From: Ornithinicoccus hortensis
GTDB taxonomy: Bacteria > Actinomycetota > Actinomycetes > Actinomycetales > Dermatophilaceae
NCBI RefSeq assembly: GCF_006716185.1
Contig: NZ_VFOP01000001.1
Location: 1,240,001 to 1,304,000 of the forward strand
Reading direction: 5' to 3'
DNA: 64,000 nucleotides
Made by a program: the position numbers and the translations under genes. Of this stretch, positions 1 through 64,000 are shown piece by piece. Position 1 is the stretch's first letter; the number at the start of each line of letters is the position of its first letter. The notes under the pieces were generated by a model. The model saw nothing but the letters and a program-made list of their open reading frames with translations. It did no database searches and had not been told where the DNA came from.

Positions 1-1
1 C

Positions 2-508
2 CTGGTGATCGCGATGTTCCCGGTGGTCTCGCTCGTCGGGCCGCTGTTCGACATGTGGCGCACGCTCGGGATCTACGACACCTGGTTGGGGTTGATCATC
101 CCCTACATGTCGTTCACCCTGCCGCTGGCGATCTGGACCCTGTCGGCCTTCTTCCGCGAGATCCCGTGGGAGATGGAGCAGGCGGCCCAGGTCGACGGCG
201 CCACGTCGTGGCAGGCGTTCCGCAAGGTCATCGTGCCGCTCGCCGCACCCGGCGTGTTCACCGCGGCGATCCTGACCTTCTTCTTCGCCTGGAACGACTT
301 CGTCTTCGGGATCTCGCTGACCTCCACGGAGGCCGCCAGGCCGATCCCGGCGGCGCTTTCCTTCTTCGTCGGGTCCGACCCGTTCAACCGACCGGCCTCG
401 CTGCTGGCGGCGGGCGCGGTGGTCTCCACCATCCCGATCATCATTATTGTCCTGCTGTTCCAGCGAAAGATCGTCGCCGGTCTGACCTCCGGCGCAGTGA
501 AGGGTTGA
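2..508 (+). CDS. carbohydrate ABC transporter permease (MalG type), C-terminal part
   Basis: Inner-membrane permease of a CUT1-type sugar importer; the gene begins left of the window, so only about the last 168 codons are present. The EAA loop that contacts the ATPase is visible ([21 protein letters not shown]), followed by hydrophobic helices and a short basic C-terminus ending [13 protein letters not shown], as in MalG-type subunits. The stop lies 7 nt before the ATPase gene, so the two are surely co-transcribed. The substrate cannot be read from this fragment; the solute-binding protein and partner permease should lie to the left. Confidence 0.9.
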
Positions 509-514
509 TGTCTC

Positions 515-1768
<1,254 letters not shown>

Positions 1769-1772
1769 CCGG

Positions 1773-1808
1773 CGCCGGGTCGGTGACCGATCGGTCACCG
1801 ACCCGGCG
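1773..1808. terminator. 36-bp perfect palindrome between convergent genes
   Basis: CGCCGGGTCGGTGACCGA is followed immediately by its exact reverse complement, an 18+18 bp perfect palindrome. It fills the gap between the stop of the ABC ATPase (1768) and the convergent PfkB stop (1811). No T-tract follows on either strand, as is common for actinobacterial terminators. A bidirectional terminator is the simplest reading. Confidence 0.75.
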
Positions 1809-1810
1809 GG

Positions 1811-2752
1811 TCAGTCGGTGATCCCCAACTCGGAGCGGGTCGGTGCTGCAGCACCGGCCCGCTCCACCGTGTAGCTGGCGCAGTCGACCGCGCGCTCGAC
1901 GGCTGGCAGGACGTCCTCCAGGGAGGCAGCCCGCAGCCGTTCCCGTGCCTGCGTCCCGCCGAGCAGGTCGGCGTCCAGGAGGCCCGAGAGCAGCCCGGTC
2001 ATGAACGAGTCCCCGGCCCCGACGGTGTCGACGACCTCCACCCGCCGCCCGGCCTGCTGGTGGTCGGTGTCGGTGGAGGTCAGGTGGACCAGCGCCCCGT
2101 CACCGCCCCGGGTCACGACGACGACGGAGGGACCGAGCAGCCCCCAGAGGTGGGCGACCTCGGCCAGCGGCGCCCCGACATACAGCCACTCGATGTCCTC
2201 CTCGCTGGCCTTGACCACGTCGGAGCGGCCGATGCACTCCTCGATCCGCCCGCGCACCTCGTGGGGCTCACCCATCAGCGTCGGGCGCAGGTTGGGGTCG
2301 TAGGAGACCGTCACGGAGTCGCGGGCCCGGGACATCAGCTCCAGGACCGCGGAACCGCCCGGCTCGACGGTCGCCCCCAGCGAGCCGGCGTGCAGGTGCC
2401 CCGCACCGGTCAGGTCGACCTCCGGCGCCTCCCAGGTCAGGTCGAAGACATAGGTCGCCCCACCGGCCCCGCCCTGGGGGTCCAGCCGGGCCGTCGCCGT
2501 CGAGGTGCGGACCGCGCGGTCGCTGCCGTCCACCAGACCGACCCCGTGCTCCTGCAGGTGGTCGACGATCCGGCGCCCGCGGTCATCGCGTCCGATGTGG
2601 GCCGCGAGCCGGGTCCCGTGCCCGAGGGTGGCCAGGCCGACGGCGACGTTCGCGGGGGAGCCCCCGACGTGTTCCCGGGCCGGTCCGTCCGTCGGCTCGA
2701 CGACGTCGATCAGCGCCTCGCCGATGACGACGACCCGGTCGGCCCGAGCCAT
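1811..2752 (-). CDS. PfkB-family carbohydrate kinase (fructokinase-like)
   Basis: Ribokinase/PfkB-family sugar kinase of 313 aa. N-terminal signature VGGSPANVAVGLATLG near residue 32 and the C-terminal ATP/anion-hole motif DTVGAGDSF near residue 242 with the catalytic Asp are intact. The start [16 protein letters not shown] is chosen because its ATG overlaps the glpX stop by one base (ATGA). Sequence context (DPNLRPTL, ASEEDIEWLY) resembles bacterial fructokinases, but PfkB specificity is not reliable from sequence. With the adjacent sugar importer and fructose-1,6-bisphosphatase, a role in fructose or another hexose is plausible. Confidence 0.85.
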   Translation of the reverse strand: MARADRVVVIGEALIDVVEPTDGPAREHVGGSPANVAVGLATLGHGTRLAAHIGRDDRGRRIVDHLQEHGVGLVDGSDRAVRTSTATARLDPQGGAGGATYVFDLTWEAPEVDLTGAGHLHAGSLGATVEPGGSAVLELMSRARDSVTVSYDPNLRPTLMGEPHEVRGRIEECIGRSDVVKASEEDIEWLYVGAPLAEVAHLWGLLGPSVVVVTRGGDGALVHLTSTDTDHQQAGRRVEVVDTVGAGDSFMTGLLSGLLDADLLGGTQARERLRAASLEDVLPAVERAVDCASYTVERAGAAAPTRSELGITD

Positions 2753-3771
2753 CAGGAGCCGCCCTGCCCGGCCAGCGCCGCCACCTTGTCCAGCCGGTGG
2801 TGTGCCTCGATCATCCGGATCGTGCCCGACTTGGACCGCATCACCAGCGAGTTGGTGATCGCGATGCCGGAGCCGTAGCGCACGCCCCGCAGGAGTTCCC
2901 CGCTGGTGATGCCGGTGGCGACGAAGAAGCAGTTGTCGCCCGTGACCAGGTCGTCGGTCGCCAGCACCCGGTCCAGGTCGTGCCCGGCATCGATGGCGCC
3001 CTGGCGCTCGTCGTCGTCCTTGGGCCACAGCTTGCCCTGGATCACCCCGCCGAGGGCCTTGATGGCGCACGCGGTGATGATCCCCTCGGGGGTGCCGCCG
3101 ATCCCGAGCAGCAGGTCGACGCCGGACTCCTCGCGGGCCGCGGCGATGCCGCCGGCGACGTCGCCGTCGGTGATGAACCGCAGCCGGGCGCCGGCGTCCC
3201 TGACCTCCTGGGCCAGGTCCTGGTGCCGCGGGCGGTCCAGCATGATCACCGTGACGTTCTCCAGGTCCTTGCGCTTGGCCTTGGCGACCCGCCGGACGTT
3301 CTCGGCGACGGGGAGGCGGATGTCGACCACGTCCGCGGCCTCGGGTCCGGTGACCAGCTTGTCCATGTAGAACACGGTGCTCGGGTCGTACATGGTGCCG
3401 CGCTCGGAGACCGCCAGGACCGAGATGGCGTTGTCCATCCCCTTGGCGGTCAGGGTGGTGCCGTCGATCGGGTCGACGGCCACGTCCACGCCCGGCCCGG
3501 TGCCGTCCCCCACGCGCTCGCCGTTGAACAGCATCGGCGCCTCGTCCTTCTCGCCCTCACCGATCACCACCACGCCGTCCATGGCGACCCGGGAGATGAC
3601 GGTGCGCATCGCCTCGACGGCGGCCCCGTCCGCCCGGTTCTTGTCGCCCAGACCGACCCAGCGGCTGCCGGCCAGGGCGGCCGCCTCGGTTACGCGGACC
3701 AGCTCGAGGGCCAGGTTGCGGTCGGGGATGACCGCATCTCGTTTCGCGGGGCGGGTCTGCTCGGGTGCCAT
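2752..3771 (-). CDS. glpX: class II fructose-1,6-bisphosphatase
   Basis: Gluconeogenic phosphatase converting fructose-1,6-bisphosphate to fructose-6-phosphate; 339 aa, normal for GlpX. Diagnostic segments are [11 protein letters not shown] (about residue 75), VDPIDGTTL (about 97, metal-binding) and [16 protein letters not shown]. The start [12 protein letters not shown] is preceded by GGAGGAG at proper spacing; upstream in-frame codons look non-coding. It overlaps the sugar kinase by one base, forming a two-gene operon. glpX next to a DUF4245 gene is a conserved actinobacterial arrangement. Confidence 0.95.
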
Positions 3772-3841
3772 GTGGTCTCCTCCGGGGTGCGACGGTGCTG
3801 GCCCCGACGATACCGTCCGCACGGGGTGGGACGATGGGGGT

Positions 3842-4447
3842 GTGAACGCGCCGCAGGACACCACACCAGCCGCCGCCCCCGCGACCGCCCCGTCGGCGGA
3901 CAAGCGGATGCAGCGCCTGCTGTCCTACTCGACCAAGAACATGATCTACTCCCTGGTCGCGGTGTTCGCCCTCGCGTTCGGGGTGTGGGCGCTGATGCCC
4001 GGGGACCGCGGGGTGCAGCACCAGGAGGCCAACGTGGTCAGCGTCGCCTCGTACGCACAGACCCAGGTCGACTGGCCGCTCTACGTTCCCGGGGAGCTCG
4101 GTGCGGACTGGACGGTGACCACGGTGCTCTTCGAGACCCTCGCCGACCAGCAGACCTGGCGCCTCGGGGTGGTGACCCCCAGCGACGGCTACCTGGCCCT
4201 GTCGGTGACCGACCGGGCGCAGGACCCCTGGCTGGAGATGGCCCTGCGGGACACCGCGCAACTGGGTGAGATCCCGCTGGACGCCCCGGACGGCGAGCAC
4301 ACCTGGCAGCAGTGGGCAGGCAACGGGACCACCGCGCTGGTGCTGCCGGCGGAGGGCGACCGCACGACCACCGCGGTGGTGCACGGCTCGGCGACCGATG
4401 CCGAGATGGTGGAGTTCGTCGAGCAGCTCGAGGTGTTCAGCGAGTAG
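3842..4447 (+). CDS. DUF4245 family membrane-anchored protein
   Basis: 201-aa protein of unknown function, divergent from glpX. A charged, proline-rich cytoplasmic N-terminus is followed by one TM segment (about residues 30-50, [17 protein letters not shown]), then an extracytoplasmic domain with the DUF4245 pattern ([47 protein letters not shown]). The GTG start follows a GACGAT box by 6 nt, a leaderless-type layout. Members are restricted to actinobacteria and commonly sit beside glpX; no biochemical role is established that I know of. Confidence 0.85.
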
Positions 4448-4462
4448 TCCGGGCCGGGCCGC

Positions 4463-5008
4463 TCACCGGTCGACCGGGAGCGGGGCCACGGTCGGCGCCG
4501 GGTCGGTGGCCAGCCGGCCGTAGGTGAGGACGTCCACGCGGACCCCTTCCACCAGGAACTTGCCCCGCTCGACCCCTTCCTGGACGAACCCGGCGGCGCG
4601 GGCGACCCCGCCGGACTCCGGGTTGTTGGCGCGGTGGCCCAGCTCCAGCCGGTCCAGCCCACCGTCGGTCAGTGCCCAGGTCGCGGCGGTGGCGGCCGCC
4701 CGCGAGGTGAGTCCCCTGCCGCGCTGGTCCTCGCGGGTCCAGTACCAGAACCACCCCGTCCGGTTGGCCCGGTCGATCGGGCCGATCCCGATGCAGCCCA
4801 CCATCGTGCCGTCGACGTCGATGGCGAAGACCACGCGGTCCTCCTCGCCGGGCAGCATCCGGCCGACCCACTCCCGGGCCTGGTCCGGCGTGGTGACCTC
4901 GCCCTGCCGGTCCATCCCCGCGCCCCGGAACGCCTCCAGCACGGCGGGGGCGTCGTCCGCCCGCACCGGTCGCAGGCGTGCTGTGCCCGGGTCCGGCGAC
5001 GGACTCAG
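4463..5008 (-). CDS. GNAT-family N-acetyltransferase (RimJ/RimL-like)
   Basis: Acetyl-CoA-dependent acyltransferase domain: first strand TARLRPVRADDAPAVLEAF, core strands VVFAIDVDGTMVGCIGIGPID, acetyl-CoA loop EDQRGRGLTSRAA, and RANNPESGGVARAAGFVQEGV typical of RimJ/RimL-type enzymes. The start is uncertain: no ATG, GTG or TTG lies in a good place before the first strand. The interval given uses a CTG (5008) just after GGGGAGGA and overlapping the xseB stop; the alternative GTG at 4966 would cut into the first strand. Substrate unknown. Confidence 0.7.
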   Translation of the reverse strand: MSPSPDPGTARLRPVRADDAPAVLEAFRGAGMDRQGEVTTPDQAREWVGRMLPGEEDRVVFAIDVDGTMVGCIGIGPIDRANRTGWFWYWTREDQRGRGLTSRAAATAATWALTDGGLDRLELGHRANNPESGGVARAAGFVQEGVERGKFLVEGVRVDVLTYGRLATDPAPTVAPLPVDR

Positions 5009-5328
5009 GAGTCCTCCCCGGCCTCGTCCATGGGCGGCGCGGGCTCGTCGTCTTCGCCATCGCCGCTGCCGCTGCCGTCGGCCCCGGCCTCCTCGGGTCC
5101 CTGTCCCGTGGCGGTCGCCGCGTCCAGCCGGGTCTGCGCCTGGTCCAGCTTGGCCTGGCAGTGGGCGGCGAGTGCCTCCCCGCGTTCCCAGAGGGTCATC
5201 GACTCCTCCAGGGGTGCGTCCCCGCTCTCGATCCGGGCGACGATCCGGACCAGTTCGTCCCTTGCCTGTTCGTAGGTCAGGTCGGAAACGTCGGTCCCGT
5301 CGCTGGGCTGCTCGGTGGTGTCGGCCAT
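5005..5328 (-). CDS. xseB: exodeoxyribonuclease VII small subunit
   Basis: 107-aa XseB, partner of XseA in the nuclease that degrades single-stranded DNA into oligonucleotides. The family core DLTYEQARDELVRIVARIESGDAPLEESMTLWERGEAL is a helical hairpin at about residues 16-55; the C-terminal 35 residues are an acidic Gly/Asp/Glu tail of low complexity. Its ATG is 6 nt from a minus-strand TAGGCT box (5335-5340). Unusually, xseA is not adjacent: it lies 2.2 kb away with three unrelated genes between, although both stay on the minus strand. Confidence 0.92.
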   Translation of the reverse strand: MADTTEQPSDGTDVSDLTYEQARDELVRIVARIESGDAPLEESMTLWERGEALAAHCQAKLDQAQTRLDAATATGQGPEEAGADGSGSGDGEDDEPAPPMDEAGEDS

Positions 5329-5334
5329 CCGAGC

Positions 5335-5386
5335 AGCCTAACCGCGCGGAAATTCGCGCGTCGCCACGGCGCCCGGGACGTAGCCT
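5335..5386. promoter_or_regulatory. divergent -10 boxes for xseB and the MBL-fold gene
   Basis: Minus-strand TAGGCT (5335-5340) ends 6 nt from the xseB ATG; plus-strand TAGCCT (5381-5386) ends 7 nt from the ATG at 5394. Both spacings put the predicted transcription start on or next to the start codon, so both mRNAs are probably leaderless. Between them lies a near-palindromic CGCG-rich stretch around GAAATTC that could bind a regulator. Confidence 0.5.
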
Positions 5387-5393
5387 GGGGCCG

Positions 5394-6203
5394 ATGAAGA
5401 TCTGTGCCACCTGCGCGGTGGAGTATGCCGAGCCGCTGCCGGACGTCTGCCCGGTGTGCGCCGACGAGCGCCAGTGGGTGCCGGCCGCCGGCCAGCTCTG
5501 GACCGACCTGGCCGAGCAGCGTGCGGCGGGGGCCCGGCTGGTGTGGGAGGAGACCGAACCCGGGCTGGTCGGCATCACCGTCGAGCCGAGGGTCGGGATC
5601 AACCAGACCGCGCAGCTGGTGACCACCCCGGAGGGGTCCCTCCTGTGGGACCCGACCGGATACCTGGACGACGCCACGGTCCAGCGGGTGCTCGGGCGGG
5701 GCCCGGTGCTGGCGGTGGCCGCCAGCCACCCGCACATGTTCGGGGTCCAGGTGGAGTGGGCCCGGGCGCTGGGTGCGTCGGTGCTGGTCAACGAGGCGGA
5801 CCGGGAGTGGGTGGGACGCCCCGACCCGGTCCTGGAGTACTGGTCCGGCCGTCGCGAACTCGCCGACGGGCTCACCCTCCTCCAGGTGGGCGGCCACTTC
5901 GCCGGCAGCTCCGTGGCGCACTGGTCGGCGGGCGCGCAGGGGAGGGGCGTGCTGCTCACCGGTGACTCGGTCTTCCCCAACCCGGACCGCGCGTCGGTCG
6001 GCTTCCTGCGCAGCTACCCCAACAAGATCCCGCTGTCCGCCGCCGTGGTCGAGCGCCTGGCCAGCCAGCTGGGGGCGCTGGAGTTCGACCGGATCATCGG
6101 CAACTTCGGCAACCGGATCGAGGCCGGCGGCAGGGAGGTGCTGCGCCGCTCGGCGGACCGGCACATCGGGTGGGTGCGCGGCGACTTCGACCACCTCACC
6201 TGA
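5394..6203 (+). CDS. zinc-ribbon metallo-beta-lactamase-like hydrolase
   Basis: 269-aa protein with an N-terminal zinc ribbon (C4xxC7 and C19xxC22) fused to an MBL-like domain: LLWDPTGYLDD, AASHPHMFG (about residue 110), VGGHFAGSSVAHW (about 164) and LLTGDSVFPN (about 187). The HxHxDH metal motif of classical MBL enzymes is degenerate here (HPHMFGVQ), so an altered metal site or loss of activity is possible. The ATG is 7 nt from a TAGCCT -10 box. Convergent with the following tetR. Substrate unknown. Confidence 0.75.
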   Translation: MKICATCAVEYAEPLPDVCPVCADERQWVPAAGQLWTDLAEQRAAGARLVWEETEPGLVGITVEPRVGINQTAQLVTTPEGSLLWDPTGYLDDATVQRVLGRGPVLAVAASHPHMFGVQVEWARALGASVLVNEADREWVGRPDPVLEYWSGRRELADGLTLLQVGGHFAGSSVAHWSAGAQGRGVLLTGDSVFPNPDRASVGFLRSYPNKIPLSAAVVERLASQLGALEFDRIIGNFGNRIEAGGREVLRRSADRHIGWVRGDFDHLT

Positions 6204-6212
6204 GCGCACCCC

Positions 6213-6776
6213 TCAGCTGGCGGGGAGGGACCGCGCGACGAACTCCGCGACGAGGGCATCGGGGTCCATGTCCTCCAGCACGGCCGGCAGCGTGAGGTGC
6301 TCCAGGATCAGTCCGGTCATCGCGTAGTAGAGCAGGACGGTCATCGTGTCGTCTCCTGCCAGGCCGCTCTCGCGTCGCCCCGCGACGTTGCCCATCAGGT
6401 TGTCCCGGAGGGTCCGGGTGAGCGCCGCCCGGAGCCCGGGTCTGCGGGTGGCCTCCAGGCGGAGCTCGAGCAGTGCCAGCCACCCGGTCCGGTCCTCGGC
6501 GATCCGCCAGAACAACGCCTGCATCAGTGCGGTGAGCACCTCCCGGGGCTCCGCGCCGTCGACCCCGGTCGGGGCGATCCGCAGCCGCAGGTGGATCCGC
6601 TCGGCGACCTGGTCCAGCAGGTCGTCCCGCCGTGCGAAGTAGTTGGATGTCGTGCCGACGGGGACTGCCGCCTGCCCGTCGACGGCGCGGAAGGTGAGGC
6701 CACGGGCGCCCTCGCGGGCGAGCACGTCGATCGCCGCGTCGACGAGCGCCGTCCGGCGCTGGGGATTGCGTGCCAC
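6213..6776 (-). CDS. TetR-family transcriptional regulator
   Basis: 187 aa. The N-terminal helix-turn-helix (LTFRAVDGQAAVPVGTTSNYFARRDDLL, about residues 24-52) is typical TetR; the C-terminal ligand/dimer domain is of the TetR_C type with ALMQALFWRIAEDRTGWLALLELRLEA. Divergent from the DHFR-like reductase at 6911, with a 28-bp interrupted palindrome between them that is the likely operator. It probably represses itself and the reductase. Ligand unknown. Confidence 0.88.
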   Translation of the reverse strand: MARNPQRRTALVDAAIDVLAREGARGLTFRAVDGQAAVPVGTTSNYFARRDDLLDQVAERIHLRLRIAPTGVDGAEPREVLTALMQALFWRIAEDRTGWLALLELRLEATRRPGLRAALTRTLRDNLMGNVAGRRESGLAGDDTMTVLLYYAMTGLILEHLTLPAVLEDMDPDALVAEFVARSLPAS

Positions 6777-6854
6777 GGAAACCTACCTCCTGCGTCGAAC
6801 GGCCCGCGCGGGGTCGTCGCGGAATCTCTGTTGCTTCACCACGACAAGCAGAGT

Positions 6855-6882
6855 ACTACTAGTGAAGTACTTCAATCGTAGT
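6855..6882. promoter_or_regulatory. 28-bp interrupted palindrome, likely TetR operator
   Basis: A perfect 12-bp core TGAAGTACTTCA (6863-6874) is flanked by ACTAC on the left and GTAGT on the right; 12 of 14 positions in each arm pair. It sits in the 134-bp gap between the divergent tetR and DHFR-like genes. The AT-rich content contrasts with the surroundings. Binding is inferred from position and symmetry. Confidence 0.75.
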
Positions 6883-6910
6883 GAATGACTCTCCATCAAG
6901 GACTGATCCC

Positions 6911-7492
6911 ATGCGAAAGCTCACCTACCTGGTCGCCACCACCCTCGACGGGGTCATCACCGGCCCGGCCAACGACAACCCGGACTTCTTCCTGTTGGAG
7001 GGGCCGCACGCCGAGCCGCAGATGCGCGAGTACCCCGAGATGGTCCCGACCCACCTGCGGGCACAGGTGGGGATCGAGGACGTTCCCCACCGGCACTTCG
7101 ACACGGTCCTGCAGGGCCGGGCCAGCTATGAGGTGGGGTTGCGGGAGGGCACCACGAACGCCTTCCGGCACCTGCGGAGCATCGTCTTCTCCACGACGAT
7201 GGTCCAGAGCCCCGACCCGTCGGTCGAACTGGTCCGGACCGACCCGATCGCGAAGGTGCGAGAGCTCAAGCAGGAACCAGGGAGGGGCATCTGGCTGTGC
7301 GGGGGCGGGCGGATCGCCGGCGTCCTCCGCCCGGAGATCGACGAGCTGGTGCTCAAGCTGCATCCGGTCGTGGCAGGGTCCGGCGTCCGGCTCTTCGACG
7401 GGGACTTCGCGCCCGAGCGGTGGACGTTGACCGATCAGCGGGCCTGGGACAACGGCGTGATGATGCTCAGCTACGCCCGGAGCGCGACCTGA
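6911..7492 (+). CDS. dihydrofolate reductase family protein (RibD C-terminal-like)
   Basis: 193-aa NADPH-dependent reductase-fold protein of the RibD-C/DHFR superfamily: MRKLTYLVATTLDGVITGP at the N-terminus, VLQGRASYEVGL, IVFSTTM, and the nucleotide-binding GIWLCGGGRIAGVL near residue 130. Such stand-alone proteins (YyaP/YwjB type) are common and mostly uncharacterised; it is unlikely to be the housekeeping DHFR. The start at 6911 follows AAGGA; the ATG at 6881 upstream adds residues with no homology to the fold. Probably repressed by the divergent TetR. Confidence 0.85.
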   Translation: MRKLTYLVATTLDGVITGPANDNPDFFLLEGPHAEPQMREYPEMVPTHLRAQVGIEDVPHRHFDTVLQGRASYEVGLREGTTNAFRHLRSIVFSTTMVQSPDPSVELVRTDPIAKVRELKQEPGRGIWLCGGGRIAGVLRPEIDELVLKLHPVVAGSGVRLFDGDFAPERWTLTDQRAWDNGVMMLSYARSAT

Positions 7493-7504
7493 GGACGGCA
7501 CGGC

Positions 7505-8740
7505 TCAGCCGACGGCGCGCACCGCGAAGTCGCCCCGCGCGACGGTGACCCGCAGCAGGCCCTCCACCTCCACCTCGTCCTGGTCCCGCACGATCGTGCC
7601 GTCGGGGTGCCGCACCACGGCATACCCCCGCTCGAGCGTGTGCTGGGGGGAGACGGCCCGCAGGTGCCGGGCGAGGTGGGCGACGCGGTCGTGCTCCCGG
7701 TCGAGACGGGCGGCGAGCACGCTCCGGCCCCGGTGGGTCGTGGCTTCTACGTCGGCGCGGTGCCGGTCCAGGATCGCGGCGCGGTCGGTCATCACCGGCC
7801 GGCTGGTCAGCGCGGTCAGGGCGCGCCGTTCGGCGGCGATCCGCCGGGACAGCGCCTGGCGTCCCCGGGTGACGGCCGTGTGCAGCCCGCCGAGCTCCTC
7901 CTCGCGGTCGGGCACCACCCGGCTGGCCGCGTGGGTGGGGGTGGAGGCGCGCAGGTCGGCCACGAAATCCACCAGGGGGGTGTCGGTCTCGTGACCGATC
8001 GCGCTCACCACCGGGGTGGTGGCCTGGGCCACCGCGCGCACCAGGGCCTCGTTGCTGAACGGCAACAGGTCCTCGAACGACCCGCCGCCCCGGGCGAGGA
8101 TGATGACGTCCACGTCGGGCCGGGCGTCCAGCTCGGCCAGCGCCGCGCTCACGCCGGGCACGGTGTCCGGACCCTGGACCGCGACCTGCCGGATCTCGAA
8201 GGCCGCCGAGGGCCAGCGCCGCCGCACGCCGGCGAGGACGTCCCGCTCGGCGGCGGTGTTGCGACCGCAGACCAACCCGATCCGCCGGGGGAGGAAGGGC
8301 AGGGGCTTCTTGCGGCCCGGCTCGAACAACCCCTCGGAGCGGAGCAGCTGCTTGAGGTGCTCCAGCCGGGCCAGCAGCTCGCCGACGCCGACGTGCCGCA
8401 TCTGCCGGGCGTCCATCTGCAGGGTGCCCCGCTTGGTCCAGAACTGGGGCTTGAGGTGCACCACCACCCGCGCCCCCTCCTGGGGCGGGGACGGCATCGC
8501 GTTGATCGCGTTCACCGGGATGGACACCGACAGGGACATGTCGACGTCGGTGTCCCGCAGGGTCAGGTAGGCGCGGGACATGCCCTGCCGGTGGTTCAGC
8601 TGGACGATCTGCCCCTCGACCCACAACGGGCTCATCTTGTCGACGTAGTCGGAGATCTTCATGGACAGCGTCCGGACCGGCCACGGCTCCTCGGCGGTGG
8701 TGTCCCGGGCGGTCGCCGGCAGCGAGCGGGGGGTGTTCAC
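7505..8740 (-). CDS. xseA: exodeoxyribonuclease VII large subunit
   Basis: 411-aa catalytic subunit of exonuclease VII. The N-terminal OB-fold (WVEGQIVQLNHRQGMSRAYLTLRD, about residues 35-60), then the catalytic core with GLFEPGRKKPLPFLPRRIGLV, NTAAERDVLAG, DVIILARGGGSFEDLLPFSNE and SAIGHETDTPLVDFVADLRASTPT. The C-terminal coiled-coil region is present and the end AVSPQHTLERGYAVVRHPDG is typical. The GTG start is only 19 bp from the divergent hydrolase start and 7 nt from a TACGCT box, so the mRNA is probably leaderless. Confidence 0.95.
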   Translation of the reverse strand: MNTPRSLPATARDTTAEEPWPVRTLSMKISDYVDKMSPLWVEGQIVQLNHRQGMSRAYLTLRDTDVDMSLSVSIPVNAINAMPSPPQEGARVVVHLKPQFWTKRGTLQMDARQMRHVGVGELLARLEHLKQLLRSEGLFEPGRKKPLPFLPRRIGLVCGRNTAAERDVLAGVRRRWPSAAFEIRQVAVQGPDTVPGVSAALAELDARPDVDVIILARGGGSFEDLLPFSNEALVRAVAQATTPVVSAIGHETDTPLVDFVADLRASTPTHAASRVVPDREEELGGLHTAVTRGRQALSRRIAAERRALTALTSRPVMTDRAAILDRHRADVEATTHRGRSVLAARLDREHDRVAHLARHLRAVSPQHTLERGYAVVRHPDGTIVRDQDEVEVEGLLRVTVARGDFAVRAVG

Positions 8741-8759
8741 ACCCGTTAGCGTAGGCGGC
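8741..8759. promoter_or_regulatory. 19-bp bidirectional promoter with overlapping -10 boxes
   Basis: The whole space between the divergent GTG starts of xseA and the alpha/beta hydrolase is 19 bp. It holds TAGCGTA at 8747-8753, read as -10 TAGCGT on the plus strand (7 nt to GTG) and TACGCT on the minus strand (7 nt to GTG). The -35 elements must therefore lie inside the opposite coding regions. Confidence 0.6.
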
Positions 8760-9473
8760 GTGCGGCCCCGTCTCGTCCTGATCCACGGGACCCGCATGTC
8801 CCACCGGCAGTGGGCGCCGTATGCCGAGCTGCTGCCGCGCGCGGAGGTGGTCGCCCCGGACCTGCCGGGCCACGGCAGCCGGCTCGGGGAGACCTTCACC
8901 ACCGACGCGGCCGTCGCCGTGATCGCGGACGCCGTCGCCGGTGCCGCCCCGGGCCAGCCGGTCGTGCTGGCGGGGCACAGCCTCGGCGGGTACCTGGCCT
9001 CGGCGTATGCCGCCACGCACCCGGACCGCCTCGCCGCCCTCGTGCTGATCGGCGCCAGCGCCGACCCGGGCAGCCGTGCCGCGGTCGTCTACAAGGCGTT
9101 CGCGGCGGTGTTGCCGCGCATCGGCTACGAGCGAATGGGCGGCGGGGTCGACCGGTTGCTGCGCCGGTTGGGCACGCCCGAGGAACAGCTACCCGAGCAC
9201 GCCGCGTATGCCGCGATGGCGGACGCCTGGACCGCGGTCATGCAGGACTGCCGTCCCGCGCTGCTGTCGGCCGTCGACTGCCCCGTCGTCCTGGTCAACG
9301 GGCAGTACGACCAGATGCGGATCGGGGTCAGGCAGTTCCGGGCCCACTGCCGGCGGTGCGAGGAGGTGACGGTGCCGCGGGCGACCCACCTGCTCCCGCT
9401 GACCCACCCGGTCGAGCTGGCCGGGGTGCTCGGCCGCGCCGTCGACGCGGTTGCTGACGAATCCGTGTCCTGA
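8760..9473 (+). CDS. alpha/beta-fold hydrolase
   Basis: 237 aa, compact alpha/beta hydrolase. LVLIHGTRMSHRQW carries the oxyanion-hole HG; nucleophile elbow GHSLGGY (Ser near residue 77); the likely Asp lies in VNGQYDQMRIG and the catalytic His in PRATHLLPLTHP near the C-terminus. GTG at 8760 is chosen because the first strand RPRLVLIHG needs it and a TAGCGT box precedes it by 7 nt. Specificity unknown. Convergent with the DUF885 gene. Confidence 0.82.
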   Translation: MRPRLVLIHGTRMSHRQWAPYAELLPRAEVVAPDLPGHGSRLGETFTTDAAVAVIADAVAGAAPGQPVVLAGHSLGGYLASAYAATHPDRLAALVLIGASADPGSRAAVVYKAFAAVLPRIGYERMGGGVDRLLRRLGTPEEQLPEHAAYAAMADAWTAVMQDCRPALLSAVDCPVVLVNGQYDQMRIGVRQFRAHCRRCEEVTVPRATHLLPLTHPVELAGVLGRAVDAVADESVS

Positions 9474-9524
9474 CGACGCGGTGTCCTCGCGAAGCGGTGT
9501 CCCCAGGACGGCGACCGGCCGGTC

Positions 9525-11243
9525 TCAGAGCCTGCCCAGCTCCCGCTCCAGGTCGTCCAGGCCGAGCGCGCCGAGCGAGAGGCCGGCCATGTGCCAGGCC
9601 TTGAGGTCGAAGGTCTCTCCCCGCGACTCGTGGGCCTTCCGGGCGGCCTCCCGGCCGGCGAGCCAGGCCCGTTCGCCCAGCTTGTAGGAGATCGCCTGCC
9701 CGGGCCAGCCGAGGTAGCGGACGATCTCGGAGTCGATGAAGTCCTGGGGTCGGCCGGAGTGCGCGGCGAAGAACTCCGCCGCCAGCTGCGGGGTCCAGGT
9801 CTCGCCGGGGGCGATGGGGGAGTCCTCCGGGATGGTCAGGCCCAGGTGCATCCCCAGGTCCACCACGACGCGGACGGCCCGCATCATCTGGCAGTCCAGG
9901 TAGCCCATCCGCTCCTCGGTGTCGAGGTAGCCGAGCTCGTCCATCAGCCGCTCGGCATACAGCGCCCACCCCTCGGTGGCGCCGCTGGAGGAGCCGATGG
10001 AGGTCTGGTAGATCGAGAGCTGTGGGGCCACGTGCACCCACTGGGCGAGCTGCAGGTGGTGGCCCGGGACCCCCTCGTGGTACCAGGTGCTGACCAGGTC
10101 GTAGACCGGGAACGTGGTCCGCCCCATCGTCGGCAGCCAGGTCCGACCGGGCCGGCTGAAGTCCATGGAAGGGCGGGAGTAGTACGGTGCCGCCGCGCTG
10201 CCCGGCGGCGCGATCATCGCCTCTACGGTGCGGATCGGCTCGGCGATGTCGAAGTGCGTGCCGTCCAGGTCCCGGATCGCCCGGTCCATCATGTCCTGGA
10301 GCCACTGCCGCACCTGCTCGACGCCCTCGACCGACCGTCCGTGGTCGTCCAGGTGACGCATCGCCTCGACGGGGGTGGAGCCGGGCAGGATCTCTCCGGC
10401 CAGCTCCTGCATCTCGGCGTTGATCCGCAGGTACTCCTGCCAGCCCCAGGCGTAGGTCTCCTCGGGGTCCAGGTCGGCGCCCATCCAGCGTCGCGCGTTG
10501 AGCAGGTAGCGCTCCCGGCCCACCTCGTCCGGGGTGCCCTGCGCGGCGGGCAGGTAGGTCGTGCGCAGGTAGTCCCGCAGGTCGGCCACCGCCCGGACGG
10601 CCGTGTCGGCGGCGGCCCGCAGGTCGCCCGACTGCTCGTCCGGTGCGCCGGCCACCAGGTTGTGGAACCAGGTCTGCCCGGGCTCCGTACCGACCCACTC
10701 GTCGTACTGGCCGATGACCGTCTCCACCTGGAGCGGCGCGGCGAACAGACCCCGCCGCCGCCCTTCCTCCAGGGACTCCACGTAGGAGTCGTAGGCCTGC
10801 GGGAAACCGGCCATGCGGCGACCGAGGCAGGCCCAGTCCTCCGGCGTCGAGGTCGGCATCATGGTGAGCAGCTGCCGGACGGCGTGGGCCGGGGAGAAGA
10901 TGTTGCGGATCGCCCGGAGGTGCTCCCCGGCGGCCGAGGCCTCCAGCTGCACGCCGAGGCGCTCGCGCAACAGGGTGGCGCACCGCGCCTCCAGCGGTTC
11001 CAGACCATCGCTCCCGGCCGACGCCTCGATCCGGTCCAGCGCCGCGAGCGTCTCCCGGTCCAGGTCGTCCTTGGCCTCCTGGCCGGCCGGCGAGTAGTCC
11101 GGCACCCGGTCGTCGTGGGGGCGCAGACCGAGCGACGTGGCCACACCCGGGTCCAGGTCCGCCAGCCGGTGGACGTATCGGTCCGCGAGTTCCCGTGGGG
11201 TGGTGGCGGGTCGGTCGGTCGCTGGGGCAGGTGTCTGCGTCAT
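9525..11243 (-). CDS. DUF885 family protein (zinc-peptidase-like)
   Basis: 572 aa, normal for DUF885. The family's metal motif HEGVPGHHLQLA (HExxPGHH) sits at about residues 385-396, with the downstream glutamate region EGWALYAERLMDELGYL; these resemble gluzincin active sites, so a metallopeptidase role is likely but unproven. No signal peptide, so cytoplasmic. The start MTQTPAPATDRP is preferred over an upstream ATG whose extra residues are low-complexity Arg/Pro. It follows ectC by 72 bp on the same strand and could be read through from the ectoine operon. Confidence 0.85.
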   Translation of the reverse strand: MTQTPAPATDRPATTPRELADRYVHRLADLDPGVATSLGLRPHDDRVPDYSPAGQEAKDDLDRETLAALDRIEASAGSDGLEPLEARCATLLRERLGVQLEASAAGEHLRAIRNIFSPAHAVRQLLTMMPTSTPEDWACLGRRMAGFPQAYDSYVESLEEGRRRGLFAAPLQVETVIGQYDEWVGTEPGQTWFHNLVAGAPDEQSGDLRAAADTAVRAVADLRDYLRTTYLPAAQGTPDEVGRERYLLNARRWMGADLDPEETYAWGWQEYLRINAEMQELAGEILPGSTPVEAMRHLDDHGRSVEGVEQVRQWLQDMMDRAIRDLDGTHFDIAEPIRTVEAMIAPPGSAAAPYYSRPSMDFSRPGRTWLPTMGRTTFPVYDLVSTWYHEGVPGHHLQLAQWVHVAPQLSIYQTSIGSSSGATEGWALYAERLMDELGYLDTEERMGYLDCQMMRAVRVVVDLGMHLGLTIPEDSPIAPGETWTPQLAAEFFAAHSGRPQDFIDSEIVRYLGWPGQAISYKLGERAWLAGREAARKAHESRGETFDLKAWHMAGLSLGALGLDDLERELGRL

Positions 11244-11315
11244 CACACCATCATCGGTCGGTGGGTCCCGGCGCCGGCGAGGGGGCTCCCGGAACACCCC
11301 CGGTGGTGGGCCGGG

Positions 11316-11717
11316 TCAGGCCGGATCACCGTCCTCAGTCAGCAGGGGGTAGACCCCGTGCTCGTCGTGGACCTCCCGCCCGGTGACCGGTGGGTTGAAG
11401 ACGCAGGCGCAGTGGATGTCCTCGACGACGCGGAGGGTGTGCCGTTCGTGCCCGTCGAGCAGGTACATGGTGCCGGGGCCTAGCGGGTGCTCCTCCCCGG
11501 TCTCCCGGTTCACCAGGGTGCCGTGTCCGGCATACACGTAGACGCACTCGACGTGGTTGGCGTACCACATCTCGGTCTCGGTCCCGGCCCGGAGCACGGT
11601 GTCGTGGAAGGAGAAGCCGACCCCGTCCTTGGCGAGCACGAACCGGCGGCTGCGCCAGTTGCCGTGCTCGACGTCGTGCTCGGTGCCGTCCAGGTCGTGC
11701 AGGTTGATGACCTTCAT
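11316..11717 (-). CDS. ectC: L-ectoine synthase
   Basis: 133-aa cupin that cyclises N-gamma-acetyl-2,4-diaminobutyrate to ectoine, the last step of compatible-solute synthesis. Family features: [21 protein letters not shown] start, [33 protein letters not shown] and [19 protein letters not shown] with the iron-binding residues. It ends HPLGPG...EDGDPA, standard length. 24 nt after ectB. No ectD hydroxylase gene is adjacent, so the product here is ectoine rather than 5-hydroxyectoine unless ectD is elsewhere. Confidence 0.97.
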
Positions 11718-11741
11718 CGGTGTCCTCTCGTGGTGGGGTGT

Positions 11742-13031
11742 TCAGGCCGCCACGGCGAGCACGGAGCGGACGGACCGGTCGAGGATGTCCAGCCCGCGCT
11801 GCAGTTCCGCCGCGGTGACGGTCAGCGGGGGCATCACCTTGACGACCTCGCTGTCCGCACCAGAAGTCTCCACCAACAGGTGCTGGTCGAACGCCTCGGT
11901 CGCGACCCGCCCGGCCAGGGTGGGGTCCTCGAACCGGAGTCCGGCCAGCAGGCCACGCCCACGGTAGGCCGAGCCCGGCACTCGGGCGGAGATCTGCTCC
12001 AGGCCGGTCCGGAGCTGGGCACCCCGCTCCCGCACCTGCGCGGCGAAGGTGTCGTCGGACCAGAACTCGCGCAGCGCGGCGGTCGCGGTGACGAACGCGG
12101 GGTTGAACCCGCGGAACGTCCCGTTGTGCTCTCCCGGCTCCCACAGGTCCAGCTCCGGCTTCAGCAGTGTCACGGAGAACGGCAGCCCGAGGCCGGAGAG
12201 GGACTTGGACAGGCAGACGATGTCCGGCACGATGCCGGCCTCCTCGAAGGAGAAGAAGCGACCGGTCCGGCCGCAGCCGGCCTGCACGTCGTCCACGATC
12301 AGGAGCACGCCGAACCGTGCGCACAGGTCGGCCAGGGCCCGCAACCACTCGGGTCGGGCGGCGTTCAGCCCGCCCTCGCCCTGCACCGTCTCGACGATGA
12401 CCGCCGCGGGCAGGGCGAGGCCGGAGCCGCCGTCCGCCCAGACGCGCTCCAGCCAGGCGAAGTCGGGTGTGGACCCGTCCAGGTAGTCGTCGTAGGGGGC
12501 GGTGGAGGAGTGGTAGAGGGGGGTGCCGGCGCCGGCCCGCTTCATCGAGTTGCCGGTCACCGCGAGCGAGCCCAGCGTCATCCCGTGGAAGGCGTTGGTG
12601 AAGGAGACGACATCCGTGCGACCGGTGGCCTTGCGGGCGATCTTGAGGGCCGTCTCGACGGCGTTGGTGCCGGTCGGCCCGGGCAGTTGGACCCGGTAGT
12701 CCAACCCGCGGGGCCGCAGGACCGTCTCCTCGAAGGCCCGCAGGAAGTCCCGCTTGGCCACGGTGAACATGTCCAGCGAGTGCACGACCCGGTCCTCGGA
12801 GAGGTAGTCCAGCAAGGCGGTCTTGAGGGCCGGGTGGTTGTGCCCGTAGTTCAGCGCGCCGGCCCCGGAGAAGAAGTCCAGGTAGCGGTCGCCGTCCTCG
12901 GTGACCTGTTCGGCTCCGGAAGCCCGGTCGAAGACGACCGGCCAGTTGCGGCAGTAGCTCCGGACCACCGACTCGCGGTCCTCGAAGACGTCTGTGCCCG
13001 TCGTGTCCGGGATGGTCATGGTGTCCGTCAC
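11742..13031 (-). CDS. ectB: diaminobutyrate-2-oxoglutarate transaminase
   Basis: 429-aa class III PLP aminotransferase making L-2,4-diaminobutyrate from aspartate semialdehyde with glutamate. Visible motifs: FFSGAGALNYGHNHP near residue 50, PGPTGTNAVETALKIARK, VSFTNAFHGMTLGSLAVTGN, LIVDDVQAGCGRTG and the PLP-lysine motif CLSKSLSGLGLP (Lys near 275). GTMRGFNPAF-like segment present as GTFRGFNPAFVTA. Overlaps ectA by 4 nt (ATGA type) and precedes ectC by 24 nt; length matches EctB. Confidence 0.97.
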   Translation of the reverse strand: MTDTMTIPDTTGTDVFEDRESVVRSYCRNWPVVFDRASGAEQVTEDGDRYLDFFSGAGALNYGHNHPALKTALLDYLSEDRVVHSLDMFTVAKRDFLRAFEETVLRPRGLDYRVQLPGPTGTNAVETALKIARKATGRTDVVSFTNAFHGMTLGSLAVTGNSMKRAGAGTPLYHSSTAPYDDYLDGSTPDFAWLERVWADGGSGLALPAAVIVETVQGEGGLNAARPEWLRALADLCARFGVLLIVDDVQAGCGRTGRFFSFEEAGIVPDIVCLSKSLSGLGLPFSVTLLKPELDLWEPGEHNGTFRGFNPAFVTATAALREFWSDDTFAAQVRERGAQLRTGLEQISARVPGSAYRGRGLLAGLRFEDPTLAGRVATEAFDQHLLVETSGADSEVVKVMPPLTVTAAELQRGLDILDRSVRSVLAVAA

Positions 13032-13606
13032 GAGTGACTCCTAGCTCGGGCGTCGACGCCCGGTTGGTGGTGGGATCGTGCGGTGGTGCGAAGGGGGGTG
13101 ATCCGGTGCAGTTGCTCGGGCTTCCAGTCCTGGTCGTCCGGGAAGTGCTCCGTGGCGAAGAGCCCGGACACGCTGTGCTGTGCCGCGTGGCGGGCGGCGA
13201 ACGCCTCGAAGAGGCGTCGCGAGGCGGGGTTGTCCGCGGTGATCGTGGTCTCCAGCGTGTAGGCGCCGGTCCGCCGGGCCAGCTCGTCCAGCATCTGGCC
13301 GGCCAGGCCCTGTCCCCGCTGGGACCGGTCCACGGCGACCTGCCAGACCATCAGGGTCGTGGGCTCCTCCGGACGCAGGTAACCGGTGACGAAGCCGACG
13401 ACCGCGCCGTCGACCTCGGCGACCACGGAGGTGGAGTGAAAGTCCCTGGCCCACAGGATGTAGGCGTAGGGCGGGTTCAGGTCCAACCGGACCGAGTCCC
13501 GCGCCACCCGCCACATCTGCGCCCCGTCGTCGACGTGCGGGTGGCGGATCAGCGGGGACGCCGGACGGGTGGTCGGTCGGCTCCCGGTGGCGGTCGGCGT
13601 GCTCAT
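13028..13606 (-). CDS. ectA: L-2,4-diaminobutyrate N-acetyltransferase
   Basis: 192-aa GNAT enzyme acetylating 2,4-diaminobutyrate, second step of ectoine synthesis. EctA-specific pattern: LDLNPPYAYILWARDFHSTSVVAEVDG, GFVTGYLRPEEPTTLMVWQVAVDRSQRGQGLAGQMLDEL (acetyl-CoA loop) and ETTITADNPASRRLFEAFA. The ATG overlaps the lysC stop (ATGA), so translation is coupled to aspartokinase. The C-terminus is extended with a His/Arg-rich tail of no evident function. Confidence 0.96.
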   Translation of the reverse strand: MSTPTATGSRPTTRPASPLIRHPHVDDGAQMWRVARDSVRLDLNPPYAYILWARDFHSTSVVAEVDGAVVGFVTGYLRPEEPTTLMVWQVAVDRSQRGQGLAGQMLDELARRTGAYTLETTITADNPASRRLFEAFAARHAAQHSVSGLFATEHFPDDQDWKPEQLHRITPLRTTARSHHQPGVDARARSHS

Positions 13607-14154
13607 CGGCCGCTCCCGGCGTGCGCGAGGGCCCGCGGACTGCCGTCCAGCGGTATGCCGTCCGCGTCGAGTTCCAGGTCGAGATCGAAGGCGGTATGCA
13701 CCGCCAGGGCCGCACGCTCGAGCTGGGACTCGTCGACGACGACGGACATCCTGATCTCCGACGTCGAGATCAGGTGCACCGTGATGCCCTCACCGCTCAA
13801 CGCGTCGAACAGCCTGGCCGGGACCTCCGGGGAGGACCGCATGCCGGATCCGACGATGGACAGCTTGGCCACCCGCTCCTCGACGGAGACCCGGGTGAAG
13901 CCCAGGTCTGTCTGCTGCTCCCGCAGGGCGGTCGCGGCGCGGCGGGCGTCCTCCAGGGGGAGGGCGAACGAGAAGTCGATGACACCGGTATCGCTGGCGG
14001 TGTGCGTCTGCCCGATCATGTCGAGGGCGGTCACCGCATCGCTGAGCACCGAGAAGATCGCGGCGGCGCGGCCCGGGACGTCGGGGACGTTGACCACGGT
14101 CACCGTGGCCTGGTCCCGGCTGTGGGCCAGGCCTCGGACGAGGGGTTCTTCCAT
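13603..14154 (-). CDS. lysC: aspartate kinase beta subunit (internal in-frame translation product)
   Basis: Predicted 183-aa product beginning [14 protein letters not shown] at residue 262 of LysC and containing just the two ACT regulatory domains. The start has AGGAGG at 14165-14160 with 5 nt to the ATG, a better ribosome site than that of the full-length start. In Corynebacterium and Bacillus, aspartokinase is an alpha2beta2 enzyme whose beta subunit comes from such an internal start and mediates feedback inhibition. The size (about 180 aa) and position fit. No expression evidence here. Confidence 0.7.
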   Translation of the reverse strand: MEEPLVRGLAHSRDQATVTVVNVPDVPGRAAAIFSVLSDAVTALDMIGQTHTASDTGVIDFSFALPLEDARRAATALREQQTDLGFTRVSVEERVAKLSIVGSGMRSSPEVPARLFDALSGEGITVHLISTSEIRMSVVVDESQLERAALAVHTAFDLDLELDADGIPLDGSPRALAHAGSGR

Positions 14155-14937
14155 CGCATCCTCCTGTGTGGGATGGGTCTCGGGACGGGACCGGGCGACG
14201 ACGCGCTCGTCGTCGGTGACCCAGGTCCCCGGTAGGTCGGTGAAGCTGGAGCGCACGTGCAGCGGGACGCCGTGGCGTCGCGCGTACTCCACCGAGCGCA
14301 GGTGCAGCACCTTCGCCCCGTGGGCGGACAGTTCCAGCGCCTCCTCGGTGGACAGCACGGGGAGTTGTCGGGCGGTCGGCACCATGCGCGGGTCGGCCGA
14401 GAACATCCCGTCGACATCGGTCAGGACCTCGCAGGCATCGGCCCCCAGCGCGGCCGCCAGGGCCACGGCCGTGGTGTCCGAGCCGCCCCGGCCCAGCGTG
14501 GTCACGTCGTCCTCGGGTGAGCCGCCCTGGAAGCCCGCGACGATCGCGACCGCACCGTCGGCGAGGGTCTGCCGGATGCGGTCGGGGCTCACCTCGATGA
14601 TGCGGGCCCGGCCGTATTCGTCGTTGGTGCGCAGTCCCGCCTGCACGCCGGTGAAGGAGGCGGCGGGTTGGCCGTACTCGTGGATCGCCATGGCCAGCAG
14701 CGACATGGCGATCCGCTCCCCGGCCGTGAGTAGGATGTCGAGCTCACGGGCCGTGGGTCTGTCGGTGATGTGTCGGGTCAGATCGAGGAGGTCATCGGTG
14801 GTGTCCCCCATCGCGGAGACCACGACGGCGACGTCGTGGCCCGCCTCACGGGTGGCCACCACGCGACGGGCTACCCGACGTAGCCCTTCCGCATCGGCGA
14901 CCGAGGAACCACCATATTTCTGAACGACCAGAGCCAT
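13603..14937 (-). CDS. lysC: aspartate kinase, alpha subunit (with internal beta start)
   Basis: 444-aa aspartokinase producing aspartyl phosphate, first gene of the lysC-ectABC operon. Kinase domain: [14 protein letters not shown] (7-12 KYGGSS), [48 protein letters not shown]. Two ACT domains follow (about 275-430), with [17 protein letters not shown] and [20 protein letters not shown]. An internal in-frame ATG at 14154 with its own AGGAGG predicts a separately translated beta subunit. Ectoine-linked Ask enzymes make the precursor for EctB; this one keeps the architecture of the general lysine/threonine-regulated enzyme. The ATG at 14937 follows GGGAGA. Confidence 0.95.
14160..14165 (-). promoter_or_regulatory. 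internal Shine-Dalgarno inside lysC
   Basis: AGGAGG read on the minus strand, 5 nt upstream of the in-frame ATG at 14154. It decides the predicted beta-subunit start. The overlapping out-of-frame ATG at 14159 is too close to the SD to compete. Confidence 0.7.
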
Positions 14938-15129
14938 GCATCTCCCGCAGGGGTTGAGGACTGGACGTGGCACGACGTTACGAGGCGGTGACGTCTCCGC
15001 TGGGCGGGGGGACCCCCTTCGCAACCATGTTCGTGGTGTTACGCAGCGGGCGCGCGCGGGGGATCGCGCGCGCGAGGCCTGCGAAGAGCCCTGGTCTGGG
15101 ACGGCTGGGTTTCGACGGGGGCCTCGACC

Positions 15130-15135
15130 TACACT
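15130..15135 (+). promoter_or_regulatory. -10 box of ispH (leaderless layout)
   Basis: TACACT ends 6 nt before the GTG at 15142, placing the transcription start on the start codon. No convincing -35 is visible at 16-18 bp; a GC-rich stretch lies there. Confidence 0.5.
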
Positions 15136-15141
15136 GGAGCG

Positions 15142-16197
15142 GTGACTTCCCCGACCACCAACCCCAGCACCGTGACCGTGCCCGGGGCCACCGCCGAGGC
15201 GGGGGCCAAGCGGGTCCTGTTGGCCGCGCCGCGTGGATACTGCGCCGGCGTCGACCGGGCGGTGGTGACCGTGGAGAAGGCGCTGGACCTGTACGAACCG
15301 CCGATCTACGTCCGCAAGCAGATCGTGCACAACAAGCACGTGGTGCGGACCCTGGAGAAGCGCGGCGCGATCTTCGTGGACGAGACCGACGAGGTGCCTG
15401 AGGGCGCGACCGTCATCTTCTCCGCCCACGGGGTGTCCCCGGCGGTGCACGCCGAGGCCAAGGCGCTGAGCCTGAAGACGATCGATGCCACCTGCCCCCT
15501 GGTCACCAAGGTGCACCGGGAGGCGGTCCGGTTCGCCCGCGACGACTTCGACATCCTGCTCATCGGGCACGAGGGCCACGAGGAGGTGGAGGGTACGGCG
15601 GGCGAGGCGCCCGAGCACATCATCCTGGTGCAGGGTCCGGACGAGGTCGACGACGTGGAGGTCCGTGACCCGGAGAAGGTGGTCTGGCTGTCCCAGACCA
15701 CGCTGTCCGTCGACGAGACGATGGAGACGGTGCGCCGGCTCCGCGAGAAGTTCCCCAAGCTGCAGGACCCGCCCAGCGACGACATCTGCTACGCCACCCA
15801 GAACCGTCAGGTGGCCGTGAAGCAGATGGCCGGCGAGTGCGACCTGATGATCGTGGTCGGCTCCACCAACTCCTCCAACTCGGTGCGCCTGGTGGAGGTC
15901 GCCCTGGACCACGGCGCCAAGGACGGCCACCTGGTCGACTACGCCGACGAGATCGACGAGGCCTGGCTCGAGGGTGTCACCACGGTCGGCGTGACCAGCG
16001 GGGCCAGCGTGCCGGAGGTGCTCGTCCGGGACGTGCTCGACTGGTTGGCCCAGCGGGGCTACGAGGACGTGTCGGCGGTGACCGCGGCCGAGGAGTCGTT
16101 GTTGTTCGCCCTGCCCAACGAGATCCGGCGCGACCTCAAGGCCCGGGACGGCAAGGAAGCAGTCAAGATCCGGCACGACGCCGGGTCGCTGCACTGA
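15142..16197 (+). CDS. ispH: 4-hydroxy-3-methylbut-2-enyl diphosphate reductase
   Basis: 351-aa [4Fe-4S] enzyme, last step of the MEP isoprenoid pathway, giving IPP and DMAPP. The three cluster cysteines are C34 ([11 protein letters not shown]), C118 ([11 protein letters not shown]) and C216 ([11 protein letters not shown]); catalytic-site segments [18 protein letters not shown] and [12 protein letters not shown] are intact. About 25 extra N-terminal residues precede the conserved core, common in actinobacteria. Divergent from the lysC-ect operon with 204 bp between. A -10 box 6 nt from GTG suggests leaderless mRNA. Confidence 0.96.
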
Positions 16198-16210
16198 CCG
16201 GCCTCGGTCA
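16195..16210 (+). terminator. short hairpin after ispH
   Basis: TGACCG, loop GCCT, CGGTCA directly overlapping the ispH stop codon; no T-tract. A weak terminator or mRNA 3' end is possible. Confidence 0.35.
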
Positions 16211-16324
16211 CGGGTTGATAAAAGTTTCCGCCCTCCCGTAGCCCGATGACCGCGGGCTCCCACCGGCCCCAAGGCGCGCGCGATAGCGCACCCAAGGCCT
16301 GCTGTCGAGCGGCTCCCTCCCCGT

Positions 16325-16353
16325 TTGACCCTGCCCGGACCTCTCCCTAGGTT
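16325..16353 (+). promoter_or_regulatory. promoter of the polar amino-acid ABC operon
   Basis: TTGACC (16325-16330), 17-bp spacer, TAGGTT (16348-16353). It lies about 130 bp before the solute-binding protein start and is the only good -35/-10 pair in the 286-bp gap after ispH. The resulting 5' UTR of about 125 nt contains no feature I recognise. Confidence 0.6.
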
Positions 16354-16483
16354 CAAAGACGTCGTCCTGCCGGCGAGGCCGGGCCCGATGTCCACGTCGG
16401 GCTGCCCGCGACAGCGACGACGAGCCCGCCCCAGCGCCGTGCCGGGGCACGACGGGGCCGGGACCGAGGAGATGAGAACAGAC

Positions 16484-17314
16484 ATGAGCAAGACCCAGAA
16501 GACGGTGCGCCGCGTCGGCGCCATGGCCGCGGTCGCCACGGCGGCCCTGACCCTGACCGCCTGTGGTGGGGGTGACGCCAAGCTGCTCAACGACGGGGAG
16601 CTGGTGGTCGCGATGAGCGGTGAGTTCCAGCCGTTCAGCCACTTCGAGGGCGACCAGCTCACCGGCTTCGACTACGACATCGCCGCGGCCATCGCCGACG
16701 AGCTGGGGCTCGAACTGAAGACCGAGACCGGGGCGTTCGACAGCCTGATCCAGGGCGTCAAGAGCGACCGTTACGACGTGCTCATCGCCTCGATGACCCC
16801 GACCCCCGAGCGGGACGAGCAGGTCGACTTCAGCGACCCCTACTACACCTCGGGTGCCCAGGTCTTCGTCACCAACGACAGCGACTGCCAGGACCCGACG
16901 CAGCTGGACAGCCCCTCCATCGGGGTCGCGACCGGCACCACCTACGAGACCTTCCTCCAGGAGGAGGACTGGGTCGGCGAGATCGTCACCTTCTCCTCCG
17001 ACATCACCGCGCTGGAGGACACGGAGGTCGGCCGGCTCGACGGCGGCATGACCGACCGACTGGTCGGGCTCTACCAGATCGACCAGGCGGGCCGGGACCT
17101 GCGCGCCTGCGGCGACCCGCTCTACACCGAGGAGCCCGCCTTCGCGGTGCGTGAGGGCAACACCGAGCTGCTCGACGAGCTCAACGAGGCGCTGGCCACG
17201 ATCATCGAGGACGGCACCTACACCGAGATCTCGCAGGAGTGGTTCGGCGTGGACATCCTCGAGGGCGCCTCCGGTGGGCCCGGCGACGACGCCGAGCAGA
17301 CCAGCGGTGACTGA
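16484..17314 (+). CDS. polar amino-acid ABC transporter substrate-binding lipoprotein
   Basis: 276-aa periplasmic-type binding protein anchored as a lipoprotein: signal peptide with lipobox LTAC (Cys27) followed by GGGD. SBP_bac_3 fold features: VVAMSGEFQPFSHFEGDQLTGFDYDIAAAIADELG, FDSLIQGVKSDRYDVLIASMTPTPERDEQVDFSDPYY. Instead of the more usual GYPPF, it has FQPF at the ligand site. The start MSKTQK is preferred; MRTDMSK four codons earlier abuts the GAGGAG site. First of three genes; the specific amino acid is not assignable. Confidence 0.92.
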   Translation: MSKTQKTVRRVGAMAAVATAALTLTACGGGDAKLLNDGELVVAMSGEFQPFSHFEGDQLTGFDYDIAAAIADELGLELKTETGAFDSLIQGVKSDRYDVLIASMTPTPERDEQVDFSDPYYTSGAQVFVTNDSDCQDPTQLDSPSIGVATGTTYETFLQEEDWVGEIVTFSSDITALEDTEVGRLDGGMTDRLVGLYQIDQAGRDLRACGDPLYTEEPAFAVREGNTELLDELNEALATIIEDGTYTEISQEWFGVDILEGASGGPGDDAEQTSGD

Positions 17315-17323
17315 GCCCGGCGC

Positions 17324-17986
17324 ATGAGCTTCATCGACAGGTTCGTCGAGTACGCACCACTGTTCCTCGATGCCAGCCTGATCACGTTGCGGCTGACCGC
17401 GGTGGCCCTGGTCATCGCGATGGTCCTGGGTGCCGTCATCGCCTGGATGGTGATGAGCAAGTGGGCTCCGCTGCGCTGGCTGGCCACCGCATACATCGGC
17501 CTGATCCGCGGCACCCCGCTGATCGCGCAGATCTTCGTGCTCTACTTCGGGATCTCCGAGATCCTCCGGCTGGACGCGTTCTGGGCCGGATCGTTCGCCC
17601 TGGCCGCGCACAACTCGGCCTACATCGCCGAGATCTTCAGGTCCGGCTTTCAGTCGGTGCCCAAGGGACTGGTCGAGGCGTCCCGCTCGTTGGGCATGGG
17701 CAGACGCGACACCCTGCGACGGGTCCAGGCCCCGTTGGCCCTGCGGACCACGCTGCCGGTGTTGGGCAACCAGTACATCATCGCGGTGAAGGACTCTTCC
17801 CTGGTGTCCTTCATCGGGATGAGGGAGCTGTTCAAGACCTCCCAGAACCTCCAGGCGCAGAACTACGAGCCGTTGCAGATGTACCTGATGGTGTCGGTCT
17901 ACTACCTGGTCATCGTGCTGATCCTCACCTTCGTGGTGAACCGGCTCGAACGCAGCCTGAACAAGCATCGGAGGGTCGCCGCATGA
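17324..17986 (+). CDS. polar amino-acid ABC transporter permease
   Basis: 220-aa HisMQ-type permease with about five TM segments. The family N-terminal pattern LFLDASLITLRLTAVALVIAMVLGAVIAW and the EAA loop SVPKGLVEASRSLGMGRRDTLRRVQAPLALR are clear, with YIGLIRGTPLIAQIFVLYFG before. Only one permease gene is present, so the transporter probably works as a homodimer. It starts 10 nt after the binding protein and overlaps the ATPase by 4 nt. Confidence 0.94.
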   Translation: MSFIDRFVEYAPLFLDASLITLRLTAVALVIAMVLGAVIAWMVMSKWAPLRWLATAYIGLIRGTPLIAQIFVLYFGISEILRLDAFWAGSFALAAHNSAYIAEIFRSGFQSVPKGLVEASRSLGMGRRDTLRRVQAPLALRTTLPVLGNQYIIAVKDSSLVSFIGMRELFKTSQNLQAQNYEPLQMYLMVSVYYLVIVLILTFVVNRLERSLNKHRRVAA

Positions 17987-18741
17987 GCGCACAGTCCCCG
18001 TCGGCACAACCCCTGGTCAGCATGCGCGGCATCGTCAAGAGGTTCGGCGACAACGTCGTGCTCGACGGGGTGGACCTCGACGTCTTCCCCGGTGAGGTCG
18101 TCGTGCTCATCGGGCCCTCCGGTGCCGGCAAGAGCACGTTGCTGCGGTGCATCAACGGGTTGGAGCGGATCTCCGAGGGGACGATCACCATCGACGGGGA
18201 CGAGCTCACCTACGCGGAGGGCACGATCAACCGGATCCGGTCCCGGATCGGCATGGTGTTCCAGTCGTTCAACCTGTTCCCGCACATGACCGTGGCCAGC
18301 AACATCATGATGGCCCAGCGGGACGTCCTCGGCCGGTCCGCCAAGGAGGCCCGGAGCAGGGCGCTCGAGCTGCTCGATCGGGTCGGGCTCGTGGACAAGG
18401 CCGACGCCTACCCGGAGAGCCTGTCCGGCGGGCAGCAGCAGCGGGTGGCGATCGCCCGGGCGCTCGCGATGGACCCGGCCGTCATGCTGTTCGACGAGCC
18501 GACCTCGGCGCTGGACCCCGAGCTGGTCGGCGAGGTGTTGCACGTGATGCGTGAGCTGGCTACCGCCGGGATGACGATGGTGGTGGTCACCCACGAGATG
18601 CGCTTCGCCCGGCGGGCGGCCGACCGGGTCGTCCTGATGGCCGACCGGCAGATCGTCGAGCAGGGCACCCCCAAGGAGGTGCTCGAGCACCCGAGCAGCG
18701 AGCGGGGACAGGCCTTCCTGCGGCAGCTCAGCGAGGAGTAG
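17983..18741 (+). CDS. polar amino-acid ABC transporter ATP-binding protein (GlnQ type)
   Basis: 252-aa ATPase: Walker A GPSGAGKS near residue 40, Q-loop VFQSFNLFPHMTV, signature LSGGQQQRVAIARALA, Walker B VMLFDEPTSALDPELVGEV, and VVVTHEMRFARRAADRV. This composition is specific to the PAAT family (GlnQ/HisP). ATGA overlap with the permease. Ends the operon; followed by convergent rmuC after 55 bp. Confidence 0.95.
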   Translation: MSAQSPSAQPLVSMRGIVKRFGDNVVLDGVDLDVFPGEVVVLIGPSGAGKSTLLRCINGLERISEGTITIDGDELTYAEGTINRIRSRIGMVFQSFNLFPHMTVASNIMMAQRDVLGRSAKEARSRALELLDRVGLVDKADAYPESLSGGQQQRVAIARALAMDPAVMLFDEPTSALDPELVGEVLHVMRELATAGMTMVVVTHEMRFARRAADRVVLMADRQIVEQGTPKEVLEHPSSERGQAFLRQLSEE

Positions 18742-18796
18742 GCCCGCCGGAGCGCCACCCGGCGTGCCTTCCTGCCCGCCGGGCTGCGGCCCGCCG

Positions 18797-20020
18797 TCAC
18801 CCCGAGCGGCGTTGGCCGCCCCGCTCCGACCGGCGGGCCAGGGCGTCCTCGATCGCCGCCTCCGGGTCCGCCGACCCGGGCCCGGCGACCTCGTCGAGCT
18901 CCCCGAGGAGCAACTCGGCGGTGGTCACGGGCCGCGGCGTCTCCTCCACCGGCGGGACCGTCGGCACCGGCGCCTCGGCGACGCCCAGCTCCTGCATCCG
19001 GCGGGAGGTGACCAGCACCCGGCTCTCCAGCGCGCCGACCATCTTGTTGTAGGCCTCCACCGAGCGGCGCAGCGCCCCGCCCATGTCCCCGACGTGCTTG
19101 CCCAGGGTGGCCAGCCTGCGGTGCAGCTCCTGGCCGAGCGCGAGCAGTTCGCGGGCGTTGTCGGTGAGCGCCTGCTGCTGCCACCCGTAGGCCACGGCCC
19201 GCAGCAGGGCGAGCAGCGTGGCCGGCGAGGCCAGCACGACCTTGCGGGACTGGGCGTGGTCGTAGAGGTCCGGCTGGGCGTGCAGCGCCGCCGCGAGGAC
19301 GGCGTCGCTGGGGACGAAACAGACGACCATCTCGGGAGCGGTGGTGAACGCGGTCCAGTACGCCTTGTCGGCGAGCGAGTCCACGTGCCGGCGGACCGCG
19401 TCGGCGTGTGTGCCGAGCAGGGTGGCCCGGTCGGCGGGGGAGAGCTCGGGCGCCTGCGCCTGCAGGAACTTGGTCATGGGGGCTTTGCTGTCGATCACCA
19501 GCGAACGCTCGCCGGGCAGCCACACCACCGCGTCGGGGCGGATCCGTGCCCCGTGCCCGCTGACCGAGCTGACCTGCTCGTCGAAGTCGCAGCGGGTGAG
19601 CATGCCGGCGTGCTCGAGGATCCGGCGCAGCTGCTGCTCGCCCCAGGTCCCGCGGATGCCGGAGGAGTTCAGCGCGCCGGCCAGGCTCGCCGTCTCGCTG
19701 CGCAGGTCAGCGGTCGTGCCGGCGACCTCGGCGAGTCGCTCGCCGACCTGGCCGAACTGCTCCAGCCGGTCCCGCTCCAGGGCCTGCACCTGCTGCTCCA
19801 CCCGGTCCAGGGTGCGGCGCAGGGGTGCCAGCTCGGCGGCGGTATGGCGGTCCTCCTCGTCGGAGGCCTGCATCGTGCGCACCTGGGAAGCGAGCACGTC
19901 GCGCTCGGCCGTGACGCGGGCGAGCCGTGCCGTTCCCGACGCCCGGGCGAGCAGCCAGCCCGTCGTCATACCGAGGACGCACGCCACGACCACCACCACG
20001 GCCACCCACTGGATCTCCAT
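18797..20020 (-). CDS. rmuC: DNA recombination protein RmuC homologue
   Basis: 407 aa. An N-terminal TM anchor (IQWVAVVVVVACVLGMTTGWLLA), a coiled coil (about residues 35-110), then the RmuC endonuclease-like domain with RGTWGEQQLRRILEHAGM, RIRPDAVVWLPGERSLVIDSKAP, and VCFVPSDAVLAAALHAQPDLYDHAQSRKVVLASPATLLALLRAVAYGWQQ. RmuC limits inversions at short inverted repeats in E. coli; the biochemical activity is inferred. Start MEIQWVAV chosen to include the TM segment; no clear RBS. Divergent from the HAAT operon. Confidence 0.92.
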   Translation of the reverse strand: MEIQWVAVVVVVACVLGMTTGWLLARASGTARLARVTAERDVLASQVRTMQASDEEDRHTAAELAPLRRTLDRVEQQVQALERDRLEQFGQVGERLAEVAGTTADLRSETASLAGALNSSGIRGTWGEQQLRRILEHAGMLTRCDFDEQVSSVSGHGARIRPDAVVWLPGERSLVIDSKAPMTKFLQAQAPELSPADRATLLGTHADAVRRHVDSLADKAYWTAFTTAPEMVVCFVPSDAVLAAALHAQPDLYDHAQSRKVVLASPATLLALLRAVAYGWQQQALTDNARELLALGQELHRRLATLGKHVGDMGGALRRSVEAYNKMVGALESRVLVTSRRMQELGVAEAPVPTVPPVEETPRPVTTAELLLGELDEVAGPGSADPEAAIEDALARRSERGGQRRSG

Positions 20021-20071
20021 ACCCAGACCATCCCAGCGGGCACCGACACAGCGGCCTTGCGACACCCCACG

Positions 20072-20101
20072 TTGACACATTCCCGGGAAGCCATCTACCT
20101 T
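20072..20101 (+). promoter_or_regulatory. promoter of the HAAT-CoA ligase operon
   Basis: Perfect -35 TTGACA (20072-20077), 18-bp spacer, -10 TACCTT (20096-20101). The predicted start is near 20108, immediately before the palindrome at 20111-20130; an AAAGGAG ribosome site (20143-20149) precedes the GTG at 20156. Confidence 0.7.
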
Positions 20102-20110
20102 GTACCCGAA

Positions 20111-20130
20111 ACCTGAATCGTCTTTCAGGT
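20111..20130. promoter_or_regulatory. ACCTGAA-N6-TTCAGGT palindrome, likely operator
   Basis: Perfect 7-bp arms with 6-nt spacer, 10-29 nt past the -10 box of the eight-gene operon. TetR-family repressors commonly bind such sites, and the operon encodes one (26456-27094), so autoregulation is the obvious inference. It could also form an RNA hairpin in the leader. Confidence 0.65.
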
Positions 20131-20155
20131 TAGCTCGCCGACAAAGGAGTTTTCC

Positions 20156-21394
20156 GTGGGTTCCTCGCGCCTCATCGCCCTCGCGGCGGTCACCGCCTTC
20201 GCCCTTTCCGCCTGCGCCCCGTCCGAGTCCGACGACTCGGGTGAGGGTGACAACGGCTCGGCCGGCGGCGACGCCGGGAGCGAGACCGCTGCCGCCGGTG
20301 GCGAGCCCACCGAGACCGTCAAGGTCGGCATCATCTACTCCGAGACCGGCCCGCTGGCCGCCTACGGGGCCCAGTACAAGGCCGGCCTGGAGGCGGGCAT
20401 CGACTACGCCACCGAGGGCACCGGGGTGATCAACGGCAAGGAAATCGAGATCACCTACCGGGACGACACCGGCAACCAGGACACCGCCATCGCCGCGGCG
20501 AAGGACCTGATCGGGCAGGAGTACCAGATCCTGGGCGGCACGATCGTCTCCGGCATCGCCATGGCCATGGCGGAGCAGGCCGAGCAGAACGAGATCCTCT
20601 ACATCTCCGGGCCCGCCGCCGTCGACGGCCTGACCGGCATCAACGACTACACCTTCCGCTCCGGCCGGCAGAGCCTGCAGGACGTCGCGACGGCGGGTTC
20701 CTTCCTCGAGGGGGACTCCCAGAAGGTCGTCGTGTTCGCCCAGGACAACGCCTTCGGGCAGGGCAACCTCGCCGCCGTCGACGCGATCCTCGGTGCCCAG
20801 GGCGCCGAGGTGAGCAGCGTGCTGGTCCCGGAGGACGCGACGGAGTTCACCCCGTTCGCCACCCAGCTCGTGGACGCCGACCCCGACATGATCTTCGTCG
20901 CGTGGGCCGGTGCCTCCTCCGCCAACATGTGGCAGTCGCTGGAGCAGCAGCAGGTGTTCGACGTCGCCCCCGTGGTCACCGGCCTGGGCGACAGCGTCAC
21001 CTTCGACGCCTACGGCCCGGTCGCGGAGCACATCAGCTTCCTCAACCACTACTTCCCGGGCGCCCCCGACAACGAGATCAACGACACGATGGTCGCGGCC
21101 ATCGAGGAGGCCGGCGAGACCCCCGACCTGTTCAGCCCCGACGGGTTCGTCGCCGGCCAGATGATCGTGCAGGCGGTGGCCGAGGGTGACGACGTCGACG
21201 GCATGATCGCCGCCCTGGAGGGGTGGACCTTCGACGGACCCAAGGGGGAGTACACGATCCGCGAGAGCGACCACGCCCTGATCCAGGACATGTACACCGC
21301 CAAGCTGGTCGCCGACGGCGACAGCTGGGTCCCCGAGCTGATCGACGTGGTCCCGGGCGCAGACGTCGCGCCGCCGGAGGCCACGGGCAAGTGA
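20156..21394 (+). CDS. branched-chain-type (HAAT) ABC transporter substrate-binding lipoprotein
   Basis: 412 aa. Lipoprotein signal with lipobox ALSAC (Cys20) followed by an acidic Ser/Gly/Asp linker to about residue 50, then a periplasmic-binding fold of the LivJ type: VKVGIIYSETGPLAAYGAQYKAGLEAGIDYA, GQEYQILGGTIVSGIAMAMAEQAEQNEIL, KVVVFAQDNAFGQGNLAAV. HAAT binding proteins carry branched amino acids, urea, or hydrophobic/aromatic carboxylates. Linkage to an acyl-CoA synthetase favours a carboxylic acid. GTG start preceded by AAAGGAG. Overlaps the ATPase by 4 nt. Confidence 0.9.
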   Translation: MGSSRLIALAAVTAFALSACAPSESDDSGEGDNGSAGGDAGSETAAAGGEPTETVKVGIIYSETGPLAAYGAQYKAGLEAGIDYATEGTGVINGKEIEITYRDDTGNQDTAIAAAKDLIGQEYQILGGTIVSGIAMAMAEQAEQNEILYISGPAAVDGLTGINDYTFRSGRQSLQDVATAGSFLEGDSQKVVVFAQDNAFGQGNLAAVDAILGAQGAEVSSVLVPEDATEFTPFATQLVDADPDMIFVAWAGASSANMWQSLEQQQVFDVAPVVTGLGDSVTFDAYGPVAEHISFLNHYFPGAPDNEINDTMVAAIEEAGETPDLFSPDGFVAGQMIVQAVAEGDDVDGMIAALEGWTFDGPKGEYTIRESDHALIQDMYTAKLVADGDSWVPELIDVVPGADVAPPEATGK

Positions 21395-22212
21395 CCGACG
21401 TCGGCGGCGCCGCCGACAGCAGCCCTAACCCCACCACCGCCGGGACGGACCCCGGGGCCGGGACACCGGCCCTGGAGGTCCGTGGGGTAGGCCTGCAGAT
21501 CGGCGGCGCGAGGATCCTGCAGGACATCTCCTTCCAGGTCGGCTCCGGCCGGATCGTGGGTGTCATCGGCCCGAACGGCGCGGGCAAGACCACGCTGTTC
21601 AACCTCATCTCCGGGGTGCGTCCGCCCACCGAGGGCACGATCCACCTGCACGGCAGGGACATCACCGGCAGCAGCGTGACCCAGCGGGCCCGTGCCGGCC
21701 TGGGCCGGACGTTCCAGACGTCCTCGCTGTTCCCGGGCCTGTCGGTGCTGGAGAACGTCCGGCTCGCCAGCCAGGCCGAGCAGGGCGGCGCCCTGTCGCT
21801 GGTCCGGTTCCCCCGGGCGGGCGACGACGCCACCGGTCGGGCCAGGGAGCTGCTGCAGGAGGTCGGTCTCGGTCGCCGCCTGCGCCACCGGGCCGGCGAC
21901 CTGCCGCACGGCGACAAGCGCAAGCTCGAGATCGCGATGCTCCTGGCCACCGACTCCAGCGTGGTCCTGCTGGACGAGCCGATGGCCGGCGTCGCCTCCG
22001 GGGACGTCCCGGCCCTCACCGACATCATCGCCCGGCTGCACCGGGACCACGGCCGCACCGTGCTGATGGTCGAGCACCACATGGAGGTCCTGCTGGGCCT
22101 GGTCCAGGAGGTCGCGGTGCTTCATTTCGGCACCCTGCTGGCGATGGACACGCCGGAGGCCGTGATGGCCGACCCGACCGTACAGAGCGCCTACCTGGGA
22201 GAGACCGTATGA
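21391..22212 (+). CDS. HAAT ABC transporter ATP-binding protein (LivG type)
   Basis: 273-aa ATPase. Walker A GPNGAGKT at 60-67, Q-loop GRTFQTSSLFPGLSVLENVRLA, Walker B VVLLDEPMAGVASGDVPAL and H-loop VEHHMEVL. The signature is LPHGDKRKLEIAMLLA, the LivG-type variant of LSGGQ. An extended low-complexity N-terminus of about 27 residues precedes the ATPase core. GTG start overlaps the binding-protein stop. Confidence 0.92.
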   Translation: MTDVGGAADSSPNPTTAGTDPGAGTPALEVRGVGLQIGGARILQDISFQVGSGRIVGVIGPNGAGKTTLFNLISGVRPPTEGTIHLHGRDITGSSVTQRARAGLGRTFQTSSLFPGLSVLENVRLASQAEQGGALSLVRFPRAGDDATGRARELLQEVGLGRRLRHRAGDLPHGDKRKLEIAMLLATDSSVVLLDEPMAGVASGDVPALTDIIARLHRDHGRTVLMVEHHMEVLLGLVQEVAVLHFGTLLAMDTPEAVMADPTVQSAYLGETV

Positions 22213-22934
22213 CGACCGCAGAGCCGGTCCTGACCGTCCGGGGCCTCAGTGCCCGGGCGGGCGGGCAGCAGGTCGTGGAGCACGTCGACCTCGACGTGGC
22301 CGCCACCGGCGTGACCGCCCTCCTCGGCCGCAACGGGGTGGGGAAGACGAGCACGATCAAGGCCATCATGGGGCTGGTCGAGCGCACCGGCGAGGTCACC
22401 CTCGCGGGGAAGCGGATCGACGGGCTGGAACCGCACCGGGTCGCCCGGCTCGGGGTCGGCTACGTCCCCGAGGACCGTGAGGTGTTCTCTGCGCTGACCG
22501 TCACCGAGAACCTGCGGATCGCCGAACGCCCCGGCGTCGAGCACCGCTACGACCTGGTCTACGAGGTGTTCCCGGAGCTGAAGGAGCGTGGGGGCCAGGC
22601 CGCGGGCACGCTGTCCGGGGGCCAGCAGCAGATGGTCGCCCTCGGGCGGGTGTTGATCAACGACAACGCGGTCCTGCTCATCGACGAACCCACCAAGGGC
22701 CTCTCGCCCCGGCTGGTCCAGGAGGTCGGCCGGGTGCTGGCCACCGCCGCCGAGGTGGCCCCCGTGCTGCTCGTGGAGCAGAACCTCAAGGTGGTCCGGG
22801 ACCTGGCCCGTGACGTCGTCGTGCTCACCGGGGGGCGCAGCGTGCACCACGGGGACGCGCGGGAGTTCCTGGAGGACGACCGGCTGACCCAGCGCTTCCT
22901 GGGGGTCCACGGCGGGGAAGGGGAGAGCGCGTGA
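22209..22934 (+). CDS. HAAT ABC transporter ATP-binding protein (LivF type)
   Basis: 241-aa ATPase. Walker A GRNGVGKT at 40-47, TIKAIMGLVERTGEVTLAGKRIDGLEPHRVARLGVGYVPEDREVFSALTV (LivF-type Q-loop), signature LSGGQQQMVALGRVL, Walker B VLLIDEPTKGLSPRLVQEV, and LVEQNLKVV. The KGLSP after Walker B is diagnostic for LivF. ATGA-type overlaps on both sides. Confidence 0.93.
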   Translation: MTTAEPVLTVRGLSARAGGQQVVEHVDLDVAATGVTALLGRNGVGKTSTIKAIMGLVERTGEVTLAGKRIDGLEPHRVARLGVGYVPEDREVFSALTVTENLRIAERPGVEHRYDLVYEVFPELKERGGQAAGTLSGGQQQMVALGRVLINDNAVLLIDEPTKGLSPRLVQEVGRVLATAAEVAPVLLVEQNLKVVRDLARDVVVLTGGRSVHHGDAREFLEDDRLTQRFLGVHGGEGESA

Positions 22935-23809
22935 GCACCATCGTCCTGTTGCTGATCACCGGGCTGGGGCTCGGTGCCATCTACTTCCTGGTCTCCTCGG
23001 GGCTCTCGCTGATCTACGGGTTGATGGGCGTGCTCAACTTCGCGCACGGCGTCTTCCTCAGCTTCGGAGCCTTCCTGGGCTGGGAGGTCGCCTCGCGGGT
23101 GGGCGCCACCTCCTGGGGCGGTTTCGCGCTGTCCCTGGTGGTCGGGGCGCTGGCCGGAGCGGCCTTCGCGGCACTGACCGAACGGTTCCTCGTGCAGCGC
23201 CTCTACAACCGGCACATCGAGCAGGTCCTGGTCACGGTGGGTCTGGCGCTCGCCGTGGTCGCGCTCTTCGACGGCATCTGGGGGACGGACCCCACCTTCG
23301 TGCGCGGCCCGGGCTGGCTGGACCAGACCACGACGGTCCTCGGGGCCCGGGTGCCCAACGACCGGTTCGTCTCGATCGTCGTCGCCGTCCTCGTGCTGCT
23401 GGCGATCGTGCTCTTCCTCAAGCGCACCCGGTTCGGCATGATCATCCGGGCCGGCGTGGAGAACCGCTCCATGGTCACGGCGCTCGGCATCGACGTGCGC
23501 AGCGCCTTCACCCTGGTGTTCACCATCGGCGGCGCGGCCGCCGGGCTGGGCGGGGTGCTCGCGTCGCACTACTTCGGGTACGTGTCCCCGGTCCTCGGCC
23601 AGACCCTGCTGATCTTCGCGTTCATCGTCACCGTGATCGGGGGCCTGGGGTCGCTCACCGGTGCGGCCATCGCCTCGGTCCTGGTGGCGCTCCTGCAGCA
23701 GTTCGCCAACTACTACCTGTCGGGCACCGGCGACTTCGCGGTCGTCGTGCTCCTGGCGGTCGTGCTGCTCACCCGACCCTCGGGTCTGATGGGGAGGAAG
23801 GCACTATGA
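22931..23809 (+). CDS. HAAT ABC transporter permease (LivH type)
   Basis: 292 aa, about eight TM helices. Family landmarks: GLGAIYFLVSSGLSLIYGLMGVLNFAHGVFLSFGAFLG at the N-terminus, RRLYNRHIEQVLVTVGLAL-like segment, RTRFGMIIRAGVENRSMVTALGIDV (cytoplasmic loop contacting the ATPase) and VIGGLGSLTGAAIASVLVALLQ. GTG start overlapping livF. Heterodimer partner of the following LivM. Confidence 0.93.
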   Translation: MSTIVLLLITGLGLGAIYFLVSSGLSLIYGLMGVLNFAHGVFLSFGAFLGWEVASRVGATSWGGFALSLVVGALAGAAFAALTERFLVQRLYNRHIEQVLVTVGLALAVVALFDGIWGTDPTFVRGPGWLDQTTTVLGARVPNDRFVSIVVAVLVLLAIVLFLKRTRFGMIIRAGVENRSMVTALGIDVRSAFTLVFTIGGAAAGLGGVLASHYFGYVSPVLGQTLLIFAFIVTVIGGLGSLTGAAIASVLVALLQQFANYYLSGTGDFAVVVLLAVVLLTRPSGLMGRKAL

Positions 23810-24891
23810 CCTTCGACCGCTCCACCGTGATCCGCACCGGCGGCGGGATCCTCCTCGTCGTGCTGATGGCCTGCCTGCCGCTGCTGAACATCACCATCCC
23901 CGGGATCCTGCCCGGCCCGACCTACCAGCCCGGTGCGCTGCACATGCTCGCCCTGGCGATGCTCATGTCGGCCGTGGCGCTCAGCTACCACCTGCTCCTC
24001 GGGGTGGCGGGACTGCTCTCCTTCGGGCACGCCCTCTACTTCGGTGCCGGCGTCTACGGCCTCGGCATCGTGCTGCGGCAGTGGGACATCCCGCTGCTGC
24101 CGGCGATGGGCCTGACGATGGTCATCGTGATCGTGCTGGCCCATGTGTTCGGCGCGATCAGCCTCCGGGTCACCGGCATTCCGTTCGCGATGGTCACCCT
24201 GGCTTTCGCGCAGGCCGGCTCGGTGCTGGCCCGGCGGGACCCGGGCAAGCTGACCGGCGGGGAGGAGGGCCTGTCGCTGAACACGGCCAACGTCCCCGAC
24301 TGGCTGGTCGGTGTCTCGGACACCCGCAACGTCTACTGGCTGGCGCTCGTCGCGCTCGTGCTCACCTACCTGCTCGTCCTGTGGGTGCAGTCCTGCCGCG
24401 CCGGGCACGTCGCCGAGGCGACCCGGGAGAACGAGCTGCGGGTCCGCGTCCTCGGCATGCAGCCGTATGCCGTGAAGCTGGTGATCTTCGTCGCGGCGGC
24501 CACCATCGCCGGCGGGGTCGGGATGATCTACCTGCTGCTGCAGAGCAGCGCCGTCCCCCACGCGGTCTCGGCTGACTTCACCATCTCGCTGCTGCTGATG
24601 GTGGTGCTCGGCGGCGTCGGGTCCCGCTGGGGCGCGATCGCCGGGGCGGTGGTCTACGTCGTGCTCACCCAGCGCCTGGCGGTGCTCGCGTCCTCGGATT
24701 GGATCCGGGACCTCCCGGCGGTGCTCCGCATCCCGCTCTCGGAGCCGATGTTCATCCTGGGCACGCTCTTCGTCCTGGTCGTGATGTTCGTCCCCGGCGG
24801 CATCGCCGGTGCCGCCGGGAAGGTGACGGGTCGGCGCCACGATTCGGAGGAGGACGACGCCCCCATCACCGACGTCGTGGCAGAACCGTGA
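23806..24891 (+). CDS. HAAT ABC transporter permease (LivM type)
   Basis: 361 aa with about nine TM helices. Landmarks: ALSYHLLLGVAGLLSFGHALYFGAGVYG, LRVTGIPFAMVTLAFAQAGSVLARRDPGKLTGGEEGLSL and RENELRVRVLGMQPYAVKLVIFVAAATIAGGVGMIYLL, then VVLGGVGSRWGAIAGAVVYVVL. A short acidic cytoplasmic tail follows. ATGA overlap with LivH and GTGA overlap with the synthetase gene, so transport and activation are translationally coupled. Confidence 0.93.
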   Translation: MTFDRSTVIRTGGGILLVVLMACLPLLNITIPGILPGPTYQPGALHMLALAMLMSAVALSYHLLLGVAGLLSFGHALYFGAGVYGLGIVLRQWDIPLLPAMGLTMVIVIVLAHVFGAISLRVTGIPFAMVTLAFAQAGSVLARRDPGKLTGGEEGLSLNTANVPDWLVGVSDTRNVYWLALVALVLTYLLVLWVQSCRAGHVAEATRENELRVRVLGMQPYAVKLVIFVAAATIAGGVGMIYLLLQSSAVPHAVSADFTISLLLMVVLGGVGSRWGAIAGAVVYVVLTQRLAVLASSDWIRDLPAVLRIPLSEPMFILGTLFVLVVMFVPGGIAGAAGKVTGRRHDSEEDDAPITDVVAEP

Positions 24892-26459
24892 CGAGCAGCG
24901 CCGCGGGTGCCCACACGCTGGGTCGGTGGACCACCGACCGCGCCAGGGTGCGCCCCGACGCGGTGGCCGTCGTCGACCGGGGCATCGAGCTGGGCTACGG
25001 CGAGCTGGAGCGCCGGGCCGAGGCGTTGGCGGCCTCCCTCCGGGGGGCCGGCTACCGGCGCGGCGACCGGATCGCCACGCTCACCGGCAACACCGCGGAC
25101 CACGTCGTGGTCTTCTTCGCCTGCGCCAAGGCCGGCCTGGTGCTGGTGCCGATGTCCTGGCGGCTGACCGTCGCCGAGCTGACCGCGCAACTGGAGCACG
25201 CCGACCCCGCGGTGCTTCTGGTGGAGGAGGAGTTCGCCACCAGCGGCGAGCAGGCGGTGCGGCGGCTCGCCGCACGGGTCCCGACCGCCCGGCTGGGGGA
25301 GTCCGGTGTCGAGGCGGACCCACCCGCCCCGTGGCGCAGCGACGACACGGAGCCGACCCCCGGCATACCGGGTCCGGTCCGGGACGACGACCCCCTGCTC
25401 ATGGTGTTCACCTCCGGCAGCTCGGGCCGGTCCAAGGCCGCCGTGCTCACCCACGCCACGTGTTCGTGGACCAACCTGTCGCTGTCCCGCACCCTGGGCC
25501 TGTCCGAGCAGGACGTCGTGCTGGCCGTGCTCCCGCAGTTCCACGTGGGCGGGTGGAACATCCAACCGCTGCTGGCCTGGTGGCACGGGGCGACCGTGGT
25601 GCTGGAGCGCACCTTCGACGCCGGCCGGGCGCTCCGGCTGATCGCGGACCGCGGGATCACCACCATGATGGCCGTCCCGACGCAGTACCTCCTGATGGCC
25701 GAGCACGCCGACTTCGCCACCACCGACTTCTCCCGGATGCGCAGCGCCGTCGTGGGCGGTGCCCCGATGCCGGCGCCGTTGCTGCGGACCTACCACGCCC
25801 GCGGCGTCGCGCTCACCCAGGGCTACGGCCTCACCGAGGCCGGGCCCAACGTGCTCTGCGTCCCCCCGCAGGACGCGCACGCCCGGGTCGGCTACGCCGG
25901 CAAGCCCTACCCGCACGTGGACGTCGCGATCGCCGACCCGGCGACGGGCCGGCACCTCGACGGACCAGGCACCGGCGAGCTGTTGGTCCGTGGTCCTGGC
26001 ATGTTCGCCGGGTACTTCCGCGACGAGGAGGCCACCCGGGACGCCTGGCGCGACGGGTGGCTGGCCACCGGCGACGTCGCCACCCGGGACGCGGACGGGT
26101 ACCTGAAGATCGTCGACCGGCTGAAGAACATCTACATCTCCGGGGGAGAGAACGTCTCACCGGCCGAGGTCGAGCAGGTGCTGCGGCAGCTGCCGTTCGT
26201 GGCCGACGTCGCGGTCGTCGGGGTGCCCGACGACCGTTGGGGTGAGGTCGGGGTCGCGCTCGTCGTGCGCCGGGCCGGGGTCGCCGGGGACGAGGCCGAG
26301 GTGATCGAGCACGTCCGCAGCCAGCTCGCGGCATACAAGGTGCCCGCCGTCGTGCGCGTCGTCGACACCCTGCCCTACGTGACGCTCGGCAAGGTCGACC
26401 GCGTCCGGGCACGGGAACTGGCGCTCGCGGCGTCGACCGGACGACAGGAGACACGGTGA
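24888..26459 (+). CDS. acyl-CoA synthetase / carboxylate-CoA ligase (ANL superfamily)
   Basis: 523-aa adenylating enzyme. P-loop motif MVFTSGSSGRSKAAVLTH near residue 173, A5 motif TQGYGLTEAGPNV, A7 TGDVATRDADGYLKIVDRLKN, A8 YISGGENVSPAEVEQVL, and the A10 catalytic Lys in LPYVTLGKVDR; all catalytic residues for AMP-ester and CoA-thioester formation are present. FadD/DitJ-like organisation. The GTG start overlaps livM. It likely activates the transported acid after uptake; the chain type is not readable. Confidence 0.9.
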   Translation: MTSSAAGAHTLGRWTTDRARVRPDAVAVVDRGIELGYGELERRAEALAASLRGAGYRRGDRIATLTGNTADHVVVFFACAKAGLVLVPMSWRLTVAELTAQLEHADPAVLLVEEEFATSGEQAVRRLAARVPTARLGESGVEADPPAPWRSDDTEPTPGIPGPVRDDDPLLMVFTSGSSGRSKAAVLTHATCSWTNLSLSRTLGLSEQDVVLAVLPQFHVGGWNIQPLLAWWHGATVVLERTFDAGRALRLIADRGITTMMAVPTQYLLMAEHADFATTDFSRMRSAVVGGAPMPAPLLRTYHARGVALTQGYGLTEAGPNVLCVPPQDAHARVGYAGKPYPHVDVAIADPATGRHLDGPGTGELLVRGPGMFAGYFRDEEATRDAWRDGWLATGDVATRDADGYLKIVDRLKNIYISGGENVSPAEVEQVLRQLPFVADVAVVGVPDDRWGEVGVALVVRRAGVAGDEAEVIEHVRSQLAAYKVPAVVRVVDTLPYVTLGKVDRVRARELALAASTGRQETR

Positions 26460-27094
26460 GTTCAGCACCCCGCACCAGCCGGGGCACCCGCACCCGGGCC
26501 AAGATCCTGGCCGCCGCCGAGCAGGTGTTCGCCACCCTGGGCTTCCACGACGCCTCCATCGTGAAGATCACCGAGGAGGCGGGTGTCGGGCTGGGGACCT
26601 TCTACCTCTATTTTCCCGGCAAGACCGAGATCTTCGAGGAGGTCGTGCGGGACCTGAACCACCGGGTCCGGCAGGCCATGTCGGTGGCCTCCTCGGAGGC
26701 ATCGACCCGGATCGAGGCCGAGCGGGCCGGGTTCCGGGCCTACTTCCGGTTCACTGCCGAGCACCCGGCGCTCTACCGGATCATCCGGCAGGCAGAGTTC
26801 GTCGCGCCGTCGGCGATGCGCGCCCACTACGCCAGCATCGTCGAGGGCTACATCGCGGGCTTGCGCACGGCGCAGGCACGGGGCGAGGTGCGCGAGCTGG
26901 ACCCGACCGTGGCCGCCTGGGCGCTGATGGGTGCCGGCGAACTGATCGGTATGCGGTGGGTGCTGTGGGAGCAGGAGAACTCCGACCAGCCCGCCGGCGT
27001 GCCCGAGCCGGTCTTCGAATCGTTGATGGACCTGATCGAGGTGGCGCTGAGCGCCCCGGACACCGCGCACGACACGGACAAGGAGTCCCCATGA
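26456..27094 (+). CDS. TetR-family transcriptional regulator of the HAAT operon
   Basis: 212 aa. HTH TRAKILAAAEQVFATLGFHDASIVKITEEAGVGLGTFYLYFPGKTEIF at about residues 13-60; C-terminal domain FRFTAEHPALYRIIRQAEFVAPSAMRAHYASIVEGYIAGL typical of TetR_C ligand domains that sense acyl-CoA or hydrophobic acids. Embedded in the operon with 4-nt overlaps on both sides. Likely binds ACCTGAA-N6-TTCAGGT at 20111-20130, with the CoA thioester made by the upstream ligase as a reasonable inducer (inference). Confidence 0.88.
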   Translation: MSSAPRTSRGTRTRAKILAAAEQVFATLGFHDASIVKITEEAGVGLGTFYLYFPGKTEIFEEVVRDLNHRVRQAMSVASSEASTRIEAERAGFRAYFRFTAEHPALYRIIRQAEFVAPSAMRAHYASIVEGYIAGLRTAQARGEVRELDPTVAAWALMGAGELIGMRWVLWEQENSDQPAGVPEPVFESLMDLIEVALSAPDTAHDTDKESP

Positions 27095-28023
27095 CACCCA
27101 CCCCAGAGCCGATCCCGTCGGGCGGCGCAGCCCCCGACCGCTACCGCTCGGAGGACGTCGACGTCCGGGGCGGCACGTTGCACCTCGGGGTCTGGGAGCC
27201 TGCCTCCGGCGCCGCCGAAGCGCCCACCGTGGTCGCGATCCACGGCATCACCTCCAGTCACCTCGCCTGGCCGCTGCTGCCCGAGGCGCTGCCGGAGGTC
27301 CGCGTCGTCGCCCCCGACCTGCGCGGCCGGGGACGCTCCAACGACCTGCCGGCCCCCTACGGCATGCCCTCCCACGCGGACGACGTGGCCGCGGCCATGG
27401 ATGCCCTCGGCATCGGGCAGGCCGTCATCGTTGGGCACTCGATGGGCGCCTTCGTCGCCCTGGTGCTCGCCGACCGGCACCCCGAGCGGGTCCGCTCCCT
27501 GGTGCTGGTCGACGGCGGTATGCCGTTGCTCCCCCCGGAAGGGGTGTCCCCGGACCAGCTGGCGCAGGCGGTCCTCGGACCGGCCGCCGACCGCCTGCAG
27601 ATGGAGTTCCCGGACCGCGAGTCCTACCGGCAGTTCTTCCGTGAGCACCCCGCCTTCGCCGGGGGCTGGACCGACCTGGTGCAGGACTACGTGGACTACG
27701 ACCTGGTCGGCCAGGAACCGCGGTTGCGGCCCGCCACCGCTGTCGCGGCGCTGCACGAGGACATCCGCGAACTCGTCGACGGCGACTCCCTGCTCACCGC
27801 GCTGGCCCACCTGCGCCACGACGCCACCTGGCTGGTCGCGCCGCGGGGGCTGATGGACGAGGTCCCACCGCTCTACCCGGACGCTGCCCGCGCGCACTGG
27901 ACCGCGCAGTACCCCGGCCTGGAGATGATCGAGGTCTCCGACGTCAACCACTACACGATCGTGATGGGTGAGACGGGGATGCGGGCGATCGCGCCGGTGG
28001 TCACGCGGGCCCTGGGGTCCTGA
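27091..28023 (+). CDS. alpha/beta hydrolase, last gene of the HAAT operon
   Basis: 310 aa. Oxyanion HG in VVAIHGITSSHLAWP, nucleophile elbow GHSMGAFVAL (Ser near residue 115), PDLRGRGRSNDLP, and a C-terminal DVNHYTIVMG with the catalytic His. The cap region is helical (EFPDRESYRQFFREHPAF). Overlaps tetR by 4 nt. Context suggests an esterase or C-C hydrolase supplying or consuming the acid handled by the operon, but substrate is unknown. Confidence 0.85.
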   Translation: MTPTPEPIPSGGAAPDRYRSEDVDVRGGTLHLGVWEPASGAAEAPTVVAIHGITSSHLAWPLLPEALPEVRVVAPDLRGRGRSNDLPAPYGMPSHADDVAAAMDALGIGQAVIVGHSMGAFVALVLADRHPERVRSLVLVDGGMPLLPPEGVSPDQLAQAVLGPAADRLQMEFPDRESYRQFFREHPAFAGGWTDLVQDYVDYDLVGQEPRLRPATAVAALHEDIRELVDGDSLLTALAHLRHDATWLVAPRGLMDEVPPLYPDAARAHWTAQYPGLEMIEVSDVNHYTIVMGETGMRAIAPVVTRALGS

Positions 28024-28047
28024 CCCGCTGATGGCGCACCCGGCGCG

Positions 28048-29571
28048 CTACCCGGCCAGCCCGTCCTCGTCGTCCCCACCCGCATCTGCCCAGAGCGCCG
28101 CCATCACGTCGTCCTCCAGGTCGTAGGGGTCGGCGGCCCCGGCCTCCTCGTCCCGGTACTCCTCGACCAGCCGCTGCCAGGCCTCCACGGCCGCCCGGAG
28201 GTCTGCCTCCGGTGTGTCGGCGGGCCCGTCGCGGGCCGCCGCCCAGTCGGTCGGCAGGTCGGTCATCGAGTCCAGGCAGGGCGGAGCCGCGGAGCGATAG
28301 AGGTGTCCCGTCGGGGTGGTCGTCTCGACGACATCGCGCCCGTCCGGCTGGCGCACCACCTGACTGGACCAGCCGAGGGTCTCCTTGATGTAGTTGCACG
28401 CCTCGCAGAGGCCCTGGCCGTTGCGCGTCGTGGTCCGCCCGGCACCCGAGACGGGCACCACGTGATCGGCATGCCGGACGGGTGCCCCGCACCACGGCGT
28501 CCGGCAGACCTGGTCGCGGGCGACGACGAGGCGGCGCAGGCGACCGTCGAAGGCCCTCCTGCCCGAGTCCAGGTCGCGGACCGAGGCATCCTCCGGCGCC
28601 AGGAACACCCGGCGGATCCACGCGCGCGCCACCTCGCGGAGCGGGTCGTCCGGGACCTCCGGACGGGTCGTGCCCCTGCGTGCGAGGTCCCGGGCAAGCT
28701 CGGCCGGGATGGGACCGAAGCCGGGGATGCGCCCGGACGTCTCGGCGCCGGCGAACAGCGACCGGTCGGTCATCACGACCTGCACCTCGACGTCCACGCC
28801 CGTGGCTGGGGACCGTCCCGTGACGCGCTCCACGAAGGTGTCGGCCGCGATCTGCCCGCGGGTCCGTTCGTCGCCGGACCGGCGCAACGCGTCCGCCTGC
28901 TGGGTGAGCGCCGCGTAGCAGGCGACGCCCTCCTCGACCGGGAGCAGTGCCGTGACGTAGGACATGACGTCGGGGGCGGGCCGGATGGTGACCCTCCGAT
29001 CGGTAGCGGCCTTGCGGGCACGGGCCACGAAGGCCTCCGGGTCGAGCTCGTAGGCCAGGGCCCGGGCGGTCGCCTCCAGCTTCGTCTCGGACACCGTCAC
29101 CAGGGAGTCCGCCAGCCGGGCATCCACCGCGGCCCGGTCCGCGGGACTGAGCCCGGCCGTGGCCCGCACCACCAGACCGGCAGCGAACTCGGTGATCCGG
29201 CCGTCCAGGAGGGCCCGGTGCGTCGTGGGCATGTCGGCGATCAGGGCCTGCGCGAGCCTCAGGTGGCCCCGCCCCCGCGCCGGGGACTCCCGGCGCGCGA
29301 GGGCGACCTCCGCACCGATGCTGCGCTGGGCATCGCGGGTAGACACGCCCCGGTGCCGCATGTCGTCCCGGCGACTCGTGGCGTAGTCCACGGCGAGCCT
29401 GGCTTGGGCGCCGGCACAGGCGCCCTTCAACCGCTCGAGGACCTCGATCTGGTCGATCCGCCCCATGTCGTCGAGGTCCGGCGCGGGGTGGGCGAGACGG
29501 CGCAGCAGGGCCTCCAGCTCACCGACCGCCACCGGCCGGTCGCTGGGTGTTGTCGTCGTCGACCCCTCCAT
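28048..29571 (-). CDS. DUF222 / HNH endonuclease signature protein (13E12-repeat type)
   Basis: 507 aa. The long DUF222 domain (about 20-320) precedes an HNH nuclease motif near residue 370: CRTPWCGAPVRHADHVVPVSG, then NGQGLCEACNYIKE. This is the multicopy actinobacterial 13E12 family, often strain-variable. It may be a remnant of a mobile system, but nothing beside it (reverse transcriptase, terminase, recombinase) supports that. The ATG is 6 nt from a minus-strand TACAGT (29578-29583), so leaderless transcription is likely. Acidic C-terminal tail. Confidence 0.88.
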   Translation of the reverse strand: MEGSTTTTPSDRPVAVGELEALLRRLAHPAPDLDDMGRIDQIEVLERLKGACAGAQARLAVDYATSRRDDMRHRGVSTRDAQRSIGAEVALARRESPARGRGHLRLAQALIADMPTTHRALLDGRITEFAAGLVVRATAGLSPADRAAVDARLADSLVTVSETKLEATARALAYELDPEAFVARARKAATDRRVTIRPAPDVMSYVTALLPVEEGVACYAALTQQADALRRSGDERTRGQIAADTFVERVTGRSPATGVDVEVQVVMTDRSLFAGAETSGRIPGFGPIPAELARDLARRGTTRPEVPDDPLREVARAWIRRVFLAPEDASVRDLDSGRRAFDGRLRRLVVARDQVCRTPWCGAPVRHADHVVPVSGAGRTTTRNGQGLCEACNYIKETLGWSSQVVRQPDGRDVVETTTPTGHLYRSAAPPCLDSMTDLPTDWAAARDGPADTPEADLRAAVEAWQRLVEEYRDEEAGAADPYDLEDDVMAALWADAGGDDEDGLAG

Positions 29572-29653
29572 GCGACAACTGTACGAGTGGCCACCGACAG
29601 AGCGGCTGACCTGCGCTTCGGCGCCCGGACGGAGAACGGGGAGAATGGTCGCT

Positions 29654-30442
29654 ATGCCACGCGCCGATCCCCGGGAGAAGGTGTTCTTCGCCTTCGGCAT
29701 CGCCGGCCGGACGGAGCTCCCGGCGGCTGCCCTGGTCGCCATCCTGGGTGACCTCGGGTTGACCGCTCCCGGGGCCCGGAGCCTGCTCGCGCGGATGGAG
29801 CGCACCGGCGCGGTCGAGGGGATCAGGGCCGGGCGCCGGGTGACCTACCGGCCGGCCGGGCCGAGCAGGAGTGGCTTCGAGCGGGTCAGGGCCAAGGGGG
29901 AGTCGCCGGGCGCGGACTGGGACGGCAGCTACGAGGCGGTGTTCTTCTCCGTCCCCGAGACGGAGCGTGCCTATCGCGACGACCTGAGACGCAAGGCGCG
30001 CAACCTGGGGTTCGGTGCGCTGCGCCCCGGCGTGCTGATCCATGCCGACCACGGTCGCGGAGACGTCCTGACCCGCCAGGTGGGTCCACCGCCCGCGGGT
30101 GGTCGGGTGTTCGCCGGGCGCTTGGTGATGGATCTCCCCGACGCGCGGACCGCCGCGCAAGAGGCGTGGTCCCTCGACGGCCTGGCTGCGCGGTACCGGA
30201 CCTTTGCCAGCGCCTGCCTGGCGGCCGTGGCGGGTGCCTCCCGCGTCCGGGTCGAGGACGCCGTGGCGGAGTATGCCCGGGTCTCCCTCGCCGCCCACGC
30301 GGTGCTGCTGGAGGGTCCGGAACTGCCCGCCGAACTGCTGCCGACGGACTGGCCCCACGCCGAACTGGCGGCGGCGCTGCGGACCCTGCACTCGGCATAC
30401 GAGCCGGCGCTCTCGGCGCGGCTGGCGATGCTCCTGACGTAG
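29654..30442 (+). CDS. PaaX-family transcriptional regulator
   Basis: 262 aa. N-terminal winged helix (AIVAILGDLGL-type segment ALVAILGDLGLTAPGARSLLARMERTGAVEGIRAGRRVTYR), then the PaaX central domain WDGSYEAVFFSVPETERAYRDDLRRKARNLGFGALRPGVLIHADH and the C-terminal domain SLDGLAARYRTF. PaaX regulators respond to phenylacetyl-CoA or related thioesters. No paa genes are here, but the CoA ligase operon ends 1.6 kb upstream. Start 29654 chosen: GAGAAT lies 7 nt before it; an ATG at 29645 is also in frame. Confidence 0.85.
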   Translation: MPRADPREKVFFAFGIAGRTELPAAALVAILGDLGLTAPGARSLLARMERTGAVEGIRAGRRVTYRPAGPSRSGFERVRAKGESPGADWDGSYEAVFFSVPETERAYRDDLRRKARNLGFGALRPGVLIHADHGRGDVLTRQVGPPPAGGRVFAGRLVMDLPDARTAAQEAWSLDGLAARYRTFASACLAAVAGASRVRVEDAVAEYARVSLAAHAVLLEGPELPAELLPTDWPHAELAAALRTLHSAYEPALSARLAMLLT

Positions 30443-30454
30443 GCCGTCCGGGGG

Positions 30455-30670
30455 CTATGCGGCGCTGTGACGGCCGCCGATCACTCCCGCGACCAGCGCC
30501 GTGACCACCGCACCACCGATGAGGAAGCCGAAACCGCCGCCGACGATGGCGGCGTCGCTGAACCCGTCCAGCAGGACCGTGATGACCATCCAGATGAAGC
30601 CCGCAATGAGTCCGGCGAGCAGCGCACTGCTGAACCTGGCGCCAGGACCCGCCCCTTGAGTCGTTGTCAT
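30455..30670 (-). CDS. small membrane protein
   Basis: 71 aa with two TM helices (SALLAGLIAGFIWMVITVLL and VGGGFGFLIGGAVVTALVAGVIGG), glycine-rich, ending RHSAA. No family recognised. Convergent with the PaaX regulator and 104 bp from the divergent ychF. Codon use matches the host, and the two clean TM segments support it being real. Confidence 0.6.
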   Translation of the reverse strand: MTTTQGAGPGARFSSALLAGLIAGFIWMVITVLLDGFSDAAIVGGGFGFLIGGAVVTALVAGVIGGRHSAA

Positions 30671-30759
30671 GGCTCACGATCGTATGCCAAGTCAGCGCAT
30701 CGCGCAGGAGGTCACCCTCCCGTGCCCAAACCCCGGACCGTCCGGCGCCGCCGCGACGG

Positions 30760-30765
30760 TAGACT
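30760..30765 (+). promoter_or_regulatory. -10 box of ychF
   Basis: TAGACT ends 9 nt before the GTG at 30775, giving a predicted 5' UTR of only about 2-3 nt. No ribosome binding site is visible before the GTG. Confidence 0.45.
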
Positions 30766-30774
30766 CCTGTCCCC

Positions 30775-31860
30775 GTGGCCCTCACCATCGGAATCGTCGG
30801 ACTGCCCAACGTCGGCAAGTCCACGCTCTTCAACGCGCTGACCAAGAACACCGTGCTCGCGGCGAACTACCCGTTCGCCACCATCGAGCCCAATATCGGG
30901 GTCGTGCCGCTCGCCGACCCACGCCTGGCCCGACTCGCCGAGATCTTCGGCAGCGCCCGGATCCTGCCGGCGCCGGTCAGCTTCGTCGACATCGCCGGCA
31001 TCGTGCGCGGCGCCTCGGAGGGGGAGGGGTTGGGCAACAAGTTCCTGGCCAACATCCGTGAGGCCGACGCGATCTGCCAGGTGGTGCGCGCCTTCGTCGA
31101 CGACGACGTGGTGCACGTCGACGGCAAGGTCTCGCCCAAGGACGACATCGAGACGATCAACACCGAACTGATCCTGGCCGACCTGCAGACCCTGGAGACC
31201 GCCATCCCGCGGCTGGAGAAGGAGGTCAAGGGCAAGAAGACCGACAAGGAGGTCCTCGACACCGCGCTCGCCGCACAGCGGGTGCTCGAGGAGGGGACCA
31301 CCCTGTTCGTCGGTGGCGAGGCGGCCGGCGTGGACGCGAAGCTGGCCAAGGGGCTGGGCCTGCTCACCACCAAGCCGTTCCTCTACGTCTTCAACCTCGA
31401 CGAGGACGGCCTCACCGACGCCAGTCTGCACGACGAACTCGCAGCCCTGGTCGCCCCGGCCGAGGCCATCTACCTCAACGCCAAGCTGGAGGCCGACCTG
31501 GCCGAGCTCGACCCGGAGGACGCCGCCGAGCTGCTCGAGTCCGTCGGCGTCACCGAGCCCGGGCTGGAACAGCTCGCGCGGGTGGGTTTCCAGAACCTCG
31601 GGCTGCAGACGTACCTGACCGCCGGCCCCAAGGAGACCAGGGCCTGGACGATCACCAAGGGGTGGACCGCGCCGCAGGCCGCCGGGGTCATCCACACCGA
31701 CTTCCAGCGCGGCTTCATCAAGGCGGAGGTCGTCTCCTTCGACGACCTCGATGCGGCCGGGTCGATGGCCGAGGCCCGTGCCGCCGGCAAGGTGCGCATG
31801 GAGGGCAAGGACTACGTCATGGCCGACGGTGACGTGGTGGAGTTCCGATTTAACGTCTAG
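30775..31860 (+). CDS. ychF: redox-regulated ribosome-associated ATPase/GTPase YchF
   Basis: 361-aa Obg-family P-loop NTPase. G1 GLPNVGKST (residues 9-17), switch region FATIEPNIGVVPLADPRL, G3 VDIAGIVRGASEGEGLGNKFL, NLDE (207-210) replacing the GTPase NKxD as expected for ATP-preferring YchF, and the C-terminal TGS domain ending AAGKVRMEGKDYVMADGDVVEFRFNV. The last codons use CGA and TTT, rare in the neighbouring genes, and this terminal 25 nt recurs twice downstream. I infer the 3' end was replaced by an integrating element while preserving the protein. Confidence 0.96.
   Translation: MALTIGIVGLPNVGKSTLFNALTKNTVLAANYPFATIEPNIGVVPLADPRLARLAEIFGSARILPAPVSFVDIAGIVRGASEGEGLGNKFLANIREADAICQVVRAFVDDDVVHVDGKVSPKDDIETINTELILADLQTLETAIPRLEKEVKGKKTDKEVLDTALAAQRVLEEGTTLFVGGEAAGVDAKLAKGLGLLTTKPFLYVFNLDEDGLTDASLHDELAALVAPAEAIYLNAKLEADLAELDPEDAAELLESVGVTEPGLEQLARVGFQNLGLQTYLTAGPKETRAWTITKGWTAPQAAGVIHTDFQRGFIKAEVVSFDDLDAAGSMAEARAAGKVRMEGKDYVMADGDVVEFRFNV
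31836..31860 (+). repeat. ychF 3'-end attachment-like repeat, copy 1
   Basis: Last 25 nt of ychF: GGTGGAGTTCCG, then A, then TTTAACGTCTAG; encodes VEFRFNV-stop. The same sequence recurs with one mismatch at 35024 and three at 33366. It marks the left edge of the low-GC segment. Placement in the 3' end of a conserved gene is the classic attachment site of tyrosine-recombinase elements. Confidence 0.8.
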
Positions 31861-31988
31861 GTGCCGCCGCGCGCGCGGCTCAGTTATCAACACTGCCGCA
31901 GCCGGGGCTCCGTTCATGCATCGAGGGGATCGAGCGCGAGACCGACGGTATCCAGAATCTCCGCATCCGGACGCTCAACGGTGGGCTG

Positions 31989-32537
31989 TCACTGGGCCGC
32001 GCCCTCCGCCCACCGCGTGATGATGGTGCGGGCCTCCTCGACGGTGATCGCACCTGCCAGCACGTCGATCGTGAGACCGTCGGCGAGGGCAAGCACCGTT
32101 GTCGCACGCGCGTTGACGTTCTCTGCATCGGTGTCACATTCGGTGATCAAGGTTGCGACCTCGGCGCGTAGGCGTACCCAAAGATCGCGGTAGACCTCAC
32201 CGATCTCCGGGTCTGTCAGGGCACGTGCCGAGAAGGCGACCCACACACGCGCAGTAGGGTCGTCGATCCCTGACGGGATGAGCAGCTTGAGCAATGTCAC
32301 AAGGCGACCCCTGGCGTCCTGCGCGGACGTGGCCTGACCATACCGTTCGGCCGATCGCGCGATTACAGTGCGCAGCGCCGCTCTCAGCATGGCTGCTTTC
32401 GTCGGGAAGTGGTGCTGTACGGCCCCGATCGAGACACCGGCCCGACTCGCCACCGACCGAACACTGAGGGTCTCGAGCCCGGACTTTGAGATCAGGTCGA
32501 TGACGTGCTCGGTGAGTGCGTCAGCGGCGGTTGACAT
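31989..32537 (-). CDS. TetR-family regulator of element 1
   Basis: 182 aa. HTH LSVRSVASRAGVSIGAVQHHFPTKAAMLRAAL at about residues 24-55, BetI-like. C-terminal domain with ARVWVAFSARALTDPEIGEVYRDLWVRLRAEVATLI typical of TetR_C_6. Start MSTAADAL overlaps the membrane-protein stop by 17 nt, so translation is coupled. Probably binds the two CCATACG-N2-CGTATGG sites upstream of the operon. Lower GC and different codon use than flanking genes suggest transfer. Confidence 0.88.
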   Translation of the reverse strand: MSTAADALTEHVIDLISKSGLETLSVRSVASRAGVSIGAVQHHFPTKAAMLRAALRTVIARSAERYGQATSAQDARGRLVTLLKLLIPSGIDDPTARVWVAFSARALTDPEIGEVYRDLWVRLRAEVATLITECDTDAENVNARATTVLALADGLTIDVLAGAITVEEARTIITRWAEGAAQ

Positions 32538-33114
32538 GAGCACGATCGTAGAACTGTTTGGCCTTGATAGCGGCGTTTGCCACAGCGGCCGCGGGTTCCC
32601 GCCGTCCATCCGCGGTTGGCCGACCGCTGACTACCGCGAGACACAGCAGAAGGACGCCGAGGCCGAGCAGAGCGAACTGCGCCGTCTCGACGAGCAGCCC
32701 CAAGATCTCGGACAGATCCTCGTTGTTCGTCCCCAAGCCCACGTGTACGAAAGTCAGCGCAGATCCGACCGCCACCAGTGCGAGCCCCGTCGAGAGCCAT
32801 GCGACGGGGGTCCGTCCGCCCTGGCGGCCCGCGAATGCGCCGATCACGACCAAGATCACGCTCACGGCGAGCAGAGCTACCCGCAGCAGCGCCCACGCTC
32901 GCATAGTGCCAAGGAACGCCTCGCCTGAGGCTCCTCCGCCGCTGAAGAGGGACAGGCGCGGCCCGAGGAATCCGACGATCGACGCTGCTAGCGCCACGAC
33001 GGCACCTGCTATTCCCCACGTCACGCCCGTCCGGGCCCTTTGCCGGTACATGATCATCAACACGATGCCGCCGATCGGTGCCAGCACCCCCACTGCTTCT
33101 AAGGCCCGGAACAC
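32521..33114 (-). CDS. five-TM membrane protein of element 1
   Basis: 197 aa, unknown family. Predicted TM segments: VGVLAPIGGIVLMIMY, WGIAGAVVALAASIVGFLG, ALLRVALLAVSVILVVIGAF, VAWLSTGLALVAVGSALTFV and QFALLGLGVLLLCLAVVSG, with a basic C-terminus. GTG start preceded by AAGGAG at good spacing. First gene of a two-gene operon with its presumed repressor; the TetR-plus-membrane-protein pairing hints at a stress or efflux-related role, but it is too small for a standard MFS pump. Confidence 0.8.
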   Translation of the reverse strand: MFRALEAVGVLAPIGGIVLMIMYRQRARTGVTWGIAGAVVALAASIVGFLGPRLSLFSGGGASGEAFLGTMRAWALLRVALLAVSVILVVIGAFAGRQGGRTPVAWLSTGLALVAVGSALTFVHVGLGTNNEDLSEILGLLVETAQFALLGLGVLLLCLAVVSGRPTADGRREPAAAVANAAIKAKQFYDRAHVNRR

Positions 33115-33135
33115 AGACCACTCCTTCCTTCAGAC

Positions 33136-33151
33136 CCATACGTGCGTATGG
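33136..33151. promoter_or_regulatory. operator copy 1 of element-1 operon
   Basis: CCATACG-TG-CGTATGG, 7-bp perfect arms, 22 bp before the GTG of the membrane-protein gene. Pairs with an identical-arm site 29 bp away. Confidence 0.75.
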
Positions 33152-33164
33152 TTGAACCACATTA

Positions 33165-33180
33165 CCATACGCCCGTATGG
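33165..33180. promoter_or_regulatory. operator copy 2 of element-1 operon
   Basis: CCATACG-CC-CGTATGG, same arms as the site at 33136. The 29-bp centre-to-centre spacing is close to three helical turns, which suits two TetR dimers on one DNA face. Confidence 0.75.
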
Positions 33181-33365
33181 ATCGCTTTTGGGGTTGGTGG
33201 CGTGTAGGCTTGAGGGTGGCGACAGGCGGCTCGCCGGCAGGGCTGATTTCGAAGGGCAGCGCCGACAGAAGGGTGTTCAGAGTGCGCCTGGCTGTGGTCC
33301 GCAGGCGCGAAGCGACGTAACCCGGGGTATCCTGCGCCGCGAGACTGCCCTATGTGTGGAGACGC

Positions 33366-33390
33366 GGTGGAGTTCCGCTTCAACGTTTAG
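33366..33390 (+). repeat. ychF 3'-end attachment-like repeat, copy 2
   Basis: GGTGGAGTTCCG, C, TTCAACGTTTAG: 22/25 identical to copy 1 and still encoding VEFRFNV-stop. Homology extends upstream in the ychF frame to GDAVEFRFNV-stop (33358-33390), 28/33 with mostly silent changes. It therefore derives from the end of a ychF coding sequence, from another lineage, not from chance similarity. Confidence 0.8.
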
Positions 33391-33417
33391 TCACGCGGCG
33401 CGAACATCTCCCGCTAT

Positions 33418-34227
33418 TCAGTGGACGAGCCCGGTGAGACGCTCGCTGATGCGGCGCAGCTGCGCGCGTGCATCGGTGTCGTACGCCTGCGGATGCATCC
33501 GGCTTCTGCGCGTGCCGTCGAAGTAGTGCCCAGTCGTGTCCGCCAGCGAGGGGTCGGTCGCCAGTCGGAACACGGCCTGCGCTCCTTGGTCGGCCGAGCC
33601 GGATGGGGCGATGCCTGCGGCTCGGACCATCGTCGTATCGAGGTGCGTTCCGGGATGCAGGCAGTTCGCGGTCAAGACACTGGTTGCATGCTCCTGGGCG
33701 AGATCGAACGTGAGCATGCCGAGTGCGACTTTGCTCTGACCGTAGGCACGAGTGCCGCTATAGCCGCTATTCAGCATGAGGTCATCGAAGCTGATGCTGC
33801 TCTGGCCGGCCGAGACGACGTTGACGATGCGGGACGGCCGCGCAGCGCTGAGCGTCGGCAGTAGGAGCCGCGTCATGAGGAACGGTGCGAGGTAGTTCAC
33901 CGCGAGGTGTCGCTCGAAGCCCTCTGGGGTCTGTTCGCGAGGTCCACCGGGGACCGAGATGCCGGCGTTGTTGACAAGGATGTCCAGCTGGTCGCAGGTG
34001 TCGAGGACGGTGTGGGCCAGCACTCGTACGTCGTCGAGCGAAGCGAGGTCGGCGGGTAGAAAGTGTGCCGAAGCGCCCGCCGATTCAGCCTCGGCGACCG
34101 CGTCAGCTCCTCGACGAGCATCACGGCCGTGGAGGAGCAGGTGGTTCCCGGGGCGCGCGAACCGCGTGGCGAGTCGACGTCCGATGCCGTCTGTTGCTCC
34201 AGTGATCAGGACGGTGAGGTCGGGCAT
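33418..34227 (-). CDS. SDR-family oxidoreductase
   Basis: 269-aa classical short-chain dehydrogenase: cofactor motif TGATDGIG near residue 10, HGRDARRGADA (Arg favouring NADP), DLASLDDVRVLAH, NNAGISVPGG near 90, catalytic Ser in VSAGQSSISFDD and Tyr/Lys in YGQSKVALGML near 165. Family resemblance to retinol-dehydrogenase/protochlorophyllide-type SDRs (TANCLHPGTHLDTTMV). Divergent from tetR and probably its target. Substrate unknown. Codon use is less GC-biased than the backbone. Confidence 0.88.
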   Translation of the reverse strand: MPDLTVLITGATDGIGRRLATRFARPGNHLLLHGRDARRGADAVAEAESAGASAHFLPADLASLDDVRVLAHTVLDTCDQLDILVNNAGISVPGGPREQTPEGFERHLAVNYLAPFLMTRLLLPTLSAARPSRIVNVVSAGQSSISFDDLMLNSGYSGTRAYGQSKVALGMLTFDLAQEHATSVLTANCLHPGTHLDTTMVRAAGIAPSGSADQGAQAVFRLATDPSLADTTGHYFDGTRRSRMHPQAYDTDARAQLRRISERLTGLVH

Positions 34228-34254
34228 GGTGCTCCTAACTCGAAACGGAGGGAT

Positions 34255-34276
34255 ACTACGGATTGTGATCCGTAGT
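34255..34276. promoter_or_regulatory. 22-bp operator between SDR and tetR
   Basis: ACTACGGAT, spacer TGTG, ATCCGTAGT: perfect 9-bp arms in the 89-bp divergent gap. Expected to be bound by the TetR at 34317-34913, repressing both directions. Confidence 0.8.
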
Positions 34277-34316
34277 GACTCTACGCTTACGCTGGGTCGA
34301 TGGGAAGCGTTGTGCC

Positions 34317-34913
34317 ATGAGTCCGCCCACTGGCCGTAGGCCGCGCGCCGACGCGCAACGCAACCGGTCTCGGCTCATCGCCGCCGCGCGAGCGGTCGTC
34401 GACGAGGACGGCGGTCTCGGCAGCTTGGACCGCGTTGCGCAAGAGGCCGGCGTGAGCATTGCGACGTTGTATCGGCACTTTCCTCAGCGTGACGCGTTGA
34501 TCGAAGCGATCTACACCGAGGAAGTCGACGCTCTCGTGACCGCGGCCCGAGAGCTTGGAGCCGAACGCGACCCAATCGAGGCACTTCGCGAGTGGTTGCT
34601 GCTGTTCGTCGAGTTCCTCGACACCAAGAGGGGGATGTCGGAAGTCCTCGGCACGCTGTTGCGTGGCCCTGACGCGCTCTTCCGTGACTCGACCGAGCGG
34701 TTGTCGTCCAGCGTCGCTGAGCTGGTTCTTCAGGCTCAGAGCTCTGGGCAGTTGAGTGCTGGTATTGACCCGGTCGATCTGTTGCGCGCGCTCGGCGGTG
34801 TCGCGTCGGTGAATCCCAGCGAAGCGTGGCGGGCCTCTGCGGTCGGACTCGTCGATGTCCTGCTGCGAGGACTTCAGCATCGAGACGACGCCGGGAACGA
34901 GACGCGGCCGTGA
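34317..34913 (+). CDS. TetR-family regulator of element 2
   Basis: 198 aa. RRPRADAQRNRSRLIAAARAVVDEDGGLGSLDRVAQEAGVSIATLYRHFPQRDALIEAIY is a textbook TetR DNA-binding domain (about 7-65); the C-terminal part resembles the SbtR-like TetR_C (LRGPDALFRDSTERLSSSVAELVLQAQ). Start MSPPTGRR selected; the upstream ATG at 34275 lies within the operator. Divergent from the SDR gene it presumably represses. Confidence 0.88.
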   Translation: MSPPTGRRPRADAQRNRSRLIAAARAVVDEDGGLGSLDRVAQEAGVSIATLYRHFPQRDALIEAIYTEEVDALVTAARELGAERDPIEALREWLLLFVEFLDTKRGMSEVLGTLLRGPDALFRDSTERLSSSVAELVLQAQSSGQLSAGIDPVDLLRALGGVASVNPSEAWRASAVGLVDVLLRGLQHRDDAGNETRP

Positions 34914-35023
34914 TGGCCGCTTCAGCGGGCTGGGCCAGCTCGCTGTGCTAACTGGATGGCCGGCAAGGCGTCACTCTGCAGATCGAGCCCGGCGTAGCCA
35001 GATGGTTCTACGTGCTGGAACTC

Positions 35024-35048
35024 GGTGGAGTTCCGGTTTAACGTCTAG
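35024..35048 (+). repeat. ychF 3'-end attachment-like repeat, copy 3
   Basis: GGTGGAGTTCCG, G, TTTAACGTCTAG: 24/25 identical to copy 1. Homology stops just upstream (ychF-frame codons there read W-N-S rather than D-G-D-V), so only the attachment core is shared. Right edge of the tandem arrangement. Confidence 0.8.
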
Positions 35049-35209
35049 CCCGCCGTTCAATCCCACCTTGAGTGCGACACCCATCGGGCGGATAGTGTCA
35101 TGGACACAGGGGAAGGCCACGGCCGTCGCCGGCAGGCCCGACCTCACGCCGCGCGGTGCACCTGGCGGCGTCGACGATGACCATCACCGACAGGCACGGG
35201 GAGTGGCAC

Positions 35210-35620
35210 ATGGCTGAGGCGACCGAGATCCCTTCCTTCCGACCCAGCAGCGACTGGTACGAGGACTGGCCCTTCGGCGTGGACACCTCCGTTCAGGTCG
35301 AGGCGTGCGTCACCGGTTCCGCGGCGGATCGCGCGGTGGAGGCGTTCCTGGAGCCTCTCACGCGCGACCCGGGCGCCGACGGCGCGGGCGGGGTCCGCGT
35401 CCATTACTGGGGCGGGTTCACCGTCGAGTCCGCGCCCTTGACCGACGAGGACGGGTGGCGGATCGTCCTGGCCTCGGCGGGGGAGGACGGCTTCGACTCC
35501 TTGGAGACGGCGGCCGACGCGCTCGTCGACGCGCTTCGCGGGACGCCAGGCGAGGTCCGGCTGGCCTGGCATGAGCTGCCGGCAACCCGCGTGACGGAGG
35601 CGGACCAGGGCGACCGCTGA
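35210..35620 (+). CDS. hypothetical protein
   Basis: 136 aa, acidic, no family recognised. Features: RPSSDWYEDWPFGVDTSVQVEACVTGSAADRAVEAFLEPL, VRVHYWGGFTVESAPL and a helical C-terminal half rich in Ala/Asp. No signal or TM segment. ATG at 35210 is preceded by GGGGAG at 6-7 nt; another in-frame start at 35177 is possible. GC is host-like. First gene beyond the third ychF repeat. Confidence 0.6.
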   Translation: MAEATEIPSFRPSSDWYEDWPFGVDTSVQVEACVTGSAADRAVEAFLEPLTRDPGADGAGGVRVHYWGGFTVESAPLTDEDGWRIVLASAGEDGFDSLETAADALVDALRGTPGEVRLAWHELPATRVTEADQGDR

Positions 35621-35689
35621 CCGCGAGCGGGTGACCCGGACAGGGCCCGCGCAGCCCGCCCGATCGGCGCAGCCACCTACGATTGCGTG

Positions 35690-36150
35690 GTGCCACAGAT
35701 CGAATCTGGTCACTGAGATTCGTGCATTGCCGGAGCGGTGCTTCGAGCTCAGCCTGTCCGTGGATGCGCATCAGGCGTCGATGTCCGACTCCGGGGAACG
35801 CGTCGTCGACGGGGTGGCGACCGGTGTGATGCATCTTGGGGACTTCGTGACGTGGAGGGCTAGGCACTTCGGGCTCCCTTTCACCGATGACGTCGGTCAT
35901 CAGCGAATACGAAGCTCCTCATCGATTCGTGGACGAGCAGGTTTCGGGCCCATTTCGACGCTGGTGGCACGAGCACCGATTCAGCGCGACGGCAGAGGGG
36001 ACTCGCATGACCGACATCGTCGAGTTCGAGTCGCCAGCCGGACCGCTCGGGCGGGCCGTGAACTCACTCGTCCTGACCCAATACATGACAAAGCTGTTGC
36101 GTCAGCGAAACGCCTGGTTGCTGGAGGCGCTGTCTCCTCCGGGAGCCTGA
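35690..36150 (+). pseudogene. frameshifted SRPBCC-family gene
   Basis: Three reading frames join into one SRPBCC (START/Bet v1-like) protein: VPQIES, then TEIRALPERCFELSLSVDAHQASM to VTWRARHFGLPFT, then MTSVISEYEAPHRFVDEQVSGPFRRWWHEHRF to LLEALSPPGA. Each switch is explained by one extra G, near 35708 and at 35886. Restored, the order and spacing (FELSLSVDAHQAS, WRARHFGLPF, PHRFVDEQVSGPFRRWWHEH) match intact actinobacterial homologues of about 150 aa. Either a real decay product or two sequencing/assembly errors. Confidence 0.8.
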
Positions 36151-36197
36151 CGCGCTGCACAGCGGGTGGGAAGTTGTGGTGAGGGCTCAAAGCCGGT

Positions 36198-36215
36198 GCT
36201 ATCGTTGGTGATAGC
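36198..36215. promoter_or_regulatory. palindrome before the toxin-antitoxin operon
   Basis: GCTATC, 6-nt spacer, GATAGC, 18-35 bp before the antitoxin ATG and just ahead of an AGGAGGTGATC ribosome site. Position and symmetry suit the autoregulatory operator of a ribbon-helix-helix antitoxin. Confidence 0.6.
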
Positions 36216-36232
36216 GCAGGAGGTGATCGCTG

Positions 36233-36466
36233 ATGTCATCCATTATCGTTCGAGGTCTCGACGAGGCGGTGAAGCGGCAACTCGCCAAGCAGGCAAAGGA
36301 GCGCGGTCGCTCCATGGAGGCCGAGGTCCGCGACATCCTCACCAGGGCTGCTCGGCGGCCACACATCGGCATGGCATTGCTGGCGGCCGCGCAGGACGTC
36401 GGGGGTGTCGAGGGCCTGGCGGTTCCAGAACGCGATGACGTCGCCCGGTGGGTGGACTTCGAGTGA
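36233..36466 (+). CDS. vapB: VapB/FitA-type antitoxin (ribbon-helix-helix)
   Basis: 77 aa. Residues 1-45, SSIIVRGLDEAVKRQLAKQAKERGRSMEAEVRDILTRA, are the RHH DNA-binding dimerisation domain of the FitA/VapB class; the C-terminal tail VPERDDVARWVDFE is the toxin-neutralising segment. A near-perfect Shine-Dalgarno precedes the ATG. GTGA overlap with the toxin gene, as usual for type II systems. Neutralises the adjacent PIN nuclease and represses the operon. Confidence 0.92.
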   Translation: MSSIIVRGLDEAVKRQLAKQAKERGRSMEAEVRDILTRAARRPHIGMALLAAAQDVGGVEGLAVPERDDVARWVDFE

Positions 36467-36888
36467 TCGTCCTCGACACGAACGTCATCTCGGAGATCTT
36501 CCGGCCCACGCCGGAGCAGCGCGTGGTCCGGTGGCTCGCGTCATTGACGGACGATGTTGCGATCACATCGATCACTCTCGCGGAGTTGCTGGCTGGGGTG
36601 CGCCGGCTTCCGGACGGCCGGCGCAAGGATGCACTGGCCTCACGGATCGACGCGGCGATCGAGCCGTACCGGGGGAGTCGTTCGATACTGCCCTTTGACG
36701 ATGCTGCGGCCGAGCACTACGCGACTGTGCTCGCGGCTCGTGAGGCGGCGGGCGCCGCGATCAGCACCGCGGATGCCCAGATCGCTGCCATCTGCCTGGC
36801 GCACGACGCCAGGTGTGCGACGCGTAACGTGAAGGACTTCGAGCACACGGGCGTGACGCTGGTCGATCCGTGGAGGTGCGACGTGTGA
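36463..36888 (+). CDS. vapC: VapC/FitB-type PIN-domain ribonuclease toxin
   Basis: 141-aa PIN nuclease. Acidic metal-binding residues D5 (VIVLDTNVISE), E41 (ITLAELLAG) and D104 (ISTADAQIAA), plus TRNVKDFEHTG at the C-terminus, are all intact, so it should be active. FitB-like architecture, likely cleaving tRNA or rRNA. The GTG start overlaps the antitoxin stop. In M. tuberculosis a vapBC pair also follows ychF, as far as I recall. Confidence 0.92.
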   Translation: MIVLDTNVISEIFRPTPEQRVVRWLASLTDDVAITSITLAELLAGVRRLPDGRRKDALASRIDAAIEPYRGSRSILPFDDAAAEHYATVLAAREAAGAAISTADAQIAAICLAHDARCATRNVKDFEHTGVTLVDPWRCDV

Positions 36889-37028
36889 AGCCTCGTTCGA
36901 TCGAGATGCTCGCTCACTAAGACCTCGCCCTTGCCGATCGCATGACTGCCGGGTCCAACGTGTGGCGGCATTGTCACTGACGCATCAAACCCGTGGCAGG
37001 AGGCCGCGGACCGTGCGAGCCTGGCCGC

Positions 37029-37892
37029 GTGGCCATCACGATGACGACCCCCTCGACCGCTGACCTTCCCCGGGTGATCGACACGGTGGCGTCGTGGCAG
37101 CGCGACGGCGCCCCCGTCCAGGTCCATCCCGGCGACCTGGGCTGGTACCAACGCTTCGGCGCCGAAGCGCTCGCGGGGGCATTGCGGGAGTGGGCTCGCG
37201 ATGGGGAGACGGTGGCGGTCGGGTTCCTCGACGAGTCGGAACTGATCCGTATGGCGATCGCCCCCGAGGCGGGTGGGGACGAGGGCATCGCCCACCACGT
37301 CGCCGACGACTTCGTCGAAGCCCTGGGCGAACTGCTGCCGCCGGGCCGGGCGATCGTCGAGGCCAGGTTCGGGACCGCGCTCCAGCAGGTCCTGACCGAC
37401 CGGGGTTGGGGAGCCGACGACCCGTGGACGCCGCTGCACCGGGACCTCGCGCAGCCGGTTCCGCCCTCCACACTGCGGATCGAGGTCGTCGGGCCGGGGT
37501 TGGTGCAGGAGCGGGTCAGGGTCGAGGTGGCGGCCTTCCCCGGATCGTCGTTCTCGGTCGATCGCTGGCGGCAGATGGCCGACGGCCACGCCTATCGCCA
37601 CGCCGCGTGTCTCCTCGGGTATGATGAGCAGGGGGTCGCCGTCGCCGCGACCACGGTGTGGTCGGCGGGTCGCGACCGACCGGGGGTCATCGAGCCGTTG
37701 GGCGTCCACGGCGGTCACCGCGGGCGCGGGCACGGACGCGCGATGACCCTGGCGGCAGCCGGGCAGATGCGCCGGATGGGGTGCTCGAGCGCCAGGGTGG
37801 CGACGCCGTCGTCGAACACGGCAGCCGTCGCGACGTATCAGGCTGCGGGCTTCGTGACGCCGGGCGAGGTCACCGACTTCTGTCGGCCCTGA
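37029..37892 (+). CDS. GNAT-family N-acetyltransferase
   Basis: 287 aa with an atypically long N-terminal half (HPGDLGWYQRFGAEALAGALREWARDGETVAVGFLD), followed by a GNAT domain: STLRIEVVGPGLVQERVRVEVAAFPGSSFSVDRWRQM, YDEQGVAVAATTVWS, then PLGVHGGHRGRGHGRAMTLAAAGQMRRMGCSSARVATPSSNTAAVATYQAAGF. The acetyl-CoA loop HRGRGHGRA is intact. GTG at 37029 or ATG at 37041 may start it. Function unknown. Confidence 0.85.
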   Translation: MAITMTTPSTADLPRVIDTVASWQRDGAPVQVHPGDLGWYQRFGAEALAGALREWARDGETVAVGFLDESELIRMAIAPEAGGDEGIAHHVADDFVEALGELLPPGRAIVEARFGTALQQVLTDRGWGADDPWTPLHRDLAQPVPPSTLRIEVVGPGLVQERVRVEVAAFPGSSFSVDRWRQMADGHAYRHAACLLGYDEQGVAVAATTVWSAGRDRPGVIEPLGVHGGHRGRGHGRAMTLAAAGQMRRMGCSSARVATPSSNTAAVATYQAAGFVTPGEVTDFCRP

Positions 37893-37906
37893 CCGGCGGC
37901 CCGGGG

Positions 37907-38671
37907 ATGCGTGACTTTGAGGAGCTGGTCGCCGAGGCAGTCGCGGCCGACGTCACGGGTTGGGGCTTCGCCTGGCTGGCAGGACGGGCGACGGAGGAAC
38001 GACCGCCGTGGGGCTTCTCCCGACAGGCGGCCGGGCGCCTCGCGCGGGCCGAGTGCGGGTTGGACATCGACACCGGCGGCGGTGAGGTGATCGACGAAGC
38101 ACCCGTCCTGCCGCCGCGCATGGTGGTGACCGAGTCCTGGCCGCCCAACGCACAGCGAGCACGGGAGCTGTTGGGGCCGCGCGGGGTGCGCGTCGTCGAG
38201 ACCCGGCCAGGGGCCCCGTTGCCGTTCCGGGACGGGACGTTCGACCTGGTGACCGCGCGACACCCGGTCGCACCCGACTGGGCAGAGATCCACCGCGTCC
38301 TGCGTCCCGGCGGGCACTACTTCGCCCAGCACGTGGGACCCGGTTCGGCCTTCGAACTCATCGAGTACTTCCTGGGGCCACTGCCGGAAGAGCGTCGGGG
38401 CCGCGATCCGCGGCGTGAGACGGCACAGGCCGAGGGGGTCGGTCTGGAGGTCGTGGGGCTGGGGACCGCCCGGTGCCGGATGGAGTTCTTCGATGTGGGA
38501 GCCATCGTCTGGATCCTGCGCAAGTGCGTGTGGTGGGTGCCGGACTTCACCGTCGAGCGGTACGAGGACGCCCTCCGTGCACTGGACCGGATGATGCGCG
38601 GGGGACAACCGTTCGTGGCCCACTCGACCCGGCACCTCCTCGACCTGCGCCGCCCCGGCGACCGGGCCTGA
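37907..38671 (+). CDS. class I SAM-dependent methyltransferase
   Basis: 254 aa. The SAM-binding glycine motif is present in diverged form (GLDIDTGGGEVIDEAP, about residues 50-65), with PFRDGTFDLVTARHPV and IHRVLRPGGHYFAQHVGPGSAFELIEYFLGPLP as motifs II and III of a Methyltransf_11 fold. Family members from actinobacteria share WGFSRQAAGRL-type text. 14 bp after the GNAT gene, so likely co-transcribed. Target unknown. Confidence 0.85.
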   Translation: MRDFEELVAEAVAADVTGWGFAWLAGRATEERPPWGFSRQAAGRLARAECGLDIDTGGGEVIDEAPVLPPRMVVTESWPPNAQRARELLGPRGVRVVETRPGAPLPFRDGTFDLVTARHPVAPDWAEIHRVLRPGGHYFAQHVGPGSAFELIEYFLGPLPEERRGRDPRRETAQAEGVGLEVVGLGTARCRMEFFDVGAIVWILRKCVWWVPDFTVERYEDALRALDRMMRGGQPFVAHSTRHLLDLRRPGDRA

Positions 38672-39042
38672 CGCCCGATCACCGCGGGGGTGGTTGCCCC
38701 GCGTAACGCTCGTGCACGGCTATGAGCAGGTCCCGGACGCAGCGCGGCCCCGTCTCATAGTCCTGCCGGAGTCCGATGACCCCGGGTTCCCTCGGGAGCA
38801 GCCACGGTGGCCGTGTCCGTCACACTGGTAGACGGTCCGGGCCACTGGTGCACCGTCCGGACATTCCACCAGTGCCTCCAACCGTCTACCAGTGGGCCGA
38901 ACTGCGCACTCTCGCTGCAGGCAGGGAGGGAACCGCAGGCGCACATCGACCGTCGCAGTATCGGCTCCGACCGAGAGCCACACACAACGAAAGGGGAACG
39001 GGACGGGTCGTCATCGGCCCGGCACCGGACGATATGGAACCT
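38672..39042. other. 371-bp intergenic region with nested inverted repeats
   Basis: No convincing gene; short ORFs on both strands lack coding character. It holds the repeat cluster at 38823-38894. No tRNA or known riboswitch pattern seen. A weak CGAAAGGGGAACGGGA purine stretch precedes the small gene at 39043. Confidence 0.5.
38823..38894. repeat. four CACTGGT motifs arranged as nested inverted repeats
   Basis: CACTGGTAGACGGT at 38823-38836 is exactly inverted as ACCGTCTACCAGTG at 38881-38894. Between them CACTGGTGCACCGT (direct, 38844-38857) and ACCAGTG (inverted, 38868-38874) repeat the same core. The 72-bp unit could form a long hairpin or be a multi-site operator. Confidence 0.75.
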
Positions 39043-39402
39043 ATGACAATCAGGTACAGCAAGCCGCTGGCGATCACGCTCCTCGTGGTGGGTCTCCTGC
39101 TGCTTGGGGTCTCGCTCATGACCGAGCAGTGGATCTCGGTGGTCGCGGGCGGGATCCTGGCCCTGGTCGGCGCGCTGAACCTGGCCAACCCGACCATCAA
39201 GATCGAGCCGCACGAGGTGCAGCTGCGCAACCCGCTCGGCATGACCCTGAAGCGGTTCCCCGTGACGGGTCCCGCCGACCTCCGCTTCGAGGGCAACCGG
39301 CTGGTGCACGTGCCCCAGGGCAAGCGGATCACCAGCCTCGGGTTCGGCTTCGACAAGGGCGACGTCAGCGCGCTCCGGTCCCAGGTCCAGCCCGGCGCCT
39401 GA
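39043..39402 (+). CDS. small membrane protein, hypothetical
   Basis: 119 aa. Two TM helices (LAITLLVVGLLLLGVSLM and WISVVAGGILALVGALNLA) followed by a soluble beta-rich domain (IKIEPHEVQLRNPLGMTLKRFPVTGPADLRFEGNRLVHVPQGKRI) resembling bacterial PH-like/YdbS-type domains. Function unknown. ATG preceded by GGAA. The only gene directly downstream of the nested repeat cluster. Confidence 0.7.
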   Translation: MTIRYSKPLAITLLVVGLLLLGVSLMTEQWISVVAGGILALVGALNLANPTIKIEPHEVQLRNPLGMTLKRFPVTGPADLRFEGNRLVHVPQGKRITSLGFGFDKGDVSALRSQVQPGA

Positions 39403-39433
39403 TCCCAGCAGGTATACCCGGCGCGTGACGGCG

Positions 39434-40699
39434 TCAGCCGTCGGCGAGCCAGGCGAGCGCCGCCGTGACCAGGGCCCGGGTGCCCGTGTCGAGGGTCGGT
39501 TGGACGACCGGTGCGAAGAACGGTGAGTGGTTGCTCGGGACGTCCCGGGCCAGGGTGCCCGCGGCCTGTGCCTGCGCATAGGCCGCCGGGTCCACCCCGC
39601 CGATGCCCCAGTAGGAGTAGGGGGCACCGAGCGCCGCGGGGATGTCGCTGAAGTCCTCGCTCGCCGACTGCAACGCCAGGTCCACGGAGGCCTCCCCGAA
39701 CTCGGCGTCGAAGGCGTCCCGGACACGCCCGGTCGCGGCCGGGTCGTTCTCGGTCACCGGGAACGACCCGAACACCCCGATGTCGGGCTCCCGGGGAGAG
39801 CCGGACGCCTGGCACTCGGCGACCACGATCCGGCGGACCGCGGCGATGAGGGCCTCCCTGGTCTCCGGCTGGTAGCTGCGCAGATTGAGCTGGAGCACCG
39901 CCCGGTCGCCGATCACGTTGCTCTTGGACCCGCCCTGGATGCTGCCGACCGTCAGCACGGCCGGGTCGGTGGGCGCGACCTCGCGGGAGACGACGGTCTG
40001 GAGACGGACCACGATCATGGCCGCGAGCACGACGGGATCGACCCCGAACTGTGGCATCGAGCCGTGGCTGCCCCTGCCGTACACCGTGATCCGCATGCTG
40101 TCGGAGGCGGACAGGGTCGGGCCGGGGCGGGTCGCCACCTGCCCGGCGGGGAAGGCCAGCACGTGTTGGCCCAGGGCGACGTCCACGGTGCCGACCAGGT
40201 CGGCCAGCCCGTCCTCCACCATGCCCTTCGCGCCGTCGCCCACCTCCTCGGCCGGTTGGAAGAGCACGACGACCGTGCCCTGCCATGCGGTCCGGTCGGC
40301 GGCGAGGAGGGCCGCGGCGCCCAACAGGCAGGTGATGTGCACGTCGTGTCCGCACGCGTGCATGACGGGGACCCGGTTCCCCTCCGGATCCGTGGCCTCG
40401 ACCGTGCTCGCGTAGTCGAGGCCGGTCTGTTCCTGCACCGGGAGCGCGTCGATGTCAGCCCGGAGCAGCACCGTGGGGCCGTCTCCGTTGCGCAGGAGTC
40501 CGACCACGCCGGTCCCGCCGATGCCGGTGTGCACGGCATACCCCAGCTCGGTCAGCTTCTCGGCCACCTGGGCGGCGGTGCGCTCCTCCTGGTGCGAGAG
40601 CTCGGGGTTGGCGTGCAGGTCGCGGTAGAGCGCCTCCTGCCACGGCCGGGTCCGCTCGATGCCTGCCAGCACGGTCGCGGTTGCTGTCGCCTGATCCAT
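39434..40699 (-). CDS. M20-family amidohydrolase (carboxypeptidase Ss1/IAA-amino-acid hydrolase type)
   Basis: 421 aa. M20D metal site: RADIDALPVQEQTGLDY, HACGHDVHITCLLGAAALL, VLFQPAEEVGDGAKGMVEDGL, and C-terminal SEDFSDI with the last metal ligand. Dimerisation domain contains YGRGSHGSMPQFGVDPVVLAAMIVVRLQTVVSREVAP. Hydrolyses N-acyl amino acids or similar amides, releasing amino acid plus acid. Monocistronic; convergent with the small membrane protein. Confidence 0.92.
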   Translation of the reverse strand: MDQATATATVLAGIERTRPWQEALYRDLHANPELSHQEERTAAQVAEKLTELGYAVHTGIGGTGVVGLLRNGDGPTVLLRADIDALPVQEQTGLDYASTVEATDPEGNRVPVMHACGHDVHITCLLGAAALLAADRTAWQGTVVVLFQPAEEVGDGAKGMVEDGLADLVGTVDVALGQHVLAFPAGQVATRPGPTLSASDSMRITVYGRGSHGSMPQFGVDPVVLAAMIVVRLQTVVSREVAPTDPAVLTVGSIQGGSKSNVIGDRAVLQLNLRSYQPETREALIAAVRRIVVAECQASGSPREPDIGVFGSFPVTENDPAATGRVRDAFDAEFGEASVDLALQSASEDFSDIPAALGAPYSYWGIGGVDPAAYAQAQAAGTLARDVPSNHSPFFAPVVQPTLDTGTRALVTAALAWLADG

Positions 40700-40773
40700 C
40701 GGTCACCCTCCCGATCGGTATGTCGTCCGCCGGCGCGGCACTCCTAGCCTCTCGCAGATCCCGGGGATCCGCC

Positions 40774-41544
40774 TCACCCGGGCCAGTAGTAGCTGTCCGG
40801 GGTGGCGCGCGGCCCGAAGATGGCCTGCCCCACCCGGACGACCGTGGCGCCCTCGGTGATCGCCAGCTCGTAGTCGCCGGACATCCCCATCGACAGCTCG
40901 TCCAGCCCCACCCCGTCCGGGGCGGTGTGCCGGAGGCGGTCGCGCAGCTCGCGAAGGAGCCGGAAGCAGGCCCGCACGCGTGCCTGGTCCGGGGTGAACT
41001 CGGCCAGGGTCATCAGCCCCCGCACCCGCAGCGCGGTGAAGGCCGGCAGTTGCTGGAGGAAGGCCCCGACCTCCTCGGGTGGCAGGCCGTACTTGCTCTC
41101 CTCGGCGGAGGTGTTGACCTGCACCAGCACGTCCAGTCCGCGGCCGAGCGTCTGCAACCGGCGGTCCAGGGCTCGGGCCGCCCGCACCGAGTCCAGGGCC
41201 TGGAACTCGGAGGCGAACGCGGCCACGTCCTTGGCCTTGTTGGTCTGCAGGTGCCCGATCACCGCCCACTCCAGGCCCAGGTCCGACAGCGCCGCCGACT
41301 TGCGGGAGGCCTCCTGGACCTTGTTCTCACCGAGCCGGGTCAGACCGGCCGGGACAGCCGCCCGGATCCGTTCCTCGGGCACCGTCTTGCTGACCGGGAG
41401 CAGCCGGACACCGGCAGGGTCGCGGTCCACGCTTCGCGCGGCCTCGGCGATCCGGCGCCGGACCTCGGCCAGGTTGTCCGCGACCTGGTCGGCTGTCGGG
41501 GGCTCCGGGACCGGCCGGGAGCCCGGCGGCGTCGGCGTGCTCAC
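40774..41544 (-). CDS. YggS/PROSC-family PLP-binding protein
   Basis: 256 aa single-domain PLP protein for cofactor homeostasis. VRLLPVSKTVPEERIRAAV holds the PLP lysine (near residue 50), with GENKVQEASRKSAAL, EWAVIGHLQTNKAKDVA, DVLVQVNTSAEESKYGLPPEEVGAFL, and LSMGMSGDYELAITEGATVVRVGQAIFGPR at the phosphate site. An N-terminal proline-rich stretch is extra. The GTG start overlaps (GTGA) the stop of a tiny dapA-like remnant upstream. Confidence 0.94.
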   Translation of the reverse strand: MSTPTPPGSRPVPEPPTADQVADNLAEVRRRIAEAARSVDRDPAGVRLLPVSKTVPEERIRAAVPAGLTRLGENKVQEASRKSAALSDLGLEWAVIGHLQTNKAKDVAAFASEFQALDSVRAARALDRRLQTLGRGLDVLVQVNTSAEESKYGLPPEEVGAFLQQLPAFTALRVRGLMTLAEFTPDQARVRACFRLLRELRDRLRHTAPDGVGLDELSMGMSGDYELAITEGATVVRVGQAIFGPRATPDSYYWPG

Positions 41545-41648
41545 CGGTCCAGCCCCAGCCCGCGCAGCACCAGGGCCGCGAAGGACGCCTCGTCGAGCCG
41601 GTCGTCGACCAGCGGGGTGAGGGGGAAGGCGCTGAGCCCGGTGAACAT
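41541..41648 (-). pseudogene. remnant of a dapA-family (dihydrodipicolinate synthase-like) gene
   Basis: 35 codons reading MFTGLSAFPLTPLVDDRLDE and then ASFAALVLRGLGLDR. The first 27 or so match the N-terminus of DapA/NanA-type aldolases (FTGLSAFPLTPLxxDxxDE-xxFxxLV), after which the barrel is missing; the last residues probably come from a fused distal piece. The stop overlaps the yggS GTG. Most of the gene has been deleted; what remains may act as a translated leader. Confidence 0.6.
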
Positions 41649-41713
41649 GCCTCGACCATAGCGAGGCGCCCCGGCTGGGCCCGCGGGCCCTTCCCCCGTA
41701 GCGTGCCGGTCAT

Positions 41714-42211
41714 GTGGACCAGTCGGTCGTGCCGATGAGCCCGGGCGGGCGCGCGCCGGTCGTGTTCGTCTTCGAGCACACCTGGTCGGTGCCGGCTCCG
41801 CCGGAGGAGGTGTATGCCGTGCTGGCCGACCCCGAGGGGTACCCGCGGTGGTGGTCCGAGGTCCGGGGTGCCGGCCGCCTCGATGGGGAACGTGGCCGGG
41901 TCCGGATCCGGAGCCGCCTGCCGTACACCCTGCACCTGGTGCTGACCCGACAGGTCCAGGACCCGATGGCCCGGGTGCTGTGGGTCTCGATCGAGGGGGA
42001 CCTCCGCGGGTGGGCGCAGTGGCGGGTGGAGGCGGACGGGTCCGGGGGCACGCGGGCGCATTACGACCAGGAGGCCGTCGTGGCGGTGCGCGGCCTGTCC
42101 CGATGGGCCCGCCTCGTCGGGCCGCTGCTCCGGGCCAACCACACCGCGATGATGCGGTCGGGGGAGCGGGGCCTGCGGGCCTGGTGCGCCGGGGGACAGC
42201 ACCCGGCGTGA
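41714..42211 (+). CDS. SRPBCC family protein
   Basis: 165 aa. FEHTWSVPAPPEEVYAVLADPEGYPRWWSEV is the canonical N-terminal segment of polyketide-cyclase/START-like proteins, followed by VLWVSIEGDLRGWAQWRVEADGSGGTRAHYDQEAVVAV and a C-terminal helix PLLRANHTAMMRSGERGLRAW. Ligand unknown. GTG at 41714 lies 9 nt after TAGCGT; ATG at 41735 is an alternative start. Confidence 0.82.
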   Translation: MDQSVVPMSPGGRAPVVFVFEHTWSVPAPPEEVYAVLADPEGYPRWWSEVRGAGRLDGERGRVRIRSRLPYTLHLVLTRQVQDPMARVLWVSIEGDLRGWAQWRVEADGSGGTRAHYDQEAVVAVRGLSRWARLVGPLLRANHTAMMRSGERGLRAWCAGGQHPA

Positions 42212-42236
42212 GCCCCGTGCGCCCGTCGGGCCCGGG

Positions 42237-42464
42237 TCAGCGCCCGCGGTTGCGCGGGTGGTTCTTGGCGACCCGCTCGTTGCCGTGGCGGTAGTTGCCG
42301 GTTAGCCGGGCCATCAGCTGCTGGTCGTCGCCGGCCCCGACGTCCTCCAGGAAGTCGGCCGCACGGCGCCCGCGCAGCGTCGTCGCCACCCGCCCGTGGT
42401 GCAGGATCTGCACCACGGACCCGTCCCGCACGACATACTCGAACCCCGCTGGCCTCCCGCTCAT
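42237..42464 (-). CDS. small conserved hypothetical protein
   Basis: 75 aa, basic C-terminus. MSGRPAGFEYVVRDGSVVQILHHGRVATTLRGRRAADFLEDV and AGDDQQLMARLTGNYRHGNERVAKNHPRNR; the latter part is shared with short actinobacterial hypotheticals. No TM or signal. Probably nucleic-acid associated given the basic tail, but that is a guess. Confidence 0.7.
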   Translation of the reverse strand: MSGRPAGFEYVVRDGSVVQILHHGRVATTLRGRRAADFLEDVGAGDDQQLMARLTGNYRHGNERVAKNHPRNRGR

Positions 42465-42498
42465 GACCCCGACCCTGCCCTGGCCCGCGGTCGACCGT

Positions 42499-43176
42499 CT
42501 ACCGGGTTTCCCGGGCCCGGAGCACGACCCCGAGCACGAGGAGGGCCTGTGCCAGCACATACGTGAGCATCACCCAGAAGCCGTGGTGGGCCAGGTGGTA
42601 GCCCGGGGCGAAGGCGTCCAGCGCGATCAGCCCGTCCGAGACCAGGAACAGCCCGCCGCCCACGCCCGCGGCCGGGTGCACGCCCGTGGCCAGGACGGCC
42701 ATCGCCCCCAGGCACAGGCCGTAGACGAGCACCGGCACCAGGAGCGGCCCGGCGTGCGGGGCGCAGGCCCACACCAGTGCCGCGACGGCCAGCACGAATG
42801 CCGTCAGCAGGGGCCGGCGCACGAGGAGGACACTGCGCCGACGGTCGGGCCAGAAGGCCGCGATGTAGGCGAGCTGGGCGAGCAGGAAGGCCCCGACCAT
42901 CACCAGGAACGCGGCGTCGCCGTCGGTCAGGTCGGGCGCGGTGTCACCCACCCAGGAGCACCCGAGCGCGACCAGGGTCAGCACCATCAGGCGGGGGCGG
43001 GGACGCGCGGTGAGCGTCAGGAGCGCGCCGGCCAGCGCGGGCATCAGCAGCCACTGGGTGATATCGGCCAGGCGGGTGGCCCCGGCCAGCTGGGCCGCCA
43101 GGTGCCCCACCGCGAGCACCCCGAAGGCGGCGAGCAGGAGGGTTGCGAGCACGCGCCGGTCCGCCATGGAGCCCAT
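42499..43176 (-). CDS. lysoplasmalogenase (YhhN/TMEM86 family)
   Basis: 225 aa with about seven to eight TM helices. YhhN landmarks: KPLLMP-like region here as WLLMPALAGALLTL, ALGCSWVGDTAPDL (conserved Asp), FLVMVGAFLLAQLAYIAAF, and LFLVSDGLIALDAF. Members hydrolyse the vinyl ether of lysoplasmalogens. Start MGSMADRR (43176) or MADRR (43167). Divergent from the universal stress gene with 56 bp between. Confidence 0.85.
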   Translation of the reverse strand: MGSMADRRVLATLLLAAFGVLAVGHLAAQLAGATRLADITQWLLMPALAGALLTLTARPRPRLMVLTLVALGCSWVGDTAPDLTDGDAAFLVMVGAFLLAQLAYIAAFWPDRRRSVLLVRRPLLTAFVLAVAALVWACAPHAGPLLVPVLVYGLCLGAMAVLATGVHPAAGVGGGLFLVSDGLIALDAFAPGYHLAHHGFWVMLTYVLAQALLVLGVVLRARETR

Positions 43177-43221
43177 GCTAGGCAGCGGGTGCCGGCCAGG
43201 CCGGGAGGCGTGGTGATGGGC

Positions 43222-43227
43222 CATAAT
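43222..43227 (+). promoter_or_regulatory. -10 box of the universal stress gene
   Basis: CATAAT ends 5 nt before the ATG at 43233. It is one of the strongest -10 matches in the window and predicts a leaderless transcript. Confidence 0.5.
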
Positions 43228-43232
43228 GGGGC

Positions 43233-44171
43233 ATGACTTCCGAGGGTGGAGAGCAGCAGAGCACGAGCCCCGCGCCGGTGCGCCCGATCGTGGCCGGGGT
43301 CGACGGCACCGGAACCGACTCCGCCGCCGTGTTGTGGGCGGCGAAGGCGGCGGCGCTGCACCAGGTCCCGCTGCGCCTGGTGCACTCGGCCGAGGTCACC
43401 GCGGTGGGGGCGCTGGAGGACGACCCGTCGATGAGCAGCCAGGCCGTCATGGAGGTCCTGCGCAGGGAGGGGCAGGCCCCGCCGTACGCGCGGGATGCCG
43501 CCGCCACGGTGCAGAAGATCTACCCCGACCTCCCCGTGGAGGTCGTGGAGGCCTCCGGTGCGGCCTCCGCCGCCCTGGTCGGGTTCCAGGACGAGGCCCT
43601 GATGATCGTCGTGGGCTCGGGCCAGAAGGGTGGCATCGGACAGTTCCTGCTGGGCACCACCTCGCTCAACACGGCGATGCACGCGACGTGCCCGGTGGCG
43701 GTGGTCAACCGCGAGGTCAAGGTGACCGAGGCGTTCGCCGACCGGGTGCTCGTCGCCGTCGACGGCAGCCGGGACAGCGCCGCCGCGGCCGTCGTCGCCT
43801 TCCGGGAGGCCGCGCTGCGCTCGGTGCCGGTCGTCTGCCTGAGCACCTGGTACCTCGAGGTGGTCGACGGGTATGTCGTGACCGAGCCGGACAGCCCGGA
43901 GTGGCAGGCGATCGAGGAACGCCAGCGGGGGCGTGTGGAGGCATCCATCAAGGTCGCCCGCAGTCGCTACCCGGACGTGGAGGTGCAGGTCGAGATCCTG
44001 CACGGACCGAGCACGACCACCCTCGCCGCCGCCACCGGACGCACCAACCTGATGGTCATCGGCACCCGGGGCCGGGGCGGCTTCGCCGGCAAGTTGCTCG
44101 GCTCGGTGAGCCACAAGGTGCTGGAGGCCGCGGCGTGCCCGGTCATCGTGGTGAAGGCGCCCCGCGACTGA
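43233..44171 (+). CDS. universal stress protein, two UspA domains
   Basis: 312 aa, tandem UspA domains (about 17-155 and 165-310). The second keeps the ATP-binding motif VIGTRGRGGFAGKLLGSVSHKVLEAAACPVIVV (G-2x-G-9x-GS); the first has GSGQKGGIGQFLLGTTSLNTAMHATCPV, also largely conserved. Actinobacterial tandem USPs respond to hypoxia, starvation or dormancy. Strong -10 box and likely leaderless mRNA. Confidence 0.93.
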   Translation: MTSEGGEQQSTSPAPVRPIVAGVDGTGTDSAAVLWAAKAAALHQVPLRLVHSAEVTAVGALEDDPSMSSQAVMEVLRREGQAPPYARDAAATVQKIYPDLPVEVVEASGAASAALVGFQDEALMIVVGSGQKGGIGQFLLGTTSLNTAMHATCPVAVVNREVKVTEAFADRVLVAVDGSRDSAAAAVVAFREAALRSVPVVCLSTWYLEVVDGYVVTEPDSPEWQAIEERQRGRVEASIKVARSRYPDVEVQVEILHGPSTTTLAAATGRTNLMVIGTRGRGGFAGKLLGSVSHKVLEAAACPVIVVKAPRD

Positions 44172-44177
44172 CCGGCC

Positions 44178-44903
44178 TCAGTCGCCGGCCGACCCCCTGA
44201 CCACCTGTGCGAACCGCTGCGCGAGCGGCTGCCAGGACCTGCGCAGCTGGGATTCGGCGGCACGCACCCGGTCGCCCAGTTCGCCGAAGCCCGCCCGCAC
44301 CTCCGGGGTCACCTTCGGTGCCTCGTGGTCCAACCACCCGGCGAAGACGTCGGCGTTGGCCTCCGGGTGGAACTGCACCCCCCAGGCGCGCTCGCCGAAC
44401 CGTGCCGCCTGCACGGTGCCGTCGGCGAAGGTGGCCAGCACCCGGGAGCCCGGGGGCAGGTCCAGGACGACGTCCTGGTTCGATTGGATGGCCGGGGCCC
44501 CGGGCAGCACGGCCCGGAGCAGCGGGTCCTCCCGCCCCTCGGCGGTGGGGTTGAACGGGCTCAGCCCCCGGTACCGGCCGTGCGGGTTGCGCCCGACGGT
44601 GCCGCCCAGGGCCAGTGCCGCGAGCTGGTGGCCTAGGCAGATGCCGAGGAAGGGCAGCCGGCCGGCGATGGTCGTGGCGATCAGCGCCCGGGTCGCGGGC
44701 AGCCAGGGCGTGCCCTCGTCGTCGGCGTCCATCGAGCCGCCCAGCACGACCAGCCCGTGGTGATCGGGGAGCGCGGCCGGGATGGCCCGGCCCGAGGATG
44801 CGTCGAGCACGTCGGTCTCGATCCCGGCGCCGTTCACCCAGGCGCCGAACCACGCCGGTGGACACATCTCCTGGTGCTGGATCACCAGCAGGCGGTGCTT
44901 CAT
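44178..44903 (-). CDS. type 1 glutamine amidotransferase domain protein
   Basis: 241-aa class I GATase stand-alone protein. Catalytic triad: Cys89 in FLGICLGHQ, His179 and Glu181 in FHPE. Resembles GuaA-like amidotransferases acting on unknown substrates (YfeJ type). A minus-strand TACATT (44910-44915) is 6 nt from the ATG, so it is probably leaderless. Divergent partner none; the opp operon begins on the same strand further right. Confidence 0.9.
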   Translation of the reverse strand: MKHRLLVIQHQEMCPPAWFGAWVNGAGIETDVLDASSGRAIPAALPDHHGLVVLGGSMDADDEGTPWLPATRALIATTIAGRLPFLGICLGHQLAALALGGTVGRNPHGRYRGLSPFNPTAEGREDPLLRAVLPGAPAIQSNQDVVLDLPPGSRVLATFADGTVQAARFGERAWGVQFHPEANADVFAGWLDHEAPKVTPEVRAGFGELGDRVRAAESQLRRSWQPLAQRFAQVVRGSAGD

Positions 44904-44919
44904 CCGGGCAATGTAGCGG

Positions 44920-46098
44920 TCAGCCGACCTCGCTCACGGAGGCGGGGCCGAAGAACTCCTCACCCGTGTCGCTCGCACCCTCGGTCGGGTCGGTGACCTG
45001 GATCTCGACGGCGTGCGGTTGCAGTTCACCGGACGCGATCTGCTCGGCCCAGTGGCAGGCGACCCGGTGGCTCTGCGTCGCGCCCTCGACCTGCAGCGTG
45101 CGCAGCTCGGGACGTTCGGTGTCACACCGGGTCTCCTGCCGCCACGGGCAGCGGGTGTGGAACCGGCAGCCGCTCGGCGGGTTGGCCGGGCTCGGCAGGT
45201 CGCCGGCGAGCAGGATCTGCTCCCTGCTGTCCTCCACGACCGGGTCCGGGACGGGCACGGCGGACATCAGCGCCCGGGTGTAGGGGTGGAGGGGCAACGC
45301 GTAGAGGTCGTCCGCGTCCGCCTCCTCCACCAGGGACCCGAGGTACATCACGCCGACCCGGTCGCTGATGTGCCGGACCACGGCGAGGTCGTGCGCGATC
45401 ACCAGGTAGGTGAGACCGAACTCCTCCTGCAGGTCCTCCAACAGGTTGACCACCTGCGCCTGCACCGAGACGTCGAGGGCGCTGACCGGCTCGTCGGCCA
45501 CGATCAACTTGGGGTCGACGGACAGTGCCCGGGCGATCCCGACCCGCTGCCGCTGACCGCCGGAGAACTCGTGCGGGTACTTCTGCAGCGCCGTCTTGGG
45601 CAGCCCCACGGCCTGCAGGAGCCCCACGAGGCGCTCGTGGGCGTCCTGGCCCTTGACCAGCCCGTGTGCCTTCATCCCCTCCAGCAGGAGCTGCTCCACG
45701 GTCTGTCGGGGGTCCAGGCTGCCGAGCGGGTCCTGGAAGACCATCTGCATGTCGTGGCGGCGACGTCGCAGCGCCTCGCCCTTGAGGGAGGCCAGGTCGG
45801 TGCCGTCGAAGACCACCTCGCCCTCGGTGAGTTCCTCCAGCTGCAGCAGCGCCCGGCCGAAGGTCGACTTGCCGCACCCGGACTCGCCGACCAGCCCGTA
45901 GGTCTCACCGCGCAGGATCTGCAGGTCCATGCCGTCCACCGCGTAGACGTGGCCGACGGTCCGGTCGAAGATGATCCCGCGCTTGATCGGGAAGTGCACC
46001 TTGACGCCGCGGACGTCGACCAGGACGTCCCGCTCGGCGGTCGCGGTCGTGGCGCCGCCGTCCGGCTCGGTCGCGGGGTCGGGCGTCTGCTCGCTCAT
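44920..46098 (-). CDS. oligopeptide ABC transporter ATP-binding protein (OppF/DppF type)
   Basis: 392 aa. Walker [23 protein letters not shown], signature [15 protein letters not shown], Walker [22 protein letters not shown], and C-terminal oligopeptide region [12 protein letters not shown] with the iron-sulfur-like [15 protein letters not shown] cysteine cluster. ATGA overlap with the OppD gene. The final 40 residues are an acidic tail. Confidence 0.94.
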
Positions 46099-47162
46099 CA
46101 GCTGGCCTCCGTCGTCGTGGTCGGGTCCGCCGGGGCGGTCGGGGCCTGGCTGCCGTCGACGGGCAACGGGTTGTGGCACCGGAGCAGCCGGGCGTCCGGT
46201 ACGGCGTCGTCGGCCACCAGGTCAGGGGTGACGGTGCGGCACGTGTCGATCGCGCTGCTGCACCGGGGGGCGAAGGCGCAGGCGGAGTCCCACGGGATGT
46301 TGTCGGCGACCGAGCCGGGGACCGGGCTGAGCCGGCGCCCGCGGGGGTCGTCCAGCCGGGGGATGGAGGCCAGCAGGCCACCGGTGTAGGGGTGCCGCGG
46401 GACCTTGAACAGGTCGTGTCGCTGGGCGCGCTCCACGATCCGGCCCCCGTAGAGCACGTTGACCTCGTCGCACAGACCGGCCACGACGCCGAGGTCGTGG
46501 GTGATCATGATCAGGGCGGTGCCGGAGTCGACCACCAACTCGCGCAGTAGCGCCAGGATCTGCGCCTGGATGGTGACGTCCAGGGCGGTCGTGGGCTCGT
46601 CGGCGATCAGCAGCCGTGGCTCGCAGGCCAGCGCCATCGCGATGAGTGCCCGCTGCCGCATCCCGCCGGAGAGCTGGTGGGGATACTCGCTGAGCCGTCG
46701 CGTGGGGTCCGGGATGCCGACCTTGTCGAGCAGTTCGGTGGCCCGGGTCTTGGCCGGCCCGCGCTTCATCCCCTTGTGTCGCTGCAGCACCTCGGTGACC
46801 TGGGTGCCCAGCGGCACCACCGGGTTCAGCGAGCTGAGCGGGTCCTGGAAGATCATCGCCAGGTCCCGGCCACGACGGTCCCGCATCTCACCGTCGGACA
46901 GCGAGAACAGGTCCTGACCGGCGAACCGGACCGAGCCGGTGACGGTGTTGCCGCGGTTCGGGAGCAGGCGCATGATCGCCAACGAGGTGACGGACTTGCC
47001 GCAACCTGACTCGCCGACCAGGCCGACGGTCTCGCCCGGGTTGACGGTGAAGCTCACGCCGTCCACGGCGGTGAACTGCCGCTTGCCCTTCTGGCCGAAG
47101 GTGACCCGGAGGTCCTCGACCTCCAGGAGTGCACCGGTTGTCGCAGAACTCACCGTCGTCAC
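46098..47162 (-). CDS. oligopeptide ABC transporter ATP-binding protein (OppD/DppD type)
   Basis: 354 aa. Walker A GESGCGKS near residue 53, [12 protein letters not shown], signature [16 protein letters not shown], Walker [62 protein letters not shown] and [14 protein letters not shown]. The M in LSGGMRQR separates OppD from OppF. GTG start overlaps the permease gene. Confidence 0.95.
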
Positions 47163-48115
47163 CTCCGTGACTTGGGGTCGAGGGCCTCGCGCAGCGACTC
47201 ACCCATCAGGGTGAAGCCGAGCGCGACCACGATGATGCAGATCGCCGGGTAGACCGCGATGTGCGGGAAGGTGTTGAAGAACCGCTGCGCTGCGCCGAGC
47301 ATCTGGCCCCACTCCGGGACGGAGTCGTCCGGGTTGCCCAACCCGAGGAAGGACAGGGCGGCGGCGTCGATGATCGCCACGGCCAGCACCAGGGTGCCCT
47401 GGACGATCACCGGACCGAGCGAGTTGGGCAGCATGTGCCGGAAGACGATGGCGGCCGGTTTCACGCCGAGGGCGCGGGCGGCGAGCACGTGGTCGCTGTG
47501 CCGCTGGGAGAGCATCGACCCGCGCAGCAGCCGGGCGAAGATCGGCACCTGGATGATGGCGATCGCCAGGATCACCGTCCACTGGCTGGGGCGGGCGAAC
47601 ATCGCCGCGATGGAGAAGGCCATCAACAGGGACGGGATGGAGAGCATCACGTCGACCACCCGCATGACCGCGCTGTCCATCCACCCGCCGATGCCGCCGG
47701 CCAGGGTGCCGAGCAGCATCCCTCCGGCGAGACCGCCGAGGGTGGCCAGCACGCCCACGATCAGGGTCTGTCGGGACCCGACCAGCAACCGGGAGAAGAG
47801 GTCGCGCCCGGCATTGTCGCCACCGAGCAGGTGGCCCTCCTGGGCGGGCGGGATCGGGGTGGCCGGGCTGATCTGGGACCGCAGCTCCGGCACCGCCTTC
47901 GTCGGGTCGAACGGGGCCACGAACGGGGCGATGATCGCCACCAGGACGAAGACCGAGACGATGGTCAGCCCGATCAGGAAGACCGGGTCGCGGCGCAGCC
48001 GGCGCCACGCGCTCTGGAGCAGGCTGACCCCTTCGTCCTTGGACAGGGTGCCGGCCTCGGCCAGGCTGTCGATCCGGTCCTTCTTGCGTTGACCGAACGT
48101 GGTGTCTGTCGCCAT
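47159..48115 (-). CDS. oligopeptide ABC transporter permease (OppC/DppC type)
   Basis: 318 aa, about six TM helices after a cytoplasmic N-terminus with SAWRRLRRDPVFLIGLTIV. HLLGGDNAGRDLFSRLLVGSRQTLIVG is the DppC signature; the EAA loop is RALGVKPAAIVFRHMLPNSLGPV. Ends [18 protein letters not shown] as usual. ATG at 48115 preferred to GTG at 48118 by spacing to AAAGGG. Confidence 0.95.
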   Translation of the reverse strand: MATDTTFGQRKKDRIDSLAEAGTLSKDEGVSLLQSAWRRLRRDPVFLIGLTIVSVFVLVAIIAPFVAPFDPTKAVPELRSQISPATPIPPAQEGHLLGGDNAGRDLFSRLLVGSRQTLIVGVLATLGGLAGGMLLGTLAGGIGGWMDSAVMRVVDVMLSIPSLLMAFSIAAMFARPSQWTVILAIAIIQVPIFARLLRGSMLSQRHSDHVLAARALGVKPAAIVFRHMLPNSLGPVIVQGTLVLAVAIIDAAALSFLGLGNPDDSVPEWGQMLGAAQRFFNTFPHIAVYPAICIIVVALGFTLMGESLREALDPKSRR

Positions 48116-48125
48116 CACAGCCCTT

Positions 48126-49136
48126 TCACCGGGTCCGGACGCGTGGATCGATGATCGCGTAGGCGATATCGACCAGCAGGTTGACGATGATGTAGATCAG
48201 CGCGGCCATCATGATGACCACCTGGAGGATGGGGTAGTCCCGCAACGTGAAGCCCTGGGCCAGGGCGTCGCCGATCCCGGGGAAGGCGAAGACCTTCTCG
48301 GTCAGCACGGCGCCGGCCAGCAGGGCACCGATCTGCAAGCCGATGATCGTGACGACCGGGATCAGGGCGTTGCGCATGATGTGCCGGCCCCGGATGGTCG
48401 AGGAGGTCAGGCCCTTGGCCCGCGCGGTCCGCACGTAGTCCTCGTCCATCACCTCGATCACCGAGGCCCGGGTGATCCGGAAGATGATCGCGAACGGGAT
48501 CGAGCTGAGCGCGAGCGCCGGCAGGATCAGGTGCTTGAGGGCGTCCCAGACGGCGTCCCACTCCCGGGTCATGATGCCGTCGAGGATGTAGAAGTTGGTG
48601 ATGTGCGTGGCGTTGATCCCGACGCCGGACCTCCCCGACGGGGGCAACAGGCCCCACCGGACGGCGAAGATGTACTTCAGCACGTAGGCGAGGAAGAAGA
48701 CGGGGACGGCGACACCCACCAGGGAGAAGATCACGCTGCCGGTGTCGAAGATCCCGCCGCGGCGCCGTGCCGCCAGGTAGCCCAGCGGGATCGCCAGGAC
48801 CAGGGCGATCGCGATCGCGATGATGCTCAGCTCGATGGTGGCGGGGAAGCGCTGGAGGAAGACCTCCATCGCGGGCTGGCCCCGGAAGACCCCGTTGGAG
48901 ATGCCGAAGTCGCCCTGGACGGCCCGGGTCAGGAACCGCCAGTACTGCACGAAGATCGAGTCGTTGAGCCCCAGCTGCTCGCGCAGCGCCGCTGCGGACT
49001 CCGGGGTGCCGCGCTCGCCGAGCAGGGCGGAGACGGGACCACCGGGCAGCGAGCGTAGCCAGGCGAAGAGCAACAGGCTCATCATGAACATGGCCAGCAC
49101 TGCTTGGAGCAGCCGGCGCACGATGAATTTCAGCAC
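48126..49136 (-). CDS. oligopeptide ABC transporter permease (OppB/DppB type)
   Basis: 336 aa, six TM helices. MLKFIVRRLLQAVLAMFMMSLLLFAWLRSLPGGP start, GDFGISNGVFRGQPAMEVFLQRFPATIELSIIAIAIAL, EAA-type loop ARAKGLTSSTIRGRHIMRNALIPVVTIIG, and end LLVDIAYAIIDPRVR are all standard. A 127-bp gap with strong hairpins separates it from the binding-protein gene upstream. Confidence 0.95.
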   Translation of the reverse strand: MLKFIVRRLLQAVLAMFMMSLLLFAWLRSLPGGPVSALLGERGTPESAAALREQLGLNDSIFVQYWRFLTRAVQGDFGISNGVFRGQPAMEVFLQRFPATIELSIIAIAIALVLAIPLGYLAARRRGGIFDTGSVIFSLVGVAVPVFFLAYVLKYIFAVRWGLLPPSGRSGVGINATHITNFYILDGIMTREWDAVWDALKHLILPALALSSIPFAIIFRITRASVIEVMDEDYVRTARAKGLTSSTIRGRHIMRNALIPVVTIIGLQIGALLAGAVLTEKVFAFPGIGDALAQGFTLRDYPILQVVIMMAALIYIIVNLLVDIAYAIIDPRVRTR

Positions 49137-49180
49137 TTGTCCTCCAGTGGTCCGGTACGGCTGGGTGCCCGGACACGGCG

Positions 49181-49240
49181 ACGGGCTGGGCCAGAGTAGC
49201 CCAGCCCGTCGTGTGTCCGGCTGCGTCAGCGCTGACGCAG
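49181..49240 (-). terminator. two hairpins between the opp binding-protein and permease genes
   Basis: First along the transcript: CTGCGTCAGC/GCTGACGCAG, a perfect 20-bp palindrome (49221-49240). Then a 10-bp perfect stem ACGGGCTGGG (49181-49190) with CCCAGCCCGT (49200-49209) and a 9-nt loop. No T-tract. Typical of intercistronic structures that let binding protein be made in excess of permeases. Confidence 0.65.
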
Positions 49241-49263
49241 GGCGGGTGGTGGTGCTGTGCTGC

Positions 49264-50973
49264 TTACTCGGTGACCGTGACCGTGGAGAAGTCCTCGGCC
49301 GTCAACGGGCTGGCGATCAGCCCCTCGACGTTCGGACCGACCACGATCGCCGGCGGGCTGTGCGAGATCGGCAGACCGGGCAGCCAGTCCTCGCTCATGA
49401 TGTTGGCGTTGAGCTCCTCGTACATCGCCGTGCGGGTCTCCTCGTCCGGCTCGCCGTCGGCGGCCCGCAGCGCGTCCTGCAGCTCCTGGTGGAACGGCAG
49501 CGGCTCGGTGCCGAACTGGTTGTCGTCACCGCAGAAGAAGGCGCACAGGAAGTTGTCCGCCGAGTTCAGGTCTCCGGTCCAGCCGAGGAAGAAGGCCGGG
49601 GCCTGCGACTGCTGGGTGCCGTCGATGTAGCCACCGGACCAGGGCTTGGACACCGGGTTCACCGTCACGCCGACGGCCTCCCAGTCGGCCTTCACCGCGT
49701 CGTAGATGCGCTGCGGGTCCGGCAGGTACGGGCGGGTGACCTCGGTCGGGTACCAGAGGTCGATGGTCAGGTCGGAGGCGCCGGCCTCGGCGAGCAGGTC
49801 CTTGGCCAGGTCCGGGTCGTAGGCGTACGGCTCGATCGAGCTGTTGTAGCCGCTCACCGTGTTCGGGATGAACTGGGTGGCCACCTCGGCTCCCTCGGGC
49901 AGCTGGTTCTGGACCAGCGTCTCGCGGTCGATGGCGTGGTAGAGGGCCTGCCGGATCAGCGGGTCCTCCAGCTGCGGGTCGGCCACCGAGTTCAGCGCCA
50001 GGTAGAGGATGTTGAACGGGTCACGGATCATCACCTGGTTGCCGCCCTCCTCCAGGGAGGCCCAGTCGACCGGGTTCGGCAGGTCGTAGCCGTTGATGGT
50101 GCCGGCCTCGAGCTCCTGCCGGCGGGCGTTCTCGTCCGGGATGATCTTGAAGACCAGGTTGGCCACGCCCGCGGCGTCGCCCCAGTAGTCGTCGTTGCGG
50201 ACCAGGGTCACCGTGGCGCCGGCGTTGTCGTAGGACTCGAACTTGAACGGGCCGGTGCCGGTCGGGTGCTCCTCGGCATACTCAGGGTAGACGAATGCCT
50301 CACCCTCGGCCTTGACGTCGTTGGCGTTGTACTCCTCCATCGCCGTGGGCGACTGGATCGCGTATGCCGACTGGCTGAGCACCATCGGGAACTTGCCGGT
50401 GGGGCGGGTGATGGTGATCTCGGCGGTGAGCTCCTCGGTCGCCTCGCAGCCACCGTAGAGCGAGTCGTCGCCGAAGCCGAAGTCGTTGCCGTAGTAGTAG
50501 GCCACGGCCGGGTTCTGCCCGACCTCGTTCTGGTCGGCCCACCGCTCGAAGTTGGCGCAGACGGCCTCGGCGTTGAAGTCCGTGCCGTCGTGGAAGGTCA
50601 CGCCCTCCTGGAGGTTGAAGGTCCAGGTCAGGCCGTCCTCGCTGCCCTCCCAGTCGGTGGCGAGCTCGGGGACTCCCTCGGTGCCGCCGGCCTCGATACC
50701 GACCAGGTTCTGGAAGATCTGCCGGGACACCCGGAAGGTTTCGCCGTCGCTGGCGTAGAACGGGTCGAAGGTGGTCGGCGCACCCGCCGCCCCGAAGACG
50801 AACGTGCCGTCGGTGGGCTCGGGAGCCTCACCGGAGCCGCCGTCGGTCTCGCTGCCGGCGTCGCCACCACCGTCGCCGCCGGTGTCGTCGTCGCGCTGGG
50901 ACTGCGCGCAGGACGACAGGACCAGCGCCATGGCGGCTACGCCGGCGGCTGCCGCAAACTTGCGGTTGATCAT
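49264..50973 (-). CDS. oligopeptide ABC transporter substrate-binding lipoprotein
   Basis: 569-aa SBP_bac_5 protein. Lipoprotein signal with lipobox LSSC (Cys22), acidic Gly/Asp linker, then FGAAGAPTTFDPFYASDGETFRVSRQIFQNLVGIE, ELATDWEGSEDGLTWTFNLQEGVTFHDGTDFNAEAV (family signature) and PTGTGPFKFESYD. First gene of the operon SBP-B-C-D-F. Peptide versus other solute (for example nickel or glycosides) is not certain from sequence alone. Confidence 0.94.
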   Translation of the reverse strand: MINRKFAAAAGVAAMALVLSSCAQSQRDDDTGGDGGGDAGSETDGGSGEAPEPTDGTFVFGAAGAPTTFDPFYASDGETFRVSRQIFQNLVGIEAGGTEGVPELATDWEGSEDGLTWTFNLQEGVTFHDGTDFNAEAVCANFERWADQNEVGQNPAVAYYYGNDFGFGDDSLYGGCEATEELTAEITITRPTGKFPMVLSQSAYAIQSPTAMEEYNANDVKAEGEAFVYPEYAEEHPTGTGPFKFESYDNAGATVTLVRNDDYWGDAAGVANLVFKIIPDENARRQELEAGTINGYDLPNPVDWASLEEGGNQVMIRDPFNILYLALNSVADPQLEDPLIRQALYHAIDRETLVQNQLPEGAEVATQFIPNTVSGYNSSIEPYAYDPDLAKDLLAEAGASDLTIDLWYPTEVTRPYLPDPQRIYDAVKADWEAVGVTVNPVSKPWSGGYIDGTQQSQAPAFFLGWTGDLNSADNFLCAFFCGDDNQFGTEPLPFHQELQDALRAADGEPDEETRTAMYEELNANIMSEDWLPGLPISHSPPAIVVGPNVEGLIASPLTAEDFSTVTVTE

Positions 50974-51139
50974 CGTGCCTCCTCGAAGGGGCTCTCCAGG
51001 GCCTTGACGCCTGGGACGAGCCTGGTCGGAATGGGCGGAACCCTACGCGCAGCCACGGGGGTGGGGAAGCATTCGCCACCACTCGTTGCAGAACCTTGAT
51101 CGACTTGAGACACGGGACGACACGGCATACTGACGCACC

Positions 51140-51556
51140 GTGCCCACCATGACCGTCGTCGCCGCCCTGTTGGTCGACGACCTGGTGCGGCCCACCCGGC
51201 TGCTGGCCGCCCGGCGCAGCGCGCCGCCGGAGCTGGCTGGCTGCTGGGAGTTCCCCGGCGGCAAGGTCGAGCCGGGCGAGGACCTGGTGCAGGCCCTGCG
51301 GCGCGAGCTGCGCGAGGAGCTGGGCACGGAGCTGACGTTGGGGGACCGACTGCCCGCGCCGCACGAGGAGGGGTGGCCGTTGACCGGCGCCTGGCGGATG
51401 CACCTGTGGTGGGCGGTCCCGCAGCACCGACCGGAACCGCTGGAGGACCACGACGCACTGCGGTGGCTGGCGCCGGAGGACCTGCACAGCGTGCCCTGGC
51501 TGCGCACCAATGTGGCGATCGTCACGGCCGTGGCGCAGCGGATGCTCGCGGGCTGA
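51140..51556 (+). CDS. NUDIX hydrolase (MutT-like)
   Basis: 138 aa. The NUDIX box GGKVEPGEDLVQALRRELREELGTE is complete (G5xE7xREUxEExGU), preceded by CWEFPG. AARRSAPPELAGCWEFPGG resembles 8-oxo-dGTP diphosphatases of the MutT type. Start GTG at 51140, 8 nt after a CATACT box (51126-51131). 12 bp before typA. Confidence 0.92.
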   Translation: MPTMTVVAALLVDDLVRPTRLLAARRSAPPELAGCWEFPGGKVEPGEDLVQALRRELREELGTELTLGDRLPAPHEEGWPLTGAWRMHLWWAVPQHRPEPLEDHDALRWLAPEDLHSVPWLRTNVAIVTAVAQRMLAG

Positions 51557-51562
51557 GACAAT
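51557..51562 (+). promoter_or_regulatory. -10-like box before typA
   Basis: GACAAT ends 6 nt before the ATG at 51569. First base deviates from TAnnnT; no -35 visible. A leaderless start is possible, but read-through from the NUDIX gene is equally likely. Confidence 0.35.
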
Positions 51563-51568
51563 GAGCAA

Positions 51569-53466
<1,898 letters not shown>

Positions 53467-53470
<4 letters not shown>

Positions 53471-54375
53471 GCGCCGGGCGCCGACCGCTGCTCCCGGGGG
53501 ATTCCCCCGGGGTGCTGGTCGCCGTGCACGCCCACCCGGACGACGAGACCCTGGCGACCGGGGTCGCGCTGGCGCACCACGTGGCCCGCGGCGACCGGGT
53601 GCACGTGATCACCTGCACCCTGGGGGAGGAGGGGGAGGTCATCCCGCCGGACCTGGCGCACCTGGAGGGGAGCGACGCGCTCGGCCCCTACCGCGCCGGG
53701 GAGCTGTCGGCCGCGATGGCCCGCCTCGGGGTGGACCACGAGTACCTCGGTGGCCCCGTCCCGCGCTGGCGCGACAGCGGGATGGCCGGCACCGCCAGTG
53801 CGGAGCACCCGCGGGCGTTCGTGGGGGCCGACCTGGCACAGGCCGCGGAACTGTTGGCGGCCCGGCTGGCCGAACTGGCCCCCGACGCCGTCCTCACCTA
53901 CGACCCGCAGGGTGGCTACGGGCACCCGGACCACATCCGCACCCACGAGGTGACGGTGGCCGCGGTCCGCTCGCTGCCCCCGGCCGCGCGTCCGCTGCTG
54001 TATGCCGTGCTCACGCCGTCCTCCTGGGCGCGGGAGGACCGCGCCTGGCTGGCCGGGCACGTGCCCGCGGACGCCGGGCTCACCGTGCCGGGCCCGGACG
54101 AGCCGTATGCCGTGTCCGTCGTGGACGACGACCTGGTCACCCACGCGGTGGTGGACCCGGCGGCGCTGGGGTCCCAGGTCGCCGCGCTGCGGGAGCACGC
54201 GACGCAGGTCACCGTCTACGACGGCTACTATGCACTCTCCAACGACATCGCCGCGCGGCTCGCGGGGCGGGAGGGATATGCCCTGCTGGACCCCGACGGG
54301 ACGTTCCCGGGGGGACCGGCTGGCGCCGGGAGGTCGTCGGGCGCGGGTGAGCCGACCGGAGGGGGAGCACCGTGA
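53467..54375 (+). CDS. mshB: N-acetyl-1-D-myo-inositol-2-amino-2-deoxy-alpha-D-glucopyranoside deacetylase
   Basis: 302-aa zinc deacetylase of mycothiol synthesis. HAHPDDE at 21-27 and [12 protein letters not shown] (H153, D155, H156) form the metal and catalytic site; [18 protein letters not shown] and [10 protein letters not shown] match MshB rather than Mca. Mycothiol is the actinobacterial thiol, so this supports the phylum assignment. Overlaps typA by 4 nt and the flavin reductase by 4 nt. Gly-rich C-terminal tail. Confidence 0.92.
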
Positions 54376-54905
54376 GCGGGCAGCCGGTGCCGTCGGACGG
54401 CACCGGGGCGGCCGGGGAGCCGGTGGACCCGCTGGAGTACCGCCGGGCGATCGGCCGGTTCGCCACCGGGGTCACGGTGGTGACGACCTTCGCCGGCCGG
54501 CACGACCACGCGATGACCGCCAACTCGGTGACGAGCGTCTCCCTGTACCCGGTGCTGATGCTGGTCAGCGTCGAGCAGGACTCCCGGTGGCACGAGGCCG
54601 TCGCGGAGTCCGGGGTGTGGGGGGTGAGCATCCTCGGCGAGCACGGCCGACCCACGGCCGAGTGGTTGGCCTCGCCGGGACGTCCCCTGCACGGCCAACT
54701 GGACCGGATCGCCCACCACCGGGGCCCGCAGACCGGGGTCGCGCTGCTCGACGGGGCACTGGCCACCCTCGAGTGCCGCACGGTGGCCGCCCACCCCGCG
54801 GGCGACCACACCCTGGTCGTGGGCGAGGTGCTCTCCGTGGAGAGCCCGGCCCGGGTCGAGGCCGCCCTGGTGCACTTCCGCGGGCGCTACGGGATCCTGC
54901 CCTGA
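54372..54905 (+). CDS. flavin reductase family protein
   Basis: 177 aa. FMN-binding split-barrel: RRAIGRFATGVTVVTTFAGRHDHAMTANSVTSVSLYPVLMLVSVEQDSRWHEAV, AESGVWGVSILGEHG, ALATLECRTVAAHPAGDHTLVVGEVL. The family reduces FMN/FAD with NAD(P)H, usually feeding a two-component monooxygenase; no oxygenase is nearby. GTG start overlapping mshB. Confidence 0.92.
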   Translation: MSGQPVPSDGTGAAGEPVDPLEYRRAIGRFATGVTVVTTFAGRHDHAMTANSVTSVSLYPVLMLVSVEQDSRWHEAVAESGVWGVSILGEHGRPTAEWLASPGRPLHGQLDRIAHHRGPQTGVALLDGALATLECRTVAAHPAGDHTLVVGEVLSVESPARVEAALVHFRGRYGILP

Positions 54906-54935
54906 GCCGCGACTCGCAGGGAGGTTCATGTCACC

Positions 54936-55424
54936 ATGAGGGCACGTCTGGCCGAGCCCGGTGATCTCGAACTGCTCCTTCCGATGCTCTTGGACATGGG
55001 GTTCGTCGATGATGAGGCCGCACTGCGCGATCGATTCCCACTCTTCTGCGCATCCGTCGACCACCCGATCCTCGTCGCCGTCGACGAGGGCGGAGCGCTC
55101 CTTGGCTATGCCGCCCTACACGACCTGGGACAGCATCTGCGATCCGGGAACACGCACCGCACGGTCAAGCTGGACGACCTCTACACCGCACCCGCTCACC
55201 GACGCCGAGGAGTGGCAAGACTCCTGATGGAGGCGGTGGAGTCCTGGGCGCGCTCGCAACCAGTTCGCTACGTGTTCTGGTACGCGAACCAGGGGCCCGC
55301 AGGCGCCGCATACCAAGCCATGGGCTACGAGCCCGATGGGTCTGGGCAGGAAGGGTTCGACTTCTACGAGATCGATCTCGGTGATCCCCACGACAGATTG
55401 GCTCATCCTCAGCGGGGAACGTGA
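54936..55424 (+). CDS. GNAT-family N-acetyltransferase
   Basis: 162 aa. RLAEPGDLELLLPMLLDMGFVDDEAALRDRF, LLGYAALHDLGQHLRSGNTHRTVKLDDLYTAPAHRRRGVARLLMEAVESWA (acetyl-CoA loop RRRGVA) and FWYANQGPAGAAYQAMGYEPDGS. Third codon positions are less GC-biased than in neighbours, suggesting recent acquisition. RBS GGGAGG a little far from the ATG. Aminoglycoside-like and other specificities cannot be separated here. Confidence 0.85.
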   Translation: MRARLAEPGDLELLLPMLLDMGFVDDEAALRDRFPLFCASVDHPILVAVDEGGALLGYAALHDLGQHLRSGNTHRTVKLDDLYTAPAHRRRGVARLLMEAVESWARSQPVRYVFWYANQGPAGAAYQAMGYEPDGSGQEGFDFYEIDLGDPHDRLAHPQRGT

Positions 55425-55564
55425 CCGGGCATTCAACGTGGCAGTAGGGAACACCGGCGGCGTGACCGGGCCGGGGTCCCCGAGACTGTCAGGCGGAGCA
55501 GGCATACTGCTGGCGGGCGGGAGCGCCGCGACCACGAGGGACAGCCGATGAGGGAAAGCTGACG

Positions 55565-57286
55565 ATGGAGACCGAGAGCACGCTGCACGAGGAGCCGCAG
55601 CGCAATGAGTGGTTGGGGATCACCATCCGCACCCTGCTGGCGCTGGCCGTGCTGGGCGCGGCCTACTTCGGGATCGCGCAGTACTTCGGCAACCGGATCC
55701 CCAACGGCACCACCGTGCACGGCGTGGACATTGGCAACATCACCCCAGAGGACGCACGGGAGACCGTCACCGCCAAGCTGGAGGACCTGGCCACCGACCC
55801 GGTCGTGGTGGAGATCGACGGTGAGCAGATCTCGTTGGACCCGGCGACCGCGGGACTCGGGCTGGACGTGGACGCCACGCTGGAGGGGATCGCCGGGGTC
55901 AGCTACGACCCGCGGGTGCTCTGGAGCCGGGTGACCGACAGCGGCAGGGAGCTCGAGCTGGTCGACACCGTGGACCGGGCCCAGCTCGAGGACGCCGTCG
56001 CCGAGCACGCCGACGCCTTCGGGCAGGAGGCGAAGGAGGGCAGCGTCGCGCTCAAGCTCGGCACCGTGGACGTCAAGGAACCGGTCGAGGGGCGCAGCCT
56101 CGACGTCGCCGGCACGGCCGATGCCGTCGAGGCCGGATGGCCGGACACCCGCGAGGTGGAGGGCAGCTGGGAGCCGGTGCTCCCCGCCCTGTCCGCCGAG
56201 GAGATCGATCGGTTCGTCTCCGAGGAGGCCGAGCCGGCCCTCGACTCCTCGATCGTGATCAAGGTCGGCAGCAAGTACGACGCCGCCATCACGCCCAACC
56301 AGCTGTCGCGGCTGCTGACCGTGGAGGAGAGCGAGGACCACACGCTCTCCCTGGTGCTGGACGAGGAGGGGACCGTCGAGGTCGCCCGCGGCGCCCTCGG
56401 CAAGGCCGAGAAGACCCCGCAGAATGCCTCCGTCCGGCTCGGGAGCAACGGCAAGCCGCAGTTGATCAAGGCCGACAAGGGGCGGGTGCTGGACTCCGAG
56501 GAGCTGTTGACCAAGGTCAACCGTGCCCTGTTCGAGGACGGGTCGCGGTGGATCCGGGTCGGCACGACCCCGGTCGACCCCAAGATCACCGACGAGGACG
56601 CCGCGAAGTGGACCATCGACGAGAAGATGGGTGAGTTCCGCAGCCAGTTCCCCACGACGCCGGGCAACGAGGACCGCACCGAGAACATCCGGGTCGGCCT
56701 GGGCCACGTCAACGGCACCGTGGTCATGCCGGGGGACCAGTTCAGCCTGGGCGACGCGCTGTCCCCGATCACCGAGGACGCCGGGTACGTCAAGGCCGGT
56801 GTCATCTCCGACGGGCGGCTCGTCGAGGGCCTGGGCGGTGGCCTGTCGCAGGTCTCCACGACCGTGCTCAACACCGCGTGGGAGTCCGGCGTGCAGCTGG
56901 ACGAGTTCACGCCGCACTCCTACTACATCTCCCGCTACCCGGAGGGACGCGAGGCCACCATCTCGGTCCCGGTGATCGACAACAAGTGGACCAACGACAC
57001 CGACAGCCCGATCATCGTGCAGACCCGGATCGAGGGCGACGAGATCGTGATGCGCTTCTGGGGCGACCGTCAGTACACGGTCCAGACGCACACCAGCGGG
57101 CGGTCCAACGTCGTGCAGCCCGGACGCAAGACCGACGACAGCCCGAACTGTCTCTACCAGTCACCGCAGGTCGGGTTCGACGTCACCGTGACGAGGGTGC
57201 TGTTGCGCGGCGGTGACGAGGTCGACCGGCGCTCCTACACCACCCACTACAACGCCTCGGACGAGGTCGTCTGCACCGGCGGATGA
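55565..57286 (+). CDS. VanW family protein, membrane anchored
   Basis: 573 aa. One N-terminal TM segment ([22 protein letters not shown]), extracellular PG-binding-4-like repeats ([57 protein letters not shown]), then the VanW domain with [72 protein letters not shown] and [16 protein letters not shown]. VanW proteins are linked to cell-wall modification; this one is not in a van cluster. Confidence 0.9.
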
Positions 57287-57331
57287 GCCCCGGCCAGTGG
57301 GCCTGGTTCGGCCGGCAGTGCTGCCCCGGCA

Positions 57332-57337
57332 TACAAT
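57332..57337 (+). promoter_or_regulatory. -10 box upstream of fdxA
   Basis: TACAAT, about 76 bp before the fdxA ATG; GGTTCG at 57305-57310 could serve as a weak -35. Unlike many neighbours, fdxA has a normal UTR with AGGAG at 57401-57405. Confidence 0.45.
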
Positions 57338-57413
57338 CGGCGGAGTATTCCGGCCCGGGGTGCCCCGGTGCCGGACCGCCGCACCAGCAGTTCCACGAGC
57401 AGGAGTTGTCCCC

Positions 57414-57740
57414 ATGACCTACGTGATCGCCCAACCCTGTGTCGACCTCAAGGACAAGGCATGCATCGAGGAATGCCCAGTCGACTGCATCTACGAGGGT
57501 GAGCGCTCGCTGTACATCCACCCGGACGAGTGCGTCGACTGCGGTGCCTGCGAGCCGGTGTGCCCCGTGGAGGCGATCTACTACGAGGACGACGTCCCGG
57601 AGCAGTGGGCGGACTACTACAAGGCCAACGTCGAGTTCTTCGACGACCTCGGCAGCCCGGGCGGCGCAGCCAAGCTCGGACTGATCCCCAAGGACCACCC
57701 GATCATCGCGGACCTACCTCCGCAGGAACACGACGAGTGA
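57414..57740 (+). CDS. fdxA: ferredoxin FdxA (7Fe type)
   Basis: 108-aa ferredoxin with two clusters: [21 protein letters not shown] and [21 protein letters not shown] supply the [3Fe-4S] and [4Fe-4S] ligands. The C-terminal extension [15 protein letters not shown] is typical of actinobacterial FdxA. Electron carrier, often induced by stress or low oxygen. Strong AGGAG ribosome site. Confidence 0.95.
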
Positions 57741-57851
57741 CTCCGCCCGCAGGGGGCGGGTGCCCACGCGTCCACTCCTGCACCACATCCATCCATCGAA
57801 CCAGGGCCGCGCGTCGGCCCGCTGCCCGAAGGGCACGAGCAGGAGGAATAT

Positions 57852-59138
<1,287 letters not shown>

Positions 59139-59153
59139 GAGGGTGGGGCCGGG

Positions 59154-60041
59154 CTAACCGGCAACCGTGATGAGGACGGTGGCGCCGCTGGCGCCGCCGT
59201 CCTCATCGTTGTGCCAGGTCGGGGTCTCCTGGGACCGGTCCCACTGCATACCGTCGACCTGCACCGAGACCACCGACTCGGCCTCGGCGTGCGCGACGGC
59301 CCATGCGGCGACCGCCCAGGCCGAGTCCTCGGAGGCGGCGGTGATCGTCAGCGTGGTGCCCTCCACCTGCCCCGAGGCACCGAACGTGCGCTCGGCCTTG
59401 GCGAGCAGGTCGGTGGCCGACCCGGACTCCCCGGCCGGGTCCAGCGAGCACCCCATGCCGGCAGGGGTCTCCCCGGTGAGCGTGGAAGCGAGGACCCGGC
59501 CCTCCCACTCGTGGTCGGCATACGCGTCGGGGTAGGCGCTGCGCTGCACCTCCTGGGCCGCGACGGTGATCTCCAGGTCCTGCCAGCCCGGGACCTCGAG
59601 CAGGGCGTCGTAGAAGGCGTGGGAGGCGTAGACGGGGTCCAGGATCTCCTCCTCGGTGCCCCAGCCCTGGCTGGGGCGCTGCTGGAACAGTCCGACGGAG
59701 TCGGCGTCCCCGTAGGTGATGTTGCGCAACCCCGACTCCTGGATGGCGGTGGCCAGCGCGATGGACACGGCGCGCCGCGGCAGGTCACGCTCGACCGCGA
59801 CCATGGTGATGGTGGCGGCGTTGGCGGACTGCTCGGGGGTGAACGTCTCGGTCCGCTCCGCCGCCCGGAACTCGCACTCCTGCGACCGGAGCTCGGTGAG
59901 TACCCAGCGGGCTCCCAGGACCCCGCCGGCCCCGGCGGCCAGGAGGGCCACGGCGAGCACGGCGGTGCCCGCCGCGGACCGACCGCGGCGGGTCGTGCGA
60001 CCGCTCTCGGGCAGCCGGTGGCCATGGTCGTCGGGGGGCAT
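59154..60041 (-). CDS. membrane-anchored lytic-transglycosylase-like protein
   Basis: 295 aa. N-terminal TM anchor (TAVLAVALLAAGAGGVLGARWVL), then a domain with TITMVAVERDLPRRAVSIALATAIQESGLRNITYGDADSVGLFQQRPSQGWGTEEEILDP: the catalytic-type Glu (QESG), GLFQQRPSQGWG. Common and uncharacterised in actinobacteria, sometimes labelled heavy-metal transporter without reason; cell-wall cleavage is inferred from the transglycosylase-like motif. ATG 7 nt from a minus-strand TACACT (60049-60054). Confidence 0.82.
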   Translation of the reverse strand: MPPDDHGHRLPESGRTTRRGRSAAGTAVLAVALLAAGAGGVLGARWVLTELRSQECEFRAAERTETFTPEQSANAATITMVAVERDLPRRAVSIALATAIQESGLRNITYGDADSVGLFQQRPSQGWGTEEEILDPVYASHAFYDALLEVPGWQDLEITVAAQEVQRSAYPDAYADHEWEGRVLASTLTGETPAGMGCSLDPAGESGSATDLLAKAERTFGASGQVEGTTLTITAASEDSAWAVAAWAVAHAEAESVVSVQVDGMQWDRSQETPTWHNDEDGGASGATVLITVAG

Positions 60042-60079
60042 GACGCTCAGTGTAGGTCGGCAACCTAGGGTGGTCCGCC

Positions 60080-61171
60080 ATGAGCACCGACGCCCCCGCG
60101 ACGCACCCCGGGCTGGACCTGACCGCCGACGTGGTGACCCTCACCGCCGCCCTGTGCGACATCCCCTCGGTGAGCATGGAGGAGCAGGCGATCGCCGACG
60201 CCGTGCAGGCGGCGCTGACCCCGCTGCCGCACCTGGAGGTGGTGCGGGACGGGAACGTCGTGGTGGCCCGGACCGACCTCGGCCGGGCGGAACGGGTCGT
60301 GCTGGCCGGGCACCTGGACACGGTGCCGCTGACCGACCCGCCGAACCTGCCGGTGCGCATCGAGGAGGACTACCTGGTCGGACGGGGGACCACCGACATG
60401 AAGGGCGGGGTGGCTGTGCAGCTGCGGTTGGCCGGGCAGTTGACGGCGCCCACCCGGGACGTCACCTACGTCTTCTACGACGGCGAGGAGGTGGCCGACG
60501 AACACAACGGTCTCGCCCGCTTGTCCCGGGAGCGTCCGGAGCTGCTCCGGGGCGACTTCGCGGTGCTGCTGGAGCCCAGCGACGACGGGGTCGAGGGCGG
60601 CTGCAACGGGTACGTCACCGTCCGGGTGCACACCCGCGGCACGGCCTGCCACTCGGCCCGGCCGTGGATGGGGCACAACGCCGTGCACGACCTCGCCGGG
60701 GTGCTCGACCGGATCACCGCCGCGGACCTGCCGGACGTCGACGTCGACGGCCTCACCTACCGCCAGTCGCTGAACGCGGTGGCGGTGAGCGGGGGGATCG
60801 CCGACAACGTCATCCCCGACCACGCGGTGGTCACGGTGAACTACCGGTTCGCCCCGGAGCGCGACGCGGCGGCCGCGGTCCGACACCTGCAGGAGGAGGT
60901 CTTCGCCGGGCTCGAGGTGGAGGTCGTGGACGCGGTCGACGGCGCCCGCCCGGGGCTGCACCTGCCGGCCGCCGCCGACTTCGTGACCGCGCTCGGCCTC
61001 CCGGTGCGGGCCAAGCAGGGCTGGACGGACGTGGCCCGGTTCAGCGCCCTCGGGATCCCGGCGGTGAACTTCGGGCCGGGCGAGAGCAGGTTCGCGCACA
61101 TGGCCGACGAGCGGTGCCTGCTGCGCCAGCTCGGCGAGTGCGAGCAGGCGCTCCTGCGCTGGCTGTCCTGA
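60080..61171 (+). CDS. dapE: succinyl-diaminopimelate desuccinylase
   Basis: 363-aa M20A enzyme giving LL-diaminopimelate for lysine and peptidoglycan. Metal sites: VVLAGHLDTVPLTD, GRGTTDMKGGVAVQLRL, DGEEVADEHNGL and GPGESRFAHMADE. Actinobacterial DapE type, 360 aa. ATG 8 nt after TAGGGT (60066-60071). Start of a plus-strand run including LOG and DivIVA-domain genes, as in M. tuberculosis. Confidence 0.94.
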   Translation: MSTDAPATHPGLDLTADVVTLTAALCDIPSVSMEEQAIADAVQAALTPLPHLEVVRDGNVVVARTDLGRAERVVLAGHLDTVPLTDPPNLPVRIEEDYLVGRGTTDMKGGVAVQLRLAGQLTAPTRDVTYVFYDGEEVADEHNGLARLSRERPELLRGDFAVLLEPSDDGVEGGCNGYVTVRVHTRGTACHSARPWMGHNAVHDLAGVLDRITAADLPDVDVDGLTYRQSLNAVAVSGGIADNVIPDHAVVTVNYRFAPERDAAAAVRHLQEEVFAGLEVEVVDAVDGARPGLHLPAAADFVTALGLPVRAKQGWTDVARFSALGIPAVNFGPGESRFAHMADERCLLRQLGECEQALLRWLS

Positions 61172-61237
61172 CCCACCGGGGCGGACGTCCCGACCCGGGA
61201 CGTGCACGGCACAGCGTCGCCGACTAGGTTCGTGCCC

Positions 61238-61981
61238 GTGACTGATCAGAGGGAACACCTCCAGGGACCGGTGACCCTGCGGGGCCGCCAGGTGCCGGCC
61301 ACCACCACCGACCAGCGGCTGCTGGACAGTGCCGGGCCCGCTGACTGGGTGCACACCGACCCCTGGCGGGTGCTGCGGATCCAGGCCGAGTTCGTCGAGG
61401 GTTTCGGCACGCTGTCCGAGATCGGCCCGGCGATCAGCGTCTTCGGCTCGGCCCGGACCGAGCCCGGCCACCCCACCTACGAGCTGGCCGAACGGGTCGG
61501 GCGGACCGTCGTGGAGCGCGGCTTCGCGGTGATCACCGGGGGAGGCCCGGGCACCATGGAGGCGGCCAACAAGGGCGCCACCGAGGCCGGGGGCACCTCG
61601 GTCGGGCTGGGCATCGAACTGCCCTTCGAGGCGGGCCTGAACCCCTACGTCAACCTCGGCATCAACTTCCGGTACTTCTTCGCCCGCAAGACGATGTTCG
61701 TCAAGTACGCCCAGGGCTTCATCGTGCTCCCCGGGGGGTTCGGCACGCTGGACGAGATGTTCGAGGCGGTCACCCTCGTGCAGACCGGCAAGATCACCAG
61801 GTTCCCGATCGCGCTGCTCGGCACCCGGTTCTGGCGGCCCATGGTCGACTGGTTGCAGGAGGCCCTGCTGGCCGAGGGCACGATCTCGCCGAAGGACCTG
61901 GACCTGCTCCACCTGACCGACGACGTCGACGAGGCGGTGGACCACGTGGTGGGATCCCGCGGGGCCGGGGGCGAGCCGTGA
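61238..61981 (+). CDS. LOG-family (TIGR00730) Rossmann-fold protein
   Basis: 247 aa. GGGPGTMEAANKGATEAGG and PGGFGTLDEMFEAVTLVQTGKI are the two LOG motifs (GGGxGTM, PGGxGTxxE); ISVFGSARTEPGHPTYELAERVG precedes. Members are cytokinin riboside monophosphate phosphoribohydrolases or related nucleotide lyases. The GTG at 61238 is 7 nt after TAGGTT, supporting it over GTG 61202/61232. Overlaps the DivIVA gene by 4 nt. Confidence 0.9.
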   Translation: MTDQREHLQGPVTLRGRQVPATTTDQRLLDSAGPADWVHTDPWRVLRIQAEFVEGFGTLSEIGPAISVFGSARTEPGHPTYELAERVGRTVVERGFAVITGGGPGTMEAANKGATEAGGTSVGLGIELPFEAGLNPYVNLGINFRYFFARKTMFVKYAQGFIVLPGGFGTLDEMFEAVTLVQTGKITRFPIALLGTRFWRPMVDWLQEALLAEGTISPKDLDLLHLTDDVDEAVDHVVGSRGAGGEP

Positions 61982-62358
61982 TCATCCTGCTCGTGGTCGT
62001 CGTGGTGCTGCTAGCCGGGCTCGTCGCCGCGGTTCTCGCCGGACGCATCCCGGCCGGCGGCCTCCTCCCGCCGGTGAGCTCGGAGTCCGCGGCCGGGCTG
62101 CCGCGCGGGGGCATGGAGCCCGCCGACCTGGCCGCGCTCCGGTTCGACATGGTCCCCCGCGGCTACCGGATGTCGCAGGTGGACGCGGTCCTGGAGCGGC
62201 TCGTCGACGAGGTGCGGACCCGGGACGCCGAGATCGCGCTGCTCCGTGCCGAGAGGGCCGGGGAGGAGCCGGGCGCGGGGGACGACCTGGCCGTCACCGG
62301 GGACGAGGGCGGCGGTCTCCCGGGCGGGGGCGAGGAGACCGGGCATGGGGGCCGTTGA
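61978..62358 (+). CDS. DivIVA-domain protein, membrane anchored
   Basis: 126 aa. TM segment at 1-22 (IILLVVVVVLLAGLVAAVLA), linker, then the short DivIVA signature LAALRFDMVPRGYRMSQVDAVLERLVDEVRTRDAEIALLRAE (FDMVPRGYRxxQVD), ending in an acidic Gly-rich tail. Related to small actinobacterial proteins next to gpgS/LOG genes; likely polar-growth or division associated. GTG start overlapping LOG. Confidence 0.88.
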   Translation: MIILLVVVVVLLAGLVAAVLAGRIPAGGLLPPVSSESAAGLPRGGMEPADLAALRFDMVPRGYRMSQVDAVLERLVDEVRTRDAEIALLRAERAGEEPGAGDDLAVTGDEGGGLPGGGEETGHGGR

Positions 62359-62779
62359 GCTGGTCCGGGTGGTCCCCGCCGACCTGGAGGCCACGTTCGC
62401 CGTCGTCGGCGACCTCACGGCATACGGACGGTTCGTCGTGGCCACCACCCTGGAGACCGACCCGCTGCCGGTGGGGGTGGGCTGGTCGTTCACCGCGCGC
62501 ACCGGCGTCGGACCGCTCGTGGTGGTCGACCGGATGACGGTCACCGCGTGGGAGCCGCCGCACCGGTTCAGCGTCCGCAAGCTCGGCCCCGTGCTGGACG
62601 GCTGGGCCGACGTCCGGTTCGTCGCGGGGGCGGCCGGCACCACGGTGCGGTGGACCGAGGAGATCACGGTCCGTCCCCCATGGTTGGGACGCCGCCTGAC
62701 CCTGCTCAGCGACCTCGTCACCCGGTGGCTGTTCGGGCGTGCCCTGGACCGGATGGTCGCGCAGGTCCGCGCCGCATGA
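62345..62779 (+). CDS. SRPBCC family protein
   Basis: 144 aa. VELVRVVPADLEATFAVVGDLTAYGRFV, VGWSFTARTGVGPLVVVDRMTVTAWEPPHRFSVRKLG and RWTEEITVRPPWLGRRLTLLSDLVTRWLFGRALDRMVAQV. Polyketide-cyclase-like fold. Overlaps the DivIVA gene by 14 nt and the mannosyltransferase by 4 nt, so co-translated. Function unknown. Confidence 0.82.
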   Translation: MGAVELVRVVPADLEATFAVVGDLTAYGRFVVATTLETDPLPVGVGWSFTARTGVGPLVVVDRMTVTAWEPPHRFSVRKLGPVLDGWADVRFVAGAAGTTVRWTEEITVRPPWLGRRLTLLSDLVTRWLFGRALDRMVAQVRAA

Positions 62780-63981
62780 CCACCCGGCCCACCGGACGGT
62801 TCCTGCTGACCGTCCTCGCGATCTATACCGTCCTGCGGCTGTTCACCACCGCCGTGCTGCTCTGGATCACGCACAGCCAGCAGGACCCGGTGATCTTCAC
62901 CGACGAGTACCCCCGCTACTTCGACGTGGCCACCGCCTGGGACGGCAAGTGGTACCGCGAGATCGCCGAGCAGGGCTACCCGCCGGAGCTGCCGCGCTAC
63001 GAGGACGGCACGGTGCGGCAGAACCCCTGGGCGTTCTACCCGATCTTCCCGAAGACCGCGGCCCTGCTCATGCACCTGACCGGTCAGCCCTTCGAGGTCG
63101 TCGCCCCGCTGTTGGCCACGGTCATCGGGTATGCCGCGGTGCTGGTCATGGCGTTGCTGCTGCACGAGCGGGTGGGTCGGGTCGGCACCCTGGCGGCCGT
63201 CACGCTGTATGCCGCGTTCCCCGCCTCGCCGACGCTCCAGGTCGCCTACACCGAGTCGCTGGCCATCCTGCTGCTCTGCCTGGTGCTGCTGCTCCTGAGC
63301 AAGGAACGGTGGCTGTGGGCCGCCGGAGTGGCCGTGCTCACCGGTCTGGCCCGCCCGATCGCGCTGCCGCTGGGGGTCGTGGCACTGGTGGCCGTCTTCC
63401 TGCGCTGGCGGGCCCGCGGCGAGCGTCCCCTGGGTGCCGGGGAGGTGCTGCGGATGCTGGCCGCCCTGGTGGGCTGCGGGGTCTCCGGGTTGATCTGGCC
63501 GGCCCTGGTCTGGCGGGGCACCGGGGAACCGGACGGCTACACGACCACGATGTCTGCCTGGCGCGGCGGGGAGGAGATCTCGCCCTTCCAACCGACCTTG
63601 GACCTGCTGGAGTTCCTGTTCGGCGACCGGGGGACCTGGTTGCTGCTGGGCGGGACGGTGCTGCTCCTGGTCGCCGTGCTGGGGCCGTGGGCGCGGGCGC
63701 TCGGTGCCGAGCTGCGCGCCTGGCTGTTGGCCTACCCGTTCTACCTGGCGGCGGCGCTCGACCCGTGGACGAGCATCTACCGCTACCTGCTGATGATGTT
63801 CCCGCTGTTCGTGGTCTTCGTCGGCGCGGGCTGGCGACCGGGGGACCGCAAGGGGTACGTCCAGCCCACCTGGCTCACCGGTACCCGCCTGGTGGTCCTC
63901 CTGGTGCTGTTCCTGGGCTGGCAGGTCTGGTGGACCTGGGAGCTGTTCATGTTCGTGCCACCGCGCGACGACCCGCCGTGA
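62776..63981 (+). CDS. PIG-V-like membrane mannosyltransferase
   Basis: 401 aa with about nine TM helices. First lumenal loop FDVATAWDGKWYREIAEQGYP carries the W-D-x-x-W/Y pattern of the PIG-V/GPI-mannosyltransferase-II-like family, with NPWAFYPIFPKTAALLMHLTG and YAAFPASPTLQVAYTESLAILLL. In actinobacteria such GT-C enzymes use polyprenol-phosphate mannose for cell-envelope glycans. Ends 20 nt before the window edge. Confidence 0.88.
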   Translation: MTTRPTGRFLLTVLAIYTVLRLFTTAVLLWITHSQQDPVIFTDEYPRYFDVATAWDGKWYREIAEQGYPPELPRYEDGTVRQNPWAFYPIFPKTAALLMHLTGQPFEVVAPLLATVIGYAAVLVMALLLHERVGRVGTLAAVTLYAAFPASPTLQVAYTESLAILLLCLVLLLLSKERWLWAAGVAVLTGLARPIALPLGVVALVAVFLRWRARGERPLGAGEVLRMLAALVGCGVSGLIWPALVWRGTGEPDGYTTTMSAWRGGEEISPFQPTLDLLEFLFGDRGTWLLLGGTVLLLVAVLGPWARALGAELRAWLLAYPFYLAAALDPWTSIYRYLLMMFPLFVVFVGAGWRPGDRKGYVQPTWLTGTRLVVLLVLFLGWQVWWTWELFMFVPPRDDPP

Positions 63982-64000
63982 CGGTGGGTGCTCACTCGCC

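Follow-up and report, generated by a model that had tools for sequence, protein, structure and literature searches.

Candidate non-autonomous cassettes in tandem at the 3' end of ychF, a probable attachment site of phage-type large serine integrases in Actinobacteria

Among the described systems of mobile DNA, the CIMEs that take part in accretion are flanked by att sites, lack a recombinase and are thought to move in trans; they derive from large conjugative elements. To our knowledge, Actinobacteria have been reported to be without complete integrons. Phage large serine integrases (LSRs) of the A118 and Bxb1 type combine Resolvase and Recombinase domains, have their attP beside the integrase gene and use half-sites of ~25 nt around a central dinucleotide, features that, as set out in PMC3783163, are shared by the system considered here. 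The same source places the zinc-domain motif of attB 5 bp nearer the centre than that of attP.

The window, a stretch of 64,000 nt from contig NZ_VFOP01000001.1 of Ornithinicoccus hortensis (genome of 3.94 Mb), includes the host gene ychF for the redox-regulated ATPase YchF (30775..31860, forward strand; NCBIfam TIGR00092, 1.7e-128), whose 3' end is the putative attachment site. A sequence-only reading had described three copies of this 3' end bracketing two segments, and the observation is confirmed. The copies at 31836-31860, 33366-33390 and 35024-35048 are 25/25, 22/25 and 24/25 identical to the first, share one orientation and each encode VEFRFNV-stop; their spacings, 1530 and 1658, give segments of the size claimed. 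Allowing up to three mismatches, the ychF-end pattern matched three times in the window and never in 100 shuffles. The whole 3.94-Mb genome also yielded three matches (reversed control, 0), and the 25-mer is thus not a dispersed repeat. A site profile trained on other genomes recovered the same three places, with nothing above 0 in the reversed window. The lower GC content ascribed to the segments held only in part: at 65.2% and 65.3% they lie below the flanks at 21.0-30.8 kb (72.3%) and 36.9-45 kb (72.8%) and below the window (70.8%), but the adjacent ychF has only 68.1% and positions 35049-36900 only 67.3%.

The first site (31811..31860, forward strand, 17.4 bits in the profile) joins the left half of ychF, GT and the VEFRFNV-stop right half; it is attB-like and in the attL position. 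It is followed by cassette 1 (31837..33366, no strand assigned; 1530 bp from GT to GT), which contains no recombinase gene. Both of its genes lie on the reverse strand: a TetR-family regulator (31989..32537; TetR_N and a BetI-type C-terminal domain in Pfam), whose start is an internal ATG chosen from the translation, and a 197-aa ORF (32521..33114) that appears membrane-protein-like by eye and had no family match in Pfam or NCBIfam. The second site (33341..33390, forward strand, 44.7 bits) has the same GT and right half behind a variant cassette left half, resembling that of L192:13609. Cassette 2 (33367..35024, no strand assigned; 1658 bp from GT to GT), likewise free of recombinase genes, encodes a short-chain dehydrogenase on the reverse strand (33418..34227; adh_short, 1.8e-36) and, divergent from it on the forward strand, a TetR-family regulator (34275..34913; TetR_N, 1.6e-09; TetR_C_43, 2.4e-11). 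The third site (34999..35048, forward strand, 69.0 bits) consists of a typical cassette left half (CAGATGGTTCTACGTGCTGGAACTCG), GT and the VEFRFNV-stop right half. The cassette-type left half of 26 nt is present at the third copy, in variant form at the second and absent from ychF's own copy.

Across genomes, each site is made of a left half, which is the 3' end of the upstream cassette, and a right half carrying the last residues of ychF. In 138 sites the left half was conserved over 26 nt and no further to the left. Its inner 12 nt had been used to pick these sites; the outer 14 nt (caGAGGttnnTnnG) had not, and were conserved as well (e.g., A in 123, G in 121, T in 123 and G in 122 of the 138). 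Natural junctions locate the exchange point within the valine codon of GTN-GAR-TTY, at its GT, given that one cassette start follows two different left halves, in L041 and G012. A native-type right half begins 96 of 146 cassettes. GTTGAAT was considered as an integron R box, a reading that was rejected. A match between the two outer arms of each cassette was not convincing (22 cassettes, against 15.2 with swapped arms).

We propose, with a probability of roughly three in four, that the two segments are tandem non-autonomous cassettes behind ychF, whose 3' end would be the attB of phage-type LSRs, with the integrase most likely supplied in trans. What carries this proposal is established at sequence level: the sites with their halves, the arrays, the occurrence of near-identical cassettes in more than one context, and matching attachment sites adjoining LSR genes. 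Insertion would proceed by LSR exchange at the GT. A cassette would carry the final ychF codons and stop, which form the right half, at its 5' end and would finish in a phage-like left half at its 3' end, whereby each insertion would replace and restore the YchF C-terminus. Incoming phages, or other elements using the same site, would provide the integrase; phage-type LSRs would move the cassettes, with circles forming and excision occurring. Since the majority of cassettes begin with a native-type right half, an attB-like site would be left at ychF and arrays could grow.

The sequence-only reading had already suggested site-specific insertion at the end of ychF, twice in tandem, with the C-terminus supplied anew each time. 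The half-site structure supports this. So do the shared strand of all sites in 132 of 133 loci, the recovery of near-identical cassettes from different hosts and contexts, and the greater distance between ychF and its neighbour in most genomes that have extra copies. No fetched relative shares the two segments, as an ancestral block might have required; in a DNA search of 396 genomes of the order, a weak test in which two candidates were scored per genome, the window alone matched. For this genome the event is deduced from homology, as the relatives offered no clean empty site corresponding to the window's own flank. The type of enzyme, the two halves, the missing integrase and the spread over Actinobacteria had not been seen in that reading.

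Arrays of ychF ends recur in many genera. Most were located by scanning 84,980 species for the exact site; the fetched ones held 146 distinct cassettes with a median length of 1.36 kb and up to nine sites per stretch. At least two ychF-end copies were present in 7 of 31 same-genus genomes, this one counted. In 24 cassette pairs, identity was at least 95% over at least 90% of the length. A 1313-bp cassette reached 99.5-99.85% identity among its copies from Microbacterium barkeri, a Brevibacterium MAG and Nocardia farcinica, whose flanks differ; such identity thus extends across genera and even orders with different neighbours. A plasmid collection gave one strong match, on a Nocardia farcinica replicon, and a phage collection gave no record covering 80% of the site.

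LSR genes adjoin a ychF-type attachment site in seven viral contigs (7/44 viral loci examined), two of which, L252 and L256, were located by protein similarity rather than by site. The distance from site to LSR gene start was 34-46 nt in five viral contigs. In G026, of the same genus as the window, an 11.8-kb element with an LSR lies inside ychF, and attL and attR are both readable. This element had looked satellite-like by eye, a label that we dropped: Pfam on six of its proteins gave only HTH_17 and a HipA-like match. The LSR of L215 has Resolvase (1.9e-27) and Recombinase (2.3e-22) domains, and Y12, R14 and S16, the last presumably the catalytic serine judging by its motif, are invariant across five LSR sequences. 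L215 also has a tyrosine integrase ending ~25 nt from the site. When G026 was withheld from training, the left-half profile of the cassettes gave seven of eight LSR attachment sites a higher score than any of the 1419 control contexts; the score of the eighth, L256, was reached by 2 of the 1419. With G026 among the 138 training rows, all eight exceeded every control. An earlier control set (152 contexts, 95th percentile 20.2) was discarded as contaminated by variant cassette sites. The LSR left halves scored from -3.2 to 17.7, under the cassette mean of 27.1, and a ychF-type site was absent beside 29 of 36 testable viral LSR relatives, including L254 at 52% identity.

The low left-half scores and the missing sites beside viral LSRs count against the proposed LSR-driven cassettes, as do the tyrosine integrase of L215 and several further results. 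In 143 array loci no LSR gene lay beside the commonest cassette left half (CAGAGGTTGGTATGTGCCGGAACTCG type), the exceptions, G026 and G009, having differing left halves; the CAGAGGTTGGTATGTGCCGGAACTCG-type site was not found in IMG/VR. The zinc-domain motif, among cassettes showing it, starts 12-14 nt to the right of GT in native-type and 20 nt in P'-type right halves; the two are 7 nt apart, where A118 has 5 bp. The P' rule holds for only 15 of 146 cassettes. Under standard rules, a P.B' circle is not expected to integrate by integrase alone. G017 has a single copy, yet its ychF-to-neighbour distance is 3.9 kb.

Movement of the cassettes by a tyrosine recombinase, be it XerC/XerD, an integron-type integrase or small phage tyrosine integrases at the ychF end, appears unlikely. 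Such recombinases were present in all 11 genomes searched (PF00589), and the core of the site, an inverted repeat with a 6-8-bp centre, would suit them too. Small tyrosine integrases lie within ~150 nt of a ychF-end copy in L206, L209 and L217, and one lies beside a copy in L211; in the first three, however, the left flank of the copy is ychF-like, whereas cassette left halves match attachment sites beside LSR genes. PF00589 had no match in the window, and a home-made profile (19 seeds) found a single hit across 140 array loci, located at the end of a contig. A long, attC-like conserved upstream part was not seen, and dif probably looks different from the cassette sites.

Slightly less probable still is an LSR dedicated to the cassettes that resides at another place in the array genomes rather than being brought by phages. 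It could act in trans in the 23 of 31 array genomes with at least one Recombinase-domain protein; the other eight, including the single-contig G021 and G046, had no such match, although misses are possible because the profile overlooked a broken LSR in G009 (at 1.41 Mb). The LSR profile over the phylum gave 0/396, an outcome of no weight given the few candidates scored per genome. One LSR is 93-99.8% identical in five genomes (G000, G018, G061, G065 and G067), four of which have arrays, this genome included. We rejected it as the cassette enzyme (G000, C1:465224): it sits in a split luciferase-like gene, and therefore has another target, and it scores 285-302 bits against 613 for G026. By eye, its neighbours include relaxase-like genes and, in three of five stretches, a merA-like gene. 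The G063 LSR (369 bits) was set aside, having no site in its 119 nt upstream.

Homologous recombination or transposition, with the ychF copies as a by-product, is very improbable. The repeats are direct and the G010 stretch includes an IS110-like transposase by eye, but the sequence shared at the sites is short, cassettes have exact ends in different hosts, and the orientation is near-uniform (132/133). Chance or local duplication of a conserved ychF end without mobility is refuted by the zero shuffle matches, the conserved non-ychF left bases and the many genera, even if conservation of the protein-coding right half was to be expected anyway.

The insertion of LSR-dependent cassettes at ychF leads to a broader proposition, on which we regard the odds as even: that Actinobacteria run a gene capture analogous to integrons on serine integrases, with a phylum-wide cassette pool, ychF as platform and the integrase supplied in trans by phages or other elements. 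With a ychF-side junction that stays attB-like, cassettes might be stacked, and perhaps removed, by integrase alone. If true, this would be a general cassette exchange for Actinobacteria, integron-like in role but using a different enzyme class, and a defined hotspot for defence, toxin-antitoxin and metabolic genes moving between genera. The site motif can be searched for in any genome, and predictions testable by plasmid assay follow from the GT exchange point, the types of half-site and the phage integrases. Natural right halves that may serve in attB as well as in attP are also relevant to the question of how serine integrases discriminate the two.

The system differs from phage large serine integrases in that its sites serve a free pool of small cassettes and that attB and most cassettes have their right halves in common. 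Like integrons and CALIN, as described in PMC9024848, it forms one-orientation arrays of small cassettes with one site per cassette, occurs as integrase-less clusters, carries cargo such as toxin-antitoxin and acetyltransferase genes and has cassettes common to distant hosts. It departs from integrons in having a ~50-bp LSR-like site, a protein-gene platform and genes on both strands; neither an intI-like gene nor a long folded attC was seen. The one tyrosine-recombinase match in the 140 loci, at a contig end, came from a general rather than an IntI-specific model, and in the 138 sites sequence conservation ended 26 nt to the left of the exchange, with no attC-type R''...R' boxes seen at this level. 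SCC and the ccr-less SCC-like elements at rlmH/orfX, as commonly outlined, share the use of large serine recombinases, integration at the 3' end of a gene whose C-terminus is restored (seen three times here and in the attL and attR of G026), direct repeats, tandem composites and recombinase-less members. This is a likeness to SCC and not membership: the site is ychF rather than rlmH, the hosts are Actinobacteria, the enzymes are phage-integrase-like and not Ccr, cassettes measure ~1.4 kb versus tens of kb, and the enzyme is encoded in almost no fetched array, that of the window having no LSR gene. With CIMEs the cassettes have in common the flanking att sites, the lack of a recombinase and putative movement in trans; they differ in being modules of one to a few genes with a phylum-wide distribution.

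Three copies of the ychF end, reported by the sequence-only reading to bracket two tandem segments, were present at positions 31836-31860, 33366-33390 and 35024-35048, all in the same orientation and each coding for VEFRFNV-stop. They were spaced 1530 and 1658 bp apart, the chance expectation was zero copies, and no further copies were found elsewhere in the 3.94-Mb genome. The lower GC content ascribed to the segments was seen (65.2% and 65.3% vs. 70.8% for the window), although lowish values extended to ychF and to the 2 kb past the third copy. Each segment encoded a TetR regulator, accompanied in the first by an ORF lacking any family match and divergent in the second from a short-chain dehydrogenase. 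No recombinase was found among the scanned proteins of either segment, nor any serine-integrase match within the window. Directly downstream of the array, a FitA-like antitoxin and PIN toxin pair (36233-36888) lay in DNA related (78%) to the first cassette cut from fetched locus L034; no flanking site was found for this pair, which is possibly a decayed cassette.

We looked for the ychF end in 58 genomes: 31 of the same genus, the window genome (G000) included, and 27 others. At least two copies were detected in seven of the former (G000, G008, G009, G010, G016, G021, and G025) and two of the latter (G044 and G046); in the G009 stretch fetched, ychF itself lay outside. The left flank was GACGGYGACGTS at ychF and mostly TRCCGGAAYKCG or variants at the extra copies. 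In four single-copy genomes (G007, G028, G029, and G030), two genes of a conserved pair, the first small and membrane-like and the second of the MFS type, started 1.1-1.8 kb and 1.7-2.4 kb after ychF, respectively. For G026 the two distances were 13.2 and 13.6 kb; for G021, 12.3 and 12.9 kb; for G012, 3.0 and 3.6 kb; and for G011, 9.3 and 5.5 kb. In G017 they were 3.9 and 4.4 kb, and as this genome has a single copy, it does not match a pattern of empty and occupied sites cleanly. DNA to the right of attR in G026, where an element occupies ychF, resembled that directly after ychF in G007 (1-42 at 86%, 453-1714 at 88%). No clean empty-site partner for the window's own flank was found among the relatives compared. 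In the window, the distance from ychF to the genes at 42.5, 44.2, and 44.9 kb is 10.6-13.1 kb; putative orthologues of these genes (identities 46-83%) lay 4.0-8.8 kb from ychF in seven single-copy genomes, and 9.8 kb (G010) and 12.3 kb (G025) in two genomes with extra copies.

An exact-site scan of 84,980 species returned 82 stretches representing 80 loci, 75 of them actinobacterial by the genera in their titles. In four non-actinobacterial loci (L079, L082, L111, and L132), the site does not run on as a ychF end, and these look like chance matches. Locus L113, from a MAG labelled Bacillota, may be mis-binned, because its cassette clusters with those of L038 and L034 among the matches listed. 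Twenty-four array genomes contained 1-7 sites each and the controls 0; sites were confined to one contig and strand in 22 of the 24, with a match on a second contig in G069 and G081. Sites occupied a single strand in 132 of 133 loci (some overlapping), and the largest stretch held nine sites over 16.1 kb. Strict sites occurred in 13 of 394 genomes drawn from the class (12 of 138 genera), and the system is therefore broad but thin.

From the fetched loci, 146 distinct cassettes were cut, forming 93 clusters (median length 1364 bp, range 221-5831 bp; GC content 63.2%). Single representatives of each cluster carried a mean of 2.3 ORFs by a crude ORF picker, 123 on the strand of the array and 95 opposite. 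The family scan took 148 of these 218 ORFs, in list order and no shorter than 95 aa. Pfam families seen most often were HTH, TetR, SDR, glyoxalase, GNAT, MarR, and AAA, and there were matches to the PADLOC defence models AriA (3), RmrA (2), AbiD (1), and PifA (1). In 24 cassette pairs, identity was 95% or higher across 90% or more of the length. A 2410-bp cassette was 99.46-99.75% identical among Kocuria marina, Cellulomonas gelida, Galactobacter, [Zimmermannella] faecalis, and Microbacterium mitrae, and a 1313-bp cassette 99.5-99.85% identical among Microbacterium barkeri, a Brevibacterium MAG, and Nocardia farcinica; right-hand neighbours of both were unlike between hosts.

The 249 distinct sites comprised 138 cassette-type (12-nt left half, at most four mismatches), 83 native, and 28 others. 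The cassette-type consensus was caGAGGTTnnTnnGTgCCGGAACnCG on the left and GTGGAGTTCcGnTTcAAcGT on the right. Its inner 12 left bases were the selection criterion; the outer 14, not selected on, were also conserved, with no conservation beyond them. One cassette start (GTTGAATT..., then TACAGGCTTCTGACC) was preceded in L041 by a left half of cassette type and in G012 by that of ychF. Since these junctions are unlike directly left of G-GT and alike at the third base of GTN, the sequence comparison places the exchange point at GT. In some cassettes (L105, L137, L124, and L146), a second, degenerate right-half copy such as TCGCGTTCCGCTTCAATGTC directly follows the first, perhaps left by stacked insertions.

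A candidate enzyme was found beside such sites. A right-half scan of IMG/VR gave 12 contigs, five of which (L207, L208, L210, L213, and L215) carried a gene of ~450 aa starting 34-46 nt left of the site. The L215 protein, a large serine integrase (LSR), had Resolvase (1.9e-27) and Recombinase (2.3e-22) domains and resembled solved serine integrases (best 2.7e-18). Protein similarity search yielded 69 viral loci; among the 44 examined, seven had a ychF-type site (these five, L252, and L256), 29 had none, and eight lacked upstream sequence. Outer inverted repeats surrounded GT in L252 and L256. In G026, from the same genus, ychF is occupied by an 11.8-kb element that has an LSR of this kind at its end; attL alters the ychF C-terminus to VEFRHGGTSGTGKK before the stop, and the native end is on attR. 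In Pfam, six proteins of this element matched nothing but HTH_17 and a HipA-like family, plus one hit below threshold. G009 has a frameshifted LSR relative near its sites. With a cassette left-half profile built without G026, seven of eight LSR sites scored above all 1419 control contexts and the eighth (L256) was reached by two; with the outer 14 nt alone, LSR sites were reached by 0 to 23 of the 1419. Small tyrosine integrases (~250-285 aa) also lay beside a ychF-end copy in viral contigs L206, L209, L211, and L217, so a group of tyrosine-integrase phages also targets ychF or a place close to it.

Across the window and 143 array loci, some of them overlapping and 1.48 Mb in all, clear LSR relatives were found only in G026 and G009, and L127 gave a weak match. 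Eight of 31 array genomes, including single-contig G021 and G046, had no Recombinase-domain match at E 1e-5, and the sole such protein of G000 lies in another gene. With so few LSR matches in the arrays and none at this threshold in these eight genomes, the integrase probably comes transiently from elsewhere and acts in trans. That G000 protein region (G000:C1:465224-466624, outside the window) is an LSR element within a luciferase-like monooxygenase gene (L337). Five genomes from different genera share this LSR at 93-99.8% identity, in stretches where inspection by eye showed relaxase-like genes and in some cases merA-like ones; it is a recently spread mobile element. Elsewhere (G000:C1:10815-13182), three tandem tyrosine recombinase genes are reminiscent of recombinase-in-trio elements.

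Among cassettes showing an outer motif, this consisted of AACGTCT-like bases at 12-14 nt to the right of GT where the end was native-like (RFNV-stop), and of AACCTCTG at 20 nt to the right where it was RFSN/RFAL/RFAV-like. In A118-type integrases, the zinc-domain motif of attB is closer to the centre than that of attP by 5 bp (PMC3783163). By analogy, we read native-like right halves as putative B' and the others as putative P', with a shift of ~7 here vs. 5 bp. A simple rule classed the 146 cassette starts as 96 B', 14 P', one both, and 35 neither. Insertion of a B'-start cassette would leave a B.B' junction at ychF, a renewed attB, and its circle would be P.B'. Standard rules do not predict integration of such a circle by integrase alone. 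It may require a directionality factor or less strict selection of sites, and this is the weakest step of this account of array growth.

The tandem segments first noticed at one ychF end are confirmed and extended to many arrays, and we give the LSR reading of these arrays a probability of about 0.74; stacking by integrase alone, supplied in trans, is an even bet. Among the open-access papers listed for ychF together with integron, attB, integrase, or serine recombinase, those naming ychF were all pneumococcal prophage work; no evident counterpart of serine-integrase cassette arrays was found in that literature, and no mention of ychF was found in PMC12884075. According to IntegronFinder 2.0, complete integrons are lacking in Actinobacteria (PMC9024848). 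By the features tested, the ychF arrays are neither integron nor SCC. The nearest known design is SCC. The arrays at ychF appear to work as an integron-like series of cassettes that uses serine-integrase sites.
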